Origin: Henckelia pumila
Taxonomy: Eukaryota > Streptophyta > Magnoliopsida > Lamiales > Gesneriaceae
DNA: 64,000 nt
Assembly: GCF_033568475.1 (NCBI RefSeq)
Contig: NC_133122.1
Coordinates: forward strand, 187,569,449 to 187,633,448
Direction of reading: 5' to 3'
Below the pieces are notes generated by a model, which saw only the letters and a list, made by a program, of their open reading frames with translations, did not search any database and was not told where the DNA came from. The position numbers and the translations under genes were made by a program. Shown piece by piece: positions 1 to 64,000 of the stretch. Numbering within the stretch: the stretch's first letter is position 1; each line of letters begins with the position of its first letter.

Positions 1-864
1 TGTAGAACTCATGCACATTAAGCCTGCCATCTTTATGTAGTCCACCTTCTCTTTCCTTCTAGTTTGCAAGTCTCCATGCACATCTCCAATTACATGTGAG
101 GTTGGGTGATTCTTTTGAATTCTGCTTGGAAAATTCTTTCTAGCTTCGTTTACCTCACTGTTCTCATCAGTATCCTCATTAGTAGGTTTCTCAAATTTTG
201 TTTTTGAATTTTCTGCAGGAGGTGTTGTAAAACCTTGGACAACATCTAAATTTCCAGAATTATCAAGAAGATCATCAACTTCATCCTCAGTTTTTTTCTT
301 CTTTAGATCTGCAAAATTATCAAATACAATATTAATAGACTCAAAAATAGTCCTTGTTCTCAAGTTATACATCTTATAGGCTCGGCTATTTGATAAATAT
401 TCTTAGAACATACACTTATCACTTTTTGCATCAAACTTAGCAAGATGATCCATATCATTCAAAACATGACATACACATCCAAAAACATGAAAATATTTAA
501 GGTTTGGCCTATTTCCCATGAGAATTTCATAGGATGTCATAGTAGTACCATTTCTCAAATACACTCTATTTTAAATATGACATGCAGTATTCAAGGCTTC
601 AGCCCAAAAACGTTTTGCAATATTTTTCGAACTCAACATCACTCTTGCCATTTATTGCAAAGTCCTATTTTTCCTTTTAGCAATTCCATTTTGTTGTGGA
701 GTTTTAGGAGCAGAAAATTCATGAGAAATACCTTTCTTATAATACAAACTAGCAAAAGAAGAGTTTTCGAACTCCTTACCATGATCAGTACGAATCCGGA
801 TTACCTTCAGATTGTGTAGGTTCGAAATCTTAGTGAGTAGTTTCTTGAAGGCATCAAATGTGTT
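1..864 (-). pseudogene. copia integrase, C-terminal half, broken
   Basis: The minus-strand translation continues the integrase that stops at 862-864. It contains recognisable integrase text (a segment reading like IRTDHGKEFENSSF, then a PQQNGIAKRKNRTLQ-like stretch that holds the catalytic Glu region) followed by the variable region that leads into reverse transcriptase. At least three in-frame stops interrupt it (for example after the NRTLQ stretch), so no long ORF exists. The catalytic Asp (DHGKEF) and the Glu-region glutamine/asparagine block are visible, but the usual VERKN is changed to IAKRKN, which removes the catalytic Glu. This looks like neutral decay. Confidence 0.75.
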
Positions 865-1587
865 TTATTTTTCTCTCAATAAATTTACCCAAGTATATCG
901 TGAAAAATCATCCACACAAAAAAAAGAATATTTCTTACCACCAAAGCTTTCAACATCCATTGGACCCATCATGTCCATATGTACAAGCTCAAGGCAGTGT
1001 GTTGTCACAGATGTTGGCAACACCTCGTATGACACCCTAGTCTGCTTCCCTTTCTCACACACTTCACACACGAATGAAATACCAGATTTTAAGTTAGGCA
1101 TACCTCTGACAGCATCTAACTTACATAGGTTCTTTAATGTCTTGAAATTTTCATGACCCAATTTTTGATGCCATAGATCAAACTCATTCACTTTTGTGTG
1201 TCTACAAGCCATCTCTTCTCTGAGTTGATAGCAGTTGTCGGATGACCTAGTACCTGTCATGACACAGAGATTTGAATCATCAAAAACTTTGCATAATTTT
1301 TTATCAAATTGCACATGCAAATTATCATCACAAAGTTGGCTTATGCTTAGTAGATTTGCAGTTAGTCCTTCAACATGAAGCACATTGCAAAGCTTAGGCA
1401 AACCAGCAACATTCAGAGTTCCCTTTCCAACATTGTTTCCCTTTGAACCTCCTCCATAGGTTACTTTTCCACTTTTCTGTTCAACATAGTCAGTGAGAAA
1501 CTTCTTGGAACCTGTCATATGATGTGATCTGCCACTATCCAAGTACCACGTACCTGAAACATTAGTTTTCAAAGCAGTATAGATCAT
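865..1587 (-). pseudogene. copia protease / gag-pre-integrase / integrase N-part
   Basis: A 240-aa open stretch. Near the N-terminus is WYLDSGRSHHMTG, the copia aspartic protease site (D-S-G), with Arg where Cys or Ala is usual. Around residues 140-180 is the gag-pre-integrase zinc region: LWHQKLGHENFKTL followed by CEVCEKGKQTR, giving the H-x-H and C-x2-C pattern. After it comes the integrase core start (HMDMMGPM ... FFCVDDFSRYTWV), which carries the first catalytic Asp. The ORF then ends at a TAA in the middle of the integrase core, so the polyprotein is not functional. Confidence 0.88.
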
Positions 1588-1614
1588 ATGACAGTGATTA
1601 TCAGCTTTTGGTAC

Positions 1615-2088
1615 TCAAACCTTTCTTACAGAATATCTGTTTCTGTAGATGTTGTGGAAGGGTGTTGGCAACACCTTTGATGCAGATCTCTGTCTGTAGT
1701 CTTCCTGCAGCTTAAAACAGTATGGTTTGATGTGACCAGGTCTATGACAATAGTGACAAATATACTTACGTTTCCTTCTAGACATTGAAGGAGCAGTAAG
1801 CTGTGGCTTTGGTTTTAAAGGATCAATTGGTAAGACCTTTTTGCTTGAGCTTTCAGTACTGCTACTTTCCTTGACAAACATAGGGCCTTTCAAACTTTCA
1901 CCAACTTCAAATTTTCTGTTTTCAAAACCTAAACCAGTCGTACCATCTCTTCCCATCATGAGTAGAGAATCAAGCTTGGAGGTGCTTGAATTAAACTTGG
2001 CCAATGTAGCTTTAACTTTTCCGAGTTCTTCATTTACTTGACTTAATTCCATGTCTTTCTTACTCAACAAAACTTCAAGTCTTGACAC
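1615..2088 (-). pseudogene. copia gag C-terminal part with CCHC zinc knuckle
   Basis: A 157-aa fragment starting with a Leu/Glu/Lys-rich coiled-coil-like stretch (about residues 1-35) and containing the zinc knuckle CHYCHRPGHIKPYC (C-x2-C-x4-H-x4-C) at about residues 111-124. Such knuckles bind genomic RNA in the capsid. It is separated by a stop from the protease region downstream on the minus strand and from the gag linker upstream, all in the same element. Confidence 0.85.
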
Positions 2089-2096
2089 ATCAGCCT

Positions 2097-2695
2097 TTAA
2101 ATAGAATTTTCTTTTGAAAGAATGGTATTCATCTTATTCCTTTCAATCCAATCAGTATGTAATTCTTCAAACATCATCCGAGCTTCTTCCATGGATATAA
2201 TCTCATCACCTGAATCAATATCACACACATTATCAGTAATGGAGGAATTCAAACAAACTAACCTTTGGAAGGTGTTAGGACCAGGTGTGGCAACACCTGC
2301 GGCAACACCTAAAGGATTAACTTGAATTTTCTTCTTGCTTTCCAGTAGGGCAGATAGAGCAGTGTGGCTTTCTTCATCCTCTTGTTCTTCTTCATCTGAC
2401 TCTTCATCACTTAAAGACGTATTCATACCTTTTCTAAGCGTGTTAGCACACTCATTTGGATAATGTCCAAACCCTTGACAAGCATGACATTTACTGTGTC
2501 TAAATTCTTTGGTACTGATTTCTTCTTCCCTTCCAACATTAGTCGAGGCTTAGGAGTATCAGTAGGTTTCCTTGGTGACTGTTCTGGTCCTGTAATTCTC
2601 AAAGGCTTGCTAGGAAACATTGGAGCCTTGAGTTTTTTATCCGTATTTCTTGTCTCTTTCATCTTCTTCAGATAATCATTGAATTTCCTATTCAT
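2097..2695 (-). pseudogene. copia gag middle/linker region, broken into two ORFs
   Basis: Two overlapping minus-strand ORFs (2097-2426, 109 aa; 2423-2695, 90 aa). The first begins with an acidic run rich in Asp, Glu and Ser (DEESDEEEQEDEES), typical of the spacer between the UBN2 domain and the zinc knuckle in this copia type. The second is Lys/Pro-rich. They overlap by 4 bases in different frames, so a frameshift is needed to read through. No independent function should be assigned. Confidence 0.7.
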
Positions 2696-2791
2696 GAGAG
2701 AGATCGAATCATCCTCTAAATCAGACTAATGAACTTCTTGATGAAATTGAACATACTCCTTGTATGAGGGTTTTGAAGCTTGAAGGGCTAT

Positions 2792-3350
2792 TTATTTCCC
2801 TTTATCCTTCTCTTGTGCTGTAAGGTTCATCTCAAAAACTTGAAGGATACTTATTAGTTCAGTCATCTTCATCTTTGAGGTGTCTTTCACTTCCTCAAGC
2901 GCCCAAATTTTACCATTGAATCTCTTTGGCAAAGATAGAAGAACCTTGTTCACCATACTTTCACTAGGAATAGGTCCTCCAAGAGCATTCGCCTCTGTAG
3001 CTATCTCCCTAAGTATTTTATCATAATCAGCAATAGTCTCATTCTCATTCATCCTGATATTCTCAAATTTTGTGTTTAGCAATCTCAGTCTTGTTCTTCT
3101 CACACTATCAGTTCCTTCACAGTATTCTTGAAGAGCTTCCCATGCATCCTTAGCAATATTGCAGTCAGCTATGAGTCCAAACATTCTCATATCCACAGAT
3201 GAAAAAATTTCATTGAGTGCTTTAGCATTGTAGCTTGAACTTTGTGTTTCCTTGGAGGTCCAAGTTTCTTCTGTCTTGATAATGTATTCTCCTTCTGGAT
3301 CTAGAATCTTTGGAGGAGTCCAACCAGTCATAATGCTTTGCCAAGCACGA
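2792..3350 (-). pseudogene. copia gag, UBN2/DUF4219-type domain
   Basis: The core of the gag domain is clear: AWQSIMTGWTPP, then KDAWEALQEYCEGTDSVRRTRL, ENIRMNENETIADYDKIL and NKVLLSLPKRFNGKI, which is the canonical order of a UBN2-type copia gag. The ORF continues upstream to 3433, but the residues before AWQSIM (3351-3433) do not resemble the usual gag N-terminus (a DGxNYxxWKxRM-like block is missing). They come from GC-rich sequence apparently of another origin, so gag is 5'-truncated and fused. Confidence 0.85.
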
Positions 3351-3660
3351 AGATGATGACCGGGGCGGCAGCAGTGAGAAGCAAGGAACTTGGCTGGCGA
3401 AATAGGGCGTGATGGCGGTGATGGCCGCAGCATGGCAGATGGCAGAGAGGAACCAGAGGTGGCGGAATCGGTGTTGTGCGGCTGGAGAGGACGCCCAAAA
3501 GTGATGACCGGAGCGTAGTGGTGTAGCCACCTATGGATTCCCTGCGAATTAGATGAAATTCGGGTGAGAGATTGAGAAAAAGGGTTAGGGGGTTAGGGAT
3601 TTGAGCTAGAATAGAGAGGAGAGAATGAGAGAGGGGATAAGGGAATCACGATATTAATTG
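3351..3660. other. GC-rich sequence at copia/Athila junction
   Basis: This stretch is richer in G+C than its surroundings (3340-3540) and then purine-rich (3560-3650, GAGAGA-type). On the minus strand it reads like a CT-rich leader followed by short Pro/Ser/Arg-rich coding text that runs in frame into the copia gag. It may be the 3' non-coding tail of the Athila-like element to the right, or a captured host leader. I see no independent gene in it. Confidence 0.4.
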
Positions 3661-3672
3661 CGTTAAAAGGGG

Positions 3673-3934
3673 TCTCGCTCGATCAGTAGACTTTAACCGA
3701 TCGAGCGAGACAAAACTTACCAACTTTCTGCCTTACTTAAAAAAACCGCCCGCTCGATCGGTAAAGATTAATCGGTCGAGCGAGCAAAAATTATAAACCT
3801 TACTGCCTTACCACAACAGTGCTCTCGCTCGATCGATAAAGATTAACCGATAGAGCGAGCAAAAATTAACGAACCTATTGTTTTACCAAAATAGTGCTCG
3901 CTCGATCGGTAGAAGTCTACGGATCGAGCGAGCC
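3673..3934. repeat. Cluster of four short hairpin repeats
   Basis: Four imperfect inverted repeats of about 35-39 bp lie at 3673-3710, 3751-3785, 3823-3860 and 3896-3934. Each has arms like CGCTCGATCGGT and ACCGATCGAGCG around a short AT-rich centre, and the spacers contain CTGCCTTA or a degenerate version. They sit in the presumed 3' non-coding region of the Athila-like element. The same module occurs in several other elements of this window. Confidence 0.85.
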
Positions 3935-4109
3935 AAAAAAATTAAAATATTTTTTTGTATTTTCTATTTTCCGAAAAAGAAATTATAAACAAGAAAAGAG
4001 CAAGTACTAGAAAAAATAAAAACGAGGGAAAGGAAACGAAAAACACTGGGTTGCCTCCCAGTCAGCGCTAAATTTACAGTCAGTCTATAGCTCGACTGCA
4101 TGCTGCGAT

Positions 4110-4681
4110 TCATTCGACATTTGGCGGAGCATCTAGTGTGAGATCATGCTCGTCCTCTCCTACATTCGCTTGGACTCCTTCATAGTAGTGTTTTAGTGTG
4201 TGGTCATTCACCTTGAATATTTTTGATGTGTCCAAACTCTGAATTTCAACTGCACCATGGGAAAAAACATTAGTGATAACAAACGGTCCATTCAAACGTG
4301 AACACAACTTACCTTGAAATAGCGAAGTCGTGAGTGATAGAGAAAAACTTTCTGACCGACTTCGAATTCCCGTCTAGAAATCATCTTGTCATGGAAGGCC
4401 TTTGTTTTGTCCTTATAGATTTTTGAGCTGGCATATGCATCATTGTGTATCTCTTCTAATTCTTGCAACTGAAACTTCCGATTCTCGCCACTCTCATCCA
4501 TCTGCATGATAAAGTTCTTGATAGCTCCATAAGCTCTATGCTCCAATTCCACGGGCAGATGGAATGGTTTCCCAAATATCAGTCGATATGTGGACATTCC
4601 AATTGGCGTCTTGAACGCGGTTATGTAAGCCCACAAAGCGTCATCCAATCGCAAGCTCCAGTCCTTCCTTGTTGGATTCAC
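4110..4681 (-). pseudogene. Athila-like integrase, C-terminal part
   Basis: Two overlapping minus-strand ORFs (4292-4681 and 4110-4307) give the end of a Ty3 integrase: [47 protein letters not shown], the [16 protein letters not shown] block, then [20 protein letters not shown]. The last block matches the corresponding part of the young element at 21600-22160. The overlap is a frameshift. The catalytic core that should lie upstream on the minus strand (4690-5010) is broken by stops. Confidence 0.85.
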
Positions 4682-5014
4682 TGTTTTCTATAAGATAGAC
4701 TTAATCTCTCTGTTTGAAACCTCATCTTGACCATTGGATTGTGGATGGTATGCAGTGGAGAGCCTGTGCGTCACATGGTATTTTTTTAGCAAACTGGCCA
4801 CAGTTTGGTTGCAGAAGTGCGTCCCTCTATCATTGATGATGACTCATGGAATCCCAAACCTAGATAAAATATTGTGCTTGATAAACTCTGCAACCACTTT
4901 AGAATCATCAGTACGGGTGGCCTTTGCTTCTACCCATTTCGAGACATAGTCCACAGCAAGAAATATATAAGTAAATTCATACGAACTAGAAAAAGGTCCT
5001 ATGAAGTCGATGTC

Positions 5015-5614
5015 TCAAACATCAAATATTTCACAAACTAAAATAGGTTGCTGAGGCATCTCCTTGCGCTGGGATATATTACCTGTCTTCTGGCATTGAG
5101 CGCACGACTTACAGAAAACGTAAGAGTCATGAAATATGTATGGCCAAAAAAATCCGTTGTCCAAAACCTTTCTCGCTGTTCTTTTAGCTCCAAAGTGACC
5201 AACAAAATCATATGAGTGACAAAATGTGAGAATAGGAATTACCTCTCTTGCCGGTACACATCGTCGTATGACTTGATCAGAGCAGTGTTTCCACAAGTAT
5301 GGATCATCCCACACAAAATACTTAGCATCGCTTCGAACTTTATCTCTATGTGCCTTAGAAAATTCAGAGGGAAACCCATTAGTAACTAAATAATTCACAA
5401 TATTCGCATACCAGGGTAATTCTGTGCTTGCTGAAAACAGTCGCTCATCAGGAAATTCTTCTCGCAAGCTCAGCTCCTCATAAATATGAACTAGACGGCT
5501 CAAGTGGTCAGCGAATCGATTCTCCATTCCTATTTTGTCCTTGATTTCCACATCGAATTCGCTCAAGAGTAGTATCCATCTTATTAGCCTTGGTTTTGCC
5601 TCCTTCTTCGCCAT
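5015..5614 (-). pseudogene. Athila-like RNase H end and integrase zinc domain
   Basis: A 199-aa minus-strand ORF. It begins at the end of RNase H (KPRLIRWILLLSEFDVEIKD, then NRFADHLSRL) and continues to the integrase HHCC region: CHSYDFVGHFGAKRTARK and FCKSCAQCQKTG (C-x2-C). It closes at EIFDV, just before the integrase core, the same place where the young element carries its stop. The N-terminal RNase H half (5615-5890) is only visible as broken text. Confidence 0.85.
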
Positions 5615-5891
5615 CAGAAAATGAAGAGCTGCAGATCAGAAAAAACAATGACCTTAGCACCAAGTAAATAAGAACGAAATTTTTTTAAAGCAAAAACTAC
5701 AGCCAAGAGCTCTTTCTTAGTGGTAGAATAATTTCGTTGGGAATCGTTCAGAATACGCGAAGCGTAGTAGATAGCATGCGATGCTTTTCCAACTTTCTAG
5801 CCCAAAACCGCTCCTAAAGCATAGTCGATGGCATCACATATGATTTCAAAAGGTTTGCTCCAGTCCGGTGGCTGGATGATTGGTGCAGATT

Positions 5892-6827
5892 TCAATGAGT
5901 CCTTATGTTTGTCAAAAGACTTTTTGCATGGTTCATCAAACTCAAACGGGACATATTTTGCAATAGCTTGCACATAGGAGCTGCGATCCTGGCAAAGTAC
6001 TGAATGTATCTCCTGTAAAAATCTTCATGGCCAAGAAAAGATCGCACTTCCCTCACACTTGCGGGGTAAGGTAGAGACTGAATAATATCGATTTTAGCTT
6101 TATCTACCTCTATTCTCTTAGATGAGAAGACATGACCCAAAACAATACCTTGCCCAACCATAAAATGACATTTTTCAGAATTTTGAATTAGGTTGGTTTC
6201 GACACACCGCTTTAGGACTAAAGCAAGGTGAGACAAGCATTTTTCGAATGAATCACCATAGACAGTAAAATCATCCATTAAAACCTCCAAGATATGCTCA
6301 ATATAGTCAGACAAAATGCTAACCATACACCGTTGGAATGTGGTTGGTGCATTATAGAGTCCAAAGGGCATCCGTCGATATGCAAAGGTTCCGAACGGAC
6401 AAGTGAATGTCGCCTTCTCCTGGTCTTTTGGCGCAATTGAAATCTGAAAATAACCAGAATATCCAACAAGAAAACAATAGTAAGAATTAAATGCTAACCT
6501 TTCAATCATTTGATCAATAAAGGGTAAAGGAAAATGGTCCTTTGAGGTTCCAGCATTCAACTTCCTGTAATCTATACAAACCCTCCACCCATTTTGAATG
6601 CGGTTGGGAACCAATTCATCATCCTTGTTCTTCACCACAGTAATCCTGGTTTTCTTGGGTACCAATTGGACTTGACTGACCCACTGACTGTCACAAATTG
6701 GGTAGATGACTCCAACTTCAAGGAGTTTCAGAATTTCAGCCTTCACCACCTCCATCAAAGGTGGGTTCAACTTTTTATGTGGCTGACTCGAGGGGTTTGC
6801 TCCTTCCTCCATTAAAATCTTATGCAT
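5892..6827 (-). pseudogene. Athila-like reverse transcriptase
   Basis: A 311-aa minus-strand ORF with the Athila-type RT text: KLNPPLMEVVKAEILKLLEVGVIYPI, WRVCIDYRKLN, GTFAYRRMPFGLYNAPTTFQRCM and the catalytic VLMDDFTVYGDSF (DD at the YxDD site, here LMDD). The last third holds the thumb-region SLPYPASVREVRSFLGHEDFYRR. The sequence loses its frame before RNase H (after about residue 290). LMDD instead of the usual FMDD/YVDD is mild; the aspartates are kept. Confidence 0.9.
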
Positions 6828-6845
6828 GCATGTAGAAGGGATGAT

Positions 6846-7640
6846 TTACTTGATATCTGCTATGGTCCACCCGATAGTAGTCTTGTGCTCCTTTAGAACT
6901 TTGACCAATTGCTTCTCTTGTTCGGCTTCCAAACTGTTAGAGATGATAACTGGTAATGTTTCTCCTTCTTCAAGGAAAACATACTTAAGATGTTTGGGAA
7001 GCGTCTTCAGTTCAACCATTGGTGCCTGCAAAACGGATGGAAGACTCCGAGTATTAGAAATTGGTAATGATAAATAAGAAACATTACCCGACTGAGGTAG
7101 CTCAGGAGCACTGTTCAGAATGTTCTCAATTTCTTGTGCTTCTTCATTTCGTCCAATTCCATCCTCATCCTGATGAATGGGTGCAATAATAGCCACCTAT
7201 AGCTCATTTTTTCTTGCATGCTCACAATATTCTTGTGCCAAGTAATCCAAAATATTGACAGAATGAACACAATCATCACTGTTAGGAAATCTCATTGCAT
7301 CATAAATATTAAATTTCATAATTTCTCCATCGAATTCCATAGTGAGTGTGCCCCTGTGAACATCAATTTTAGTCATCGATGTTTTCAAGAATGGCATGCC
7401 TAACAGAATAGGACTATTGTGATCACCGTTTTCCATGTCGAACACATAAAAATCCGCCGAAAATACTAAGTTATTCACTTGCACTAACACATCTTCTACT
7501 ATTCCCCTAGGGTAAGCATTAGACCTATCAGCTAACTATATGACAATTCCAGTTTTATTCCACGGACCAAGTTTCAAGGATGCATAAATAGAGTATGGCA
7601 TAACATTGATTGATGCTCCTAGATCTAACATGGTCATCTT
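6846..7640 (-). pseudogene. Athila-like aspartic protease and PR-RT linker
   Basis: Minus-strand pieces: around 7640-7600 the active-site text DLGASINVMPYSIYASL, then (7490-7197) the second half of the protease including ILLGMPFLKTSMTKIDVHRGTLTMEF, and (7196-6846) the linker with LKTLPKHLKYVFLEEGETLPVII and HKTTIGWTIADIK that leads into RT. The D-L-G-A-S catalytic site is retained. Stops separate the pieces. Confidence 0.85.
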
Positions 7641-8690
7641 TTCTAGACTCCTTAAATTCTAATGGAAAAGGGGCAACAGGCTTGTAATCAGATAGGAGAG
7701 GAAACTTACCTTTTGGCGCTTCTTCCTTGGATTTTTCTCCATCATTCGCCTTCAGTCCTTCTTGTAGCTTCTCCTTGGGCAAAGCATCAACTTCTTTCTC
7801 CTTGATCTTCAACTCCTTCTCATTCCTTAGAGTAATGGCACTTGCGTTCTCTCTTGGGTTCGGAATTGTTTTGGATGGCAAAGCGTTGGAATGCTATGCT
7901 TCCAACTTATTGATTATGGCGGCGAGCTATCCCTTCTGGGTATTCAAGTTTTGGATGCTTGCTCTTGTTTCTTGTTGAAAAGTTACAGTATTAGTAGCAA
8001 GATCCTTAAAAATATTTTCGAGAAACTCACCTGGAGCTGGAGTCTGAGGACGCTGCTGCCTTTGAGGATACGGTGGCCTATAAACTTGATTGTGCGGTGG
8101 TGCTTGAGGTCCATGTTGATTTGCCTGAGGGTTTCCGTATATCAGATTTGGGTGATCTTTCCAACCAGGATTGTATGTGTTGGAATATGGATCGTACTTC
8201 CGCTGTGGTGGTCCAGGAAATCCGCCAGTAGCATTAACATGTTCGACCGATTCCTCTTGAAGAGTAGGACACATATCACTGGTGTGTCCCATTGCAGAGC
8301 AGATTCCACATGCCTTTGAAGTTTGTACATTCCCTACAGCCATTTGACGCACAAGAGACGTCAATTCAATCAATTGTTGCTCAAGGGAAGAGACATTTAC
8401 CTCATTGTTTTTCCTTGGAGCATGATCATTCCTGTTGGTGCCAAATTGTTGAGAATTAGCAGCCATGTTCTCAATTAAATTCCTTGATTGTACTGGAGTT
8501 TTATCCACAAAAACTCCTCCACTGGCCACATCTAGCATAGTCCTGTCATGAGGCAACAAAACTTCATAGCAAAATTGAATTAATTGGTTTTCACTTATCT
8601 GATGTCGCGGATAGCTAGCACAAAGCTTTTTGAACCGCTTCCAGTATTCATGAAATGATTCCCCTGTGTACTTCTTTATCCGATAGATTT
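7555..8690 (-). pseudogene. Athila-like gag, C-terminal half with zinc knuckle
   Basis: The ORF 7927-8559 (210 aa) has CGICSAMGHTSDMC (C-x2-C-x4-H-x4-C) at about residues 83-96, then a Pro/Gln-rich region (YNPGWKDHPNL, PPYPQRQQRPQ) and a coiled coil. Upstream to 8690 the frame continues as YTGESFHEYWKRFKKLCAS, the end of the retrotrans_gag domain, exactly where the level-2 insertion begins. The piece 7555-7881 is the Lys/Glu-rich linker to protease. Confidence 0.88.
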
Positions 8691-10831
8691 TGTGAGACCC
8701 CGATTCTAATCATCTAATCAAGAGTTAGTCCTATCGATAATCAATCAAAGGCCAAAAGATAAGACATTAAATAAATAACAAAAAAATTATTTTTATGATG
8801 AACAGTGCTGCGCTCGATCCTATAAAAGTCCAGGATCGATCGCACCATATTTTGAAACTCTCTGCCGAGAAAATAATATGAGCCGCGCTCGATCCAGCAA
8901 AAATCCAGGATCGAGCGCACCATTTTGTGCAAGTCTCTGCCTCAATATTTTCAGGGGCTGCACTCGATCTCAGAAAATCATGGGATCGAGCGCACCCTGG
9001 GATCAAAATTTTTCCAGAAAACTGAACATGCTTCCAATTCAAAATCAACAATTCAACACAACCTAATATCAATCTAACATGCTCAATTCCGAATCCAACA
9101 ACATGTAATCAACATAAAAACTTCAATATTCATCATTCATAATCAAATCTAATATTCAACAATGCTCGAGTTCTAAACATGGTTTCAAAACATAAACTAG
9201 ATTGGCATGCATTTCCAATTCTAACTCGAAGTCCCACTTCTATTCTTCATTCTCGTTCTATCCCTGTAGTTTCTGACTCGATCCTGCCCACCTGTTGCCA
9301 AGTACACATACAAACAAAGACAACAGCCGGATAATCCGATGAGAATAATATTCCCAGTAAAAGAGACAACATGCTATATCAAATAAACATATCAAACATG
9401 ATATGCATCAATTCACCTCGTATATCAACATCAGATATAATTCAAGTAATTCATTCAAGTGCTGAATTAAAATGATATGCATGTCTGTAAAAAACTTTTG
9501 GATTATCAGACTCAGATAATCAAATGAAATTCTTCTTTCTTTCTTTCTTCGGTTTGGGATTCCGAGGTTAAAATATCCAACAATCACACCGACTATCCTC
9601 TCGAGGTGGACGAGGAATATTTTAATCCTCTAGACTCTGGAGCATTATAGAGAGTTATTTCCGCACATGTAGTAATTCGCCTACAAAGCCACTCAACTAT
9701 AATCACCAGATCGTCTAATTCAAAACGAATAATCATTCGGCTCAATATGAATGCATATGTCATCTCATGCATTCAATCATAAATTTAATAACCAATTCAA
9801 ATAAGCATTCAATCATGATTTCAACTAAGCATTCAATCATGATTTCAAATTAGCATTCTTTGGAACACTCGAATCCAGTCTAATTCGAGTTAATCGTTCC
9901 ATTCAAGTCTAAGTCGTATTTTACCTTATTCGCTTCGAAGGTACTTCAATCTGAAATCAAAAAGCAAGGATAATAGTCAATATCCAATCAAACTCATTCA
10001 AAACTCAATCAACTTCTTCAATCGATAAAAAGAAAATCGATACTGTACCGACTTCAATCTTCCAAACTGAACAAAGCTGCTATCTCGCAACTCTGCTGAC
10101 TTCAATTCAATCTATCAGAAGGAGTCATAAGGATCAATATCGACATCAAAAACTCACTCAAACTCGATACGATCAAAACATAAAAACGATATTCAAAACT
10201 CAAACTGTCGGCATAACGGCTATAAACTGATCAAATCAAAAACGCAGACTGCAATTCAACAATCCAATAAACTCATTTCAATCAATACATATCATTTCCA
10301 ATCCAATCCCAACACATCTCAAATTCAAAGATTTTGAAAATCACTAAGAAAATCATAACAATTCCGATCGTTGTTTGATCTTCATACCATCTTAGATATA
10401 CTCTCACAGCTATCTCAAAATCATCCTCTTCGAATATAAATCAATTCTAAAGACATCCAAAAATTCAAACCTCTCATAAATAAGATAAACTTACTTCCAA
10501 ACGGAGCACTCATCGCTGCGATCGCAGATATCAACTTCAGATCAAATTCCAACGGACGGATCGAGCTAAAATGGAAATCACAAAAGCTTGGAAGCTTTTT
10601 TCTCGCCTTCAATGGAGAGGAACCGATGAAGGGGATGAAGAGGGAACAAATGAGACTAAGTCAAACAAATTCCAAGACCAATCAATATAACAAATCCCAT
10701 TTTTGCGTTTTAGTCCTTGAAAATTCCGAAAATTGCATTCTAGTCCCTGATCAAAATCGAATCGGCCCTCGACTTCTAAAATCTTTGATTATCTCAATTA
10801 AGGTCCATTAATATAATTTTGGGGCGTTACA
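8691..10831 (-). repeat. 3' LTR of the Tekay-like element
   Basis: 2141 bp, TG...CA ended, with the outer end at 8691. It carries three hairpin modules at 8809-8845, 8884-8920 and 8959-8994 close to its 3' (left) end. It aligns along its length with 15005-15119 plus 26780-28800. Point differences are clearly more frequent than between the LTRs of the level-3 element, so this insertion is older. Confidence 0.92.
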
Positions 10832-13800
10832 ATTCTCCCCCTCTAAGAATCGATTTCGTCCTCGAAATCAAACATGATTCTATCACAAGGTCGAGGCTTG
10901 AATCAAGGACTGCAATAAGAATTTACATCTCGGAACTAAGTCCAGAATCTGCTTCCAATCTAACTCTGAATCGTTCATCTCAATCAATTCGGTATCTCAA
11001 AAAAAATAGAGAAAGTCAGAAACTCTAGTCGATTACTTCATCAACACTTCGTCCATCTATCAAAAGTCATCTCATCCTCGTTAGAAAATCCATCTAATTT
11101 CAGTCACATTTCGAATCATCTACCGTTCTAACTCATGACACAGAAAGTTCATCTCGAAAATAAAAGAGATCTTCATCTTTCCTCGTACAACTTTTAGAGA
11201 GGTGCTTTCAATAAATCATCTGATCGCTGTCGTTGTACGAAGTCCCCACAAGAATCAAGAATTCTGCCAACTAGTGCTAAGTCGAGCACTACAACTCATG
11301 GCAATTCCTCTAATGTTTGATTCATCTAATCTAGTTGTACGTCGTTCTGAGGGTATCGAATCTAAACAAGTTGAATCAACAATAAAAAGTCTCTTCTAAG
11401 TCTATGCCAAAAAATAATTACATCAAGGATCTCTGACTAGACTGACAGACTTCGGCAATTAATGACATCTGACAACCTCTGACAAGATATCAATCCTCTA
11501 TTCTTCATCAAATCATTCTGAACAGAAAACTGTAACGGATTCCCTCAATCTACCAATCAAAACAGACAGTAGATAAAATAAGGATAAATTCTTCGGTTCG
11601 AAACATCAGTTGCTGCATTCACTCCTTCAGTTAAAAAGATTCAAATCAGAAATTCCATCATCAAATAATAAGATCGAAGAAATTCATTCGGTCCAATCAG
11701 AATTTCAAACATCAAGATTAGTCTACAACTGATCGGCGTACAATTCTGAAAAGATTGTCGAAAGCTCTGTACGATCAGTACAATTCTCATAACCAGAAAA
11801 CAAGAAATTCATCAATAAGAATTCCTAATTTCAACTAATACTTCTGAGAGATTCGGTCAACATAAAATTATGCAACAATACAGGAGTATTTGTCAAATCA
11901 AACGGCCTGTCAAAAGTTCAAAACGGCCATACCTCAATTCAGAAATGATTCTGAGAAAGTTCTCTTCACGAACTTCCTGAAGATAAAATTCGGATCCCCA
12001 TTCAGTGTCGAACTCGTTCTGACAATCGAGTTAAATCTAGGAATTCATTCCGAACAACTTCAGTCGTTCAATAACCATTGGCACATCAACCAGTTCAGGT
12101 TACAATCCAATACATCAACTGTAAAGCTTTGAGAGTTCGTTCATACTATTATGTAACAACAGTCATTCAACAGAATAAATCAAGAATTCTTAGAATCGAG
12201 AATTCTTAACGGAAGATTCCATCACTCGATCAACGATACTCAGATGACATCTCATCTCAAACTCAACAAAGTAGCCTTGCTACGAAAATCATCGAATTGA
12301 GATCCCAATTCCACTCTGAATCAGAATAGATTGTACAACAGAAAATCGAATTGTTCTCTCTCTGACTGCTAACAGTTCAAAACATCAGAAGCCATACTTC
12401 AAACCTCATGCTTCCTCGTCCTTTATTCGATCTGATTCCTCAATTCATCAAATATCTTCCGATCATCTGGAAGAACACTGAATAAACTTCAAAGTGCCAA
12501 TCTCCTGATACTCTGTCTCAAACCAAAACATCTGGCACAACAAAAGTTATTCGCTAATAAGGAATAAATATAAACCTGAAACTCAGATTATACCCATATC
12601 TGATCTATCTTTACCGGATTCTGAAAGGTCGAATCAGATTCCAAAGCATTCTCAATATTCTCAATCAACTCTGGTTCGAAGTCTAATGAAGGAGCAAGAT
12701 AAACATTCCATCTGTTCCAGACTCTATCAGAAGTGCAACAATCATTTGTCAAAGATAACAACTGAAGTAGATAAAATAAGATCAGATCATTCAGCTTAAA
12801 ATCTTAGCTGTTACAATCAATTCTCCGAATAACAACAAAATTCGCATTCAGATTAATCGTCCTCTATAACTCTCTTTCCCAAATCAAAATCAGTTCGAAC
12901 TGCGAAAATCAAAACTTCTATCTTCCAAGATCAGAACAAATTACTGAAATCTTCCAAGCAAATAAAATGATGCTAAATCTTCCAAGCAAGAAGATCTCTG
13001 TGAGACTTAAATCAGAAACTAACATCGCATCTCGAGCGTCTTCAACTTCTTCGATGCTCAAGATAACAAGGAGTTCTTCTGAACAAGAATAAGTCTCAAC
13101 TCTCAATAAGAAGGAGTGCAAAGCACCGAAAGGTCATCAATACCGAAGAAGTCAATAATACTGAGGTGCTGATCAATCTCTCCTTCAATTCAATAAGATC
13201 TGGTCTCAAGATACAAACTAAACAGAAGAACATAATCTACTGAGTAATCGTCTTCTCAACAATAAGAATTCTTCAAAGGATTCGCGATAGAATTCGCTAA
13301 ATCCAAAAATCTTCAAATTCAGATAAGGACGTCGATCCAGATCAATTCATAACAGCTCTAGTCTTGAGGTATACAATAAAATTCCATCTTCCTAGATAAA
13401 AGATCGAGGAAAATAAAACTCGGTCTCACAAGATTCAGACGTCAAAAGAATAGCATAATTGATCGACATGAAAATCTGCGAACAATTCTTAAAGAATTTG
13501 AAAGATCAATACGGCTCTTCGAATGATAAGAGATTCATCGATAAAAAAACTCAAGAGCTCATCTACAAATCTCTGAAAGATTCGGTTCAAAGGACTCATA
13601 AAAAATGCAGATGAAATTCCAATTCAATCTGTACAACAGAAAAATTCAAATCGGTCGAACCTCATTCCGAATTCGATTTCTGAAACCTCTTCCCTTCAGA
13701 TTATCAGTCGATGATGTCTGATCTAAAATTAATGCTGAACTCATCCTCTCGACTCGGAGGAAAATCTGGAATCTCAACTAGAACAACATCAGCAAACTCA

Positions 13801-15004
13801 ATAACTCTGTTAAATCAACCAACACGGCTGATTGAAGACATCATCTGCATACCTCAAACATTCCTCCGCACCATTCTGTAACAAATGGTAATCGACAATT
13901 AATAAGAAAGGAATTCTTAACTCAGGAATTCTTACCGAAGGAAAAATCCACTCGTCTATCATCTCTGATCCGAATCCGGCAACAATCTGAAATCAACCTC
14001 GGTTGCCCTGTACTCGGTTAATATACTACATCGATAATATAATCAAAAACTGATTACCGAAAATATAGTACTGTTCAGTACAATCAACTCCCATGGAAAC
14101 AAAATTCAAAATTTCGAATTAATTTCACCGCAAATAATTCAGATAGACAAAAGTAGAGGAAGCATCAATCTAACTTCTCCACAAGAAGAAAATTTGCATC
14201 AATATCTAACAACAAAAGAGTCGAAAGACTAAAATCAACCAGTTACCTGCTTCCCCATCGACAGAAGCAGTTAGAGTCTGTGAATCCTCGCTAAGAACAA
14301 GTACTAAAGCATGACGCAGAAACTCGGATTTAACCAACTATACGAAACGACCAAACCTTGTTTCTCTAAGGCTTTCTTCTTCGATATCCACCAACTTTTT
14401 GCAATACCTTGCAGTTGATAAGCAACTAACTGAATCCGTCGTTCATCGATGTAGTCTCGCGAATCAAACAATTGATCAAATTCCTCTAACCATCTTTCAC
14501 ACAAGAATGGCATTCCCAGAATTATTCAGAGTCAACGGTTAAAACGACTGAAACTCATCGGAAATTCTTCAATCAGTGCCGAATAGCTAACCATCTGATC
14601 AGTCGCAGTATCACTCTATCCTGTCCGAATTCTATGCAGTTCGATTCTTCTTCAATATACATCAAGAACATATATCTCATACTCAAACGAGTTAGGACAC
14701 AACTACCTCGATCTTCCAACATTCGGTGTCCAAAACCTCTTTCTCGAATAATTCAACCATCTCGAGAAAATTCGAATTCGATCCAGGAATTCAAGTAATT
14801 GATATCTCAAGTAATTCATGCTTTTAAAAATTTAAATCACATAATCATGTAATTCAAATAATTCTCAAAAATAAAGCATGCTCGCATGGTATTTAAATAA
14901 ATCAATTTAAATAACTCAATCACATGCGAGAGTTCAATTCATGCGAACTCGATCTACCCCACTCACTTCTAAATTCAGTCCAAGAATCTTATCTCTCTAC
15001 TTAA
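10832..15004 (-). pseudogene. Decayed interior of the Tekay-like element
   Basis: 4.2 kb without any long ORF. Two remnants anchor its identity. At 14304-14513 the minus strand reads WLEEFDQLFDSRDYIDERRI and QLQGIAKSWWISKKKAL, the core of a retrotrans_gag domain. At about 13792-13715 it reads like the PR-RT junction of chromoviruses (IPDFPPSREDEFSI). The rest looks like randomised pol text. Composition is low in G+C with many TCAAT/GAATTC-type words, consistent with long deamination of methylated DNA. Confidence 0.65.
14304..14513 (-). pseudogene. gag remnant of Tekay-like element
   Basis: A 69-aa open stretch. Residues 8-50 match the retrotrans_gag signature: a Trp-Leu-x2-Phe helix, DERRIQLVAYQLQG and SWW. 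The start codon is fortuitous and the frame is lost on both sides. It fixes the orientation of the level-2 element as minus. Confidence 0.7.
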
Positions 15005-15119
15005 TGTGAGACCCCGATTCTAATAATCTAATCAAGAATTAGTCCTATCGATAATCAATCAAAGGCCAAAAGATAAGACATTAAATAAATAACAAAAAAA
15101 AAAAATTCTGATGAACAGT
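15005..15119 (-). repeat. 5' LTR of Tekay-like element, left piece
   Basis: The first 115 bp (in plus coordinates) match 8691-8805. The sequence is interrupted after GATGAACAGT by the level-3 element and resumes at 26780. The last five bases, ACAGT (15115-15119), are the target-site duplication of the level-3 insertion. Confidence 0.95.
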
Positions 15120-16786
15120 TGATGAAACTTAAAATTTGTAATTATTTATATGTTAAAAAGTGTGTTTTAAATTTTAAGTTTAATTAAAATTATGAAGTTG
15201 TATTATTTTAGTGTTATGTGTTTATATTTAAATGTTTTACTAAAATGTTGTATTTTACGGTTTGCGCAGGTTTGGTAAAAATAAAATTACTCAAGCTACA
15301 GAGGTCATAATGGAGTAACCTCAAAACCTGTAGAATCACAAAAGAGGCATCTTCAACTTTGTAGAAGACAAGAAATTCCAAAAACTTCATTAAAATGATC
15401 AAAATAATCAAACATCAAAATGGAGATAGATTTACTTTTACTATGACCAGCTTGGAGTAAAAATATCATAAGTATTTCATATTTTATCCAAAAGGGGTGA
15501 ATGAGTTGTCCAAACACATCTACACAAAATATCCAACGTGTTCTATGTTGAAAAGAAAGGCTGAATCGGTGGTCTAAGGCATCAAACATGCCAATTAAAG
15601 TTGGGTCATGGTATTAACATTCAAGGAGACAAGCACCCACCAACTTTACTATTTCACATTTAATGAGCCTTGGACTCTTGCTCTCATTTGGCCTATAAAT
15701 AGATGTGTTGTATAAGCTTTGTAGTATGCAAGAGTGTAGAGAATTCTTTATTTGTAAAATAAATATTGTGTGTGTGAGAATAAAAGTTTGAGTGTGCAAG
15801 TTTCTCAAGTTCAAGTATGAAATTTCTTTTATCTTTATTCTTGAGTTTCATGTTAATGGAAAGCTAAATCTATTTATGTCAAGGTGAAAAGGTTTCATTG
15901 TTGGTCAAGTAAGATTGTTTATATTTTGTATATTCTTTTCTTTTCTATTTTTATTTTTACTAATTGATCTTTATTTGTAGGTATAATTTTGGATGATTTG
16001 TTGTTATCTATTTACATCAAATGCTTGGTACCTTGAATGTGGTTACCTTGATTTGTTGTCAAATATGATACAATAAATACTACAATAATTATATACTATA
16101 AATATATGTATCTATTTATAATAAAGTCATATATATTATTTAGACGATAGCGTGACACTGTCGGTTGTTCTAAATAATATTGTGATTTGAACTAACATTT
16201 ACTTTCTCGCATCTAACTTTTACTTTATCGCAACTAACATTTACTTTTCCGCAACTAACATTTACTTTCTCGCATATAACATTTACTTTTCCGCAACTAA
16301 CATTTACTTTATCGCATCTAACATAAAATCATATATTTTATTTTGACGATAGCGTGGCTCTGCCGGTTGTTCTAAATGAAATATTGTGATTTGATCTAAC
16401 ATTTACTTTTATGTCAATTTATATTTATGCATTTATATATATATTATGGGTACCATGTATTAAATATCGACTGATATTAATATAGTGGAAACTATATTAT
16501 ATGATATACTTGTTTAAATATTTCATTGTTCTTTTATGTTTATTCTTATTTTAGTTTCTTTTATTTATTTTTATTAAACAATCTTAAATAAACCAACAAT
16601 GAACCTTTGAAACCTTGACAATTTTATAATTTGTGTATTTGAAGTTTTATAATAATATTTTTATCTATAATATATTATTGCTAAAATTAAACTTACAACA
16701 TCCTCTCCGTGGATCGATCTCGTACTCACGAGTATATTACTTGCAGACAACCTACACTTGGGTGAATTACAATTTAAGTTGTAGCA
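15120..16786 (+). repeat. 5' LTR of level-3 element
   Basis: 1667 bp, starting TGATGAAACTT and ending TTGTAGCA. A promoter-like GCCTATAAATAG stands at about 15690-15702, followed by a transcript-start-like region, so R probably begins near 15720. A six-fold 22-bp repeat lies at 16190-16325. The 3' LTR (25106-26774) is nearly identical. Confidence 0.95.
16190..16325 (+). repeat. Six-fold 22-bp direct repeat inside the LTR
   Basis: Units follow the pattern CTAACATTTACTTTTCCGCA with variation in the last bases (TCGCA, TATCGCA). The array is bracketed by two copies of a GACGATAGCGTG...CGGTTGTTCTAAAT block (about 16144 and 16344). The same array is present at about 26182-26315 in the 3' LTR. It lies downstream of the putative TATA box and so would be in the transcribed leader. 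Confidence 0.8.
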
Positions 16787-16792
16787 AGTTTT

Positions 16793-16810
16793 TGGCGCCG
16801 TTGCCGGGGA
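16793..16810 (+). promoter_or_regulatory. Primer binding site for tRNA-Asp
   Basis: TGGCGCCGTTGCCGGGGA, six bases after the LTR end, is exactly complementary to the 3' end of plant tRNA-Asp (CCA included). This primer is characteristic of Athila-type elements. A GAG|GTATAA splice-donor-like site begins immediately after it (cut at about 16811/16812). Confidence 0.92.
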
Positions 16811-16866
16811 GGTATAAATTAAGTTTAATTTTGTTATTATGTAAATAGTATGTTGTTTTTTATTGT

Positions 16867-18232
16867 ATGATTGTTTGGAGTCGTAAACAAAGTGGTAGAC
16901 TTGTTCGAGTAACTGAAAATATTTTAAACATGGACGATAATTCTAATAATCAAGATGATAATAATAATAATAATCATCAAGAACATGAACAATCAAGAAC
17001 ACTTAGGCACCATATGAATCCAATAAGAACTAGTACACCATCTTGTTTAGTTTTTCCTCCTGATGCATCTAATTTCAATTTTAAGCCACAAGTCATTCAA
17101 CTTTTACCAAATTTTCATGGCTTAGATTCTGAAAATCCATATTTGCATTTAAGAGAATTTGAGGAGGTTTGCAACACTTATAATGATCAAAATTGTAGCA
17201 TGGATACTGTTCGATTAAAGATTTTCCCTTTTTCCTTAAAAGATAAAGCTAAAACATGGTTGCAAAATTTGAGATCAAGTTCAATAAGATCATGGGAAGA
17301 AATGCAACAACAATTTCTAAAAAAGTTTTTTTCCTTCCCATAGAACAAACTCTTTTAAAAGACAAATTACAACTTTTTCTCAAAAACAAGGGGAAACATT
17401 TTATCAATGTTGGGATAGATATAAAGAGTTACTTAATACATGCCCACATCATGGTTTTGAAATATGGAGAATAGTTTCTCACTTTTATGAAGGTTTAATA
17501 CCTAAAGATAGGCAAATGATAGAATTCATGTGTAATGGAACTTTTGAAGATAAAAACCCAAATGAAGCTATGGAATATTTGGAGTCATTAGCAGAAAATG
17601 CTCAAAATTGGGATAATATAGGCTCAATTGAACCACCAAGTAAAACCAATAATTCAACAAATGGGGGTGGTATTTATCATCTTAAAGATGATGTAGATGT
17701 TCAAGCTAAACTTGCATCTTTAGCAAGAAAATTAGAAATGAAAAAGAGTGATCAATTAAAAAGTGTTCAAGAAATTGTTTGTCATATATGTGACACACAT
17801 GATCATCTTACAAAAAATTGTCCTACTTTGCCTTCATTTAAAGAATGTCTCCATGAACAAGCCAATTATGTTAACAATTTTAAAAAACCAACATTAGATC
17901 CTTTTTCACAAACATACAATCCTGGTTGGAGAAATCATCCCAATTTTAGTTGGAGGAACGATAATAATGCACAACCTTCACAACAACCTTTTCAAAATAA
18001 CCAAAATCATCAAGGTTATGCTCCTTATATCCCACCTCCAAGAAAAAATTTTGAAGATGAAATTCATGCATACATTCAAAAGCAAGAGTCTATCAATATT
18101 CAAAACATTCAATCTATGAATGATTTGAAAGAAACTCTTGCAAAATTTGCATCTGCACTTAATATTCATGAAAAAGGAAAATTTCCATCTCAACCACAAC
18201 CTAATCCTAAAAATCAAAATCAAAAAATTTGA
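16867..18232 (+). pseudogene. gag of level-3 element (one frameshift)
   Basis: The first ORF 16867-17343 (158 aa; the more likely start is the Met at about 16930) has an Asn/Asp-rich N-terminus and the retrotrans_gag domain (LPNFHGLDSENPYLHLREFEE, then LKIFPFSLKDKAKTWLQNL). It is cut short in a run of seven T (about 17326-17332) that shifts the frame. The domain continues in the next frame (CWDRYKELLNTCPHHG) into ORF 17516-18232, with the zinc knuckle CHICDTHDHLTKNC and a Pro/Gln/Asn-rich tail. Gag packages RNA and forms particles. The homopolymer lesion could be real, a sequencing slip, or less likely a recoding site. Confidence 0.88.
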
Positions 18233-21200
18233 TCAAGTAAAATCTGTTATTACTCTTAGAAGTGGTAAAATAGTTAATGATCCATATAGTGATGAAAACA
18301 AAGATCAGTCAAACTCAAAGAGTAAGGATGAAAATCTTGATACTTTCGAGAAAGATGATACTTTGAGTCCTAAGATTAAGAAAGTTGATGATAAATTATC
18401 TGAAATAATATGTGAGTCAAATAAACATGTTCCTTTCCCTCATGCATTAGTTAATAATAAAAAACAAAAAAATGATTCTGATATTTATGAAGTTTTTAAA
18501 CAAGTAAAAATAAATATTCCATTATTAGATGCTATTAAACAAGTGCCTTCTTATGCAAAGTTTTTAAAAGATTTATGTACTGTAAAAAGACAATTGCATG
18601 TAAAGAAGAAAGCATTCTTAACGGAGCAAGTAAGTTCTATTATTCAAAATAATTCTACCTTGAAATATAAAGATCCCGGTTGTCCAACAATTTCATGTAT
18701 TATTGGAAAAAATAAAATTAAAAAAGCTTTGTTAGATTTGGGAGCAAGTGTGAATTTAATTCCTTATTCAGTTTATGAAAAGCTTAAGTTGGGAGATTTA
18801 AAACCTACATCTGTTACTCTTTTACTAGCCGATAGGTCAATCAAAATACCTAGAGGTATCGTAGAAGATGTGTTAGTTCAAGTCGATAAATTCATATATC
18901 CTGTGGATTTTATTGTCTTGGATACACAACCAATAGAAGTACATAACGAAATTCCAGTAATATTGGGACGTCCATTTCTAGCAACTTCAAATGCTTTAAT
19001 TAATTGTCGAAATGGAATAATGAAATTGTCTTTTGGAAATATGACTTTAGAACTTAATGTGTTCAATTTATGTAAACAACCAAGTATTAATGAAGATGAA
19101 GATGATAATGCAATAGAAACAATTGTGGAAGAAAATATACACCAAAAAAACTTAAATCAACAATCTGAAGTTTGTTTAGTGGAAAGTTTTGATTCAAAAA
19201 ATGTTTTTAAATCAAAGTTATTTGAAGAAATTAATAAACTTGAAGAAGTAAAAGAAAATGATCATCCAAAACTTGAATTAAAACCCTTGCCAATAGAACT
19301 AAAATACGCTTTTCTTGGTGAAAATCAAACATATCCTATTGTAATATCTTCTACCCTCTTACCAAAACAAGAAGAAGATTTAATAACACTACTTAAAAAA
19401 CACAAAAATGCAATTGGATGGACTTTGCAAGATATAAAAGGTATAAATCCTTTAATCTGCACACATAGAATTCATTTGGAAGAAAATGCTAAAACATATC
19501 AACAACCACAAAGAAGATTAAATCCACACATGAAAGAAGTTGTTAAAAATGAAGTTTTAAAACTATTAGATGCCGGAATTATTTATCCAATCTCGGATAG
19601 TAAATGGGTAAGTCCAACACAAGTAGTACCAAAAAAATCAGGCATCACTGTTATAAAAAATGAAAAGGGAGAATTATTACAAGCTAGGATTCCATCTAGT
19701 TGGCGTATGTGCATTGATTATAGAAAATTAAATGATGCAACTAGAAAAGATCACTTTCCGTTACCATTTTTAGATCAAATTTTAGAGAAAGTGGCAGGTA
19801 ATCCTTATTATTGTTTTCTTGATGGGTATTCGGGGTATTATCAAATACCAATATCATTAGAAGATCAAGAAAAAACTACTTTCACTTGTCCGTTCGGAAC
19901 TTTTGCTTTTAAAAGAATGCCATTTGGTTTATGTAATGCCCCGGCTACTTTTCAAAGATGCATGCTAAGTATTTTTAGTGACATGATTGAAGAATTTGTG
20001 GAAGTTTTTATGGATGATATAACTGTTTTTGGAAACTCATTTGAAAACTGTCTTAAAAATTTGGAAGAAGTTTTAAAAAGATGTGAAGAAAAAAATCTTG
20101 TTTTAAATTGGGAAAAATGTCACTACATGGTTAAATCCGGAATTGTGTTAGGGCATGTCATATCTGAAAAAGGAATTGAAGTTGATAAAGCTAAGGTTGA
20201 TGTTATTGCTAATCTACCATCACCAAACACGATCAAAGAAATTCGATCATTTTTGGGTCATGCGGGATTTTATAGAAGATTTATAAAAAATTTTAGCATA
20301 ATATCGAAACCAATTTCAAATCTTTTAACAAAAGATGCACAATTTGAATGGACTCAAGAATGTGAAACTGCTTTTAAAAAAATAATTAATCTTTTAACTA
20401 CATCACCTATTTTACAACCTCCTGATTGGTCTTTACCATTTGAATTAATGTGTGATGCAAGTGATTATGCTGTAGGAGCCGTGTTAGGACAAAGAAAAGA
20501 AGGTAAACCTTATGTGATCTATTATGCAAGTAGAACCTTAAATAGTGCTCAAATCAATTATTCAACAACTGAAAAAGAATTACTTTCAGTAGTGTTTGCA
20601 TTAGATAAATTTCGATCCTATTTAATTGGTTCTACTACTATTTTTTACACTGATCATTCTGCCATAAAATATTTATCAAATAAACAAGATGCTAAGCCGA
20701 GATTAATAAGATGGATTTTGTTGTTACAAGAATTTGATCTTGTAATAAAAGATAAAAAAGGAAAAGAAAATGTAGTAGCCGATCATTTATCAAGAATAAT
20801 TTCTGAATCATCTCAAAATGAAATACCAATAAATGAAAATTTTCCGGATGATCAACTATTTTATGCTACTACTATGCCTTGGTTTGCTAATATTGTAAAT
20901 TTTCTTGTGACAAATAAAATGCCTTCTCATTGGAGTTCACAAGATAAAAATAAATTTTTGAAAGAGGTCAAAAAATTTTATTGGGATGATCCTTATTTGT
21001 TTAAGTATTGTCCTGATCAAATTTTTCGACGATGCATACCCGACAATGAGGTAAGTAGTGTCATTAAATTTTGTCATTCTGAGGCATGTGGAGGTCATTT
21101 TTCGTCAAAGAAAACAGCTGCAAAAATCTTTCAATGTGGATTTTATTGGCCTTCTTTATTCAAAGATACACATTCATTTTGCAAATCTTGTGAAAATTGT

Positions 21201-22163
21201 CAGAAAATGGGTTCAATTTCAAAACGAAACATGATGCCTTTAAATCCAATCATGATTATTGAAATATTTGACAGTTAGGGAATAGATTTTATGGGTCCAT
21301 TTCCATTATCTTTTGGATTCACTTATATTTTAGTAGCTGTCGATTATGTTTCAAAATGGATTGAAGCAATTGCATGTAGAACTAATGATCATAAAGTTGT
21401 GATAAAAGTTTTGAAAGAAAATATTTTTAGTCGATTTGGAATACCTAGAGCTATAATAAGTGATGGGGGAAGTCATTTTATAAATAAATCATTTTCTTCG
21501 TTGTTAAGAAAATATGGTATTACACATAAAGTTTCTACTCCATATCACCCTCAAACGAATGGTCAGGTTGAACTTGCAAATAAAGAAATAAAACAAATTT
21601 TGGAAAAAACAGTCAATCCAAATCGAAAAGATTGGTCTTTAAGATTAAGTGATGCATTATGGGCATATAGAACTGCATTTAAAACATCATTGGGGATGTC
21701 ACCATATAGATTAGTTTTTGGAAAGCATTGTCATTTACCTGTTGAAATTGAACATAAAGCTTATTGGGCAATTAAAGCGTTTAATACTAATTTAGATGAT
21801 GCATCTAAATCAAGAAAATTGCAATTAAATGAACTAGAAGAATTAAGAAATGATGCATATGAAAATGCAAAGATTTATAAAGATAAAACAAAAGCATTTC
21901 ATGATAAAAATATTATGAGAAAATCTTTTGAAATCGGACAAAAAGTTTTACTTTATAATTCTCGCTTGCATTTGTTTCCAGGAAAACTTAGATCGCGATG
22001 GTCTGGACCATTTATTGTTAAATTTGTCTATCCTCATGGTGCTGTTGATGTTGAAAATCCTAAAAATAATAATGTATTTAAAGTTAATGGGCAAAGACTT
22101 AAACCGTTTATAGAAAATGAAGTTCTTAATGAAGAGTTTATTCCTTTATATGATCCAACTTAA
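18138..22163 (+). pseudogene. pol polyprotein of level-3 element (one in-frame stop)
   Basis: ORF 18138-21278 (1046 aa) overlaps the gag end by 95 bp in another frame, so gag-pol needs a +1 shift near an A6 run at about 18222-18229. Domains by residue: protease site LLDLGASVNLIP about 198-209, RT WRMCIDYRKLN about 520 and VFMDDITVF about 624, RNase H LMCDASDYAVGAVL about 768 and YTDHSAIKYL about 838, integrase zinc region CHSEACGGHF with CKSCENC about 979-1020. A TAG at 21276-21278 interrupts it, where relatives have a Trp-bearing [12 protein letters not shown]-like text. The same frame then continues (21291-22163, 290 aa) with the integrase core ([27 protein letters not shown] holding D, D and E) and C-terminus, without a chromodomain. 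Confidence 0.92.
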
Positions 22164-22309
22164 TTGTTACTTATATTTTTATTTTATTTTTGCAGAATTG
22201 AGTTCACTTCCCGGTTAAGTGGCGGATAACGGTACTCCGTGACTACTTTTAGTCGGTTTTATTTCAATTTCCCAAAATAATTGAATATATATATATATAA
22301 ATATATATT
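22164..22309 (+). promoter_or_regulatory. Putative 3' splice site upstream of accessory ORFs
   Basis: After the pol stop comes a T-rich tract ending in TTATTTTTGCAG at 22184-22195, a good plant 3' splice site with an upstream pyrimidine-rich track. Spliced to the GAG|GTATAA donor beside the primer site, it would make a subgenomic mRNA starting the CRP-like ORF, as reported for env-like genes of some plant LTR elements. The stretch 22285-22308 is a TA run ending directly at the ATG. This is inference from motifs only. Confidence 0.4.
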
Positions 22310-22861
22310 ATGGATGAAGCTATCAAAAAACTTGGTAAATATTTTCCATCTGTTTCTAAAAAAGTTCTGAGAATGATTTATGAAGGCAGATGTGAAAGAT
22401 TGAGAATGCTTATGCAAAAAGGAATCCCGGAGGATATTCGTCTTATAATTGAAGCCAAGGTTCGATTAGGTGGTGAAGTTCCAAAATTCTTACTTGTTCG
22501 AAATATGTCTGGACTAGGAAAAAGTACCTATGCGAAGAAAAGAAGGGCTAAAAGGTTAGATGTTTGTCATAATTGTGCCAGATGGACTTGTAATAGACAA
22601 TGCAGATCTTTGGGATATGTTTCCACAAATAGAGAAGATAAAATTGATTTCATTAAGAATGGGCTGAGTAAAGAGTCATTGGATGATATCTCATTGACTC
22701 TTGAGACGCATTCTAGTGGAGATGTACAAGGTCAACTTCTCCGTTTATGGAAACTATTCCAAGCGCAGCGTCATGGTGATGGTCTTGGGAATCTGACTAA
22801 AAAAGACCCTATTTGCCAATTTATAAGAAAATTGAATGGTAAGCCAACCCTCGACTCATAA
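22310..22861 (+). CDS. Cysteine-rich, basic nucleic-acid-binding-like protein (carlavirus CRP-like)
   Basis: 183 aa, uninterrupted. Residues 1-60 are helical and charged. Residues 71-83 (KSTYAKKRRAKRL) form a strongly basic patch immediately followed by four cysteines, C86-x2-C89-x4-C94-x3-C98, a compact zinc-finger-like cluster. The C-terminal third (about 110-183) is acidic then basic and has no motif I know. A YA-basic-basic-RRA block directly before a C-x2-C, followed by a hydrophobic FI-x2-G stretch, is the hallmark of the carlavirus cysteine-rich protein family (Pfam Carla_C4), small nucleic-acid-binding proteins linked to silencing suppression and transcriptional activation. Here the cysteine spacing is tighter than in that family and the protein is longer. 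It lies 146 bp after pol and 190 bp before the LOG ORF, in the position of an env-like gene. Viral kinship is inference; a plant zinc-finger origin is the alternative. Confidence 0.75.
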   Translation: MDEAIKKLGKYFPSVSKKVLRMIYEGRCERLRMLMQKGIPEDIRLIIEAKVRLGGEVPKFLLVRNMSGLGKSTYAKKRRAKRLDVCHNCARWTCNRQCRSLGYVSTNREDKIDFIKNGLSKESLDDISLTLETHSSGDVQGQLLRLWKLFQAQRHGDGLGNLTKKDPICQFIRKLNGKPTLDS

Positions 22862-23000
22862 ATATTGAAGGAACACTGTGAGCCACAATCACATCACTGT
22901 TTATACGCATGCATGTTATTATTATATATTATTTTTTTTTACTATTTTCATCATTTTGTTCACATCTGTATTCCTATTTCTGTCTTATTCCTTGTTTTCC

Positions 23001-23051
23001 TTATAAAATCACTCAACTCTCTCTATATTTTTTAAAAGAAAAGAAAAAAAC
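23001..23051 (+). promoter_or_regulatory. TATA-like motif and leader before the LOG ORF
   Basis: CTTATAAAATCACTCAACTC sits about 40-50 bp before the LOG ATG, followed by a CT-rich stretch and an A-rich run ending AAAAAAACATG at the start codon. TATAAA followed by CTCTCTCT would suit a short-leader plant promoter, or this may be the relic 5' UTR of the captured mRNA. No experimental support is possible here. Confidence 0.35.
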
Positions 23052-23690
23052 ATGACAGGATCTTCTTCACAAAAATTGAAAAATATTTGTGTCTTTTGTG
23101 GTTCTAATACTGGAAAGAATGAAATATTTGTTGATGCAGCAATTAATCTTGGAAAAAATTTAGCAGAGAGAAAAATTCACTTGGTTTACGGAGGAGGCAA
23201 TATTGGGTTAATGGGATCTATTTCAACAGCAGCTCATCTTGGAGGTAGTCAGGTTTTGGGTATTATTCCTACAGCTTTAGCTGAAGGAAATATTACAGGT
23301 GTTACGGTTGGGGAAGAGTTGAAAGTTTCATCAATGTACGAGAGAATAACTAAAATGATAGAAAATTCTGATGCTTTTATTGCCTTGCCTGGTGGTTTTG
23401 GTACTTTAGAAGAAATTTTTCATGTTGTTTCTTGGGCACAACTTAATATCCATAATAAACCTGTTGGCTTGTTGAATATCAATAAATATTATGATGGTTT
23501 GTTGACTTTTCTCGATGTAGCCGTGGAACAAAATTTTATTACAGAAAATTCACGAAGGATGCTCATCTCTGCTTCGAATGAAGACCAATTAATTGATGAT
23601 CTCCAAGCTTTTGTTCATCAACCTGATTCAGCTATAACAAAGATCAATTGGTCTCAACCAACCAGTAAGAAAAGAAAACTATATCATTGA
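23052..23690 (+). CDS. LOG: LOG-family cytokinin riboside 5'-monophosphate phosphoribohydrolase
   Basis: 212 aa, complete, one exon. The family removes ribose 5-phosphate from cytokinin nucleotides to give active free-base cytokinin. Visible landmarks: ICVFCGSNTGKN at 12-23, the nucleotide-binding VYGGGNIGLMG at 45-55, Arg98 in MYERITKM, and the signature LPGGFGTLEE at 112-121 containing the catalytic region PGGxGTxxE. Length fits plant LOGs (about 210-220 aa). Plant LOG genes have several introns; this one has none, which points to capture through mRNA. The C-terminus ends in a KKRK basic tail that could act as a nuclear signal and is not a usual LOG ending. The codons are as AT-rich as those of the neighbouring pol, so the gene has probably been in the element for some time. 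An A14 run begins 91 bp after the stop. Confidence 0.93.
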   Translation: MTGSSSQKLKNICVFCGSNTGKNEIFVDAAINLGKNLAERKIHLVYGGGNIGLMGSISTAAHLGGSQVLGIIPTALAEGNITGVTVGEELKVSSMYERITKMIENSDAFIALPGGFGTLEEIFHVVSWAQLNIHNKPVGLLNINKYYDGLLTFLDVAVEQNFITENSRRMLISASNEDQLIDDLQAFVHQPDSAITKINWSQPTSKKRKLYH

Positions 23691-25105
23691 TTCAACATGT
23701 CATGAAATGGTTTGTGTTTGTTCCTCATCTTCAATAATTTCAGGTGATATCTCTTTCATCATGTACTCTTTATTTTTCTTAAAAAAAAAAAAAATTTAAA
23801 ATTTTTAAAAAAATATATTTCTATAATAATATTTATTTTTTTTTTTCAATGGCAGAGTAAGGAGTCAAAAACTCCTGACACGCATTAGTTTTTATTTATC
23901 ATCTTATCACAATAGATTAGATTTTAATATTCCGTATATATTTAAATTGCAAACTACTAAGAAAATGAAGTCTTTTTGTATAGATGTTTATTTATTCTTC
24001 TTTTTATCAATTTAATAGAAAATATATAATTGATGGGATATAAGTTATAAATAATATATAATTGTGTGTTTTCAAATACATATTTTCTAAAACTTTTATG
24101 AGTATATAATTAAAGTGATATTGATTGAATAAATAATAACATGTATAATTGAGGGAATTAATTTGTAAAAGTTCAATAGTTACTCACATAAATTTTGTGA
24201 GTGAGGGGTAAGAATTGAGAAAACAACTTATAAGCTTTTATTGATTATTAAGAAATGGTTGATTACTAGATTAAACCCATTTTGAAAAAAAAAAGAAAAA
24301 AAAAGAAAAATGAAAATTGGCTGCAAAGTTGTTTGAAGTTTGATTGTAAAGATGTAGAGTATTAATATCTCTACTATAATTATTAATGTAATAGATTTAC
24401 CTCATAAAAAATAAAAAAAAATAAATAAAATTTGAAAAAAAAATGTTACATTTTCAAAGTTTATTGGAGGTATTTGATTATGTAAAAACAATTTTGCAGC
24501 CAAGCAAAAAAACAAAAAAAACAAAAAAAAAACAAAAAAACAAAAAAACAAAAAAACAAAAAAAAAACAAAAAAAAAAATGGGTTTATTCTTTGTAAATC
24601 ATCCTATCTTATTTTCAATATTAGGTTATTTGATTGTCTGCTTTACTAGCCATTTTCAAAGAGTGTATAATTTCTTCCAACTCCATGAGTGAAAAACAAC
24701 TATATATGAAATACTTTAACCCGAGAGAATATGGAGTTGAGACTTTTACATTAATATTCTTGATGATATACATGTTATGAAAATGATTTCTATTATCCTT
24801 TTAATTATATTATTCTCAAAGTTTTTAGAAAATATTTATGTAAAAAAAAAAAAAAAATTATATATATTTAATATTTTGATATTGTGTGAAATATATATGT
24901 ATAGCCCATCCAATTACATATTGATGTATTGGTTGATAATGAGATTTATAAATAAACATATGATCTCCTCACAAGTGTGTTTTTAAAATTTCAAAGTTTG
25001 CAAATTTGAATATATATATTAAGGAATAAAAATCTAACTTGTGATTTTATGATATTTTATGATATTTTATTACTAAGGGACTAGTAATTAGCCGGTTTGG
25101 GGGTG
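23691..25105 (+). other. AT-rich 3' non-coding region of level-3 element
   Basis: 1.4 kb with no convincing ORF. It contains an A14 run at 23781-23794 and low-complexity A/C-rich (AAAAAAAC)n sequence at about 24505-24578. An inverted repeat has arms at about 24270-24335 and 24484-24590. The last bases before the 3' LTR (GGTTTGGGGGTG, ending 25105) are the likely polypurine tract that primes plus-strand synthesis. Confidence 0.6.
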
Positions 25106-26774
25106 TGATGAAACTTAAAATTTGTAATTATTTATATGTTAAAAAGTGTGTTTTAAATTTTAAGTTTAATTAAAATTATGAAGTTGTATTATTTTAGTGT
25201 TATGTGTTTATATTTAAATGTTTTACTAAAATGTTGTATTTTACGGTTTGCGCAGGTTTGGTAAAAATAAAATTACTCAAGCTACAGAGGTCATAATGGA
25301 GTAACCTCAAAACCTGTAGAATCACAAAAGAGGCATCTTCAACTTTGTAGAAGACAAGAAATTCCAAAAACTTCATTAAAATGATCAAAATAATCAAACA
25401 TCAAAATGGAGATAGATTTACTTTTACTATGACCAGCTTGGAGTAAAAATATCATAAGTATTTCATATTTTATCCAAAAGGGGTGAATGAGTTGTCCAAA
25501 CACATCTACACAAAATATCCTACGTGTTCTATGTTGAAAAGAAAGGCTGAATCGGTGGTCTAAGGCATCAAACATGCCAATTAAAGTTGGGTCATGGTAT
25601 TAACATTCAAGGAGACAAGCACCCACCAACTTTACTATTTCACATTTAATGAGCCTTGGACTCTTGCTCTCATTTGGCCTATAAATAGATGTGTTGTATA
25701 AGCTTTGTAGTATGCAAGAGTGTAGAGAATTCTTCATTTGTAAAATAAATATTGTGTGTGTGAGAATAAAAGTTTGAGTGTGCAAGTTTCTCAAGTTCAA
25801 GTATGAAATTTCTTTTATCTTTATTCTTGAGTTTCATGTTAATGGAAAGCTAAATCTATTTATGTCAAGATGAAAAGGTTTCATTGTTGGTCAAGTAAGA
25901 TTGTTTATATTTTGTATATTCTTTTCTTTTCTATTTTTATTTTTACTAATTGATCTTTATTTGTAGGTATAATTTTGGATGATTTGTTGTTATCTATTTA
26001 CATCAAATGTTTGGTACCTTGAATGTGGTTACCTTGATTTGTTGTCAAATATGATACAATAAATACTACAATAATTATATACTATAAATATATGTATCTA
26101 TTTATAATAAAGTCATATATATTATTTAGACGATAGCGTGACACTGTCGGTTGTTCTAAATAATATATTGTGATTTGAACTAACATTTACTTTCTCGCAT
26201 CTAACTTTTACTTTATCGCAACTAACATTTACTTTTCCGCAACTAACATTTACTTTCTCGCATATAACATTTACTTTTCCGCAACTAACATTTACTTTAT
26301 CGCATCTAACATAAAATCATATATTTTATTTTGACGATAGCGTGGCTCTGCCGGTTGTTCTAAATGAAATATTGTGATTTGATCTAACATTTACTTTTAT
26401 GTCAATTTATATTTATGCATTTATATATATATTATGGGTACCATGTATTAAATATCGACTGATATTAATATAGTGGAAACTATATTATATGATATACTTG
26501 TTTAAATATTTCATTGTTCTTTTATGTTTATTCTTATTTTAGTTTCTTTTATTTATTTTTATTAAACAATCTTAAATAAACCAACAATGAACCTTTGAAA
26601 CCTTGACAATTTTATAATTTGTGTATTTGAAGTTTTATAATAATATTTTTATCTATAATATATTATTGCTAAAATTAAACTTACAACATCCTCTCCGTGG
26701 ATCGATCTCGTACTCACGAGTATATTACTTGCAGACAACCTACACTTGGGTGAATTACAATTTAAGTTGTAGCA
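25106..26774 (+). repeat. 3' LTR of level-3 element
   Basis: 1669 bp, TGATGAAAC...GTAGCA, near-identical to the 5' LTR. The visible differences are a C to T at about 26009, G to A at about 25869, T to C at about 25736, A to T at about 25521, and an extra TA at about 26165. Direct repeats of ACAGT flank the element. Confidence 0.95.
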
Positions 26775-26779
26775 ACAGT

Positions 26780-28800
26780 GCTGCGCTCGATCCTATAAAA
26801 GTCCAGGATCGAGCGCACCATATTTTGAAACTCTCTGCCGAGAAAATAATATGAGCCGCGCTCGATCCAGCAAAAAGCCAGGATCGAGCGCACCATTTTG
26901 TGCAAGTCTCTGCCTCAATATTTTCAGGGGCTGCGCTCGATCTCAGAAAATCATGGGATCGAGCGCACCCTAGGATCAAAATTTTTCCAGAAAACTGAAC
27001 ATGCTTCCAATTCAAAATCAACAATTCAACACAATCTAATATCAATCTAACATGCTCAATTTCGAATCCAACAACATGTAATCAACATAAAAACTTCAAT
27101 ATTCATCATTCATAATCAATTCTAATATTCAACAACGCTCGAGTTCTAAACATGCTTTCAAAACATAAACTAGATTGGCATGCATTTCCAATTCTAACTC
27201 GAAGTCCCACTTCTATTCTTCATTCTCGTTCTATCCCTGTAGTCTCTGACTCGATCCTGCCCACCTGTTGCCAAGTACACATACAAACAAAAACAACAGC
27301 TGGATAATCCGGTGAGAAAAATATTCCCAGTAAAAGAGATAACATGTTATATCAAATAAACATATCAAACATGATATGCATCAATTCACCTCGTATATCA
27401 ACTTCAGATATAATTCAAGTAATTCATTCAAGTACTGAATTAAAATGATATGCATGTCTGTAAAACTTCTGGATTATCAGACTCAGATAATCAAATGGAA
27501 TTCTTATTTCTTTCATTCTTCGGTTTGGGATCCCGATGTTAAAATATCCAACAATCACACCGACTACCCTCTCGAGGTGGACGAGGTATATTTTAATCCT
27601 CTAGACTCCGGAGCATTATAGAGAGTTATTTCCGCACATGTAGTAATTCGCCTACAAGGCCACTCAGCTATAATCACCAGATAGTCTAATTCAAAACGAA
27701 TAATCATTCGGCTCAATATGAATGCATATGTCATCTCATGCATTCAATCATAAATTCAATAACCAATTCAAATAAGCATTCAATCATGATTTCAAATAAG
27801 CATTCAATCATGCAAGTATGTGATTTATTTGGAACACTCGAATCCAGTCTAATTCGAGTTAATTGTTTCATTCAAGTCTAAATCGTCTTTTACCTTATTC
27901 GCTTCGAAGGTACTTCAATCTGAAATCAAAAAGCAAGGATAATAGTCAATATCCAATCAAACTCATTCAAAACTCAATCAACTTCTTCAATCGATAAAAA
28001 AAAAAATCGATATTGTACCGACTTCAATCTTCCAAACTGACCAAAGCTGCTATCTCGCAACTCTGCTGACTTCAATTTAATCTATCAGAAGGAGTCATAA
28101 GGATCAATATCGACATCAAAAGCTCACTCAAACTCGGTACGATCAAAACATAAAAACGATATCCAAAACTCAAACTGACGGCATAACGGCTATAAACTGA
28201 TCAAACCGGAAACGCAGACAGCAATTCAACAATCCAATAAACTCATTTCAATCAATACATATCATTTCCAATCCAATCCCAACACATCTCAAATTCAAAG
28301 ATTTTCAAAATCACTAAGAAAATCATAACAATTCCGATCGTCGTTAGATCTTCGAACCGTCTTAGATATACTATCACAGCTATCTAAAAATCATCCTCTC
28401 CGAATATATATCAATTCTAAAGACATCCAAAAATTCAAACCTCTCAAAAATAAGAGAAACTTACTTCCAAACGGAGCACTCGTCGTTGCGATCGTAGATA
28501 TCAACTTCAGATCAAATTCCAACGGACGGATCGAGCTAAAATGGAAATCACAAAAGCTTGGAAGATTTTCTCTCGCCTTCAATGGAGAGGAACCGATGAA
28601 GGGGATGAAGAGGGAAAAAATGAGACTAAGTCAAACAAATTCCAAGACCAATCAATATAACAAATCCTATTTTTGCATTTTAGTCCCTGAAATTCCAAAA
28701 ATTGAATTCTAGTCCCTGATCAAAATCGAATCGGCCCTCGACCTCTAAAATCTCTGATTATCTCAAATAAGGTCCATTAAGATAATTTTGGGGCGTTACA
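26780..28800 (-). repeat. 5' LTR of Tekay-like element, right piece
   Basis: It resumes after the ACAGT duplication with GCTGCGCTCGATCC and runs to GGGGCGTTACA. Hairpin modules lie at 26782-26818, 26858-26892 and 26930-26966. It aligns with 8806-10831. In sense (minus) orientation this is the first part of the LTR, starting TGTAACGCCCC. Confidence 0.93.
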
Positions 28801-29331
28801 GATTTCTTTTCCGATATTTGCGGCTCTAGAAGATGGGAAGTACTTCTCCAGAAAAATTCTTTTCATTTCAGTCCAAGTCGTGATGGATCCAGATGGTAAA
28901 TAATACATCCAATCCTTAGCAGCACTCTTCAAAGAGAAAGGAAAGGCCCTCGGTTGGATCTGCTCCTCTATCACTTCATGGGGTTTCATACTTGTGCAAA
29001 CCACATGGAATTCTATCAAGTGCTTGTTAGGGTCCTCACCTGCAAGACCATGAAAAAAAGGCAATAAGTGAATCAATCCAGATTTAAGCTCAAAAGTAGC
29101 ATTATTTTCTAGAGTAGGAAAAGTAATGCATAAGGGATGTTGGTTTGGATCAGGAGTGCCCAATTTTCTAAGGATAAGATTAGCGTTTTCAGCCATTTCG
29201 TGCTCAGGAATTTCAGTATGAATCTCTTCCTCTTCCTGTCTTCTACGAGCTTCTCTTCTTCGCCTGTGTAAAGTTCTTTCGATCTCCGGGTCGTAGGAAA
29301 AGTCTTCTTCAGAAAAATCACTTGAAAACAT
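28801..29331 (-). pseudogene. Athila-like gag N-terminal half (level 1)
   Basis: On the minus strand, from a Met at 29331: SYDPEIERTLHRRRREARRR, then the retrotrans_gag start (FELKSGLIHLLPFFHGLAGED and RAFPFSLKSAAKDWMYYL, EKYFPSSRAANIGKEI). It is cut at 28801 by the Tekay-like insertion and continues in the same protein context at 8690. The open frame extends to 29442, but those extra residues overlap the primer site and are not part of gag. Confidence 0.9.
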
Positions 29332-29423
29332 GAACGAGAGAAAACAACTAGAAACAAAGAAAAGAGAAGAGAGTGAGATTAAACAAAATAAAAAAGAAAA
29401 ATAACACAATAAATTAAACACCG

Positions 29424-29441
29424 TCCCCGGCAACGGCGCCA
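29424..29441 (-). promoter_or_regulatory. tRNA-Asp primer binding site (level 1)
   Basis: The minus strand reads TGGCGCCGTTGCCGGGGA, identical to the primer site of the level-3 element and complementary to plant tRNA-Asp. It lies five bases inside the LTR end and so fixes the boundary of the 5' LTR. Confidence 0.92.
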
Positions 29442-29446
29442 AAATT

Positions 29447-30700
29447 TGATAGCGCTAAGTCGTGTCTTACCCAAATTACCCAACTCAATCAGATAAACAA
29501 ATATGCAGTAGTGTGAGTAGAGATCGTTTCCACGAGGAAAGTGAAATCTAATGTGTTCTTCATTAAAATAAATGAGGGGTTTTGAATTTGAGATTAGCTA
29601 CTAAAATTTAAAAAAAATATTTAATGAAATTCTAACAACTATCATGCAAGATTAAATTATAACGACGAAAGCAATGAGAAACAAGTCTTGGTATCGGTCG
29701 ACTACACCCTTGATATCATTCATTCAATCATCGATTACCTAAAAATAATTAATCTTATCAAATATTCATCATTGAAAATTTAATTCATGTTTCACTTAAT
29801 CCTAGTTAATTAGACACCAACGTTCTAAATTAACTCTAACCAATAAATCAACCCGAATACCAGCAATCTAGATTTAAATTTAAGGTATCATTCAATTGAG
29901 TGAAACTGATGAATCTAGACAACACAAATACCAGCGATTGTATTTATCCTAGTCAATTGTTGTTCATACGATTTAACAAATTCACCAGCAGAAAATATTA
30001 AACGCAGTTGCTTCACAAATTAGATGGTTCAAACAATTACGGATTTGAATTCTAATTTAGCAGTAGATTTTATAATGAAATCCTAATATGGCCAATCCAA
30101 AAATCTCACATACAAGCATGGAATAAATCAGAACAACATTTGATACTCAATAAGGATTAAACACTGAAAAATTCGAATCTCATGAATAAACTAAATCAAG
30201 GGCTTGTCTTCCTCAACCAAGTTCTAAGGTTTAGCTACATTGATTCATGAAAAACCAAAGAAAAATCAAAAGAAAAGAAGAAATTGTAAGAAAAAGATAG
30301 AACACAAAACCTAGCCTCCAAAGAAACCTTCAAAGTCTGATAATTTTCCTCAGAAAAAATGGAAAAATAGACCTAATAAAATCTATAGTCCAAAATAAAA
30401 GAGTTTTCAAAATTAATGATTCTATCCCAAACAGCGACGCTCGATCGGTAAGATGCTGCAGATCGAGCGGTCCAAAATTTCACTTCCTACTGCCTTCATA
30501 CTTCAGACGGCCGCTCGATTGGTAGAATATTGCAAATCGAGCGGTCCACTTTTCTTCAACATCTTTTCAGCATTTCCCTTGATCCATGGTTCCGTCCATA
30601 TGTCCTCCAAAACGCACAACCTACACAACAAACCGGGAAACAAATCATTTAGACACAGAATATGAAATACGAACACAATACATAATTAAAACACATAAAC
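29447..30700 (-). repeat. 5' LTR of level-1 Athila-like element (outer end uncertain)
   Basis: The LTR 3' end (minus strand ...CGCTATCA) is at 29447. The outer end is not fixed because the partner LTR is missing; sequence of Athila-LTR style continues to about 30660-30720. Two hairpin modules lie at 30436-30471 and 30510-30545, with the spacer CTACTGCCTTCAT between them. Confidence 0.65.
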
Positions 30701-30756
30701 GAATGTAAAACAACAACAAAATGACATTAAAATATGAAACACAAACACAACTATCA

Positions 30757-30915
30757 CATACTCATGAAAATAACGGATACATATGTTATAACTTGCACGA
30801 TTATATATCAAAATTGTTAAACTAGTGGATTCAATGGTTAAAATATTTATCATTATATAACATACTCGTGAAAATAGTAGATACATATGTTATAACTTGC
30901 ACGATTATATATCAA
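30757..30915. repeat. Two-copy direct repeat, period about 102 bp
   Basis: The block at 30757-30813 recurs with a few changes at 30859-30915; both share ACATATGTTATAACTTGCAC and the following ATTATATATC. No gene is seen in the stretch 30700-31040. Confidence 0.7.
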
Positions 30916-33541
30916 ACAGTCGTCCATAAAACCTTAAATTCATCAATTCGAAAGAAATTAAAGATCAATACACAGTCCATTGATTATCAAACATATTACA
31001 TAATATAAAAAATCTAAACTCAATTACAAGTCTGTCATCTAACTATAATACTAGGTGATCACTTTGCTTGGATAAAGCATATCCAGCAGCGGCGAGGAAA
31101 AATGCTCCTGAATCCTCACTGTACAATTAAAAAAAAGTTATAAAATTATTAGTCATCTGTCAATGGTAAACATATTACACATTAGAGATATGATAATGTA
31201 TTGTTTAATCCAGGCTCTGAATTCATCATACATCTTTATAGACCATGACCTCTCAGGTTGTGGATTGTTCCCAACAAAGGATAGCAGACGAGCAAAGTTG
31301 ATAATTATAGGCCCTATTTCCTTATCCATATCTTTGCAGTTAGGGTCGTTCTTTCGCTGCAAGTCAAATATAGTGCACTTATTGACCCCTGCCACGAGTT
31401 TTAGTAAAAACCAGCGCCCATCTCTGTGTACTGGGGTGAGAATTATTCGCGCCTTTCCCCAGGAGGCGCAGGGCCATTCTGGATCAATCCCTTTCACCAC
31501 CCCCACCAGATTTGGGTTGAGAACTCGGTTTTCATCTTCAGCCAGTACTGACATCGACAGATAGAAATGCCTATCCATCAGCGGCACGATTGGTGACATC
31601 ACTTCAGGATGTCGCAGCTAAATCTCGAGTAATCCACGAAGAGATTCACCCATGTGCTGAATTCAACAGAAGAATATGTTTTCAAAGTTAAAAAAAAATA
31701 GTTCTCTACAAATATTCACGAATCATAAATGCTTACACAAATCGTGACGGGCGAATTCATGATCTCCATGGGCCTGTAGAACGACTTGTCGTAATTGTTT
31801 TAAAACCCTTTAATCCTGCTTGGCGAACTCGTGAGCATTGGTGCCCTAACTCGAGCCAACGATTTTTTTACCTAGAAAGTCACGCACTCCACAAATGGCC
31901 TCACACTGTCACAACCTATCGACGTGGACGCCTCGGCACCTGACATAACCGCATCAGGAGTCACCTGAATATCTAGAAACATCAAGTTTATCGTTTATTA
32001 TATTATACTATACATAAATATATACGTCAAAAAATGCATTAACTCACCTTCGGAGGATTCCTCTGTTATAGAGGGCAGCGCAACTCGGCTACTATTGGGA
32101 AACAATTTCCTGACCATATTTTGATCCACACCTAACAGCATACATCAAACAAATTAAAATTAAAATGACAATTCTAATACTTAATATTATATGAACTTAA
32201 TTAGAAATTACTCACTAACATCTGCCTCAAGTACATATGATTTCCTCTTCTGCCTTCTATTATAGACCATGTTATAATCTCCCTGAATATGCACTGCTGT
32301 CTGAGACCTGATCTCAGCCAAACTTGCTCTAATCTGTTCACTCAAACACGATCTCAACTCATCAAAACCAGCTTTCATTTCCCTTATACACGCCCTGGTC
32401 TTGATAAATTGTTCTCTCATCTCAAGACGCAATGAGTTAACGGTATCATCCAATGCACTCAAACGCCGCCTAAAATGATGCTCCAAGGGTGATGTGCGGC
32501 GGGTAGGATTGAGTCCAAAGTGGATTCTAGGACCCATAGGAATGGGAGGACGAGTGCTAGAGTTGGATCTAATGGCATCAACAGAATGGGTGCTAGAGCT
32601 GGATCTAGTGGCTTCACTAGAAGGGGTGCTGGAACCATCATGATAAGAAGGTGTGTGCTGGACTATGGGAGACTCCACATCATTCTCGAGAGGGCGCTGG
32701 CTACATATAACAGTCTTACCCTGACTCCACAGCTCTAGTACCCGAGTGGTGACGACATCTGGTGCAGAATCAACAAAAACACCGGTGGTATAATACGATG
32801 ACACGAGATCCTCAGAAGTAGGAGTCAAACATCCAACACAATCCTATATTAATTCAATATCGTATCAGATAAATTAAAAATTTATGTCCACAGTTACTAT
32901 ATCAAATTAATTCATAATACTTACATTTATATCATAGGCACCAAAGGCTGCACTAACATCAACATTAGACGGGGCACAATTTGAGGGCCACGTGCTAGCC
33001 ACCCACTTAAACATCCTGGGCAAAATCAAACCGTCTACCACATCTCTTCTCATGAAAAACTTTTGTGCCACGCTAGAATAATATTCATAAGCCAAGATCT
33101 GTAAAAAAAAATTTCAAACAATGTTATTATTATAAATAAAGATAACAAAGTCAATTTAACTTCAAAAAATTATATACCTGTAGATGCAGCACAAAACCAG
33201 TGATAAAAAAATTTCCATGAACTTCTTTACAACCCCGTCCCTGGGAAGTATATTTCCTTAAAAGTTCCTTTATCAAAGATCTGACGGCATCATGATAGGC
33301 TATTCTACCCCAGACTAGCCATCTTTAACTTCTCCACATCCATCCCCTCAATTTCATTTTGTCCTAAGGCAGTAATCTTTGCCTCCAAATCACTAAAAAA
33401 AATTTGAGACTTACCAACAAAGTGTCTCGAGACAAAGATACCTCCTCCATCTGGTAGATCTGTCGTCTCTATACTGCAGTCGAGACTTGTTATTAAACAA
33501 TACTCTAACATAGAAAATCTAACGGGCCTTTTACGCACGAC

Positions 33542-33591
33542 CAGGGGCAGAGCCAAAAATGTTTAAGTTGGTGGGCAAAAAAATTGTTTCG

Positions 33592-33672
<81 letters not shown>

Positions 33673-34322
33673 ATATTAATTATCAAGGATGTTGATGAAA
33701 AATTATTAGATTGAGATTTTGATAAAAATATAAAGCAACATGTCATACACTTAAAAAATTTTCATATTAAATACTCCGAAAAGAAATTGTTTGACAAAAA
33801 CCCAAAAACAACTATCTTATCACAAGTGAACTTTATATTATCATAAATAAAATTATTCATACCAATACACAAACAGTGGACGAAGGAAATTATAATTTCA
33901 TTTTAAACTGATTATTTATTGAAACTCGTTTATCTTTATGTTTAGCAATAAATAAAAAAATGTATGTTTTTTTTAATCCATAAAAAATATATGTTGTAAT
34001 TGGTAATTAATATGGTATATATTATCAATATATTATTAATTTTTAACTTTTGTCTCGATTTATTTCCCAACTGAATTCAAATGTCATGAATGCTGCGACT
34101 TAATTCTAATTTGTATTTGCATTTATTTTTGTGTTATTAAAGTTAATAAAAAATGAAAAATTTTCTTGTAACTAATTGCACGGTCAACTCAACTAATACA
34201 AAAAATTAGAACAAATTCAAAGACAGAAGGTGCCTAAACTAATGGCTAGTGGGTATTAGAAATTTTGGGAAAAATCTTCCGGGCAATTGCCCTGTTTTGC
34301 CCATATAATACATCCGCCCCTG
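33542..34322. mobile_element. Non-autonomous hAT element (781 bp)
   Basis: It starts CAGGGGCAGAGCC and ends CATCCGCCCCTG, the terminal-repeat style of plant hAT elements. Flanks are CGCACGAC (33534-33541) and CACACGAC (34323-34330), an 8-bp duplication with one mismatch. It contains a long TA dinucleotide run (about 33595-33662) and no transposase. It interrupts the DUF1985 coding text, which becomes continuous when the element is removed. Confidence 0.88.
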
Positions 34323-34649
34323 CACACGACCATCCAAAAATCATCACTACCATTATCAACTATCTGACTAATTATTAGATACCAAATAATTTGACTGGAA
34401 ACATTAAAATCTCGGTGATACCTAACGAGATTATCAAATGAAGACTGCTCAAAAAACGTTGTTCTCTCCTCATTGTTCAGATAATGATAAATCTTCTGGG
34501 AAGTCTCTTTATATCTCGACTCAATTGTCAATTTGACATGAAAAATTTCATTTCTTCCTAGTTTTGTTGGAAAATATACCTATTAAAAATAAAAATAAAA
34601 CAAATACGGTAGGACAATTAAAAAAACAACCATTGAATCATAATTAGTT

Positions 34650-34812
34650 TTCTTAGGCACCCAAGCGTTGGGTCGACCCAAGCTTAGCCTACCCAAGGCT
34701 TGGGTCAACCCAAGCTACCCAAGGCTTGGGTAGCTTGGGTAGACCCAGGGTGACCCTGGGCACCCAAGCCTTTGGGTTGACCCCGGGTACCCAAGCCAGC
34801 CAAGACCCAAGC
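34650..34812. repeat. Array of ACCCAAG/CTTGGGT palindromic words
   Basis: About a dozen copies of CCCAAGC, CTTGGGT and CAACCCAAG in both orientations lie in 160 bp, for example ACCCAAGGCTTGGGT at two places. The array could fold into many hairpins. It lies in the presumed first intron or leader of the DUF1985/Ulp1 gene. Confidence 0.8.
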
Positions 34813-35404
34813 TAACAAAAATTTTGAATATTACCAGATCATTGTTAGCCATTTGATTGATGAATTTTGTGCTTGAATTGGAAGGTACGTGTGGGATGAG
34901 AATGGAGATTTGTGGAGAAATTTTGAGAGATAAAAGGGTGATCTACGAGAAGGGAGACGGGTGGTGCTTTGAGAATTAAAGATTTGTGAGAAGGGAATAG
35001 ATTTAGGTTTTAATAAACATTTCAGATAAGTTAAATACAAGGACATATTGGTAATTTAAGTAATAAATCTTTTTTTTCAAATACGACACAATGGACTCCT
35101 TTTTACCTAAATTTCCCTGAATAAGACTCATCCAAATACATCATATGCAGAAAATTTTTGTTCAATATATAAGAAATCCTAGAGTTTTCAAATTGTACAA
35201 TATCAGCAGGATACGAATAAATATGAACAGAGCATTCATTATCCAAACATCTCTCAAAAAAGATGGTAACTTTATAAACAAAATGATGCCAAGATCGGTA
35301 CAAGGTCAAAAGACTCCAAATAATTGCACACAATGAATGAAAAACGAAGCCCAAGAGCATTGTACACGGGTAATGACAAAACTGGAAACAACAACTTCTT
35401 ACCA

Positions 35405-35614
35405 AAAAAAGTGTTGATGGGGTTGATGGCTGCAAGATTCTTGGCAGCATTGCCGATATGACGTTCGGTTTTGTTGAAAGTTGTAAGAAGGAGTAATGCG
35501 ATTGCCCTGATCGTTGGGTATGACCTCCACGCGATCGTGCCGCCACACGACCACACATGAATAAGTGGTGCCCAAACCGATTCCCACCGCCGAGCATTGG
35601 CTTTCTCCGGACAT
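35405..35614 (-). pseudogene. HSP70 exon-1 fragment
   Basis: The minus strand, from the Met at 35614, reads [20 protein letters not shown] and then [14 protein letters not shown]: the HSP70 N-terminal ATPase start with GIDLGTTYS changed to GIGLGTTYS, which removes the conserved Asp. A frameshift follows; the neighbouring frame continues with [20 protein letters not shown]. The sequence then passes into an intron-like T-rich stretch at 35400 and no second exon is present. It is a genomic-DNA fragment copy (intron start retained), similar to but not the same as the copy at 50117-50333. Confidence 0.85.
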
Positions 35615-35711
35615 GGTATTCCACAATATACTACACTAGTGTGAAAGAGTAAAGCTGAAAGACTGTAAGCTTGAATTTAAAGCTTGAGGGAACTTTTGTA
35701 ATTTTTTTTTA

Positions 35712-35950
35712 TCCTTTTTTTTTTTGCTGCTCTGGGTAAACCCCACCCTGGACTAACGCAATAGCTTATCCTTTTTTTTTTTTGCTGCTCTGAGTAAACC
35801 CCACTCCGGACTAACGCAATAGCCTCAGTCAGGTAAACCATATTAGGCAAGCCCTGTGTGACAGGCTAGTCCAAGAAGGTGTTGGCAGGAGGAATCGAAC
35901 TCTTGACCAATGGCCAAGAGTTCACATACTCCACCAACTTGGACACTAAT
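35712..35950 (-). mobile_element. tRNA-derived SINE with duplicated tail
   Basis: On the minus strand the head carries GAGTTCGATTCCTCCTGCC, a Pol III B-box-like GTTCGATTCC, preceded by a GGTGGAGTATGTG A-box-like stretch about 45 bp upstream. The body ends in an A-rich tail. The last about 58 bp (CTATTGCGTTAGTCC...GAGCAGC plus A tail) is present twice in tandem (about 35712-35770 and 35771-35828). Target duplications were not identified. Confidence 0.7.
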
Positions 35951-36637
35951 ACAATAGAGTATAGACTCCATATGTGTACGACAATATAATCCGTGACCCA
36001 ATTAGCTGATCTCACATAAGAGGTTTTATGTTACTTAGAATATATTTTAAACTTTCTAAAATAAACTATGTATTATATTGTTTTTCTATTTTTCCAAAAG
36101 TTTCCCTTCTAAAAATAGTTTATTTCTTCTTCAAAATTCCGGAAAATTGTAGCCAACTATGATCTTTCTATTACTATATATTGTCATGATATAGACAATA
36201 TGGATCCTCGGTGAGTAAAACGCTCATAATGGGTTGGTGGGATGGGGGAGACTCAAGAGTCACAACCCACCAAAACCTACTATTTGGTGAGATTAGGCGG
36301 GTCAACTCGAAAAATCTAACTATTTTTTAATTATATTAGGCGGGTTGAGATGGGTTCGTCAGCATCCCACCAAAACTCACCATTTGATGAGATGGGTGGA
36401 TCCAACAAACCCAAATCATTTTAACAGCTCTGGTGGTGAGATCAATTGTGAACATTACCCAAATTAATTTTAATAATGATAATATTGTTCATATTTCATC
36501 AAAATTATAATAATTTTTTATACAAACTCATTACAAAATCCCTGAAACTAAATATTAAAAACAAAACTTTAACAGTATGAACATGTTATGCATGGACATG
36601 AGCGTTAGTTTTCTACTTTATAGCGAAAATTCATTTA
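35951..36637. other. Non-genic stretch, possible MITE relic
   Basis: No ORF of interest. 36225-36430 contains repeated GGGTTGG/CCCACCAA words in both orientations (for example TGGGTTGGTGGGATGG and CAACCCACCAAAACC), typical of degraded hAT-type MITEs ending in AACAGCTCT. Ends and target duplication could not be fixed. Confidence 0.35.
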
Positions 36638-36977
36638 TATGCGATGTTGGAATAAAACACTTGTCTATTATTAATAATGTATGTCTCCAACTGCACAATA
36701 TAATCGTATTTTGAGTAGGTATCTTGTCATACGTACGCTCTCATAAATCTATATTCATGAAACGGGTCATTTCAGTCCATACATACAATAAAAAATAATT
36801 CTTTTAGTATGCGATGTTGGAATAAAACACTTGTCTATTATTAATAATGTATGTCTCCAACTGCACAATATAATCGTATTTTGAGTAGGTATCTTGTCAT
36901 ACGTATGCTCTCATAAATCTATATTCATGAAACGGGTCATTTCAGTCCATACATACAATAAAAAATAATTCTTTTAG
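36638..36977. repeat. 170-bp near-perfect tandem duplication
   Basis: Copies 36638-36807 and 36808-36977 begin ATGCGATGTTGGAATAAAAC (36639 and 36809) and differ by a single base seen by eye (CGTACGCTC against CGTATGCTC). It looks like a recent unequal exchange or slippage product in non-coding DNA. Confidence 0.9.
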
Positions 36978-38147
36978 TATAAAAAATATAATTTTCATGA
37001 GTTGAGTTAGGTCGAAATATTGTCTCACCAAATTTCTCTATGAGATGTCTCACATAATGTTTTTTATTTTATTTTATTTTATTTTATTAATAATTCATTT
37101 TGTTTATGGACAAACGTGTTCTTCGTATATAATAACATCTGAATCTTAATATAATTAGAATGTAAGAAATAAATTATATTTCTATTTATATTTATCATTA
37201 CTTTGTACAAATCTTCTATGAACAATTATATATAATTAATTACCTTAATCTTATCTCATATCAATAAAATGTCTTTGATGATAGGTAAAAATCCTATCAT
37301 ATTTTTTAATTATATTTTCGAGATATTTCGTAATATCACGCTATACACGTGAATCCAGTTGCCTTATATGATAGAATTCAATATGCACTGGGAATATATA
37401 TAACTCTACTATTTTATAATAGTTGAGACTCTTATAAAATCTACCTTATTTGATTTGATGTAAGGACACCAACTTTATTTTCCATTTTACTCTCCAATTA
37501 ATTTTCCACTATGTCACTAACTCCAAGAGAGAGAAAAATAGTTCTCTTATATACGCAGTAATATTTAGGGACAATTCCGTTCGATTCATTGAAGAAAATT
37601 GGTTCCTCAGTTATCGGTACGAGGTATTTATTGGGTACGATTGATTTTTTTAATTGCATCAACGGCGCCGTCTGCGAGAACACGAGTCTAAGATGTTGGT
37701 TACAACAATATAAGTGTTAGATGTAGACGCCGATGTAATCTCATCAAGAATGGCAGAACATGCAAGGAAACACAGAACAATGAATGAAAAAAGGACCATA
37801 AAATGATATATAGTGGTTCGGATAAATGATCCTGTATCCACTTTTTCCCATGGCTCAAATGCTTTCTTCAAGATATCGAAATCAGAGTTGTTTACACAAT
37901 CAATCTCTATGAAATATCTTCACAATACAATGCACATATAAAGAATCAATGAGAGATACAAGCATTCAACTAATCTAATCTTTTGCAACTCAAGAGTAGG
38001 AGAGAATGATCGCATATGTGCTGGGATCCATCTACAAGCCTCTTCTATTCTTTTTATATGCATAATAATAGCGATGCTTCCAAAGTCGGGTTAGGTTAGT
38101 TATTAGAGCTTCAATCCTCTACGGATGCACCCTTGATCATCCTATGC
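36978..38147. other. AT-rich non-genic stretch with LTR-like remnants
   Basis: No convincing gene. ACGGCGCCGTCTGCGAGAAC at about 37662-37681 resembles the primer-site zone (GGCGCCGTCTGTGGGAA type) of plant Tat-like elements, which would make the sequence to its left an LTR end. 37740-38147 reads like a copia LTR remnant (GTGGTTCGGATAAATGATCC). Both calls are weak. Confidence 0.3.
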
Positions 38148-40036
38148 TGTGAGACCTCGGTTCTAATCTTCTAATCTTGGGATAAACAATAATTAAGCAT
38201 GCAAGAACCAAGATTAAAAGCAAAGGAATTTTTTTTTCCGGATGAATAGTGCCGCGCTCGATCGCACGAACTCGTGGGATCGAGCGCACCAATTTATGCG
38301 AAGTTGCTGCCTCAACAATTTAAGGGCCGCGCTCGATCCGACGAACTCGTGCGATCAAGAGCGCCCTTTGCCCAGAAAAACAACAGAAAACAGGGCAGGC
38401 TAACCAACTCCAAAAGCCAACAATCAATTCTTCCATCTAAAACATGAATCAACATATCCAACATGCATAATACATTAAAAGATAGTTCTAAAGTTATACA
38501 TCCAATCCAAACTAATAGAACATGCCTTCAATCTAAGTTTACAATCCCAAACATAACGAATTCGAATATAATCTAAGTTCGATTACATATTCAACTTCTA
38601 AAACAACAAGACCTCACTCTATTAACTCGACCACCTACCATGCGATCTCTGACTCGGTCCTGCCCCACCTGTTGCCAAGCACACATACAAAGACAAGACA
38701 ACATTCGGATAATTCGGTGAGAATAATATTCCCAGTAAAAGAGAAAAACATGCAATATCGAATAAGCATCTCAAAAAAAAATACATCAACTTCCAGATAT
38801 TCAAATATCAATCATGCAATTCCAAGACAATTAAAAATGAAATGCATGTCTTTAAAACTCTGGGATTATCAAGTCCGGATAATCAAGGTAATCAGCTCTT
38901 CTCTTCCTCTATTGGGATCCCGAGGATGAACTATCACACAAAATAGCACCGACCCTCCACTCAGGGTGGATAGTGTATAATTCAATCCTCTAGACTCTAA
39001 AGAAACTATATTGAGTTATGTCGGTCATTGCAATAAATCACCTGTCAATGCCCCCTACTATAGTTCTCAGAACGTCTAACTCAAAATGAAATAAATTCAT
39101 TGGCTCAATATGAATGCAATGCAAATCATAACTCATTCAAGTAAATCAAATAACATGCAAGTATGTGATTTTTCCGGAACACTCGAATCAAGTCGGATTC
39201 GAGTTAATCGTTCCATTCCAGTCTAAGTCATCTTATACCTCTTTCAAACGTCGATGCTCCAACCGGTTACAATCTTCGGAGTGATTCAACTCCTGAAATC
39301 TCACAACTCAACGGCCTTCAAACGAATCTGTACGGAGGTAAGAGAAGATCAATAATGACGATCAAACTCAATAGCCAAATATCATCAACTCAAAACGGTT
39401 CAAAATCCCAATTACAAACCGACGGCATAACGGCTATATTCTAATCAAACCGAAAATGCAGACAGCATAATATCAATCCAATAAACTCAAAACAACCAAC
39501 CTTCAACCATATCAATCCAATTCCAACAAATCATAAAAACTCAACTTTCGAATAATCTTCCAAAAATCATAACAAATCCGAACGACGCTCTATTTCGAAA
39601 TCGACAGAGAATAAACGATCAGAACTCTGCCAAGAACAACATACTAGCAACTCAATCGATTCTAACGACATTCGAAAAATATAATGTATCTGATCGGAGA
39701 AAAACTTACGATAGAACGAAGCTCTCGCAGCCATGATCGCTAATCTGCCTTCAGAAATAATTTCCAACAGACGGATTGAGCTCGGGGTGAAATCTAAAAT
39801 CTTGAAACTCACGTTTGAGTTCTTAAATGGAGATAAGGCGTGTAGGGGAAGAAGAGAATGAGGTTGAAGAGTCAAATCCATGCTTAAATATCTAAAAAAA
39901 TCCAAAATTGCGTTTTAGTCCCTGAAAAATCCGAAATTTGCAAAAAGGACCCTGATCAAAATCAAGTCGGCTCTTGAACTCTATAATGTCCAATTATCTC
40001 AAATAAAGTCAATTAAGATAAAATCGGGGCGTTACA
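38148..40036 (-). mobile_element. Solo LTR of a Tekay-type element
   Basis: TGTGAGACCTCGG at 38148 to GGGGCGTTACA at 40036 (1889 bp), flanked by the exact 5-bp duplication TATGC (38143-38147, 40037-40041). It belongs to the same broad LTR type as 8691-10831 but a different subfamily. Hairpin modules lie at 38252-38289 and 38328-38374. Perfect target duplication around a single LTR indicates intra-element LTR recombination. Confidence 0.93.
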
Positions 40037-40299
40037 TATGCACTTCAAGCCATCCATGCAGTCGATTCCTCCCGTGATTAGGCAATCCAACTGATCATTA
40101 AATCTCTACTGACATGAGTTATTTTTAAGTGTTTTTATTACATGGTGGTTGTGTGTTTTGCATTTGTTTCCCATCATTTTGTTTGTGTTAAATTATTTTA
40201 TTTTCATTTAGGGCTTTCTCATGCATTTTGTTCACTCCTCTAGATTTGTGATTGATTTGTCAGGAAAAAAAGTAAAACAAAGAGTTTGGCAGCAAAGGA

Positions 40300-40485
40300 G
40301 TGCGCTCGGGCCATCACTTTCTACCGCTCGAGCGCATAATTGAAGAAACCAAGAGAAAAAAAACAGAAGGGTGATGCGCCCGGGCGGTCAAATATTACCG
40401 CCCTCGCGCATCCTCGAGAAAAAAAGAGAAGCAGAGGCAGTGTACCCTCGCGCTCGGGCTGTCACTTCTTACCGCCCGGGCGCTC
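40300..40485. repeat. Three GC-rich hairpin modules in the Athila-like LTR
   Basis: Inverted repeats at 40300-40337, 40373-40411 and 40448-40485, with arms such as TGCGCTCGGGC / GCTCGAGCGCA and GCGCCCGGGCGGT / ACCGCCCTCGCGC. Spacers contain GGCAG (TTTGGCAGCAAAGG, AGAGGCAGTGT), the complement of the CTGCC seen in the other clusters. The cluster lies upstream of the presumed TATA box. Confidence 0.85.
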
Positions 40486-41482
40486 TCACGATTTGGAAAT
40501 TTTAATTTTTCGGGTATTTTACATGGAAAGGACTTTTGGGCAATATATATAACAAAATTTGATGTTTTTGAGGGTTCGACATTGAAGAAGGATGAGAAGG
40601 CGGCTGCTGAAGATTTCTTAGCCTCGTTTTGAGTTTTCCTTCTTTCCAACTTTGAATTTTATGTTGAAAAACTTTGTTAGATTAATTTTTATTATGAATT
40701 TTAGTAGCTAAACTTTATTTTGTTAGAATTTAGGGGATCCTACCCCCGTAACACTTTTGTGTGATTGAATATTTTGGACGAATTGATTTTATATTCTACT
40801 AGTATTTGATTTTGTCATTGTTTTATTGTTCTATGTTGAAGAGTAGCTAACTTTAACAAAGTTTCGTATGCTTTGAATTATATCGAGAGATAGAGATTCA
40901 TAATTAGGACAAGTGGCTTGATCAGTAGACTTAAAATAGGAGATATGATATTTAGTACATGTTGATAACCGTAGGTCACCAGGTTGAAAGTTATGGGATT
41001 TCAAAGAGCGCAAAGCAATCGGTAATTATAAATAATAGGAGATATTTGATTATATACATTAAATTGAATTAGGTTGGCATAAATCGAGAGGGAGTGTCGA
41101 TAGATCAGGAAATCCTGTCAAAAATATGCGTAGAAAGTTGAATTTCATTCGTCCAGTTCAATTAGAGGAAATGTGAACCAAGATTCCAACAAATATTCTC
41201 ATATTATATTATCTTCTTAGGAAACATTTTCATTCCTTTTATTTAAGTGATTTAAATTTATTTCGTTAGTTGATAATTTTAGTCATTAATTATTCTAAAG
41301 AGTTTCGTTACTTTTGTTAGAGAAATTAGATAAACAAATTTTTGTTAAAATAGTCCATGAGGACGATACTCGTACACAGTACCTTTTACTATAACTTGAT
41401 TCATGCACTTGCGATAATTACGAGCGGAATTGAGGAAAATTTATATTTATTTTAGTTGTTAGTATTTACTCGATCAAATTTT

Positions 41483-41500
41483 TGGCGTCGTTGTCAGGGA
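41483..41500 (+). promoter_or_regulatory. Decayed tRNA-Asp primer binding site
   Basis: TGGCGTCGTTGTCAGGGA differs from the perfect site at 16793 by three changes, all C to T or G to A, as expected from deamination of methylated cytosine. The LTR end ...CGATCA is at 41476. Confidence 0.75.
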
Positions 41501-41554
41501 CTATTAATTACTTTAATTTGTTTTATTTAATTTTCTGTGTAAAAATTTTAATCA

Positions 41555-42955
41555 TTGGTTTCATCTGTGAATTGCAGGATACTCTTGCAGTGCATGAAAC
41601 ATTCATTTAATTCGGAACTCCTACCTCTTGATCCTGAAATCGAAAGAACTTTTCATAGGAGAAGGAGGCAACAAAGGATTGCGATGGCAGAAGAAGAGCA
41701 ACCCAGACAGAATGTGAATAGATCAATGTTGGAGTGTTCTCAACCATCCATAAATGGAGCTAGTCCTAGCATCATTCGACCTGCATTTCGAGCAAATCAA
41801 TTTGAGATCAAGCCAGCTATCATCCAAATGATTCAGAACTCCGTCCAATTTGGAGGAACTTCAATTCATGATCCTAATGCCCATATTGCAAATTTCTTAA
41901 AAATTTGTGATACATTCAAACATCGTGGAGTTTCTGACGATGCCATTCGTTTACGTTTATTTCCGTTTTCCTTGAGAGATAAAGCTAAGGCTTGGCTAAA
42001 CAGTTTATCTGCAGGTTCCATCACGACATGGGAGGATATGGCCAAAGCATTTCTCACAAAATACTTTCCTCCCTCCAAGTCCATGAAATTGCGTACAGAC
42101 ATTAAAACTTTTTCGCAATCGGAGCAGGAGACACTGTATGAAGCATGGGAGCGCTATAAGGATTTATTAAGGAGATGCCTACATCATTAATTGTCGGACT
42201 AGCATGTGGTACAAATTTTAATTATGGTTTATTGTCTACTAACCGTAATATGATAGATGTAGCTGCAGGGGGAAACCTGTTAATAAAAATCACCAAAGGA
42301 AGGCTACGAGTTGATTGAGGATATGGCATCAAGCAATTATCAGCATCAACATGAGAGAAATGCAATGCAAAAATCCACAGTAATTCATCAAGTAGATGTG
42401 TTTACTTCAGTGGAGACTCATCTTGAAGTCATGAATAAAAATATTTATGAGCTAATTATGGGAAGTTTTTCAATGCGCATTCAAGAAGTGTGGTGTGAAA
42501 AGTGTGGTGTTGAACATTTCATTAAAGACTGTTAGATTGGAAATCCATTCTATCAACCGGAGGGAGTTATAGTAAATCATGTAGGAAATCAAATCCACCC
42601 TAGGTATGATCCTTTCTCGAACACATATAATCCAGGGGGGAAACAACATCTGAATTTCTCATGGGGAGGACATAACAACAGGAAGTATGGGAACCAAAAT
42701 TACAGAAAACAACATCAAGAAGAGAAATCAAGCTTGGAGAAGATGATGCAAAAGTTTATATCATCCTCTGAGACCAGAATGCAGAATCAGGATGCTTCGA
42801 TAAAGAATTTGGAGAATCAGATAGGGCTGTTAGCTAAAGCAATGTCCAGTAGAGATCTTGGTACCTTACCAAGTGACACCGAAAATAACCCCAAAGAGCA
42901 GGTGAAGGCCATAGAATTAAGAAGTGGAAATAAAGTTGAAACTGAGAGACAATAA
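41555..42955 (+). pseudogene. Athila-like gag, broken
   Basis: 41555-42190 (211 aa) includes LPLDPEIERTFHRRRRQQR and the retrotrans_gag domain (IHDPNAHIANFLKICDTF, LFPFSLRDKAKAWLNSL, TWEDMAKAFLTKYFPP). The frame breaks at 42190; 42311-42535 carries the knuckle CEKCGVEHFIKDC (C-x2-C-x4-H-x4-C) and 42734-42955 the coiled-coil/linker ending in KAIELRSGNK, which precedes protease in this family. Confidence 0.88.
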
Positions 42956-43129
42956 ACGAAAGCGACATAAGTCATTGATGTACCTGAGAAAACATCAGGT
43001 TAGTCCTCTAATTCTACACCACCACCCACATCACAATCAAACTTTGTTATTCCACCACCTTTTCCTACAGCTCTCAAGAAGGCCAAGCTAGATGCTCAGT
43101 TTGCGAAATTCCTAAAAATATTCAAGAAA

Positions 43130-43783
43130 TTGAATATCATCATTCCATTTGTCGACGCATTGATGCAAATGCCCAGCTATTCCAAGTTCTTGAAGGAGAT
43201 TCTTTCCAACAAGAGAAAATTAGAAGAGCATGCATTGGTCATTTTAACAGAAAGTTGCTCAACACTGGTTCAGAACAATATCCCTCCAAAGCAAAAATAT
43301 ACACGGAGTTTTTCTATTCCTTGAATGATTAGTGATATTCATTTTCAAAAAACATTATGTGACTTAGGTGCTAGCATAAATCTGATGTCATACTCTGTTT
43401 TTAGGAAACTGGGTTTGGGGGAACCAAAATCCACAAGGATGTCATTACAGTTGGCTGACAGGTCTATAAAACATCCAAGAGGGATAATAAAGGATGTACT
43501 GGTGAAATTAGACAAATTCATCTTTTCGATGGATTTTGTAGTACTGGACATGGAGGAAGATTTGGATATGCCGCTTATTTTGGGAAGACTTTTCCTGGCG
43601 ACAGAAAAAGCACTCATAGATGTCCAAAAGGGAGAATTACTTCTGAGAGTGGGAGATGATAAAATTGCCTTTGATGTTTTTAATGCGCTCAAATGTTCAC
43701 ATCTTTATGAGGAATGTTTCAGATTGATGTTGTTGACTCACTTGTTTATAATTTTGTGCAAGATACACTACAAGAACCTTTAG
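43130..43783 (+). pseudogene. Athila-like aspartic protease
   Basis: 43130-43324 is the segment before the protease (IIPFVDALMQMPSYSKFLKEIL, shared in type with the level-3 element). 43325-43783 contains TLCDLGASINLMSYSVFRKL (catalytic D-L-G-A-S), LQLADRSIKHPRGIIKDVLV and PLILGRLFLATEKALIDV. A stop separates the two pieces. The domain is complete but downstream pol is missing. Confidence 0.88.
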
Positions 43784-43879
43784 AAGCCGCACTTGCATCT
43801 CATTTCCATGAGGAAGACATCAATGAAGGAAAAAAAGAAATGACTGCTTACTTGAATGAGAATCAACCTGTGCGAAGAG

Positions 43880-44573
43880 GTGGCAGGCTTTACAACAATT
43901 TGGTGTACTTCAAGATTTTGCAATGCGGCAATTGCAAGTATCACCCTGATTGAAGTTATTCTCGTTACTGGAGAATAAGTATCAAAGTAATCAAACCCTC
44001 CACATTGAAGGTAACCTTTTATTACCAATATGGATTTATACTTATCTATTGTTCCATCTTATTTCATTTTTTGTTTAAAAATCAATTTATAACCTAGTGG
44101 TTTGCTTCCCAGAGGAAGTTCCACTAGTTTCCATGTATGGTTTGCAAAATGGATTCCATTTCTGAGTTTATAGCTTCTTTCCATTGAGGTCCTTCAGATG
44201 AATTCACAGCTTTTTTTAAGCTTTGAGGTTCACTTTCCATCATGAAAGTGATGAAATTCGGACCTAAGGATTTCTCAGTCCTAGCTCTCTTGCTACGTCT
44301 AGGTTCAACCTCGTACTTAACCTCTTGTTCTTTTTCCATTGTCTCATGTAATCTTTTGGATGAACTAGGTTCTTCCTTATATTTGCAAGAAAACACATGT
44401 TCAAAGAACGAGGAATTTCTTGATTCCATTATCGTATTCTTATGAATGTCAGGAATTTGAGATTGATATACAAGGAATCGATAAGTGCTGTTGTTGTGTC
44501 TATATCCAATGAAAATGCAATCAATGATTTTTGGTCCAAACTCACCTTTTTTGGAGTACGTATGACTTGGCAA
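43880..44573 (-). pseudogene. copia integrase C-terminus and RT start
   Basis: 44124-44573 (149 aa) holds the conserved IDCIFIGY block, an acidic/basic variable stretch with EVEPRRSKRARTEKSLG, and EGPQWKEAINSEMESIL that opens the RT domain. 43880-44028 continues with KGYLQCGGFDYFDTYSPVTRITSIRVI... cut here after IAALQNLEVHQ. The region between (44029-44123) is out of frame. Confidence 0.85.
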
Positions 44574-44639
44574 GACAACCCCACACTCGTAAGTGTTGGT
44601 AGGAAGGTGCCATTCCTTTCCTCATTGTCAGATTCCTCA

Positions 44640-45627
44640 AGATTTGCAAACATCTCTTTGTCACAGCAAACATGGCGAGTAGCACCAGTGTCGATCTACC
44701 ACTCCCTTGGGTTTGAACCCACTAGATTAACTTCAGAGATTACACCACATAGATTCATGTTCGAAACCTCTTGAGATATGTTCTCTACCATATTAACCTC
44801 TCAGTTTTTCTTCGAGTTTTTGCACTCAGAGACCTTGTGACCATTTAACATAATAGTTGTAGCATTTCCCAAATAAATTTTTCTTCGAAATACCTCCTTT
44901 TTGTCTCATTTTCATCCTTTTGTTGGAAGGTGTAAATTTTCTCCTTTTCGATCTTTGGCCATGCTCGACAACATTTGCTTTAGCAAAAACTGGAGAAAAC
45001 AATTGTCTTTAAGAGCTCTTGTTGTCTTCCTCGATACGAAGTCGAACAATGAGTTCTTCAATATTCATCTCCTTGCGCTTGTGTTTCAAGTAGTTCTTCC
45101 ATGCTGGTGGTAGCTTTTCAACAATGGCAGTCACTTGGAAGGATTCACTCAATGTCATCCCCAACCGGCTTGGATTCCACCATATTAAAATGCAAAAAGT
45201 GGTCTACGAGAAACTTATACTCGGTTTTGTATTTTCTTTCAAGGGATTCCAAAAGCTCCTTGGCCGATTTCTTTTCGCAGTACATATTGTAGAGCCAGTC
45301 GGCCAATCCATTCAGTACGTAATTTAGGCAAAGGAAATCAGAATGATTCCATGCCTCCAAAGCACTGACGGATTCCACATCTCCCTCACCATCCTTGAGT
45401 TTAGGAGCATCCTCCGAGAGGAATCTGTCCAGGTTCAGCATCGTCAAGTAAAAGAGTATTTTCTCCTTCCACCTCTTGAAGTCCACACCAATAAACTTCC
45501 CTAGATTTTCTCCGTGACTGTTTGTAATAGGAACAACAACACCACGTGGGGCAACAGGAGAAGCAACACGAGTTGGAACCATGACAAGAGGAACAACAGG
45601 AGTAGTCTCACTTGAAGCAGAAGCCAT
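44640..45627 (-). pseudogene. copia gag and protease, broken
   Basis: 45145-45627 (160 aa) begins MASASSETTPVV and has a UBN2-type gag (FKRWKEKILFYLTMLNLDRF, WNHSDFLCLNYVLNGLADWLYNMY, AKELLESLERKY). The rest of gag lies in broken frames to about 44800. The protease active site WWIDTGATRHVCC is at about 44680-44720. Confidence 0.85.
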
Positions 45628-45849
45628 TTCTGAAACAATTCACGTAATGAGCACAAGATATGTTTTAAGTTTGTTAGCCAAAATGCTAAACTCAAATTGA
45701 ACAGAAACAATATACTAAAAACAAGTAATGATCGTAGTACAATACAACAGTATAACAAGTGCGTAAATACTGAATAGTAATAAACAAATGATTAAGCAGT
45801 AAGGAAACAGTAAATCAAACCAAGGCCTATAACTAATATAGTTTCCTTA

Positions 45850-46489
45850 AAACAAATTCCCCCACCCCTCCTTGGAGTGTGCTGCGAGGATTACACGGAC
45901 GTCTTTTTTCCAGGATACAATGGAGAAACCTTGTAATAGCCTATCACGAAGGCACTACACCAACAAACAAAGATTGTACCTGAACAATATCACATCCACG
46001 AACTGGACAGGAGCAAGAAGAACAGAGTTCAAACAAAAATGAGCTCGAATTTTGTTGTGTGTATTGAAGGAGTGGAGGTTGCCTCTATTATAGGCACACA
46101 GGTCCATCTGAAAGGCCAAAAATTAATAAAATAAAATAGCAAAAGGTGGCCAACACTGGGTATGCGATTTTTGTCTTGATCGGTCCGACATTCGACGCAC
46201 CCAATAGCCTAGCACGAAGGCACTACACCGACGAAAAAAGATTGTACTTGAACAATATCACTTCCATGAACTGGACATGAGCAAGAAGAACAGAGTGCAA
46301 AGAAAAGAGGAGCTCGAATTTTGTTGTGTGTATTGAAGGACCGGAGGTTGCCTCTATTTATAGGCACGGGGGTCCATCAGAAAGGCCAAAAATTAATAAA
46401 ATAAAATAGCAAAAGGTGGCCAATATTGGATATGCGATTTTTACCTTGATCGGTCCGACATTCGACGCACCAATATTGCGCTCGTAACA
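45850..46489 (-). repeat. copia 5' LTR with internal 268-bp tandem duplication
   Basis: The minus strand starts TGTTACGAGCGCAATATTGG at 46489. Two copies of a 268-bp block (45935-46202 and 46203-46470) each contain a promoter-like CCTATAAATAGAGGCAACC; in the left copy the T run is one base shorter (TATAATAGAGG). No second LTR is in the window. Confidence 0.75.
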
Positions 46490-47236
46490 CCTGCACACAA
46501 ATCAAGTCTTTTCCATTTACATCCACGAACCATATTGTTTATGATAGGTTGGTTGTTGATTAAATTATTTTTGCACGTATTAAAATTTTAAGATGTTGGC
46601 TTCCACGAAAGCAATGCATGTCAGAAGAAAAACTACCGTATGAATTGCATCAAGCAAATCCACTGTCAAGCCCACCAGCCACCAAGCTTTGGATCCACCT
46701 CCTCTTCGGATCTAAATATATTTATATTGAATGATAAATAGTATTTGTATGTAGTTTACCGTAATGTGTGACTGTGTGAGTTTTTTTTTATAAAACTATA
46801 GCTTGAATTTAAATTCAACCCTCGAATGTCATTTATTTACTAAAAAGCTTAATTGAGTAATATATTACTGCAGGGAAGAAAAAATAAAAACATTTGATAG
46901 ATGCAGGTAGCTGCCTGCTGCTGTCTTTTTAAAATTTTTATTACTTTTTTAAATCTATCTAAACCAATTTAAAATTTAAAAACAACAGGCAACAACGGAT
47001 TTTTTTAGTGTTTATGAACTTGAGAAGTACAATTGAAAATACTACATTTATGCAATTAATGAAAAAAAAAATGTCACATATCAATATAAAAACGAGCACA
47101 GAGCATAATGCATTAACATATACCTGTTAAACCTTATTACATAATATACTTTTTTATCACATGCATCGAGTGTACATATACCGTTAGTATTATAAATTAA
47201 AAGTACTAAACTAAGAAACTCACACTAATTGGCAAA
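46490..47236. other. AT-rich intergenic stretch
   Basis: I see no ORF, RNA gene or repeat that can be named here, apart from short A/T runs. Confidence 0.5.
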
Positions 47237-48034
47237 GGGTAATGCTATATATACATAGACCCTTATATAGAGGTGTACACGTTCTATTAAATTAGGAAAG
47301 AATTTCAAATTTTTTTAGGTTTATGTTGATCGTGTTAGTCGAGTTCGAGTCGATTTCTATTGATTATTCAGATTTGGTTTGAGAAATTCGTAAAGTTTTT
47401 GTAATTATTTCAAGAATTAAGAAATAATTACTATATTTTTATATATTGTATGTTTGAAAAAAAATATTGTATATTGTATCATAGATTTTAAACATGTAAA
47501 AATTATTTTGTAAAACATTGATTTTTAAAAATAATTTTTATTATGTGTAGTAAGTTTATTTTAAATTTTGTATACTTGGACTTTCAAATTTAAGTTATAT
47601 AGAACTATATACGTGAAATTTTGTTATTATGTATTTAAATCAAAATATATTAATTATTATTATGTGTATTTAATTATTTTTTAAAAAAATTTAAAAAAAT
47701 CAAATATTTTTTGGTCTAACCTGAACCCCAAAAATCAACCTTAATCCGATAGTAACTGATCAACTTGGGTCGGGTTCAATTTTGACACCCCTAAAATTTC
47801 ACAATAAATAATTAAATTAATAATATTTTAGTTAAGAGTTTTTTTTTAAAAAAGATAAACAATTGTAGGTTAAAAATAAAAATATTTTAAAAGAATTTGA
47901 TAGATTTTTTTGAGCAAGACAAAAAATTGTAGGTTGAAAAAAAAAAGAAATTTTAAAAGAATTTGAAATTATTTCCTAATTTAATAGGGTGTGTACACCT
48001 CTATGTAAGAGTCTATGTACATATAGCATTGTCC
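47237..48034. mobile_element. Non-autonomous Mutator-like element (MULE MITE)
   Basis: 798 bp with terminal inverted repeats of roughly 75 bp: the left end GGGTAATGCTATATATACAT is matched by the right end, which in reverse complement starts GGACAATGCTATATGTACAT, and both continue with AGAGGTGTACAC and ATTAAATTAGGAAA. It is flanked by the exact 9-bp duplication ATTGGCAAA (47228-47236 and 48035-48043). Long TIRs with 9-bp duplication define the Mutator superfamily. No coding capacity. Confidence 0.92.
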
Positions 48035-48043
48035 ATTGGCAAA

Positions 48044-48415
48044 ATTTTCATTGATTTGATTGGAAATAATATAAGGGTGAATTGGTGTTCAGTCTCTAAA
48101 TCCAAAAGCAAATTAAGAATCAGTCCCTTGTCAGAAAAAATTTGTTTGCACTCCCTGGACCCACATTATTTTTTTCGGATAAAATTAAGTACAAACCATT
48201 AAAAATATGGTATAATGTTTCCTGCTCTAGCTAATGAAATAAAATGTAAAAATCATTATTTTTAGGCACTGCTTGGTAGTGGATGAGATGATTGGACAAA
48301 GCAGCGAATGATTGATCAATCAAATCTTAATCTACACCAAAAAAATGTCTGCTTAAAAAAAAATGAAAGCTTTTGGTTTAAATAAGAAAGGAAATCAAAA
48401 CAATGACGTATTAAG
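48044..48415. other. Non-coding stretch downstream of HSP70 pseudogene
   Basis: No gene seen. It is presumably 3' flank of the minus-strand HSP70 copy. Confidence 0.5.
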
Positions 48416-50333
48416 CTAGAAGATTGACCACCACTTCTTCCTCCTAATTACCCGACTACTCTTCCCCATAATAGGATCCCAAATATTCTTCAATTCCTTT
48501 GTTTTCTTCTCAAACACATGTGCTTCTGCAGCTTGGTGTTCATCCAACCACTCCATCGCAGATTTTATCCCGTCTTGGATTTTTTCGGCATCGGCAGCTG
48601 GTAGTTTGAGACCAAGTTTCGTGGTCATAAAAGCAGCCCTGGTGCTATACACATAATGCTCCAGAGAATTTTTCGCCGCGAACTTCTTTCTAATCTCTTC
48701 ATCTTCTATCCTAAATCTTTCTACTTCATTCAACTTTCTTTCAATCTCGTTCTTGGACAACAAGCTGTTGATATGGTTGATTGTAAAACTCTTCTTATTG
48801 CCAGTTGCTCTGTCTTCAGCAGTTATGTTCAAAATACCATCAGCATCGATCTCAAAGCACTCGGTAACTTTAGCAACGCCTCTGAGAGCAGGAGGAATGC
48901 CATATAAACTAAATGTACCTAACAGAATGTTGTCGCTCGCTCTGGCCCTTTCACCTTCATACACTTTAATCCATAGATTAGTTTGGTCGTCGCACATAGT
49001 GGAAAACACCTTTTCCTTCTTAGTCGGAATAGTGGTATTCCTGGGGACTATTACAGACATTATATCGTCCTTCACATACACACCAAGAGATAGAGGTGTG
49101 ACATCCGATAATATGAGGTCTTGGATTTCATTATTACCTTGTCCTGTCAAAAGCAGAGCTCCTTACCATCGAAGAAATCCTCAAGCAATTGCTGCACCTT
49201 TGGAATTCTAGTAGATCCACCAACAAGAACCACTTCGTGTATCCTTTTCTTGTCCATCCCGGCATCCTTCAAACACTTCTCCACATGACAATGCATTCCT
49301 CGAACAAGTCTACGTTGAGATCGTCAAATTTGGCACGTGTTATTGTAGAGTGAAAATCAAATCCATCACACAAACAATCAATTCCAATAGTTGTGTGTGC
49401 CGTAAAAGACAAATTCCTCTTTGCCCTCTCACAAGCTGTCCTCAACCTTCTCAATGATCGCGGGTTGTCGCTTATGTCCCTTTTGTGCTTCCTCTTGAGT
49501 TCTTCGACGAAATGGTCGACCAATCTGTTGTCAAAATCCTCTCCTCCGAGGTGTGTGTTGCCCGCGGTCGACTTAACCTTAAAGACACGCTTCGCCATAG
49601 TGAGAAGTGAGACATCGAAAGTGCCACCGCCAAGGTCGAAAACAAGTACATTCTTTTTAGAAGATTTACGTGACATTTTGTCGAGACCATAGGCAACGGC
49701 CGCTGCAGTTGGTTCAACAATGATACGCAAGACATCGAGCCCAGCAAGGAGTCCGGCATCCCTGGTTGCCCGCCTCTGGGAGTCATTGAAGTAGGCAGGT
49801 ACGGTAATAACAGCTTTCATAACTTTAGATCCCAGAAAAGCTTCTGCAATCTCCTTCATCTTGCAGAGGACCATTGAAGAAATCTGTTCCGCAGCGAATT
49901 GTCTTTCTTCGCCTTTGTAGGTGACCACAATCATTGGCTTGTTGTCATGAGAAACAACCTTGAAGGGCCAAAGCCTCAAATCTTTCTGTACCAAAGGATC
50001 GTTGAATGTCCTACCAATCAATCTCTTTGCATCTGCAAAAATATAATTTATACTTTGAGATTGTAAGACTAACACTTAAATTGTTGAAGAAGTGGGAATG
50101 TTAATTAATATCTCACCAAAAACAGTGTTGGTCGGGTTGACGGCCGCTAGATTCTTGGCTGCATCGCCGATGAGACGTTCGGTTTCGTTGAAAGCTACGC
50201 AAGAAGGCGTGATGCGGTTGCCCTGATCGTTTGGTATGATCTCAACACGATTCTGTTGCCACACGGCTACGCATGAATAAGTGGTGCCCAAATCGATTCC
50301 CACCGCCGCCGGAGCTTGACTTTTCCCGGACAT
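48416..50333 (-). pseudogene. HSP70: Cytosolic-type HSP70 pseudogene with intron
   Basis: Exon 1 50333-50117 (from [20 protein letters not shown]) ends at a GTGAG donor; an 84-bp intron (50116-50033, ending TTTTTGCAG) sits at the conserved plant HSC70 position, and exon 2 starts AKRLIG. All three HSP70 signatures are visible: [36 protein letters not shown]. The protein would be an ATP-driven chaperone. Exon 2 is broken at about 49288 (frameshift between DLFEECIV and VEKCLKDAG) and at about 49155, where some 19 codons after DGKELC are missing. The substrate-binding domain (48416-49150, from GNNEIQDLILSDVTPLSLGV) follows. The C-terminus ends RRKKWWSIF, not the cytosolic EEVD. A divergent or tissue-specific gene is less likely than a pseudogene. 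Confidence 0.9.
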
Positions 50334-50348
50334 AGTTATCCGCTGCAA

Positions 50349-51082
50349 TGCGTGAGGATCACTAGTGTTTTAGGAAACTGAGAATTAAGATTGATCAAGA
50401 GTTAAAGATTAATTTCTAGAGTTTTAGGGAAATAGGAAAACGAGTTTTACGTATATAATATTTGAGTAAGGGGAAAGGTTGTCACGATTGATATCGAACT
50501 CGAGATTTCGTTCTATACCTGCGATATTATTGCTATATGTTATCGACAAAAAAAGAAAATTTAAACTATTAAAATATTTCCTTCCGTGTTATCAATATAT
50601 TTGAATTCTAACATGATCTTATTGATCCTACCAAAAAAATAAATAAATAAAAATTCACAAAAATTACTATAATATCGTCTTCTCTTTAATCAATTTTGTG
50701 TGATGTATCTCTTATCACATCCATACATTAAAAAAATATTACTTTTGTATTAAAGTATTATTTTTTACTTTAAATATAGATTTGATTAATTCATCTCACA
50801 AATATAGATCCGTTAGATTGTATCCAAAACTCTAGTAAAAAAACTAATTATTACAAAATTATTTATCGCTAAAAATGTTTTATATACATCGTTAATTGAT
50901 AATTGATCATCAACAAATATCACTTGTTTGGTACAAGTTTGAATTTTCCATCCTGTTTCAGTAAAAAAAAAAAAAAAAAAAAAAAATTTCCATCCTGTAC
51001 ATGTAACAGGGAACTCATCCCACTTTTCTAGTGAGATCGCTTTCACATTTCCAACTAACGATAAGCTACACTATTACTATTA
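50349..51082. other. Upstream region of the HSP70 copy, no gene seen
   Basis: AT-rich, with an A-run at about 50969-50990. I did not recognise heat-shock elements with confidence. Confidence 0.4.
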
Positions 51083-51488
51083 CGCAATGTTTGGTTCAAT
51101 TGTTATGATTATTGAATGATTATTAAAAAATGATAAAAACATGATAAATAAGGATTGGTAATTTGTGTTGAAAATAATATTGTGTTTGGTTTGATTTTTA
51201 GGAATAAGATTAACTAATGGTTTAAAAATTTTTGCCAAAAATACCATTTATATTTTATTGGATGGATGATTTTTAGGTTAGAGGGAAAGGGTAATTATAA
51301 AATTTATGTGTAAGATAAAAACAAGGATAAATAATACTAGGGTGAGTGGAGGGTTTAATTAACCTACCATAAACCAACTTTATCCTTTCTAGGTTAGATT
51401 AGATTGTTTTAATAAAAATCCTACCAAACAATGGATTAAATAAAAAATCACACACAAACCTACCTAATCCTATGTACCAAACACTGCG
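51083..51488. mobile_element. PIF/Harbinger-type MITE (406 bp)
   Basis: It starts CGCAATGTTTGGTTC and ends GTACCAAACACTGCG, inverted copies with one mismatch in the first 13 bases, flanked by the TTA trinucleotide on both sides (51080-51082, 51489-51491). TTA duplication with such TIRs fits PIF/Harbinger. No transposase. Confidence 0.75.
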
Positions 51489-52389
51489 TTACTATTACTA
51501 TTACTATTACTATTATACCTTTTAAAATTGAACCAAAGCTACATTATTAATTACTTTATTATTATTAGCGATCGTGACACACACGATGTATGTGTAAAAT
51601 AATAAATAAATTCTATATAAATAAAAAAATTAGGAAGATAAAGAATAAATAAATATATTGATTAAAACAAGTTGATAAGAGGTTCTTTCAAATTTTAAAT
51701 TAAATATGATAATGAATTCTATCAAACAATAAAGATATTGTATAGAGTAGAAATCATTTCTATGATAATGAATTCTATCAAACAATAATCTCTAGGTGCT
51801 GATGTCACATTGACCAACCAAATCAGTTAGTGCAAGTGTCTCAAGTTTTATATAGAGTAGAAATCATTTCTATGATAAGGTGACGATATAGAAAATTATA
51901 GAAATTGAATTAATAACGTCTCAGCCACTAATTATAAAGGAAAGAATACGAAATCTATCATAATACTCACGTACTTCTCCGACAACACTCCATTTGTTTG
52001 ATCCAAGAAATGGACAATGTTTTGTCAATGTATGCTTTACCCTTTTTGTTTTGTTATGATTTGTGAGTGGATACCCTTGGATGACCCTCTTACTGGTATG
52101 ATCCTTGCAGCTCTTGGTGCCTGTTTATGAGATACAATGGTAAAGATAATGGCTGGTGAAAGCTTTTAGATCTCTCTTTCAGCAAGGATATTGCATGTAC
52201 CTTTGTCTTTCAAAATAAACTTTCATGTGGTTCACGCAATATAAGAGTGGTTAAGATTATGATACATATGTTGAGATTGTATCTCATGTAGCATAAATAA
52301 ATTAACTAATTTATCATTATATAATTCGATTCTCGTAAATTTGATGTGTTCATCCCATTATTTATGTTGTATATATCTTACGACATAGG
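51489..52389. other. AT-rich stretch without recognised gene
   Basis: A 29-bp block with GAATTCTATCAAACAATAA is repeated (about 51713-51735 and 51773-51790), as is GAGTAGAAATCATTTCTATG (about 51738 and 51858). No ORF worth naming. Confidence 0.4.
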
Positions 52390-53610
52390 TAAACTTGACC
52401 AAAGTTTTTAAAATAAAAATCAATACTTTTCACAAAAAAATTGATACGTATATCATAAAAACTAATAATTTTTAACATAAAAATAAAATTTTCACAAATT
52501 TTTTTTTAAATTATTTCAAATTGACATATGTAAGAAGTAACACTTTTATCATAAAAAAATAATACTTTTGACTAAAAAAATAATATTTTTCATAAAAAGT
52601 AATACTTTTTATGTCAAACTTGCGTCCGTTAAAAAAATTTCACATAAAAAATAATACTCTTAACATAAAAAATAATATTTTTCACATAAAATTAATATTT
52701 TTTTATGTCAAATTAGCATAATTTATAAGTAATGTTTTAATGTAAAAACTAATACTTTTGACCAAAATATTAATACTTTTTACAAAAAAAAAATAATATT
52801 TTTTATGTCAAACTTGCATAAATTAGATAATATTTCACATAAAAAAGTAATATTTTTATCATAAAAACTAATACTTTTAATATAAAAAATAATACCTCTC
52901 ACTAAAAAATTAATACTTTTTATTTAAAATTACAAATATTATAATATTTTTAACATAAAAAATAATAATTTTGATTAAAAATAATAATACTTTTAACAAA
53001 AAATTTAATATTTTTTATGTTAAACTTGCATACGTTAGAAGTAATACTTGTCACATAGAAATTAATATGTTTATCATAAAAAATAATACATTTCACAGAA
53101 CAAGTAACACTTTCAATGTCAAATTAACATATGTTATAAGTAATGTTTTTAATGTAAAAACTAATACTTTTGGTCAAAATATTAATATTTTTACAGAAAA
53201 AGTAATACTTTTTATGTCAAACTTGCATAAATTAGATAATATTTTTCACATAAAAAATAATATTTTTATCATAAAAACTAATATTTTTAATATAAAAAAC
53301 AAGATTTTTTACTAAAAAATTAATATTTTTTTATTTTAAATCACAAATGTTATAATACTTTTAACATAAAAACTAATACTTTTGATAAAAAAAATAATAA
53401 TACTTTTAACAGAAAATTTAATATCATGTCAAACTTGCATATGTTAGAAATAATAAATGTTACATAGAAACTAATATTTTTATTATAAAAAATATTACCT
53501 TTCGCAAAGCAAGTAATACTTTCAATGTCAAATTAACATACGTTATAACTAGTATTTTTCACATAAAAACTAATACTTTTGACAAAAAATGTAATACTTT
53601 ATTTTCTTAT
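52390..53610. repeat. AT-rich array with about 410-bp higher-order period
   Basis: The base unit is a degenerate 20-24-bp word such as ACATAAAAACTAATACTTTT. A longer order is visible: ATGTCAAATTA-type starts at about 52707, 53118 and 53527, each followed by similar AACTTGCATAAATTAGATAA blocks about 100 bp later in the first two. This gives spacings of about 411 and 409 bp. Neither end was resolved; the ORF-like text inside is low-complexity. Confidence 0.75.
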
Positions 53611-54008
53611 GATGATTGTTGGTGAGGTTTTACCACCATATTTCTCGACATGTGATGTTCATGCCTTCGAACTTATTCTTTATGTAACTTCTCAAATAGA
53701 ATATCTTTAAATTTTTACAAAATTAGAAACTAAAATTACAAGTTACACATGAGAATTCGACACTGAATATATATAGCGGTAAAAACTTCACCAACTTACA
53801 CAAAACTTAAGAGTAAGCAGCAGATGAATACTAATAAACTTCAAGAAGGAAAACGTTCAAACTACAATTTGCAAGCATGCACAAGTGACCTCGATGCTAG
53901 ATATGTCCATTTCTTCGGTTATCCTAGATAATTTGGGTTTATAAAATGGCCAAACCATTAAGATTATGCTCATAGACATATAATTCTATAATCCTATTAA
54001 TTAATTAA
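53611..54008. other. Non-genic stretch
   Basis: No recognised feature except a TTAATTAATTAATTAATTAA run at about 53999-54019. Confidence 0.4.
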
Positions 54009-54880
54009 TTAATTAATTAAGATAACTAAATACACAAAAGTTTTCTTCGAATCTACTACATTGTGAATACCATCTCTTAATATTTCAACATGTTTGGTAG
54101 TAGCTGTTTCGGCAGCTTGCTTCTCATTTTGTTTATTCTTTTCTACAGCTCGTTTCTCAGCTTCTCCGAGAGCTTTAGCTATTTTAGTTCTCTTGGCTTG
54201 ACGATTGGCCTGCATTGATTCAAAAATACCAGAAAAAGCAGCTATTTAAGACACAACACAAATGGTGGATATGGAATATATGGATACATGTGCACATAAC
54301 CCTTGCTACAACCAAATTTTTTGGCTAAATCTAAGGCATCAAATTTCATAAGTTTGTGTACGTACGATTGAGCAACAATTTTTTTTCCCGAGCAATTTTC
54401 CAATGGTTGGAAACTATTGGAGTATATGCATACATAACATGATGATAAGATATGGGAGACAATACCAAGTTATGATATCTAAATAAATATAATGTATTAA
54501 AATTTTGTTCTCATTTTACGGTATATAAACAAGAACTAAGTGATACGATAGCAGTGGAAAAAAAACAATACATGTATGAATGACTGTGACATCCACTTCA
54601 ATTTATCAATACAATCGAATTATTTTTTGAAGAATTGCCTAAATTTGAGATATAACTGAGTAGTTGTCAAAACAAAGAAAGAAATAATTGAGTTTAAGCA
54701 TGCATCAGGCTTACAAAAAAAATATTTAAATGATACAAAAATGGAAAGAACCTCTTTTCAACTTCAATCCTTTCTTGACGCAACTTTTCTTCCATTAGAG
54801 CATTTTCTTTTCTTTTGCCTCTTCACTGGCTGCAACGTCTCTTATTCTTCTTTCTTCTAGTTGTTTGTAATCTCTTTTTA
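54009..54880 (-). pseudogene. Lys/Glu-rich coiled-coil gene fragment, function unknown
   Basis: Minus strand. A segment at about 54880-54733 reads DYKQLEERRIRDVAASEEAK and then, one base out of frame, ENALMEEKLRQERIEVEKR, ending in a GTTCTT-type donor. The next exon begins after ATTTTTGAATCAATGCAG at 54206 with NRQAKRTKIAKALGEAEKRA and KNKQNEKQAAETATTKHVEILRDGI, to a stop at 54009-54011. The result is a highly charged coiled coil. I do not recognise the family. The frameshift suggests a pseudogene, although an alternative exon boundary could absorb it. Confidence 0.4.
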
Positions 54881-55135
54881 TAGCCATGAGGTGATTATCA
54901 AGTCCTTCAACACAGCAATGCGATGATTCAACGAAGTTGTAAGAAGGCCATAATCTCGTTAAAATTAAAATATAAGAGCTGACATACCAGAGCATTGCAA
55001 TATAAATCAATATAAAGCTCTAATACATAAATTTTATGCACCCATATTAAGAATGAAATTTACCAGTTTCAACAAAGTTCCAATCATACTATCTGAAACA
55101 CTTGCGCCATTTCGAACGTTGAACTAAAAGATATG

Positions 55136-57113
55136 TGTAACGCCCCGATTTTATCTTAATTGACTTTATTTGAGATAATCGGAGATTACAGTGTTCAAGA
55201 GCCGACTTGATTTTGATCAGGGTCTATTTTTCAAATTTCGGAAATTTCAGGGACTAAAATGCAAAATTGGAGATTGTTAGATATTTAAGCAATCTTTGAC
55301 CCATTCCTTCACCCCATCCTCCTCCTCCATCGTCTCTCCCTCCATTGAAGAACCAACGTGAGCTTCCAAGCTTTCCATATTTCCTCCCGAGCTCGATCCG
55401 TCCGTTGGAATTTTATTCTGAAGGCAGATTAGCGATCACGGCTGCGAGAGATTCGTTCTATCGTAAGTTTTTCGTCGATCAGATAGACTTTTATTTTTGG
55501 ATGTCGTTAGTATCGATTGAGTTCCAGTTATATTGTTCTTGACAGAGTTCTGATCGTTTATTCTCTGTCGGTTTCGAAATAGAGCGTCGTTCGGATTTGT
55601 TATGATTTTTGGAAGATTATTCGAAAGTTTGAGTTTTGTGAATTGTTGAAATCAGATTGTTATTGTTGAATGTTGGTTGATTTGAGTTTATTGGATTGAT
55701 ATTATGTTGTCTAGGTTTCCGATTTGATCAGAATACAGCCGTTATGCCGCCGATTTGAGTTTTGGATTGTCAATCGGTTTGAATTGTTTGAACCAAGTCT
55801 TCGATTGAGTTGTATGTAATCTCCAGCCTTTATTACTTTTTTTACAGATTGTTTGAAGGCCGTTGAGTTGCGAGGGTGCAGAAGTTAGATCGTTCTGAAG
55901 ATTTGAGCCGGTATAGTATCGAATTCTTACCGTATGAAGTAGAATCGAGGGAGTATTTGAATGAGTTTATTGTTGTTGTTTCCAGGTTGGAGCATCGACG
56001 ATTGAAAGAGGTATAAGACGACTTAGACTGGAATGGAACGAGTGACTCGAATCTGACTTGATCGAGTGTTCCGGAAAAATCACATACTTGCATGTTAATT
56101 GATTTACTTGAATTTATTGAATGAGTTATGAATTGCATTGCATTCATATTGAGCCAATGGATTTTATTTCATTTTGAGTTAGATGTTCTGAGAACTATAG
56201 TAGGGGGCATTGGCAAGCGATTTACTGCAATGACCGACTTAACTCTATATAGTTGCTTCAGAGTCTAGAGGATTGAAATATACACTATCCACCTCGAGGG
56301 GAGAGTCGGTGTGATTTGTGTGATATTTCATCCTCGGGATCCCAATAGAGGAAGAGAATAACCGGAGTACTTTCTGATTATCCATACTTGATAATCCCGG
56401 ATTTTAAAGACATGCATTTCATTTTGATTTCTCTTGGAATTGCATAGTTGATATTTGAATATTTGGATGTTGATGTATTTTATTCTGAGATGCTTGTTGA
56501 TATAACATGTTTGTCTCTTTTACTGGGAATGTTATTCTCACCGGATTATCCGGTTGTTGTCTTTGTTTGTATGTGTACTTGGCAACATGTGGGGCAGGAC
56601 CGAGTCAGAGGCAGCATGGTTAGGTGGTTGAGATGATAGACGTGAGGCTTTGGTGTTTTAGAAGTCGATTTGTAATCAATCGTAGATTATATTTGAACTT
56701 GTTTTGTATTGTATTTCATTAAATAAGCTAGACTGAAGCATGTTCTAATAGTTTGATCTTGTATAACTCTAGAACTACCTTGTAATGTAATATGCTTGTT
56801 GGATGTGTTGATGCATGTTTTAGATTGAAGATTTGCATGGTGGTTTGAATTGTAGAAATCCTGCCCTGTTTTTGATATTTTCTTGGCAGAGGGCGCGCTC
56901 GATCGCACGAGTTCGTAGGATCGAGCGCGGCCCATCATTTTGTTGAGGCAGTGGGACTGCATAAAATGGTGCGCTCGATCCCACGAGTTCGTAGTATCGA
57001 GCGCAACACTTGAGTTTTCCCCGGCAGTACTTGAGGCATGGATGGTGCGCTCGATCGCACGAGTACATGCGATCGAGCGCAGCCCCTTTTTAAAAAAAAA
57101 ATTTATGTTTTGC
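55136..57113 (+). mobile_element. 3'-truncated Tekay-type LTR, plus orientation
   Basis: It begins TGTAACGCCCCGATTTTATC and aligns in reverse with the solo LTR 38148-40036. It contains three hairpin modules at 56892-56931, 56970-57005 and 57045-57082 near its 3' end, and stops short of the expected ...GGTCTCACA end by roughly 110 bp, at the start of the next element (57114). Confidence 0.85.
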
Positions 57114-58443
57114 TGTAGTGATCCTTACCGAGATCACCTAATAAACAGAACTTAGACATGCAATTAACTTAATCAAACAGTAAACCAGAATAAACTGCGG
57201 AAACGATAAACATTAAACAATCCCAAGTAAAGGAATCTGCAAATACCCAAATAGTTATACCACCAAATCGAACGCTGTATCAACCCAAAACAACAGAATA
57301 AAAACCTAGGCGAAGCTCCTGTTGGCCAACCACTGCCTAACCTCTCCTAGATCTACCCGCCTCATCCAAACGCAAACCTGCCCCATGGAATAGGGTGTCC
57401 AGAAACACAGAGTACGAGACGTGAGCATAAAACGCTCAGCACGAGAGTATGATTATACAGGAATGCAAGTGAACCGCCTACTGACTAGAGGTCAAGAATC
57501 AGATACAAAGACAGACCGGGCCCTAGTATATAGCACGTTGTGCCGTCACTTCAGAAAGTGGCTCCCATACCAAAAACCAGAGGATACTCCGGACCCAAAT
57601 CGATGGAAGTCCATCCACTAACAGGATAGGGTAAAACCCTACTAACAGACATCTCAAAAGAGATAGCTCAAGATTCAAATGAATGCAGCATAAAATCATG
57701 ACATATAAATCATGCAGTCACATAATACATTCATACTCAGTCAGGATATCTCGAAAAGTACTTTCGTACCTCAAATACTAGGCAATCTCTACCAGCAATA
57801 AGACCACGCCTATAGTCCACACTACACTTCCAAATGATAATAATATCATTAAAGTGCTCTAAAAGCCTTAACTAAGCTATTGCATACTCCTAAATATTTT
57901 TAGGAAGCAAAAGCTATACCTTCGTTCGTCGTTAGTCCTTTGCTGTTGATTGCCTCAAAACTAGGCCACAGCTCCGCTACGACGCCTGGATCACTACGCC
58001 ACTTCCGGATTCCCAATGGGACGCCTAGAATGCCCTAGATCTAAGCTGAAAGACCAAGGAATTGAGAGAGAAGAGGTGATTGGTGCATCTGAAAATGAAT
58101 CTCGGCCCTTCTATTTATAGACAAAGTTCGGGCCGTCCGAACTGCCTTCGGGCCCTCCGAACACGTTTGGGCCATCCGAACTCGACTTCGGGTCGTCCAA
58201 AGTCCCATCAATGCGACAGCCATGATGTCACTTTGCTGACGTAAGTAATGACGTAATATTGATCCCGATCGGGCCGTCCGAACCTACCGACGGAGCGTCC
58301 GAAGATGTTCAAAGCCTCCGATCCTGGCTTCGGATCGTCCGATCACGTTCGGAGCCTACGATCTCCTCTTCGGAACGTCCGAACTCAAGTTGAGGAATTG
58401 CGATTAGATCCTTAATCTCTTTATTTGGTTACGGGCTACTACA
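57114..58443 (-). repeat. 3' LTR of the chromovirus-type element
   Basis: 1330 bp, TG...CA. The inner end (minus strand TGTAGTAGCCCGTAAC) abuts the broken integrase directly. 58125-58395 holds an array of TTCGG/CCGAA words. Its first 240 bp (plus coordinates) match 62480-62713. Confidence 0.85.
58125..58395. repeat. Array of TTCGG...CCGAA inverted words in LTR
   Basis: About ten units such as TTCGGGCCGTCCGAAC, TTCGGATCGTCCGATC and TTCGGAACGTCCGAAC, each a short imperfect palindrome, spaced about 20-35 bp apart. In the sense direction they lie near the LTR 5' end (U3). Confidence 0.8.
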
Positions 58444-59109
58444 TCGAACTGCAAAGGCCTACGCTTAGTGTTAGCATAGCTGGCCTGACGATCCTGTGCA
58501 GTCTTAATCCGTTTCTTGATCTGATCAACAACATTTGATGTCTGCTGGATCAACTCCGGTCCTTCAGCCTGTCTCTCCCGCACTTCTTCCCAAAAGAGTG
58601 GAGTACGACAACGTCGTCCGTACAACGCCTCAAACGGTGTCATCCCAATGCTACGATGGTAGCTATTGTTGTACGCGAACTCAATCAATGGTAAATGATC
58701 CTACCAGGCTGAACCAAATCCATAACGCACGCTCGAAGCATATCCTCCAAAGTACGGATAGTGCGCTCTGACTGACCATCTATCTCCGGATGATAGGCAG
58801 TACTCAAACTGAGAGTAGTGCCCATCGCACGCTGAACACTCCCCCAGAACCTAGAAGTAAACCTGGGGTTTCGATCGCTGACAATGCTCACAGGCACTCC
58901 ATGATGTCGAAAAATCTCCTGAATGTACAACCGAGCCATACGATCCACATTGTACTCTCGGCTATAGGAAATGAAATGAGCTGACTTGGTGAGTCGGTCC
59001 ACCACAACCCAGATAGCAAAAATCTCCTCGAGGATACCGGCAAATGGGTCACAAAATTCATCGTGATAAACTCCCATTTCCACTCAGGAATAGGTAGACT
59101 GTGAAGCAA
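58404..59109 (-). pseudogene. Integrase of chromovirus-type element, truncated
   Basis: The readable text spans WKWEFITMNFVTHLPVSS (frame of the upstream ORF), IWVVVDRLTKSAHFISYSRE and VSIVSDRNPRFTSRFWGS, TAYHPEIDGQSERTIRTLED (59083-58685, another frame) and IEFAYNNSYHRSIGMTPFEALYGRRCRTPLFWEE (58688-58404, a third). The catalytic residues D, D and E are visible. Two frameshifts and the sudden end at RRPLQFD, where LTR sequence begins, make it inactive. Confidence 0.88.
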
Positions 59110-59112
59110 ACC

Positions 59113-61248
59113 TCAAGGTCGTCGGTGTTCTGCCTTGACCTGCTGGCACACCAAACATCTCGAAACATATTGATACACACTGCGCTTCATTCCCTTCCAC
59201 CAAAACCGAGTACGTAGATCCTTATACATTTTGTTACTTCCCGGATGAATACTCAACTTAGTGCGATGTGCCTGAGACAAAATCTCCTCTCGCAAATCTT
59301 CATCCTCCGGAATCACAAGCCTACCAGACAAACACAGAAAGTCATCTGACTGATAGTGAAATCCAGACGTGCTACCCTCGTTAGCTAGACGAGCTAAACG
59401 CTGGGTATTCGGATCAGACATCTGAGAATCTCGAATCCGCGAATACAAAGTTGGCTCAGATTGTATCGCAAACATCTGGATACTCTGCATACCTTTCTTG
59501 TGCTTGAAGGTATACCTTGAAGAACAACAATCTCCGATCGTACTAGACATCGAACAAGTCTGAAGTGCGGATATCCGCACCTTGCGACTCAAGGCATCAG
59601 CAGTGAGATTAGCAGCACCCGAATGGTACTTAATCTCGCAATAATAGTCCTTAAACAAGTCCATCAAACTTCTCTGCCTCATTTTCAACTCAGCCTGAGT
59701 GAACAAATACTTGAGACTCTTATGGTCGGTGAAGATCTCAAATTTCTCGCCATACAGATAATGACGCCAGATCTTCAAAGCGAACACAATGGCTGCCAAC
59801 TCCAAATCATGGACTGGATAATTGTCTTTGTGCAACTTCAACTGTCTAGAAGCGTATGCAATCATATGCCCATTATGAGTCAGGACACAACCTAACCCCT
59901 GAAGAGAAGCATATGTGTGCACCACATACCCTCCAGATCCTGACGGCAATGCCAACACCGGTGCAGAAGTCAACCATCGTCGAAACTCACAGAAATTCTC
60001 CTCACACTCGAAGGACCACTCGAAATCAAAACCCTTGCGGGTAAGCTGCGTCAATGGTCGGGCTAGCTGCGAGAAGTTCCAAATAAAACGACGATAATAT
60101 CCCGCTAGACCCAGAAAACTACGGATCTCAGCAATCGTCGTCGGACGTGACCAATTAAGCACAACCTCAATCTTGCTCGGATCAACAGAAATTCCATCCC
60201 TGGATATAATATGGCCAAGAAAGACCACTCGATCCATTCAGAACTCACACTTACTCAGTTTGGCATACAACTGCTCATCCCGAAGAGTCTGCAGTACCAA
60301 CCGCAAGTGAGAAACATGCTCGTCTGCATTACGCAAATACACCAGAATGTCGTCAATGAAAACCACGATAAACTTGTCCAAATACTCCCTGAATACATGG
60401 TTCATCAGATTCATGAATATAGCCGATGCATTTTTCAATCCAAATGGCATCACTAGAAACTCGTAATGCCCATAGCGAGTACGGAATGCAGTCTTGGCTA
60501 CGTCTTGATATCGGACTCTCATCTGATGATACCCAGATCTCAAGTCAATCTTGAAGTAAATCTAAGTACCCTGCAGCTGATTGAACAAGTCATCAATACG
60601 AGGCAAAGGATACTTGTTCTTCACAGTAACTCGATTCAGCTGCCAATAGTCAATGCATAGCCGCATAGACCCATCCTTTTTTTTCACAAAGAGAACATGA
60701 GCTCCCCAAGGAGATACACTAGGATGAATGTACCCATTGTCCAAAAGATCATGTAACTGATTCTTCAACTCTCGCATCTCTGACGGAGCCAGACGATACA
60801 GTGCTCGAGAAATAGGCGAAGTACCCGGCATCAACTCTATGCCAAACTCGACTTCCCTAGCAGGAGGAAAACCCGGAATCTTATCAGGAAATACATCTGG
60901 AAATTCATCCACAACCGGAATACTCTCTATCCCAACGCTCTCGGCGGACAAATCAACTGCATAGATGAGGTAAACTTCCCCGCCAGACTCTAGAGCTCGA
61001 AAAGCTCTCAAAGCTGATACCAATGGCATCGGGGGTCGCGCTCCCTCACCATAGAAAAACCAGCTATCACTCCCATCCGGATGAAAGCGTAATAATCTCT
61101 GATAGCAGTCCACTGAAGCTCGATAGGTAGTCAACATGTCTATCCCCAGAATACAATCGAAATCGTCCATCGCAAGAACCATGAGATTCGATATCAGAAT
61201 GTTCCCTTCGAACTCTAAAGGAAAACCCATTACTAGACTCTTAGCCAA
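59113..61248 (-). pseudogene. RT, RNase H and integrase zinc domain of chromovirus-type element
   Basis: One reading frame cut by stops at 59113-59115, 60238-60240 and 60562-60564. 60562-61248: [15 protein letters not shown] (protease end), [45 protein letters not shown]. 60238-60543: [28 protein letters not shown] and [10 protein letters not shown] (FIDD catalytic site). 59113-60237: [39 protein letters not shown] (RNase H, Asp of the first motif changed), [14 protein letters not shown], and the integrase zinc domain [18 protein letters not shown] with [11 protein letters not shown]. Confidence 0.9.
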
Positions 61249-61254
61249 AGCATA

Positions 61255-62403
61255 TTAGCCCGTCGGAGTAGAAACATATGCTACTACGTCTAGTGCAGAA
61301 ATGAAGGAATGAGATGCACCAGTGTCAATAAGTACAAGAGCAGGTATACCATATAATAGAAATGTACCTGCGATGACTTTCTCATTCTCCTCAACTGCCT
61401 GATCGTGTCTCAAGGCAAACACCTGGCCAGAAGCCCGCGGCTTCATGTGAGAACTACCAGCAGACTGTCCCTGCGACCTCTGCTAAACAGTAGCCTGAGA
61501 ACCCGATCCTGAACCAGAACCAGAACCACATCCCCCAGATAATGGACAATCCCTTCGGAGATGACTAACCTCTCCACAACGAAAACATGCCCCAGAAGCT
61601 CTACGACACTTGTCTGACGGATGGTTCTTCTCACAATGGTCGCACTTCTCCTTCTTCCCAAAACGAACAACACCACCAGAACCAAAGGAAGAAGAAGATC
61701 CGGACTTCTTGAAAGACTGGGCACGGGGACCCAAAGAACTCGCAGGCCTAGACTGAGAAAAAGACCTGTTACGCCGAATGATATCCTCCGCCTTGTGACA
61801 ACAGATCACCAAACCCTCGTAGGTCATGTCATCAATGACTGCCACACGGTCATGAATCTCAGGGTTAAGACCCTGGAGGAACATATTGTACTTCATCTCT
61901 GAGTTGTCAGCAATCTCAGGGCAATAGGACAAAAGATCAAAGAACTTCTGCTGATACTCGTCAATGGACATAGCTCTCTGACGCAAACTCAGTAACTCAC
62001 CCGCCTTCGCCTGACGGAGTGCAGGAGAAAAATACAACTTCTGAAAAGCTGTGCGGAACTCGGCTCAGGTGCCTACTCCTCTCGCCGTAACTAATGGTGC
62101 AGAAGTAAACCTCCACCACTTACGGGCTCGCCCATCAAGAAGATAACCAAGTTTCTCCATCTTCTGCTCCTCAGTACAGTGGAACGTCTTAAAGGTCGTC
62201 TCCATGCGATCCAGCCAGTTCTCCGCATCCTCCGGAGTCTCTCCTCCAACCAAGGACTTAGGACCCATCTGTAAGAATCGGCGCAAACTAAAACGCTGAT
62301 CATCATGACGATGATGATGGCGTTCCCGACGACGCTCTCGGTCAGCATCGCCCCAACGACCACCTCCACTCCCGTGGCTACTCTGGTCATCATAGTTCGC
62401 CAT
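61255..62403 (-). pseudogene. gag and protease of chromovirus-type element
   Basis: Same frame, cut at 62065-62067, 61483-61485 and 61255-61257. 62403-62065: His/Arg-rich N-terminus, PEDAENWLDRMETTFKTF, LLDGRARKWW. 62037-61483: FFDLLSYCPEIADNSEMKYN, FLQGLNPEIHDRVAV and the knuckle CFRCGEVSHLRRDC (C-x2-C-x4-H-x4-C). 61446-61255: protease site LVLIDTGASHSFIS. All domains are recognisable. Confidence 0.9.
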
Positions 62404-62460
62404 CTACAAAAATTACCTCACGGTTATCTCATGCAGAATCTAAATCCCAAGAATACTTTG

Positions 62461-62475
62461 TATACTCTGATACCA
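62461..62475 (-). promoter_or_regulatory. tRNA-Met primer binding site
   Basis: The minus strand reads TGGTATCAGAGTATA directly after the LTR and four bases; the first 11 match the initiator tRNA-Met site TGGTATCAGAGC used by most plant Ty3 chromoviruses and copia elements. Confidence 0.8.
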
Positions 62476-62479
62476 TAAA

Positions 62480-62713
62480 TGTAGTGACCTTTACCGAGAT
62501 CACCTACCAAACATAACTTAGGCATGCAATTAACTTAATCAAACAATAAACCAGAATAAACTGCGGAAACGATAAACATTAAACAATCCCAAGTAAAGGA
62601 ATCTGCAAATACCCAAATAGTTATACCACCAAATCAAACGATGTATCAACCCAAAACAACAGAATAAAAACCTAGGCGAAGCTCCAGCTAGCCAACCACT
62701 GCCTAACCTCTCC
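62480..62713 (-). repeat. 5' LTR of the chromovirus-type element, truncated
   Basis: It begins TGTAGTGACCTTTACCGAG and follows the left LTR closely until CCACTGCCTAACCTCTCC at about 62713, after which the sequence is unrelated to this strand of the LTR. About 1.1 kb of LTR is missing. Confidence 0.85.
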
Positions 62714-64000
62714 GGTTTGGAGGTTTTTCCATGTTTGGTACTGTTGTATTTGTTTTGGGTTCAGATACAATCGATTCAATATTGTTGTATAAGTTTAAGC
62801 ATGTTTCATTTATGTTTTTGGATGTATTCTGTCGGAGCTGCTTGAGTTACGATTTACTTGGTTTTAGTTTTCGCAAGTTAATTTATTTGTTTAAGTTAAT
62901 TTCATGTCTAAGTATTAAGCTAGTATGTGATCCTGGCAGAGTTACTTCACTTTTGAACTCACCATCGGTGGATCTGAACTCTTCAGAGGGTCCAAACTCA
63001 AATCCTTTGGTTCTGAATTGTTTAATTACTTGATTTGTTAAGTAATACTCCCCTTAATCATGTTTAACATTTAAATTTCATAAATTGATATTTGAGTCAC
63101 TGCATTGGGTGTATATTATGTTCACTTGGTTTATAGGCTTGGACCTAGAGCCTATGCTCCTAGGGTTTTAAAATAGAGGTACGAAAGTACTATTCGAGAT
63201 ATTCTTTGTTGAGTAAGAATTCTATGTGTTACATTTTTTTTCATGATATGCATATATTATTCTTGTTCATATGTTGCATGTACATATATCACATTGAATC
63301 GTATCTCCTTCTAAATAGCCATTACTAGTGGGGTTGCTCAACCCTATTTTGGATGGAAGTTCACCAAAACTCCAAAAGTACACAGTGGTCAACGGGTCGA
63401 GAGGGCTTTGGTGTTTTGCAACATTTTGGATCTACGTCCGGATTTGAGTGTATTAGATACCTAGGGGCCAGGGGGCATCTGTGTGGTACTGGTCACTTGT
63501 GGCACCTACACTGAGCATATTATTCCTTGTTGACCAAATGACCCAGACACATCATATGCATGAAAATATAGGTTTGTATACTCATATTTTTTGCATGATG
63601 TTTTTATCTCTCACATACTTGGTTTTTAATTATGGAACACTCCATTCCACGGGGCAGGACTTAGATTGGATAGAACTAGCGGAGCGGTCACTGGATAGCT
63701 AGTCTGTGGGGTCGCTCGTATATTCCCTTATCAACTATAGCGTCTACTCCACCGCCGTGGTCGCTCCTAGTGATAGAAAAACCAGAGGCTGAGCCTCCTC
63801 AGACACGAATCCATAAGGAGTAACTCATCACCGATGGAAACTGTCATGATTCACATCTCACAGGATGCAATCCAGTATGTATAAAAACATGCATGTGCTA
63901 AAGAAGTAAAACATGGGAAACACATAGCGCATACTCATGCAACACATCTATCATATATCATGCTGGTAATCTCAGTCAGTACTTACGTACCTTACTAAAG
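62714..64000. repeat. LTR-like remnants, partly inverted relative to 57114-58443
   Basis: No gene. AGGTACGAAAGTACTATTCG at about 63176-63195 resembles the reverse complement of 57750-57773, and TGTTTTGGGTTCAGATAC at about 62752 that of the region near 57270-57290, so this stretch is a diverged LTR in plus orientation. From about 63870 sequence in the opposite orientation appears (AATCTCAGTCAGTACTTACG). Boundaries are unresolved. Confidence 0.5.

Follow-up and report, generated by a model that had tools for sequence, protein, structure and literature searches.

Within a 64,000-nucleotide stretch of DNA (hereafter the window, i.e., the whole stretch analysed), an Athila-like Ty3/gypsy retrotransposon holds two accessory genes between pol and its 3′ LTR, encoding a homologue of flexivirus cysteine-rich nucleic-acid-binding proteins (CRP) and a LOG-family protein in which three residues of the base/prenyl pocket are replaced. 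Both ORFs, or remnants of them, were found in this order in 99 of the 100 loci examined across the genome. On balance, we lean towards the view that CRP and LOG are a stably carried two-gene module by which this family promotes its own spread and success, and that they do not code for particles.

Anatomy of the element

The element is bordered by 5-bp repeats and by two LTRs that show four mismatches in 1,667 aligned sites, plus two gap columns (Table 1). Assuming 1.3e-8 substitutions per site per year for plants, the four mismatches would correspond to an insertion age of ca. 90,000 years. The preliminary description had spoken of a complete young element, which holds for the LTRs only: in this copy, gag shifts frame partway, and one in-frame stop divides pol into two ORFs of the same frame. 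Yet both accessory ORFs are open, on the + strand, with pol upstream and the 3′ LTR downstream, exactly where they had first been placed.

Table 1. Features of the element in the window (positions count from the first letter of the window).
Feature	Position	Strand	Basis or remark
LTR retrotransposon, Ty3/gypsy	15120–26774	+	LTRs, TSDs, Pfam domain order
TSD ACAGT, left	15115–15119		5-bp repeat bordering LTR
5′ LTR	15120–16786	+	1667 bp, TG...CA
Primer binding site TGGCGCCGTTGCCGGGGA	16793–16810	+	begins 6 nt past 5′ LTR
gag	16867–18232	+	two ORFs in differing frames (16867–17343, 17516–18232)
pol, protease-RT-RNaseH-integrase	18138–22163	+	ORFs 18138–21278 and 21291–22163
TTTTTGCAG, resembling a 3′ splice site, between pol and CRP	22187–22195	+	sequence signal
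Exchanged cassette (CRP and spacer)	22310–23050	+	differs between types A and B, flanks closely similar; edges approximate
CRP ORF	22310–22861	+	183 aa, basic; Cys finger behind NLS-like stretch
YAKKRRAK basic stretch and C-x2-C-x4-C-x3-C finger	22529–22603	+	CRP alignment
TATA-like box	23000–23012	+	ca. 50 nt upstream of LOG ATG; weak, AT-rich surroundings
LOG-family ORF	23052–23690	+	212 aa, intronless; Arg98 and Glu121 (own numbering), both catalytic, unchanged
Stretch with replaced pocket residues Tyr96, Ile99, His124 (own numbering)	23337–23423	+	consensus His, Lys, Glu
3′ LTR	25106–26774	+	1669 bp, TG...CA
TSD ACAGT, right	26775–26779		5-bp repeat bordering LTR

The primer binding site is one that we take to be complementary to tRNA-Asp. 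In a Pfam scan, the first gag ORF matched PF03732 (34.2 bits), the protease match in pol was weak, and the remaining domains followed the order RVT_1, one RNaseH region, Integrase_H2C2 and rve, i.e., the Ty3/gypsy arrangement with RT-RH before integrase. The same scan revealed no second (archaeal-type) RNase H in the element and no match to Athila ORF-1 (PF03078) in its six ORFs. The latter domain was found in 16% of Athila elements (PMC6317226) and is not obligatory, and judged by its sequence the element appears to be an Athila-like member of Ty3/gypsy.

A number of other features were observed in and around the element. Window positions 26180–26310, inside the 3′ LTR, contain short repeats of the type ACATTTACTTTCTCGCA, which are possibly regulatory. 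A direct repeat (10027–10326 and 27997–28296, 96% identical) has one copy on either side of the element, and together with the surrounding Pfam matches to a minus-strand RT (5892–6827), an integrase zinc domain (5015–5614) and gag (28777–29442) it suggests nesting of the element in an older Gypsy element. Two adjacent HSP70 pieces on the minus strand (48416–50075; PF00012, 180 and 336 bits) represent a broken HSP70 gene or a retrocopy.

Copy number and linkage of the pair

A search of the 884.7 Mb assembly holding the window with PF03641 yielded at least 150 matches (the best-scoring 150 of 375 candidates), of which 62 places lay outside the set retrieved by LOG position. The loci that were examined comprised 87 found by LOG, 15 found by CRP and the window (103 records), and 100 of these were distinct after L010, L018 and L019 had been left out as the same elements as L043, L029 and L040. 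CRP sequence was present upstream in 88/88 LOG-found loci (the 87 and the window; in two as fragments of 54 and 62 aa), these loci having been picked by Pfam score, which favours intact LOGs and not CRPs. Reciprocally, LOG was present downstream in 14 of the 15 CRP-found loci, so that what had been described from a single stretch is a repeated two-gene module. Given this linkage, a one-off insertion of host sequence was rejected, as were chance ORFs as an explanation for the pair.

Both ORFs were open and gapless in 42 loci, and the CRPs fell into two types (type A in 88 and type B in 12 of the 100 distinct loci). Moreover, a codon pattern for MYERITKM returned 269 exact matches in the genome, compared with none for its reversed control and eight for host-type motifs.

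Individual loci deviate from the common arrangement. Locus L017, with a type-B CRP, is without LOG inside its 1.5-kb flank, reflecting either decay or a CRP-only element. Three same-strand LOG matches on C72 (3249743, 3271205 and 3292657, spaced 21,462 and 21,452 bp apart) suggest that a segment containing the element was duplicated in tandem, and two same-strand copies on C2 (50825859 and 50835973), 10,114 bp apart where the element minus one LTR measures 9,988, look like a tandem LTR-sharing recombinant.

Origin of the element LOG

The second accessory ORF indeed encodes a full LOG-family protein, with a match to PF03641 (Lysine_decarbox family) of 133 bits (cut-off 27), the PGGxGTxxE motif and the catalytic Arg and Glu. 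The closest solved protein is the plant LOG AtLOG3 (2a33; 217 bits), with which it shares ca. 50–52% identity and the same catalytic residues, and from which it differs in being intronless and in having the His, Lys and Glu of the base/prenyl pocket replaced. With the window copy as query, identity to plant LOGs was 49–54% and that to the best bacterial relative 48%. A pattern search of the genome for the canonical motif recovered eight host LOG genes, and in 8/8 the coding sequence was split across the locus, in contrast to the intronless element ORF. Two of these host genes on different chromosomes, L104 (C1:131435643) and L107 (C3:40389023), were identical in the compared protein columns, which points to a recent duplication or an assembly copy.

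A tree was built from seven element, eight host, two Arabidopsis and two other bacterial LOGs together with the best 80 of 134 bacterial relatives. Support was 100 for the elements, 100 for plants plus elements and 70 for the plants only. Since plants and elements form one clade, the element LOG stems from the plant LOG line. A bacterial origin was rejected on the basis of this clade and of a bacterial identity that nowhere exceeded the above 48%; in a smaller tree, two bacterial sequences had joined the elements with a support of 93, and this grouping was lost in the larger set. From these comparisons, the LOG capture would be either old or fast-evolving. A run of ca. 14 A at window positions 23780–23800, 90 nt past the LOG stop, could be the poly(A)-tail relic of a captured LOG transcript, but this reading is weak because the region is AT-rich.

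Replacement of the LOG base/prenyl pocket

In LOG enzymes, Arg99 and Glu122 are the catalytic residues, Met96, Lys100 and Glu121 form the adenine site, and Met96, His97, Lys100, Glu125 and Trp129 form the prenyl site; the enzymes are dimers, with Glu125 and Trp129 being supplied by the neighbouring subunit (PMC4979012). A census of the 81 gapless element LOGs among the 100 loci (CgLOG numbering) revealed that His97 was replaced by Tyr and Lys100 by Ile in 81/81 copies, and Glu125 by His in 78/81 (with Tyr in two and Asp in one). Arg99, Glu122, the phosphate residue Thr119 and Trp129 were unchanged in all 81 copies, and Met96 and Glu121 in 80 each. All nine positions were unchanged in four solved reference LOGs (two from Arabidopsis, two bacterial) and in the eight host LOGs, but the host His97 and Lys100 are not evidence, because the search pattern required Met96, His97, Arg99 and Lys100. 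Glu125, a position independent of that pattern, was kept in 8/8 host LOGs. Among the best 80 of the 134 bacterial relatives, Lys100 and Glu125 were each kept in 79 and His97 in 66, i.e., in these alignments His97 is variable elsewhere as well, and Lys100 and Glu125 hardly are. In a type II bacterial LOG, a Lys-to-Ala change at the Lys100 equivalent abolished AMP hydrolysis, and type II LOGs have a Phe at the place of His97, where Ala leaves AMP activity (PMC5379747).

Since three pocket residues are replaced, and the Lys and Glu among them are nearly always kept in bacterial LOGs, ordinary cytokinin activation by the element LOG is doubtful. The protein likely has another substrate or has lost hydrolysis, and without the pocket Lys the enzyme could be dead; the retention of the catalytic pair under selection (see below) would favour another substrate over lost hydrolysis. 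The label of cytokinin-activating enzyme that the preliminary description had attached to the ORF is thereby weakened, and its proposal that an ordinary LOG together with the CRP drives meristem division and so favours germline spread of the element now seems rather unlikely to us. This proposal draws on the complete or near-complete retention of the catalytic Arg, Glu122, phosphate Thr and Glu121, on purifying selection, on the variability of His97 elsewhere, and on the hyperplasia induced by the CRP of CVB (PMC12172455). It is opposed by the pocket changes throughout the element copies, at positions where Arabidopsis and bacterial LOGs have His, Lys and Glu and where the host LOGs keep Glu, and by the requirement for the Lys in the type II enzyme.

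We regard it as improbable that a catalytically dead or weak element LOG joins host LOG subunits and so alters mixed dimers and host cytokinin levels. Because the adjacent subunit contributes two residues to the prenyl pocket (Glu125, replaced in the element, and Trp129, kept), mixed dimers would indeed be altered, but irrelevant catalysis would not demand that the catalytic Arg and Glu be kept in 81/81 copies. Whichever its role, the replaced pocket is a naturally occurring variant with which the range of LOG substrates can be explored.

Exchange of the CRP cassette between element lineages

When type-B loci were compared with the window in 75-base bins, the identity of L009, L013, L015 and L023 was 0.84–1.00 to the end of pol, fell to 0.36–0.80 across ca. 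22340–22990, and was at least 0.91 from ca. 23090 over LOG. A further type-B locus, L020, behaved as the others on the LOG side and did not align on the pol side. By comparison, the flanks of type-A L016 and L022 are about as distant (pol mostly 0.92–0.99), yet CRP is at 0.91–0.99, and type-A L021 was at least 0.97 identical along the whole comparison. A dip to ca. 0.8 in L016 and L022 at the AT-repeat bin at 22265 is common to type B.

Between types A and B, dS was ca. 1 for CRP versus 0.098 for LOG, and the element LOGs of both subfamilies were 84–96% alike. Taken with the similar flanks, this difference in dS indicates that CRP and the spacer behind it were swapped as a unit between element lineages, probably via template switching in reverse transcription. 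Stops were present in 6/8 gapless CRP-B compared with 17/68 CRP-A sequences, so that the type-B copies look older. In two type-B copies, the 3′ LTRs were 90–91% like that of the window in long pieces, the 5′ LTRs lying beyond the retrieved stretches.

Signs of selection on both ORFs

Codons were counted in gapless, full-length copies with stops allowed (81/100 LOG, 68/88 CRP-A and 8/12 CRP-B). Variants were classed by the number of copies holding them, with single-copy variants taken as post-insertion decay, and codons with two or more base differences were excluded from the variant-class and integrase counts. For LOG, omega was 0.91 among singletons (with 12 stops) and 0.35, with no stop, among variants present in at least four copies (Fisher p 0.021). 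For CRP-A, the corresponding values were 1.16 and 0.48 (with one stop in the shared class), a difference that alone is not significant (p 0.105), and pooling LOG and CRP-A gave a Fisher p of 0.003. Variants in two to three copies were unconstrained (omega 0.96 for LOG and 0.89 for CRP-A).

Pairwise pN/pS among open copies, of LOG and of CRP-A alike, went from ca. 2 at very small pS, where the ratio is biased by binning on pS, to 0.27–0.42 at pS of at least 0.04, and the single CRP-B pair gave 0.58. Comparing the CRP-A of the window with eight CRP-B copies, six of which hold stops, yielded dN/dS values of 0.39–0.53 at dS 0.94–1.16, the lowest values (0.28–0.39) occurring in residues 65–125 around the finger. 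An integrase control held too few shared sites (two N and one S in 61 copies). Together, these counts are signs that selection has kept both accessory genes working. As the ORFs occur in other copies, the LOG dN/dS is non-neutral in variants shared by at least four copies and the pair is no one-off insertion, the module as first described withstands these comparisons.

It is hard to see CRP and LOG as passenger genes, i.e., as an ancient capture copied along without benefit, which we consider quite improbable. The function of plant eORFs has been doubted (PMC6317226) and the variants in two to three copies fit such a passenger status, but the pooled constraint on variants in at least four copies, the persistence of the basic stretch and the four Cys in open aligned copies of both CRP types at a dS of ca. 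1, and the likeness of the LOGs across both subfamilies all stand against it.

Homology of CRP to flexivirus proteins

The carlavirus-type affinity claimed for the first accessory protein was upheld by profile searches. The CRP of the window exceeded the cut-offs of both PF05515 (Viral_NABP; 25.9 bits versus 23, spanning 84 residues) and PF01623 (Carla_C4; 23.1 versus 20.9 bits, covering ca. 30 residues), and that of L020 exceeded both by ca. 6 bits, with PF05515 matching across 105 residues. Twelve open copies picked from both CRP types all matched the two families at E ≤ 0.1 (best E 1.6e-7 and 6.7e-7). Of five shuffles and one reversal that were generated, three shuffles and the reversal were scanned, and none matched any viral family in Pfam, which led us to reject a simple compositional match. 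The reversed decoy did match an unrelated family at 0.0015, so that E values near 1e-3 carry little weight. A PF05515 profile search of the genome (150 of 315 candidates scored) yielded 15 matches at E ≤ 1e-3, with a top score of 35.5 bits, and all 15 were CRPs of the element family by tblastn. No PF05515 match occurred in 14 control genomes, a weak control since these are non-plant as far as named, and scans of viral contigs with CRP and LOG gave no relative. Single-sequence structure models had a mean pLDDT of 38 (CRP) and 41 (LOG) and were too poor for fold searches.

Cys 86, 89, 94 and 98 were invariant in the 12/12 aligned open CRPs of both types, and the basic stretch YAKKRRAK immediately precedes them, i.e., by sequence the element CRP has an NLS-like stretch adjoining a Cys zinc finger. 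This combination is the pattern of allexi- and mandarivirus CRPs, several viral CRPs suppress silencing, and one, that of CVB, is a transcription factor (PMC12172455). On profile evidence, we consider the element CRP to be homologous to the flexivirus cysteine-rich nucleic-acid-binding proteins; because it sits in a retrotransposon, and not in the 3′ part of an RNA virus genome, it is a homologue rather than a viral CRP.

There is little likelihood that the CRP is instead an env-like or gag-like zinc-knuckle protein of Athila convergent with viral CRPs: zinc knuckles and basic stretches do recur, the window copy lies just 2–3 bits above the cut-offs (ca. 6 for L020) and the PF01623 match is short, but 12/12 copies match two separate viral families where three shuffles give nothing, and PF05515 extends across 84 or more residues with a best genomic score of 35.5 bits.

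Proposed function and expression of the module

In the module reading that we favour, the CRP would share ancestry with flexivirus CRP/NABP and would probably be a nuclear, zinc-finger, nucleic-acid-binding protein; by analogy with several viral CRPs, its most likely effect would be to dampen the silencing that the host directs at the element. The LOG would go back to a plant LOG gene captured long ago in intronless form, in which the phosphoribohydrolase core was kept and the base pocket changed. Probably, its substrate is no longer the usual precursor of cytokinin but a different nucleotide monophosphate, or else the protein works by way of host LOG dimers. A bolder version, which we put forward tentatively and would not expect to prove correct, is that the module is an exchangeable counter-defence cassette in which a virus-type silencing suppressor is swapped under host pressure and the LOG has been re-aimed at another nucleotide. 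If true, a transposon would be fighting host control with virus-type tools, and the LOG target would perhaps be a defence signal.

As for expression, the 3′ splice-site-like signal TTTTTGCAG between pol and CRP was kept in 87 of the 92 loci with recognisable context (8/100 loci had no context match), and a message for the accessory genes could be produced by splicing to it. Expression of both probably proceeds via such a message from this conserved acceptor after pol, and LOG may perhaps also have a start site of its own, for which the weak TATA-like box is a candidate.

Comparison with known systems

The closest known parallels for the LOG half are Gypsy consensuses of Citrus sinensis, C. clementina and Populus trichocarpa that contain a YgdH/LOG domain (PMC9289625, which cites Steinbauerova 2011 for YgdH/LOG-bearing Gypsy elements). 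As in the window, these are Ty3/gypsy elements with a LOG-type extra domain, and the LOG half is therefore not new in kind; where PMC9289625 deals with them, it mentions neither a CRP nor a changed pocket and presents no analysis of copies or of selection. The novelty that had been assumed for the whole cargo thus shrinks to CRP and the CRP + LOG pair, no account of which in a retrotransposon was found in the open-licence literature.

The CRP ties a transposon to plant RNA viruses. Like the CRP/NABP of Carlavirus, Allexivirus and Mandarivirus, it has a basic NLS-like stretch directly before the Cys finger, and it differs from them in its DNA-integrated retrotransposon setting, its C-x2-C-x4-C-x3-C finger, which is unlike the carlaviral spacing, and its length of 183–190 aa. 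A Phalaenopsis Gypsy group likewise has an ORF for an additional enzyme, an AlkB RNA demethylase, whose proposed role is to counteract control by the host, and AlkB occurs in flexiviruses as well; these elements differ in their genes, their size of 25 kb and their dual RNase H as in Tat/Ogre (PMC9289625).

Finally, the env-like ORFs of Athila and other elements share the sense orientation and the position between pol and the 3′ LTR (PMC7264820), but here there are two separate ORFs of known families and no Athila ORF-1 Pfam match. A survey of plant eORFs counted only those of at least 250 codons, a threshold at which both CRP and LOG would be missed (PMC6317226). Extra ORFs are common in plant LTR retrotransposons and mostly of obscure origin and function. 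In the present family, relatives can be named for CRP and LOG alike, and the two occur together in nearly all loci examined and bear signs of selection, so that plants offer a direct way to test whether transposons carry anti-silencing genes.
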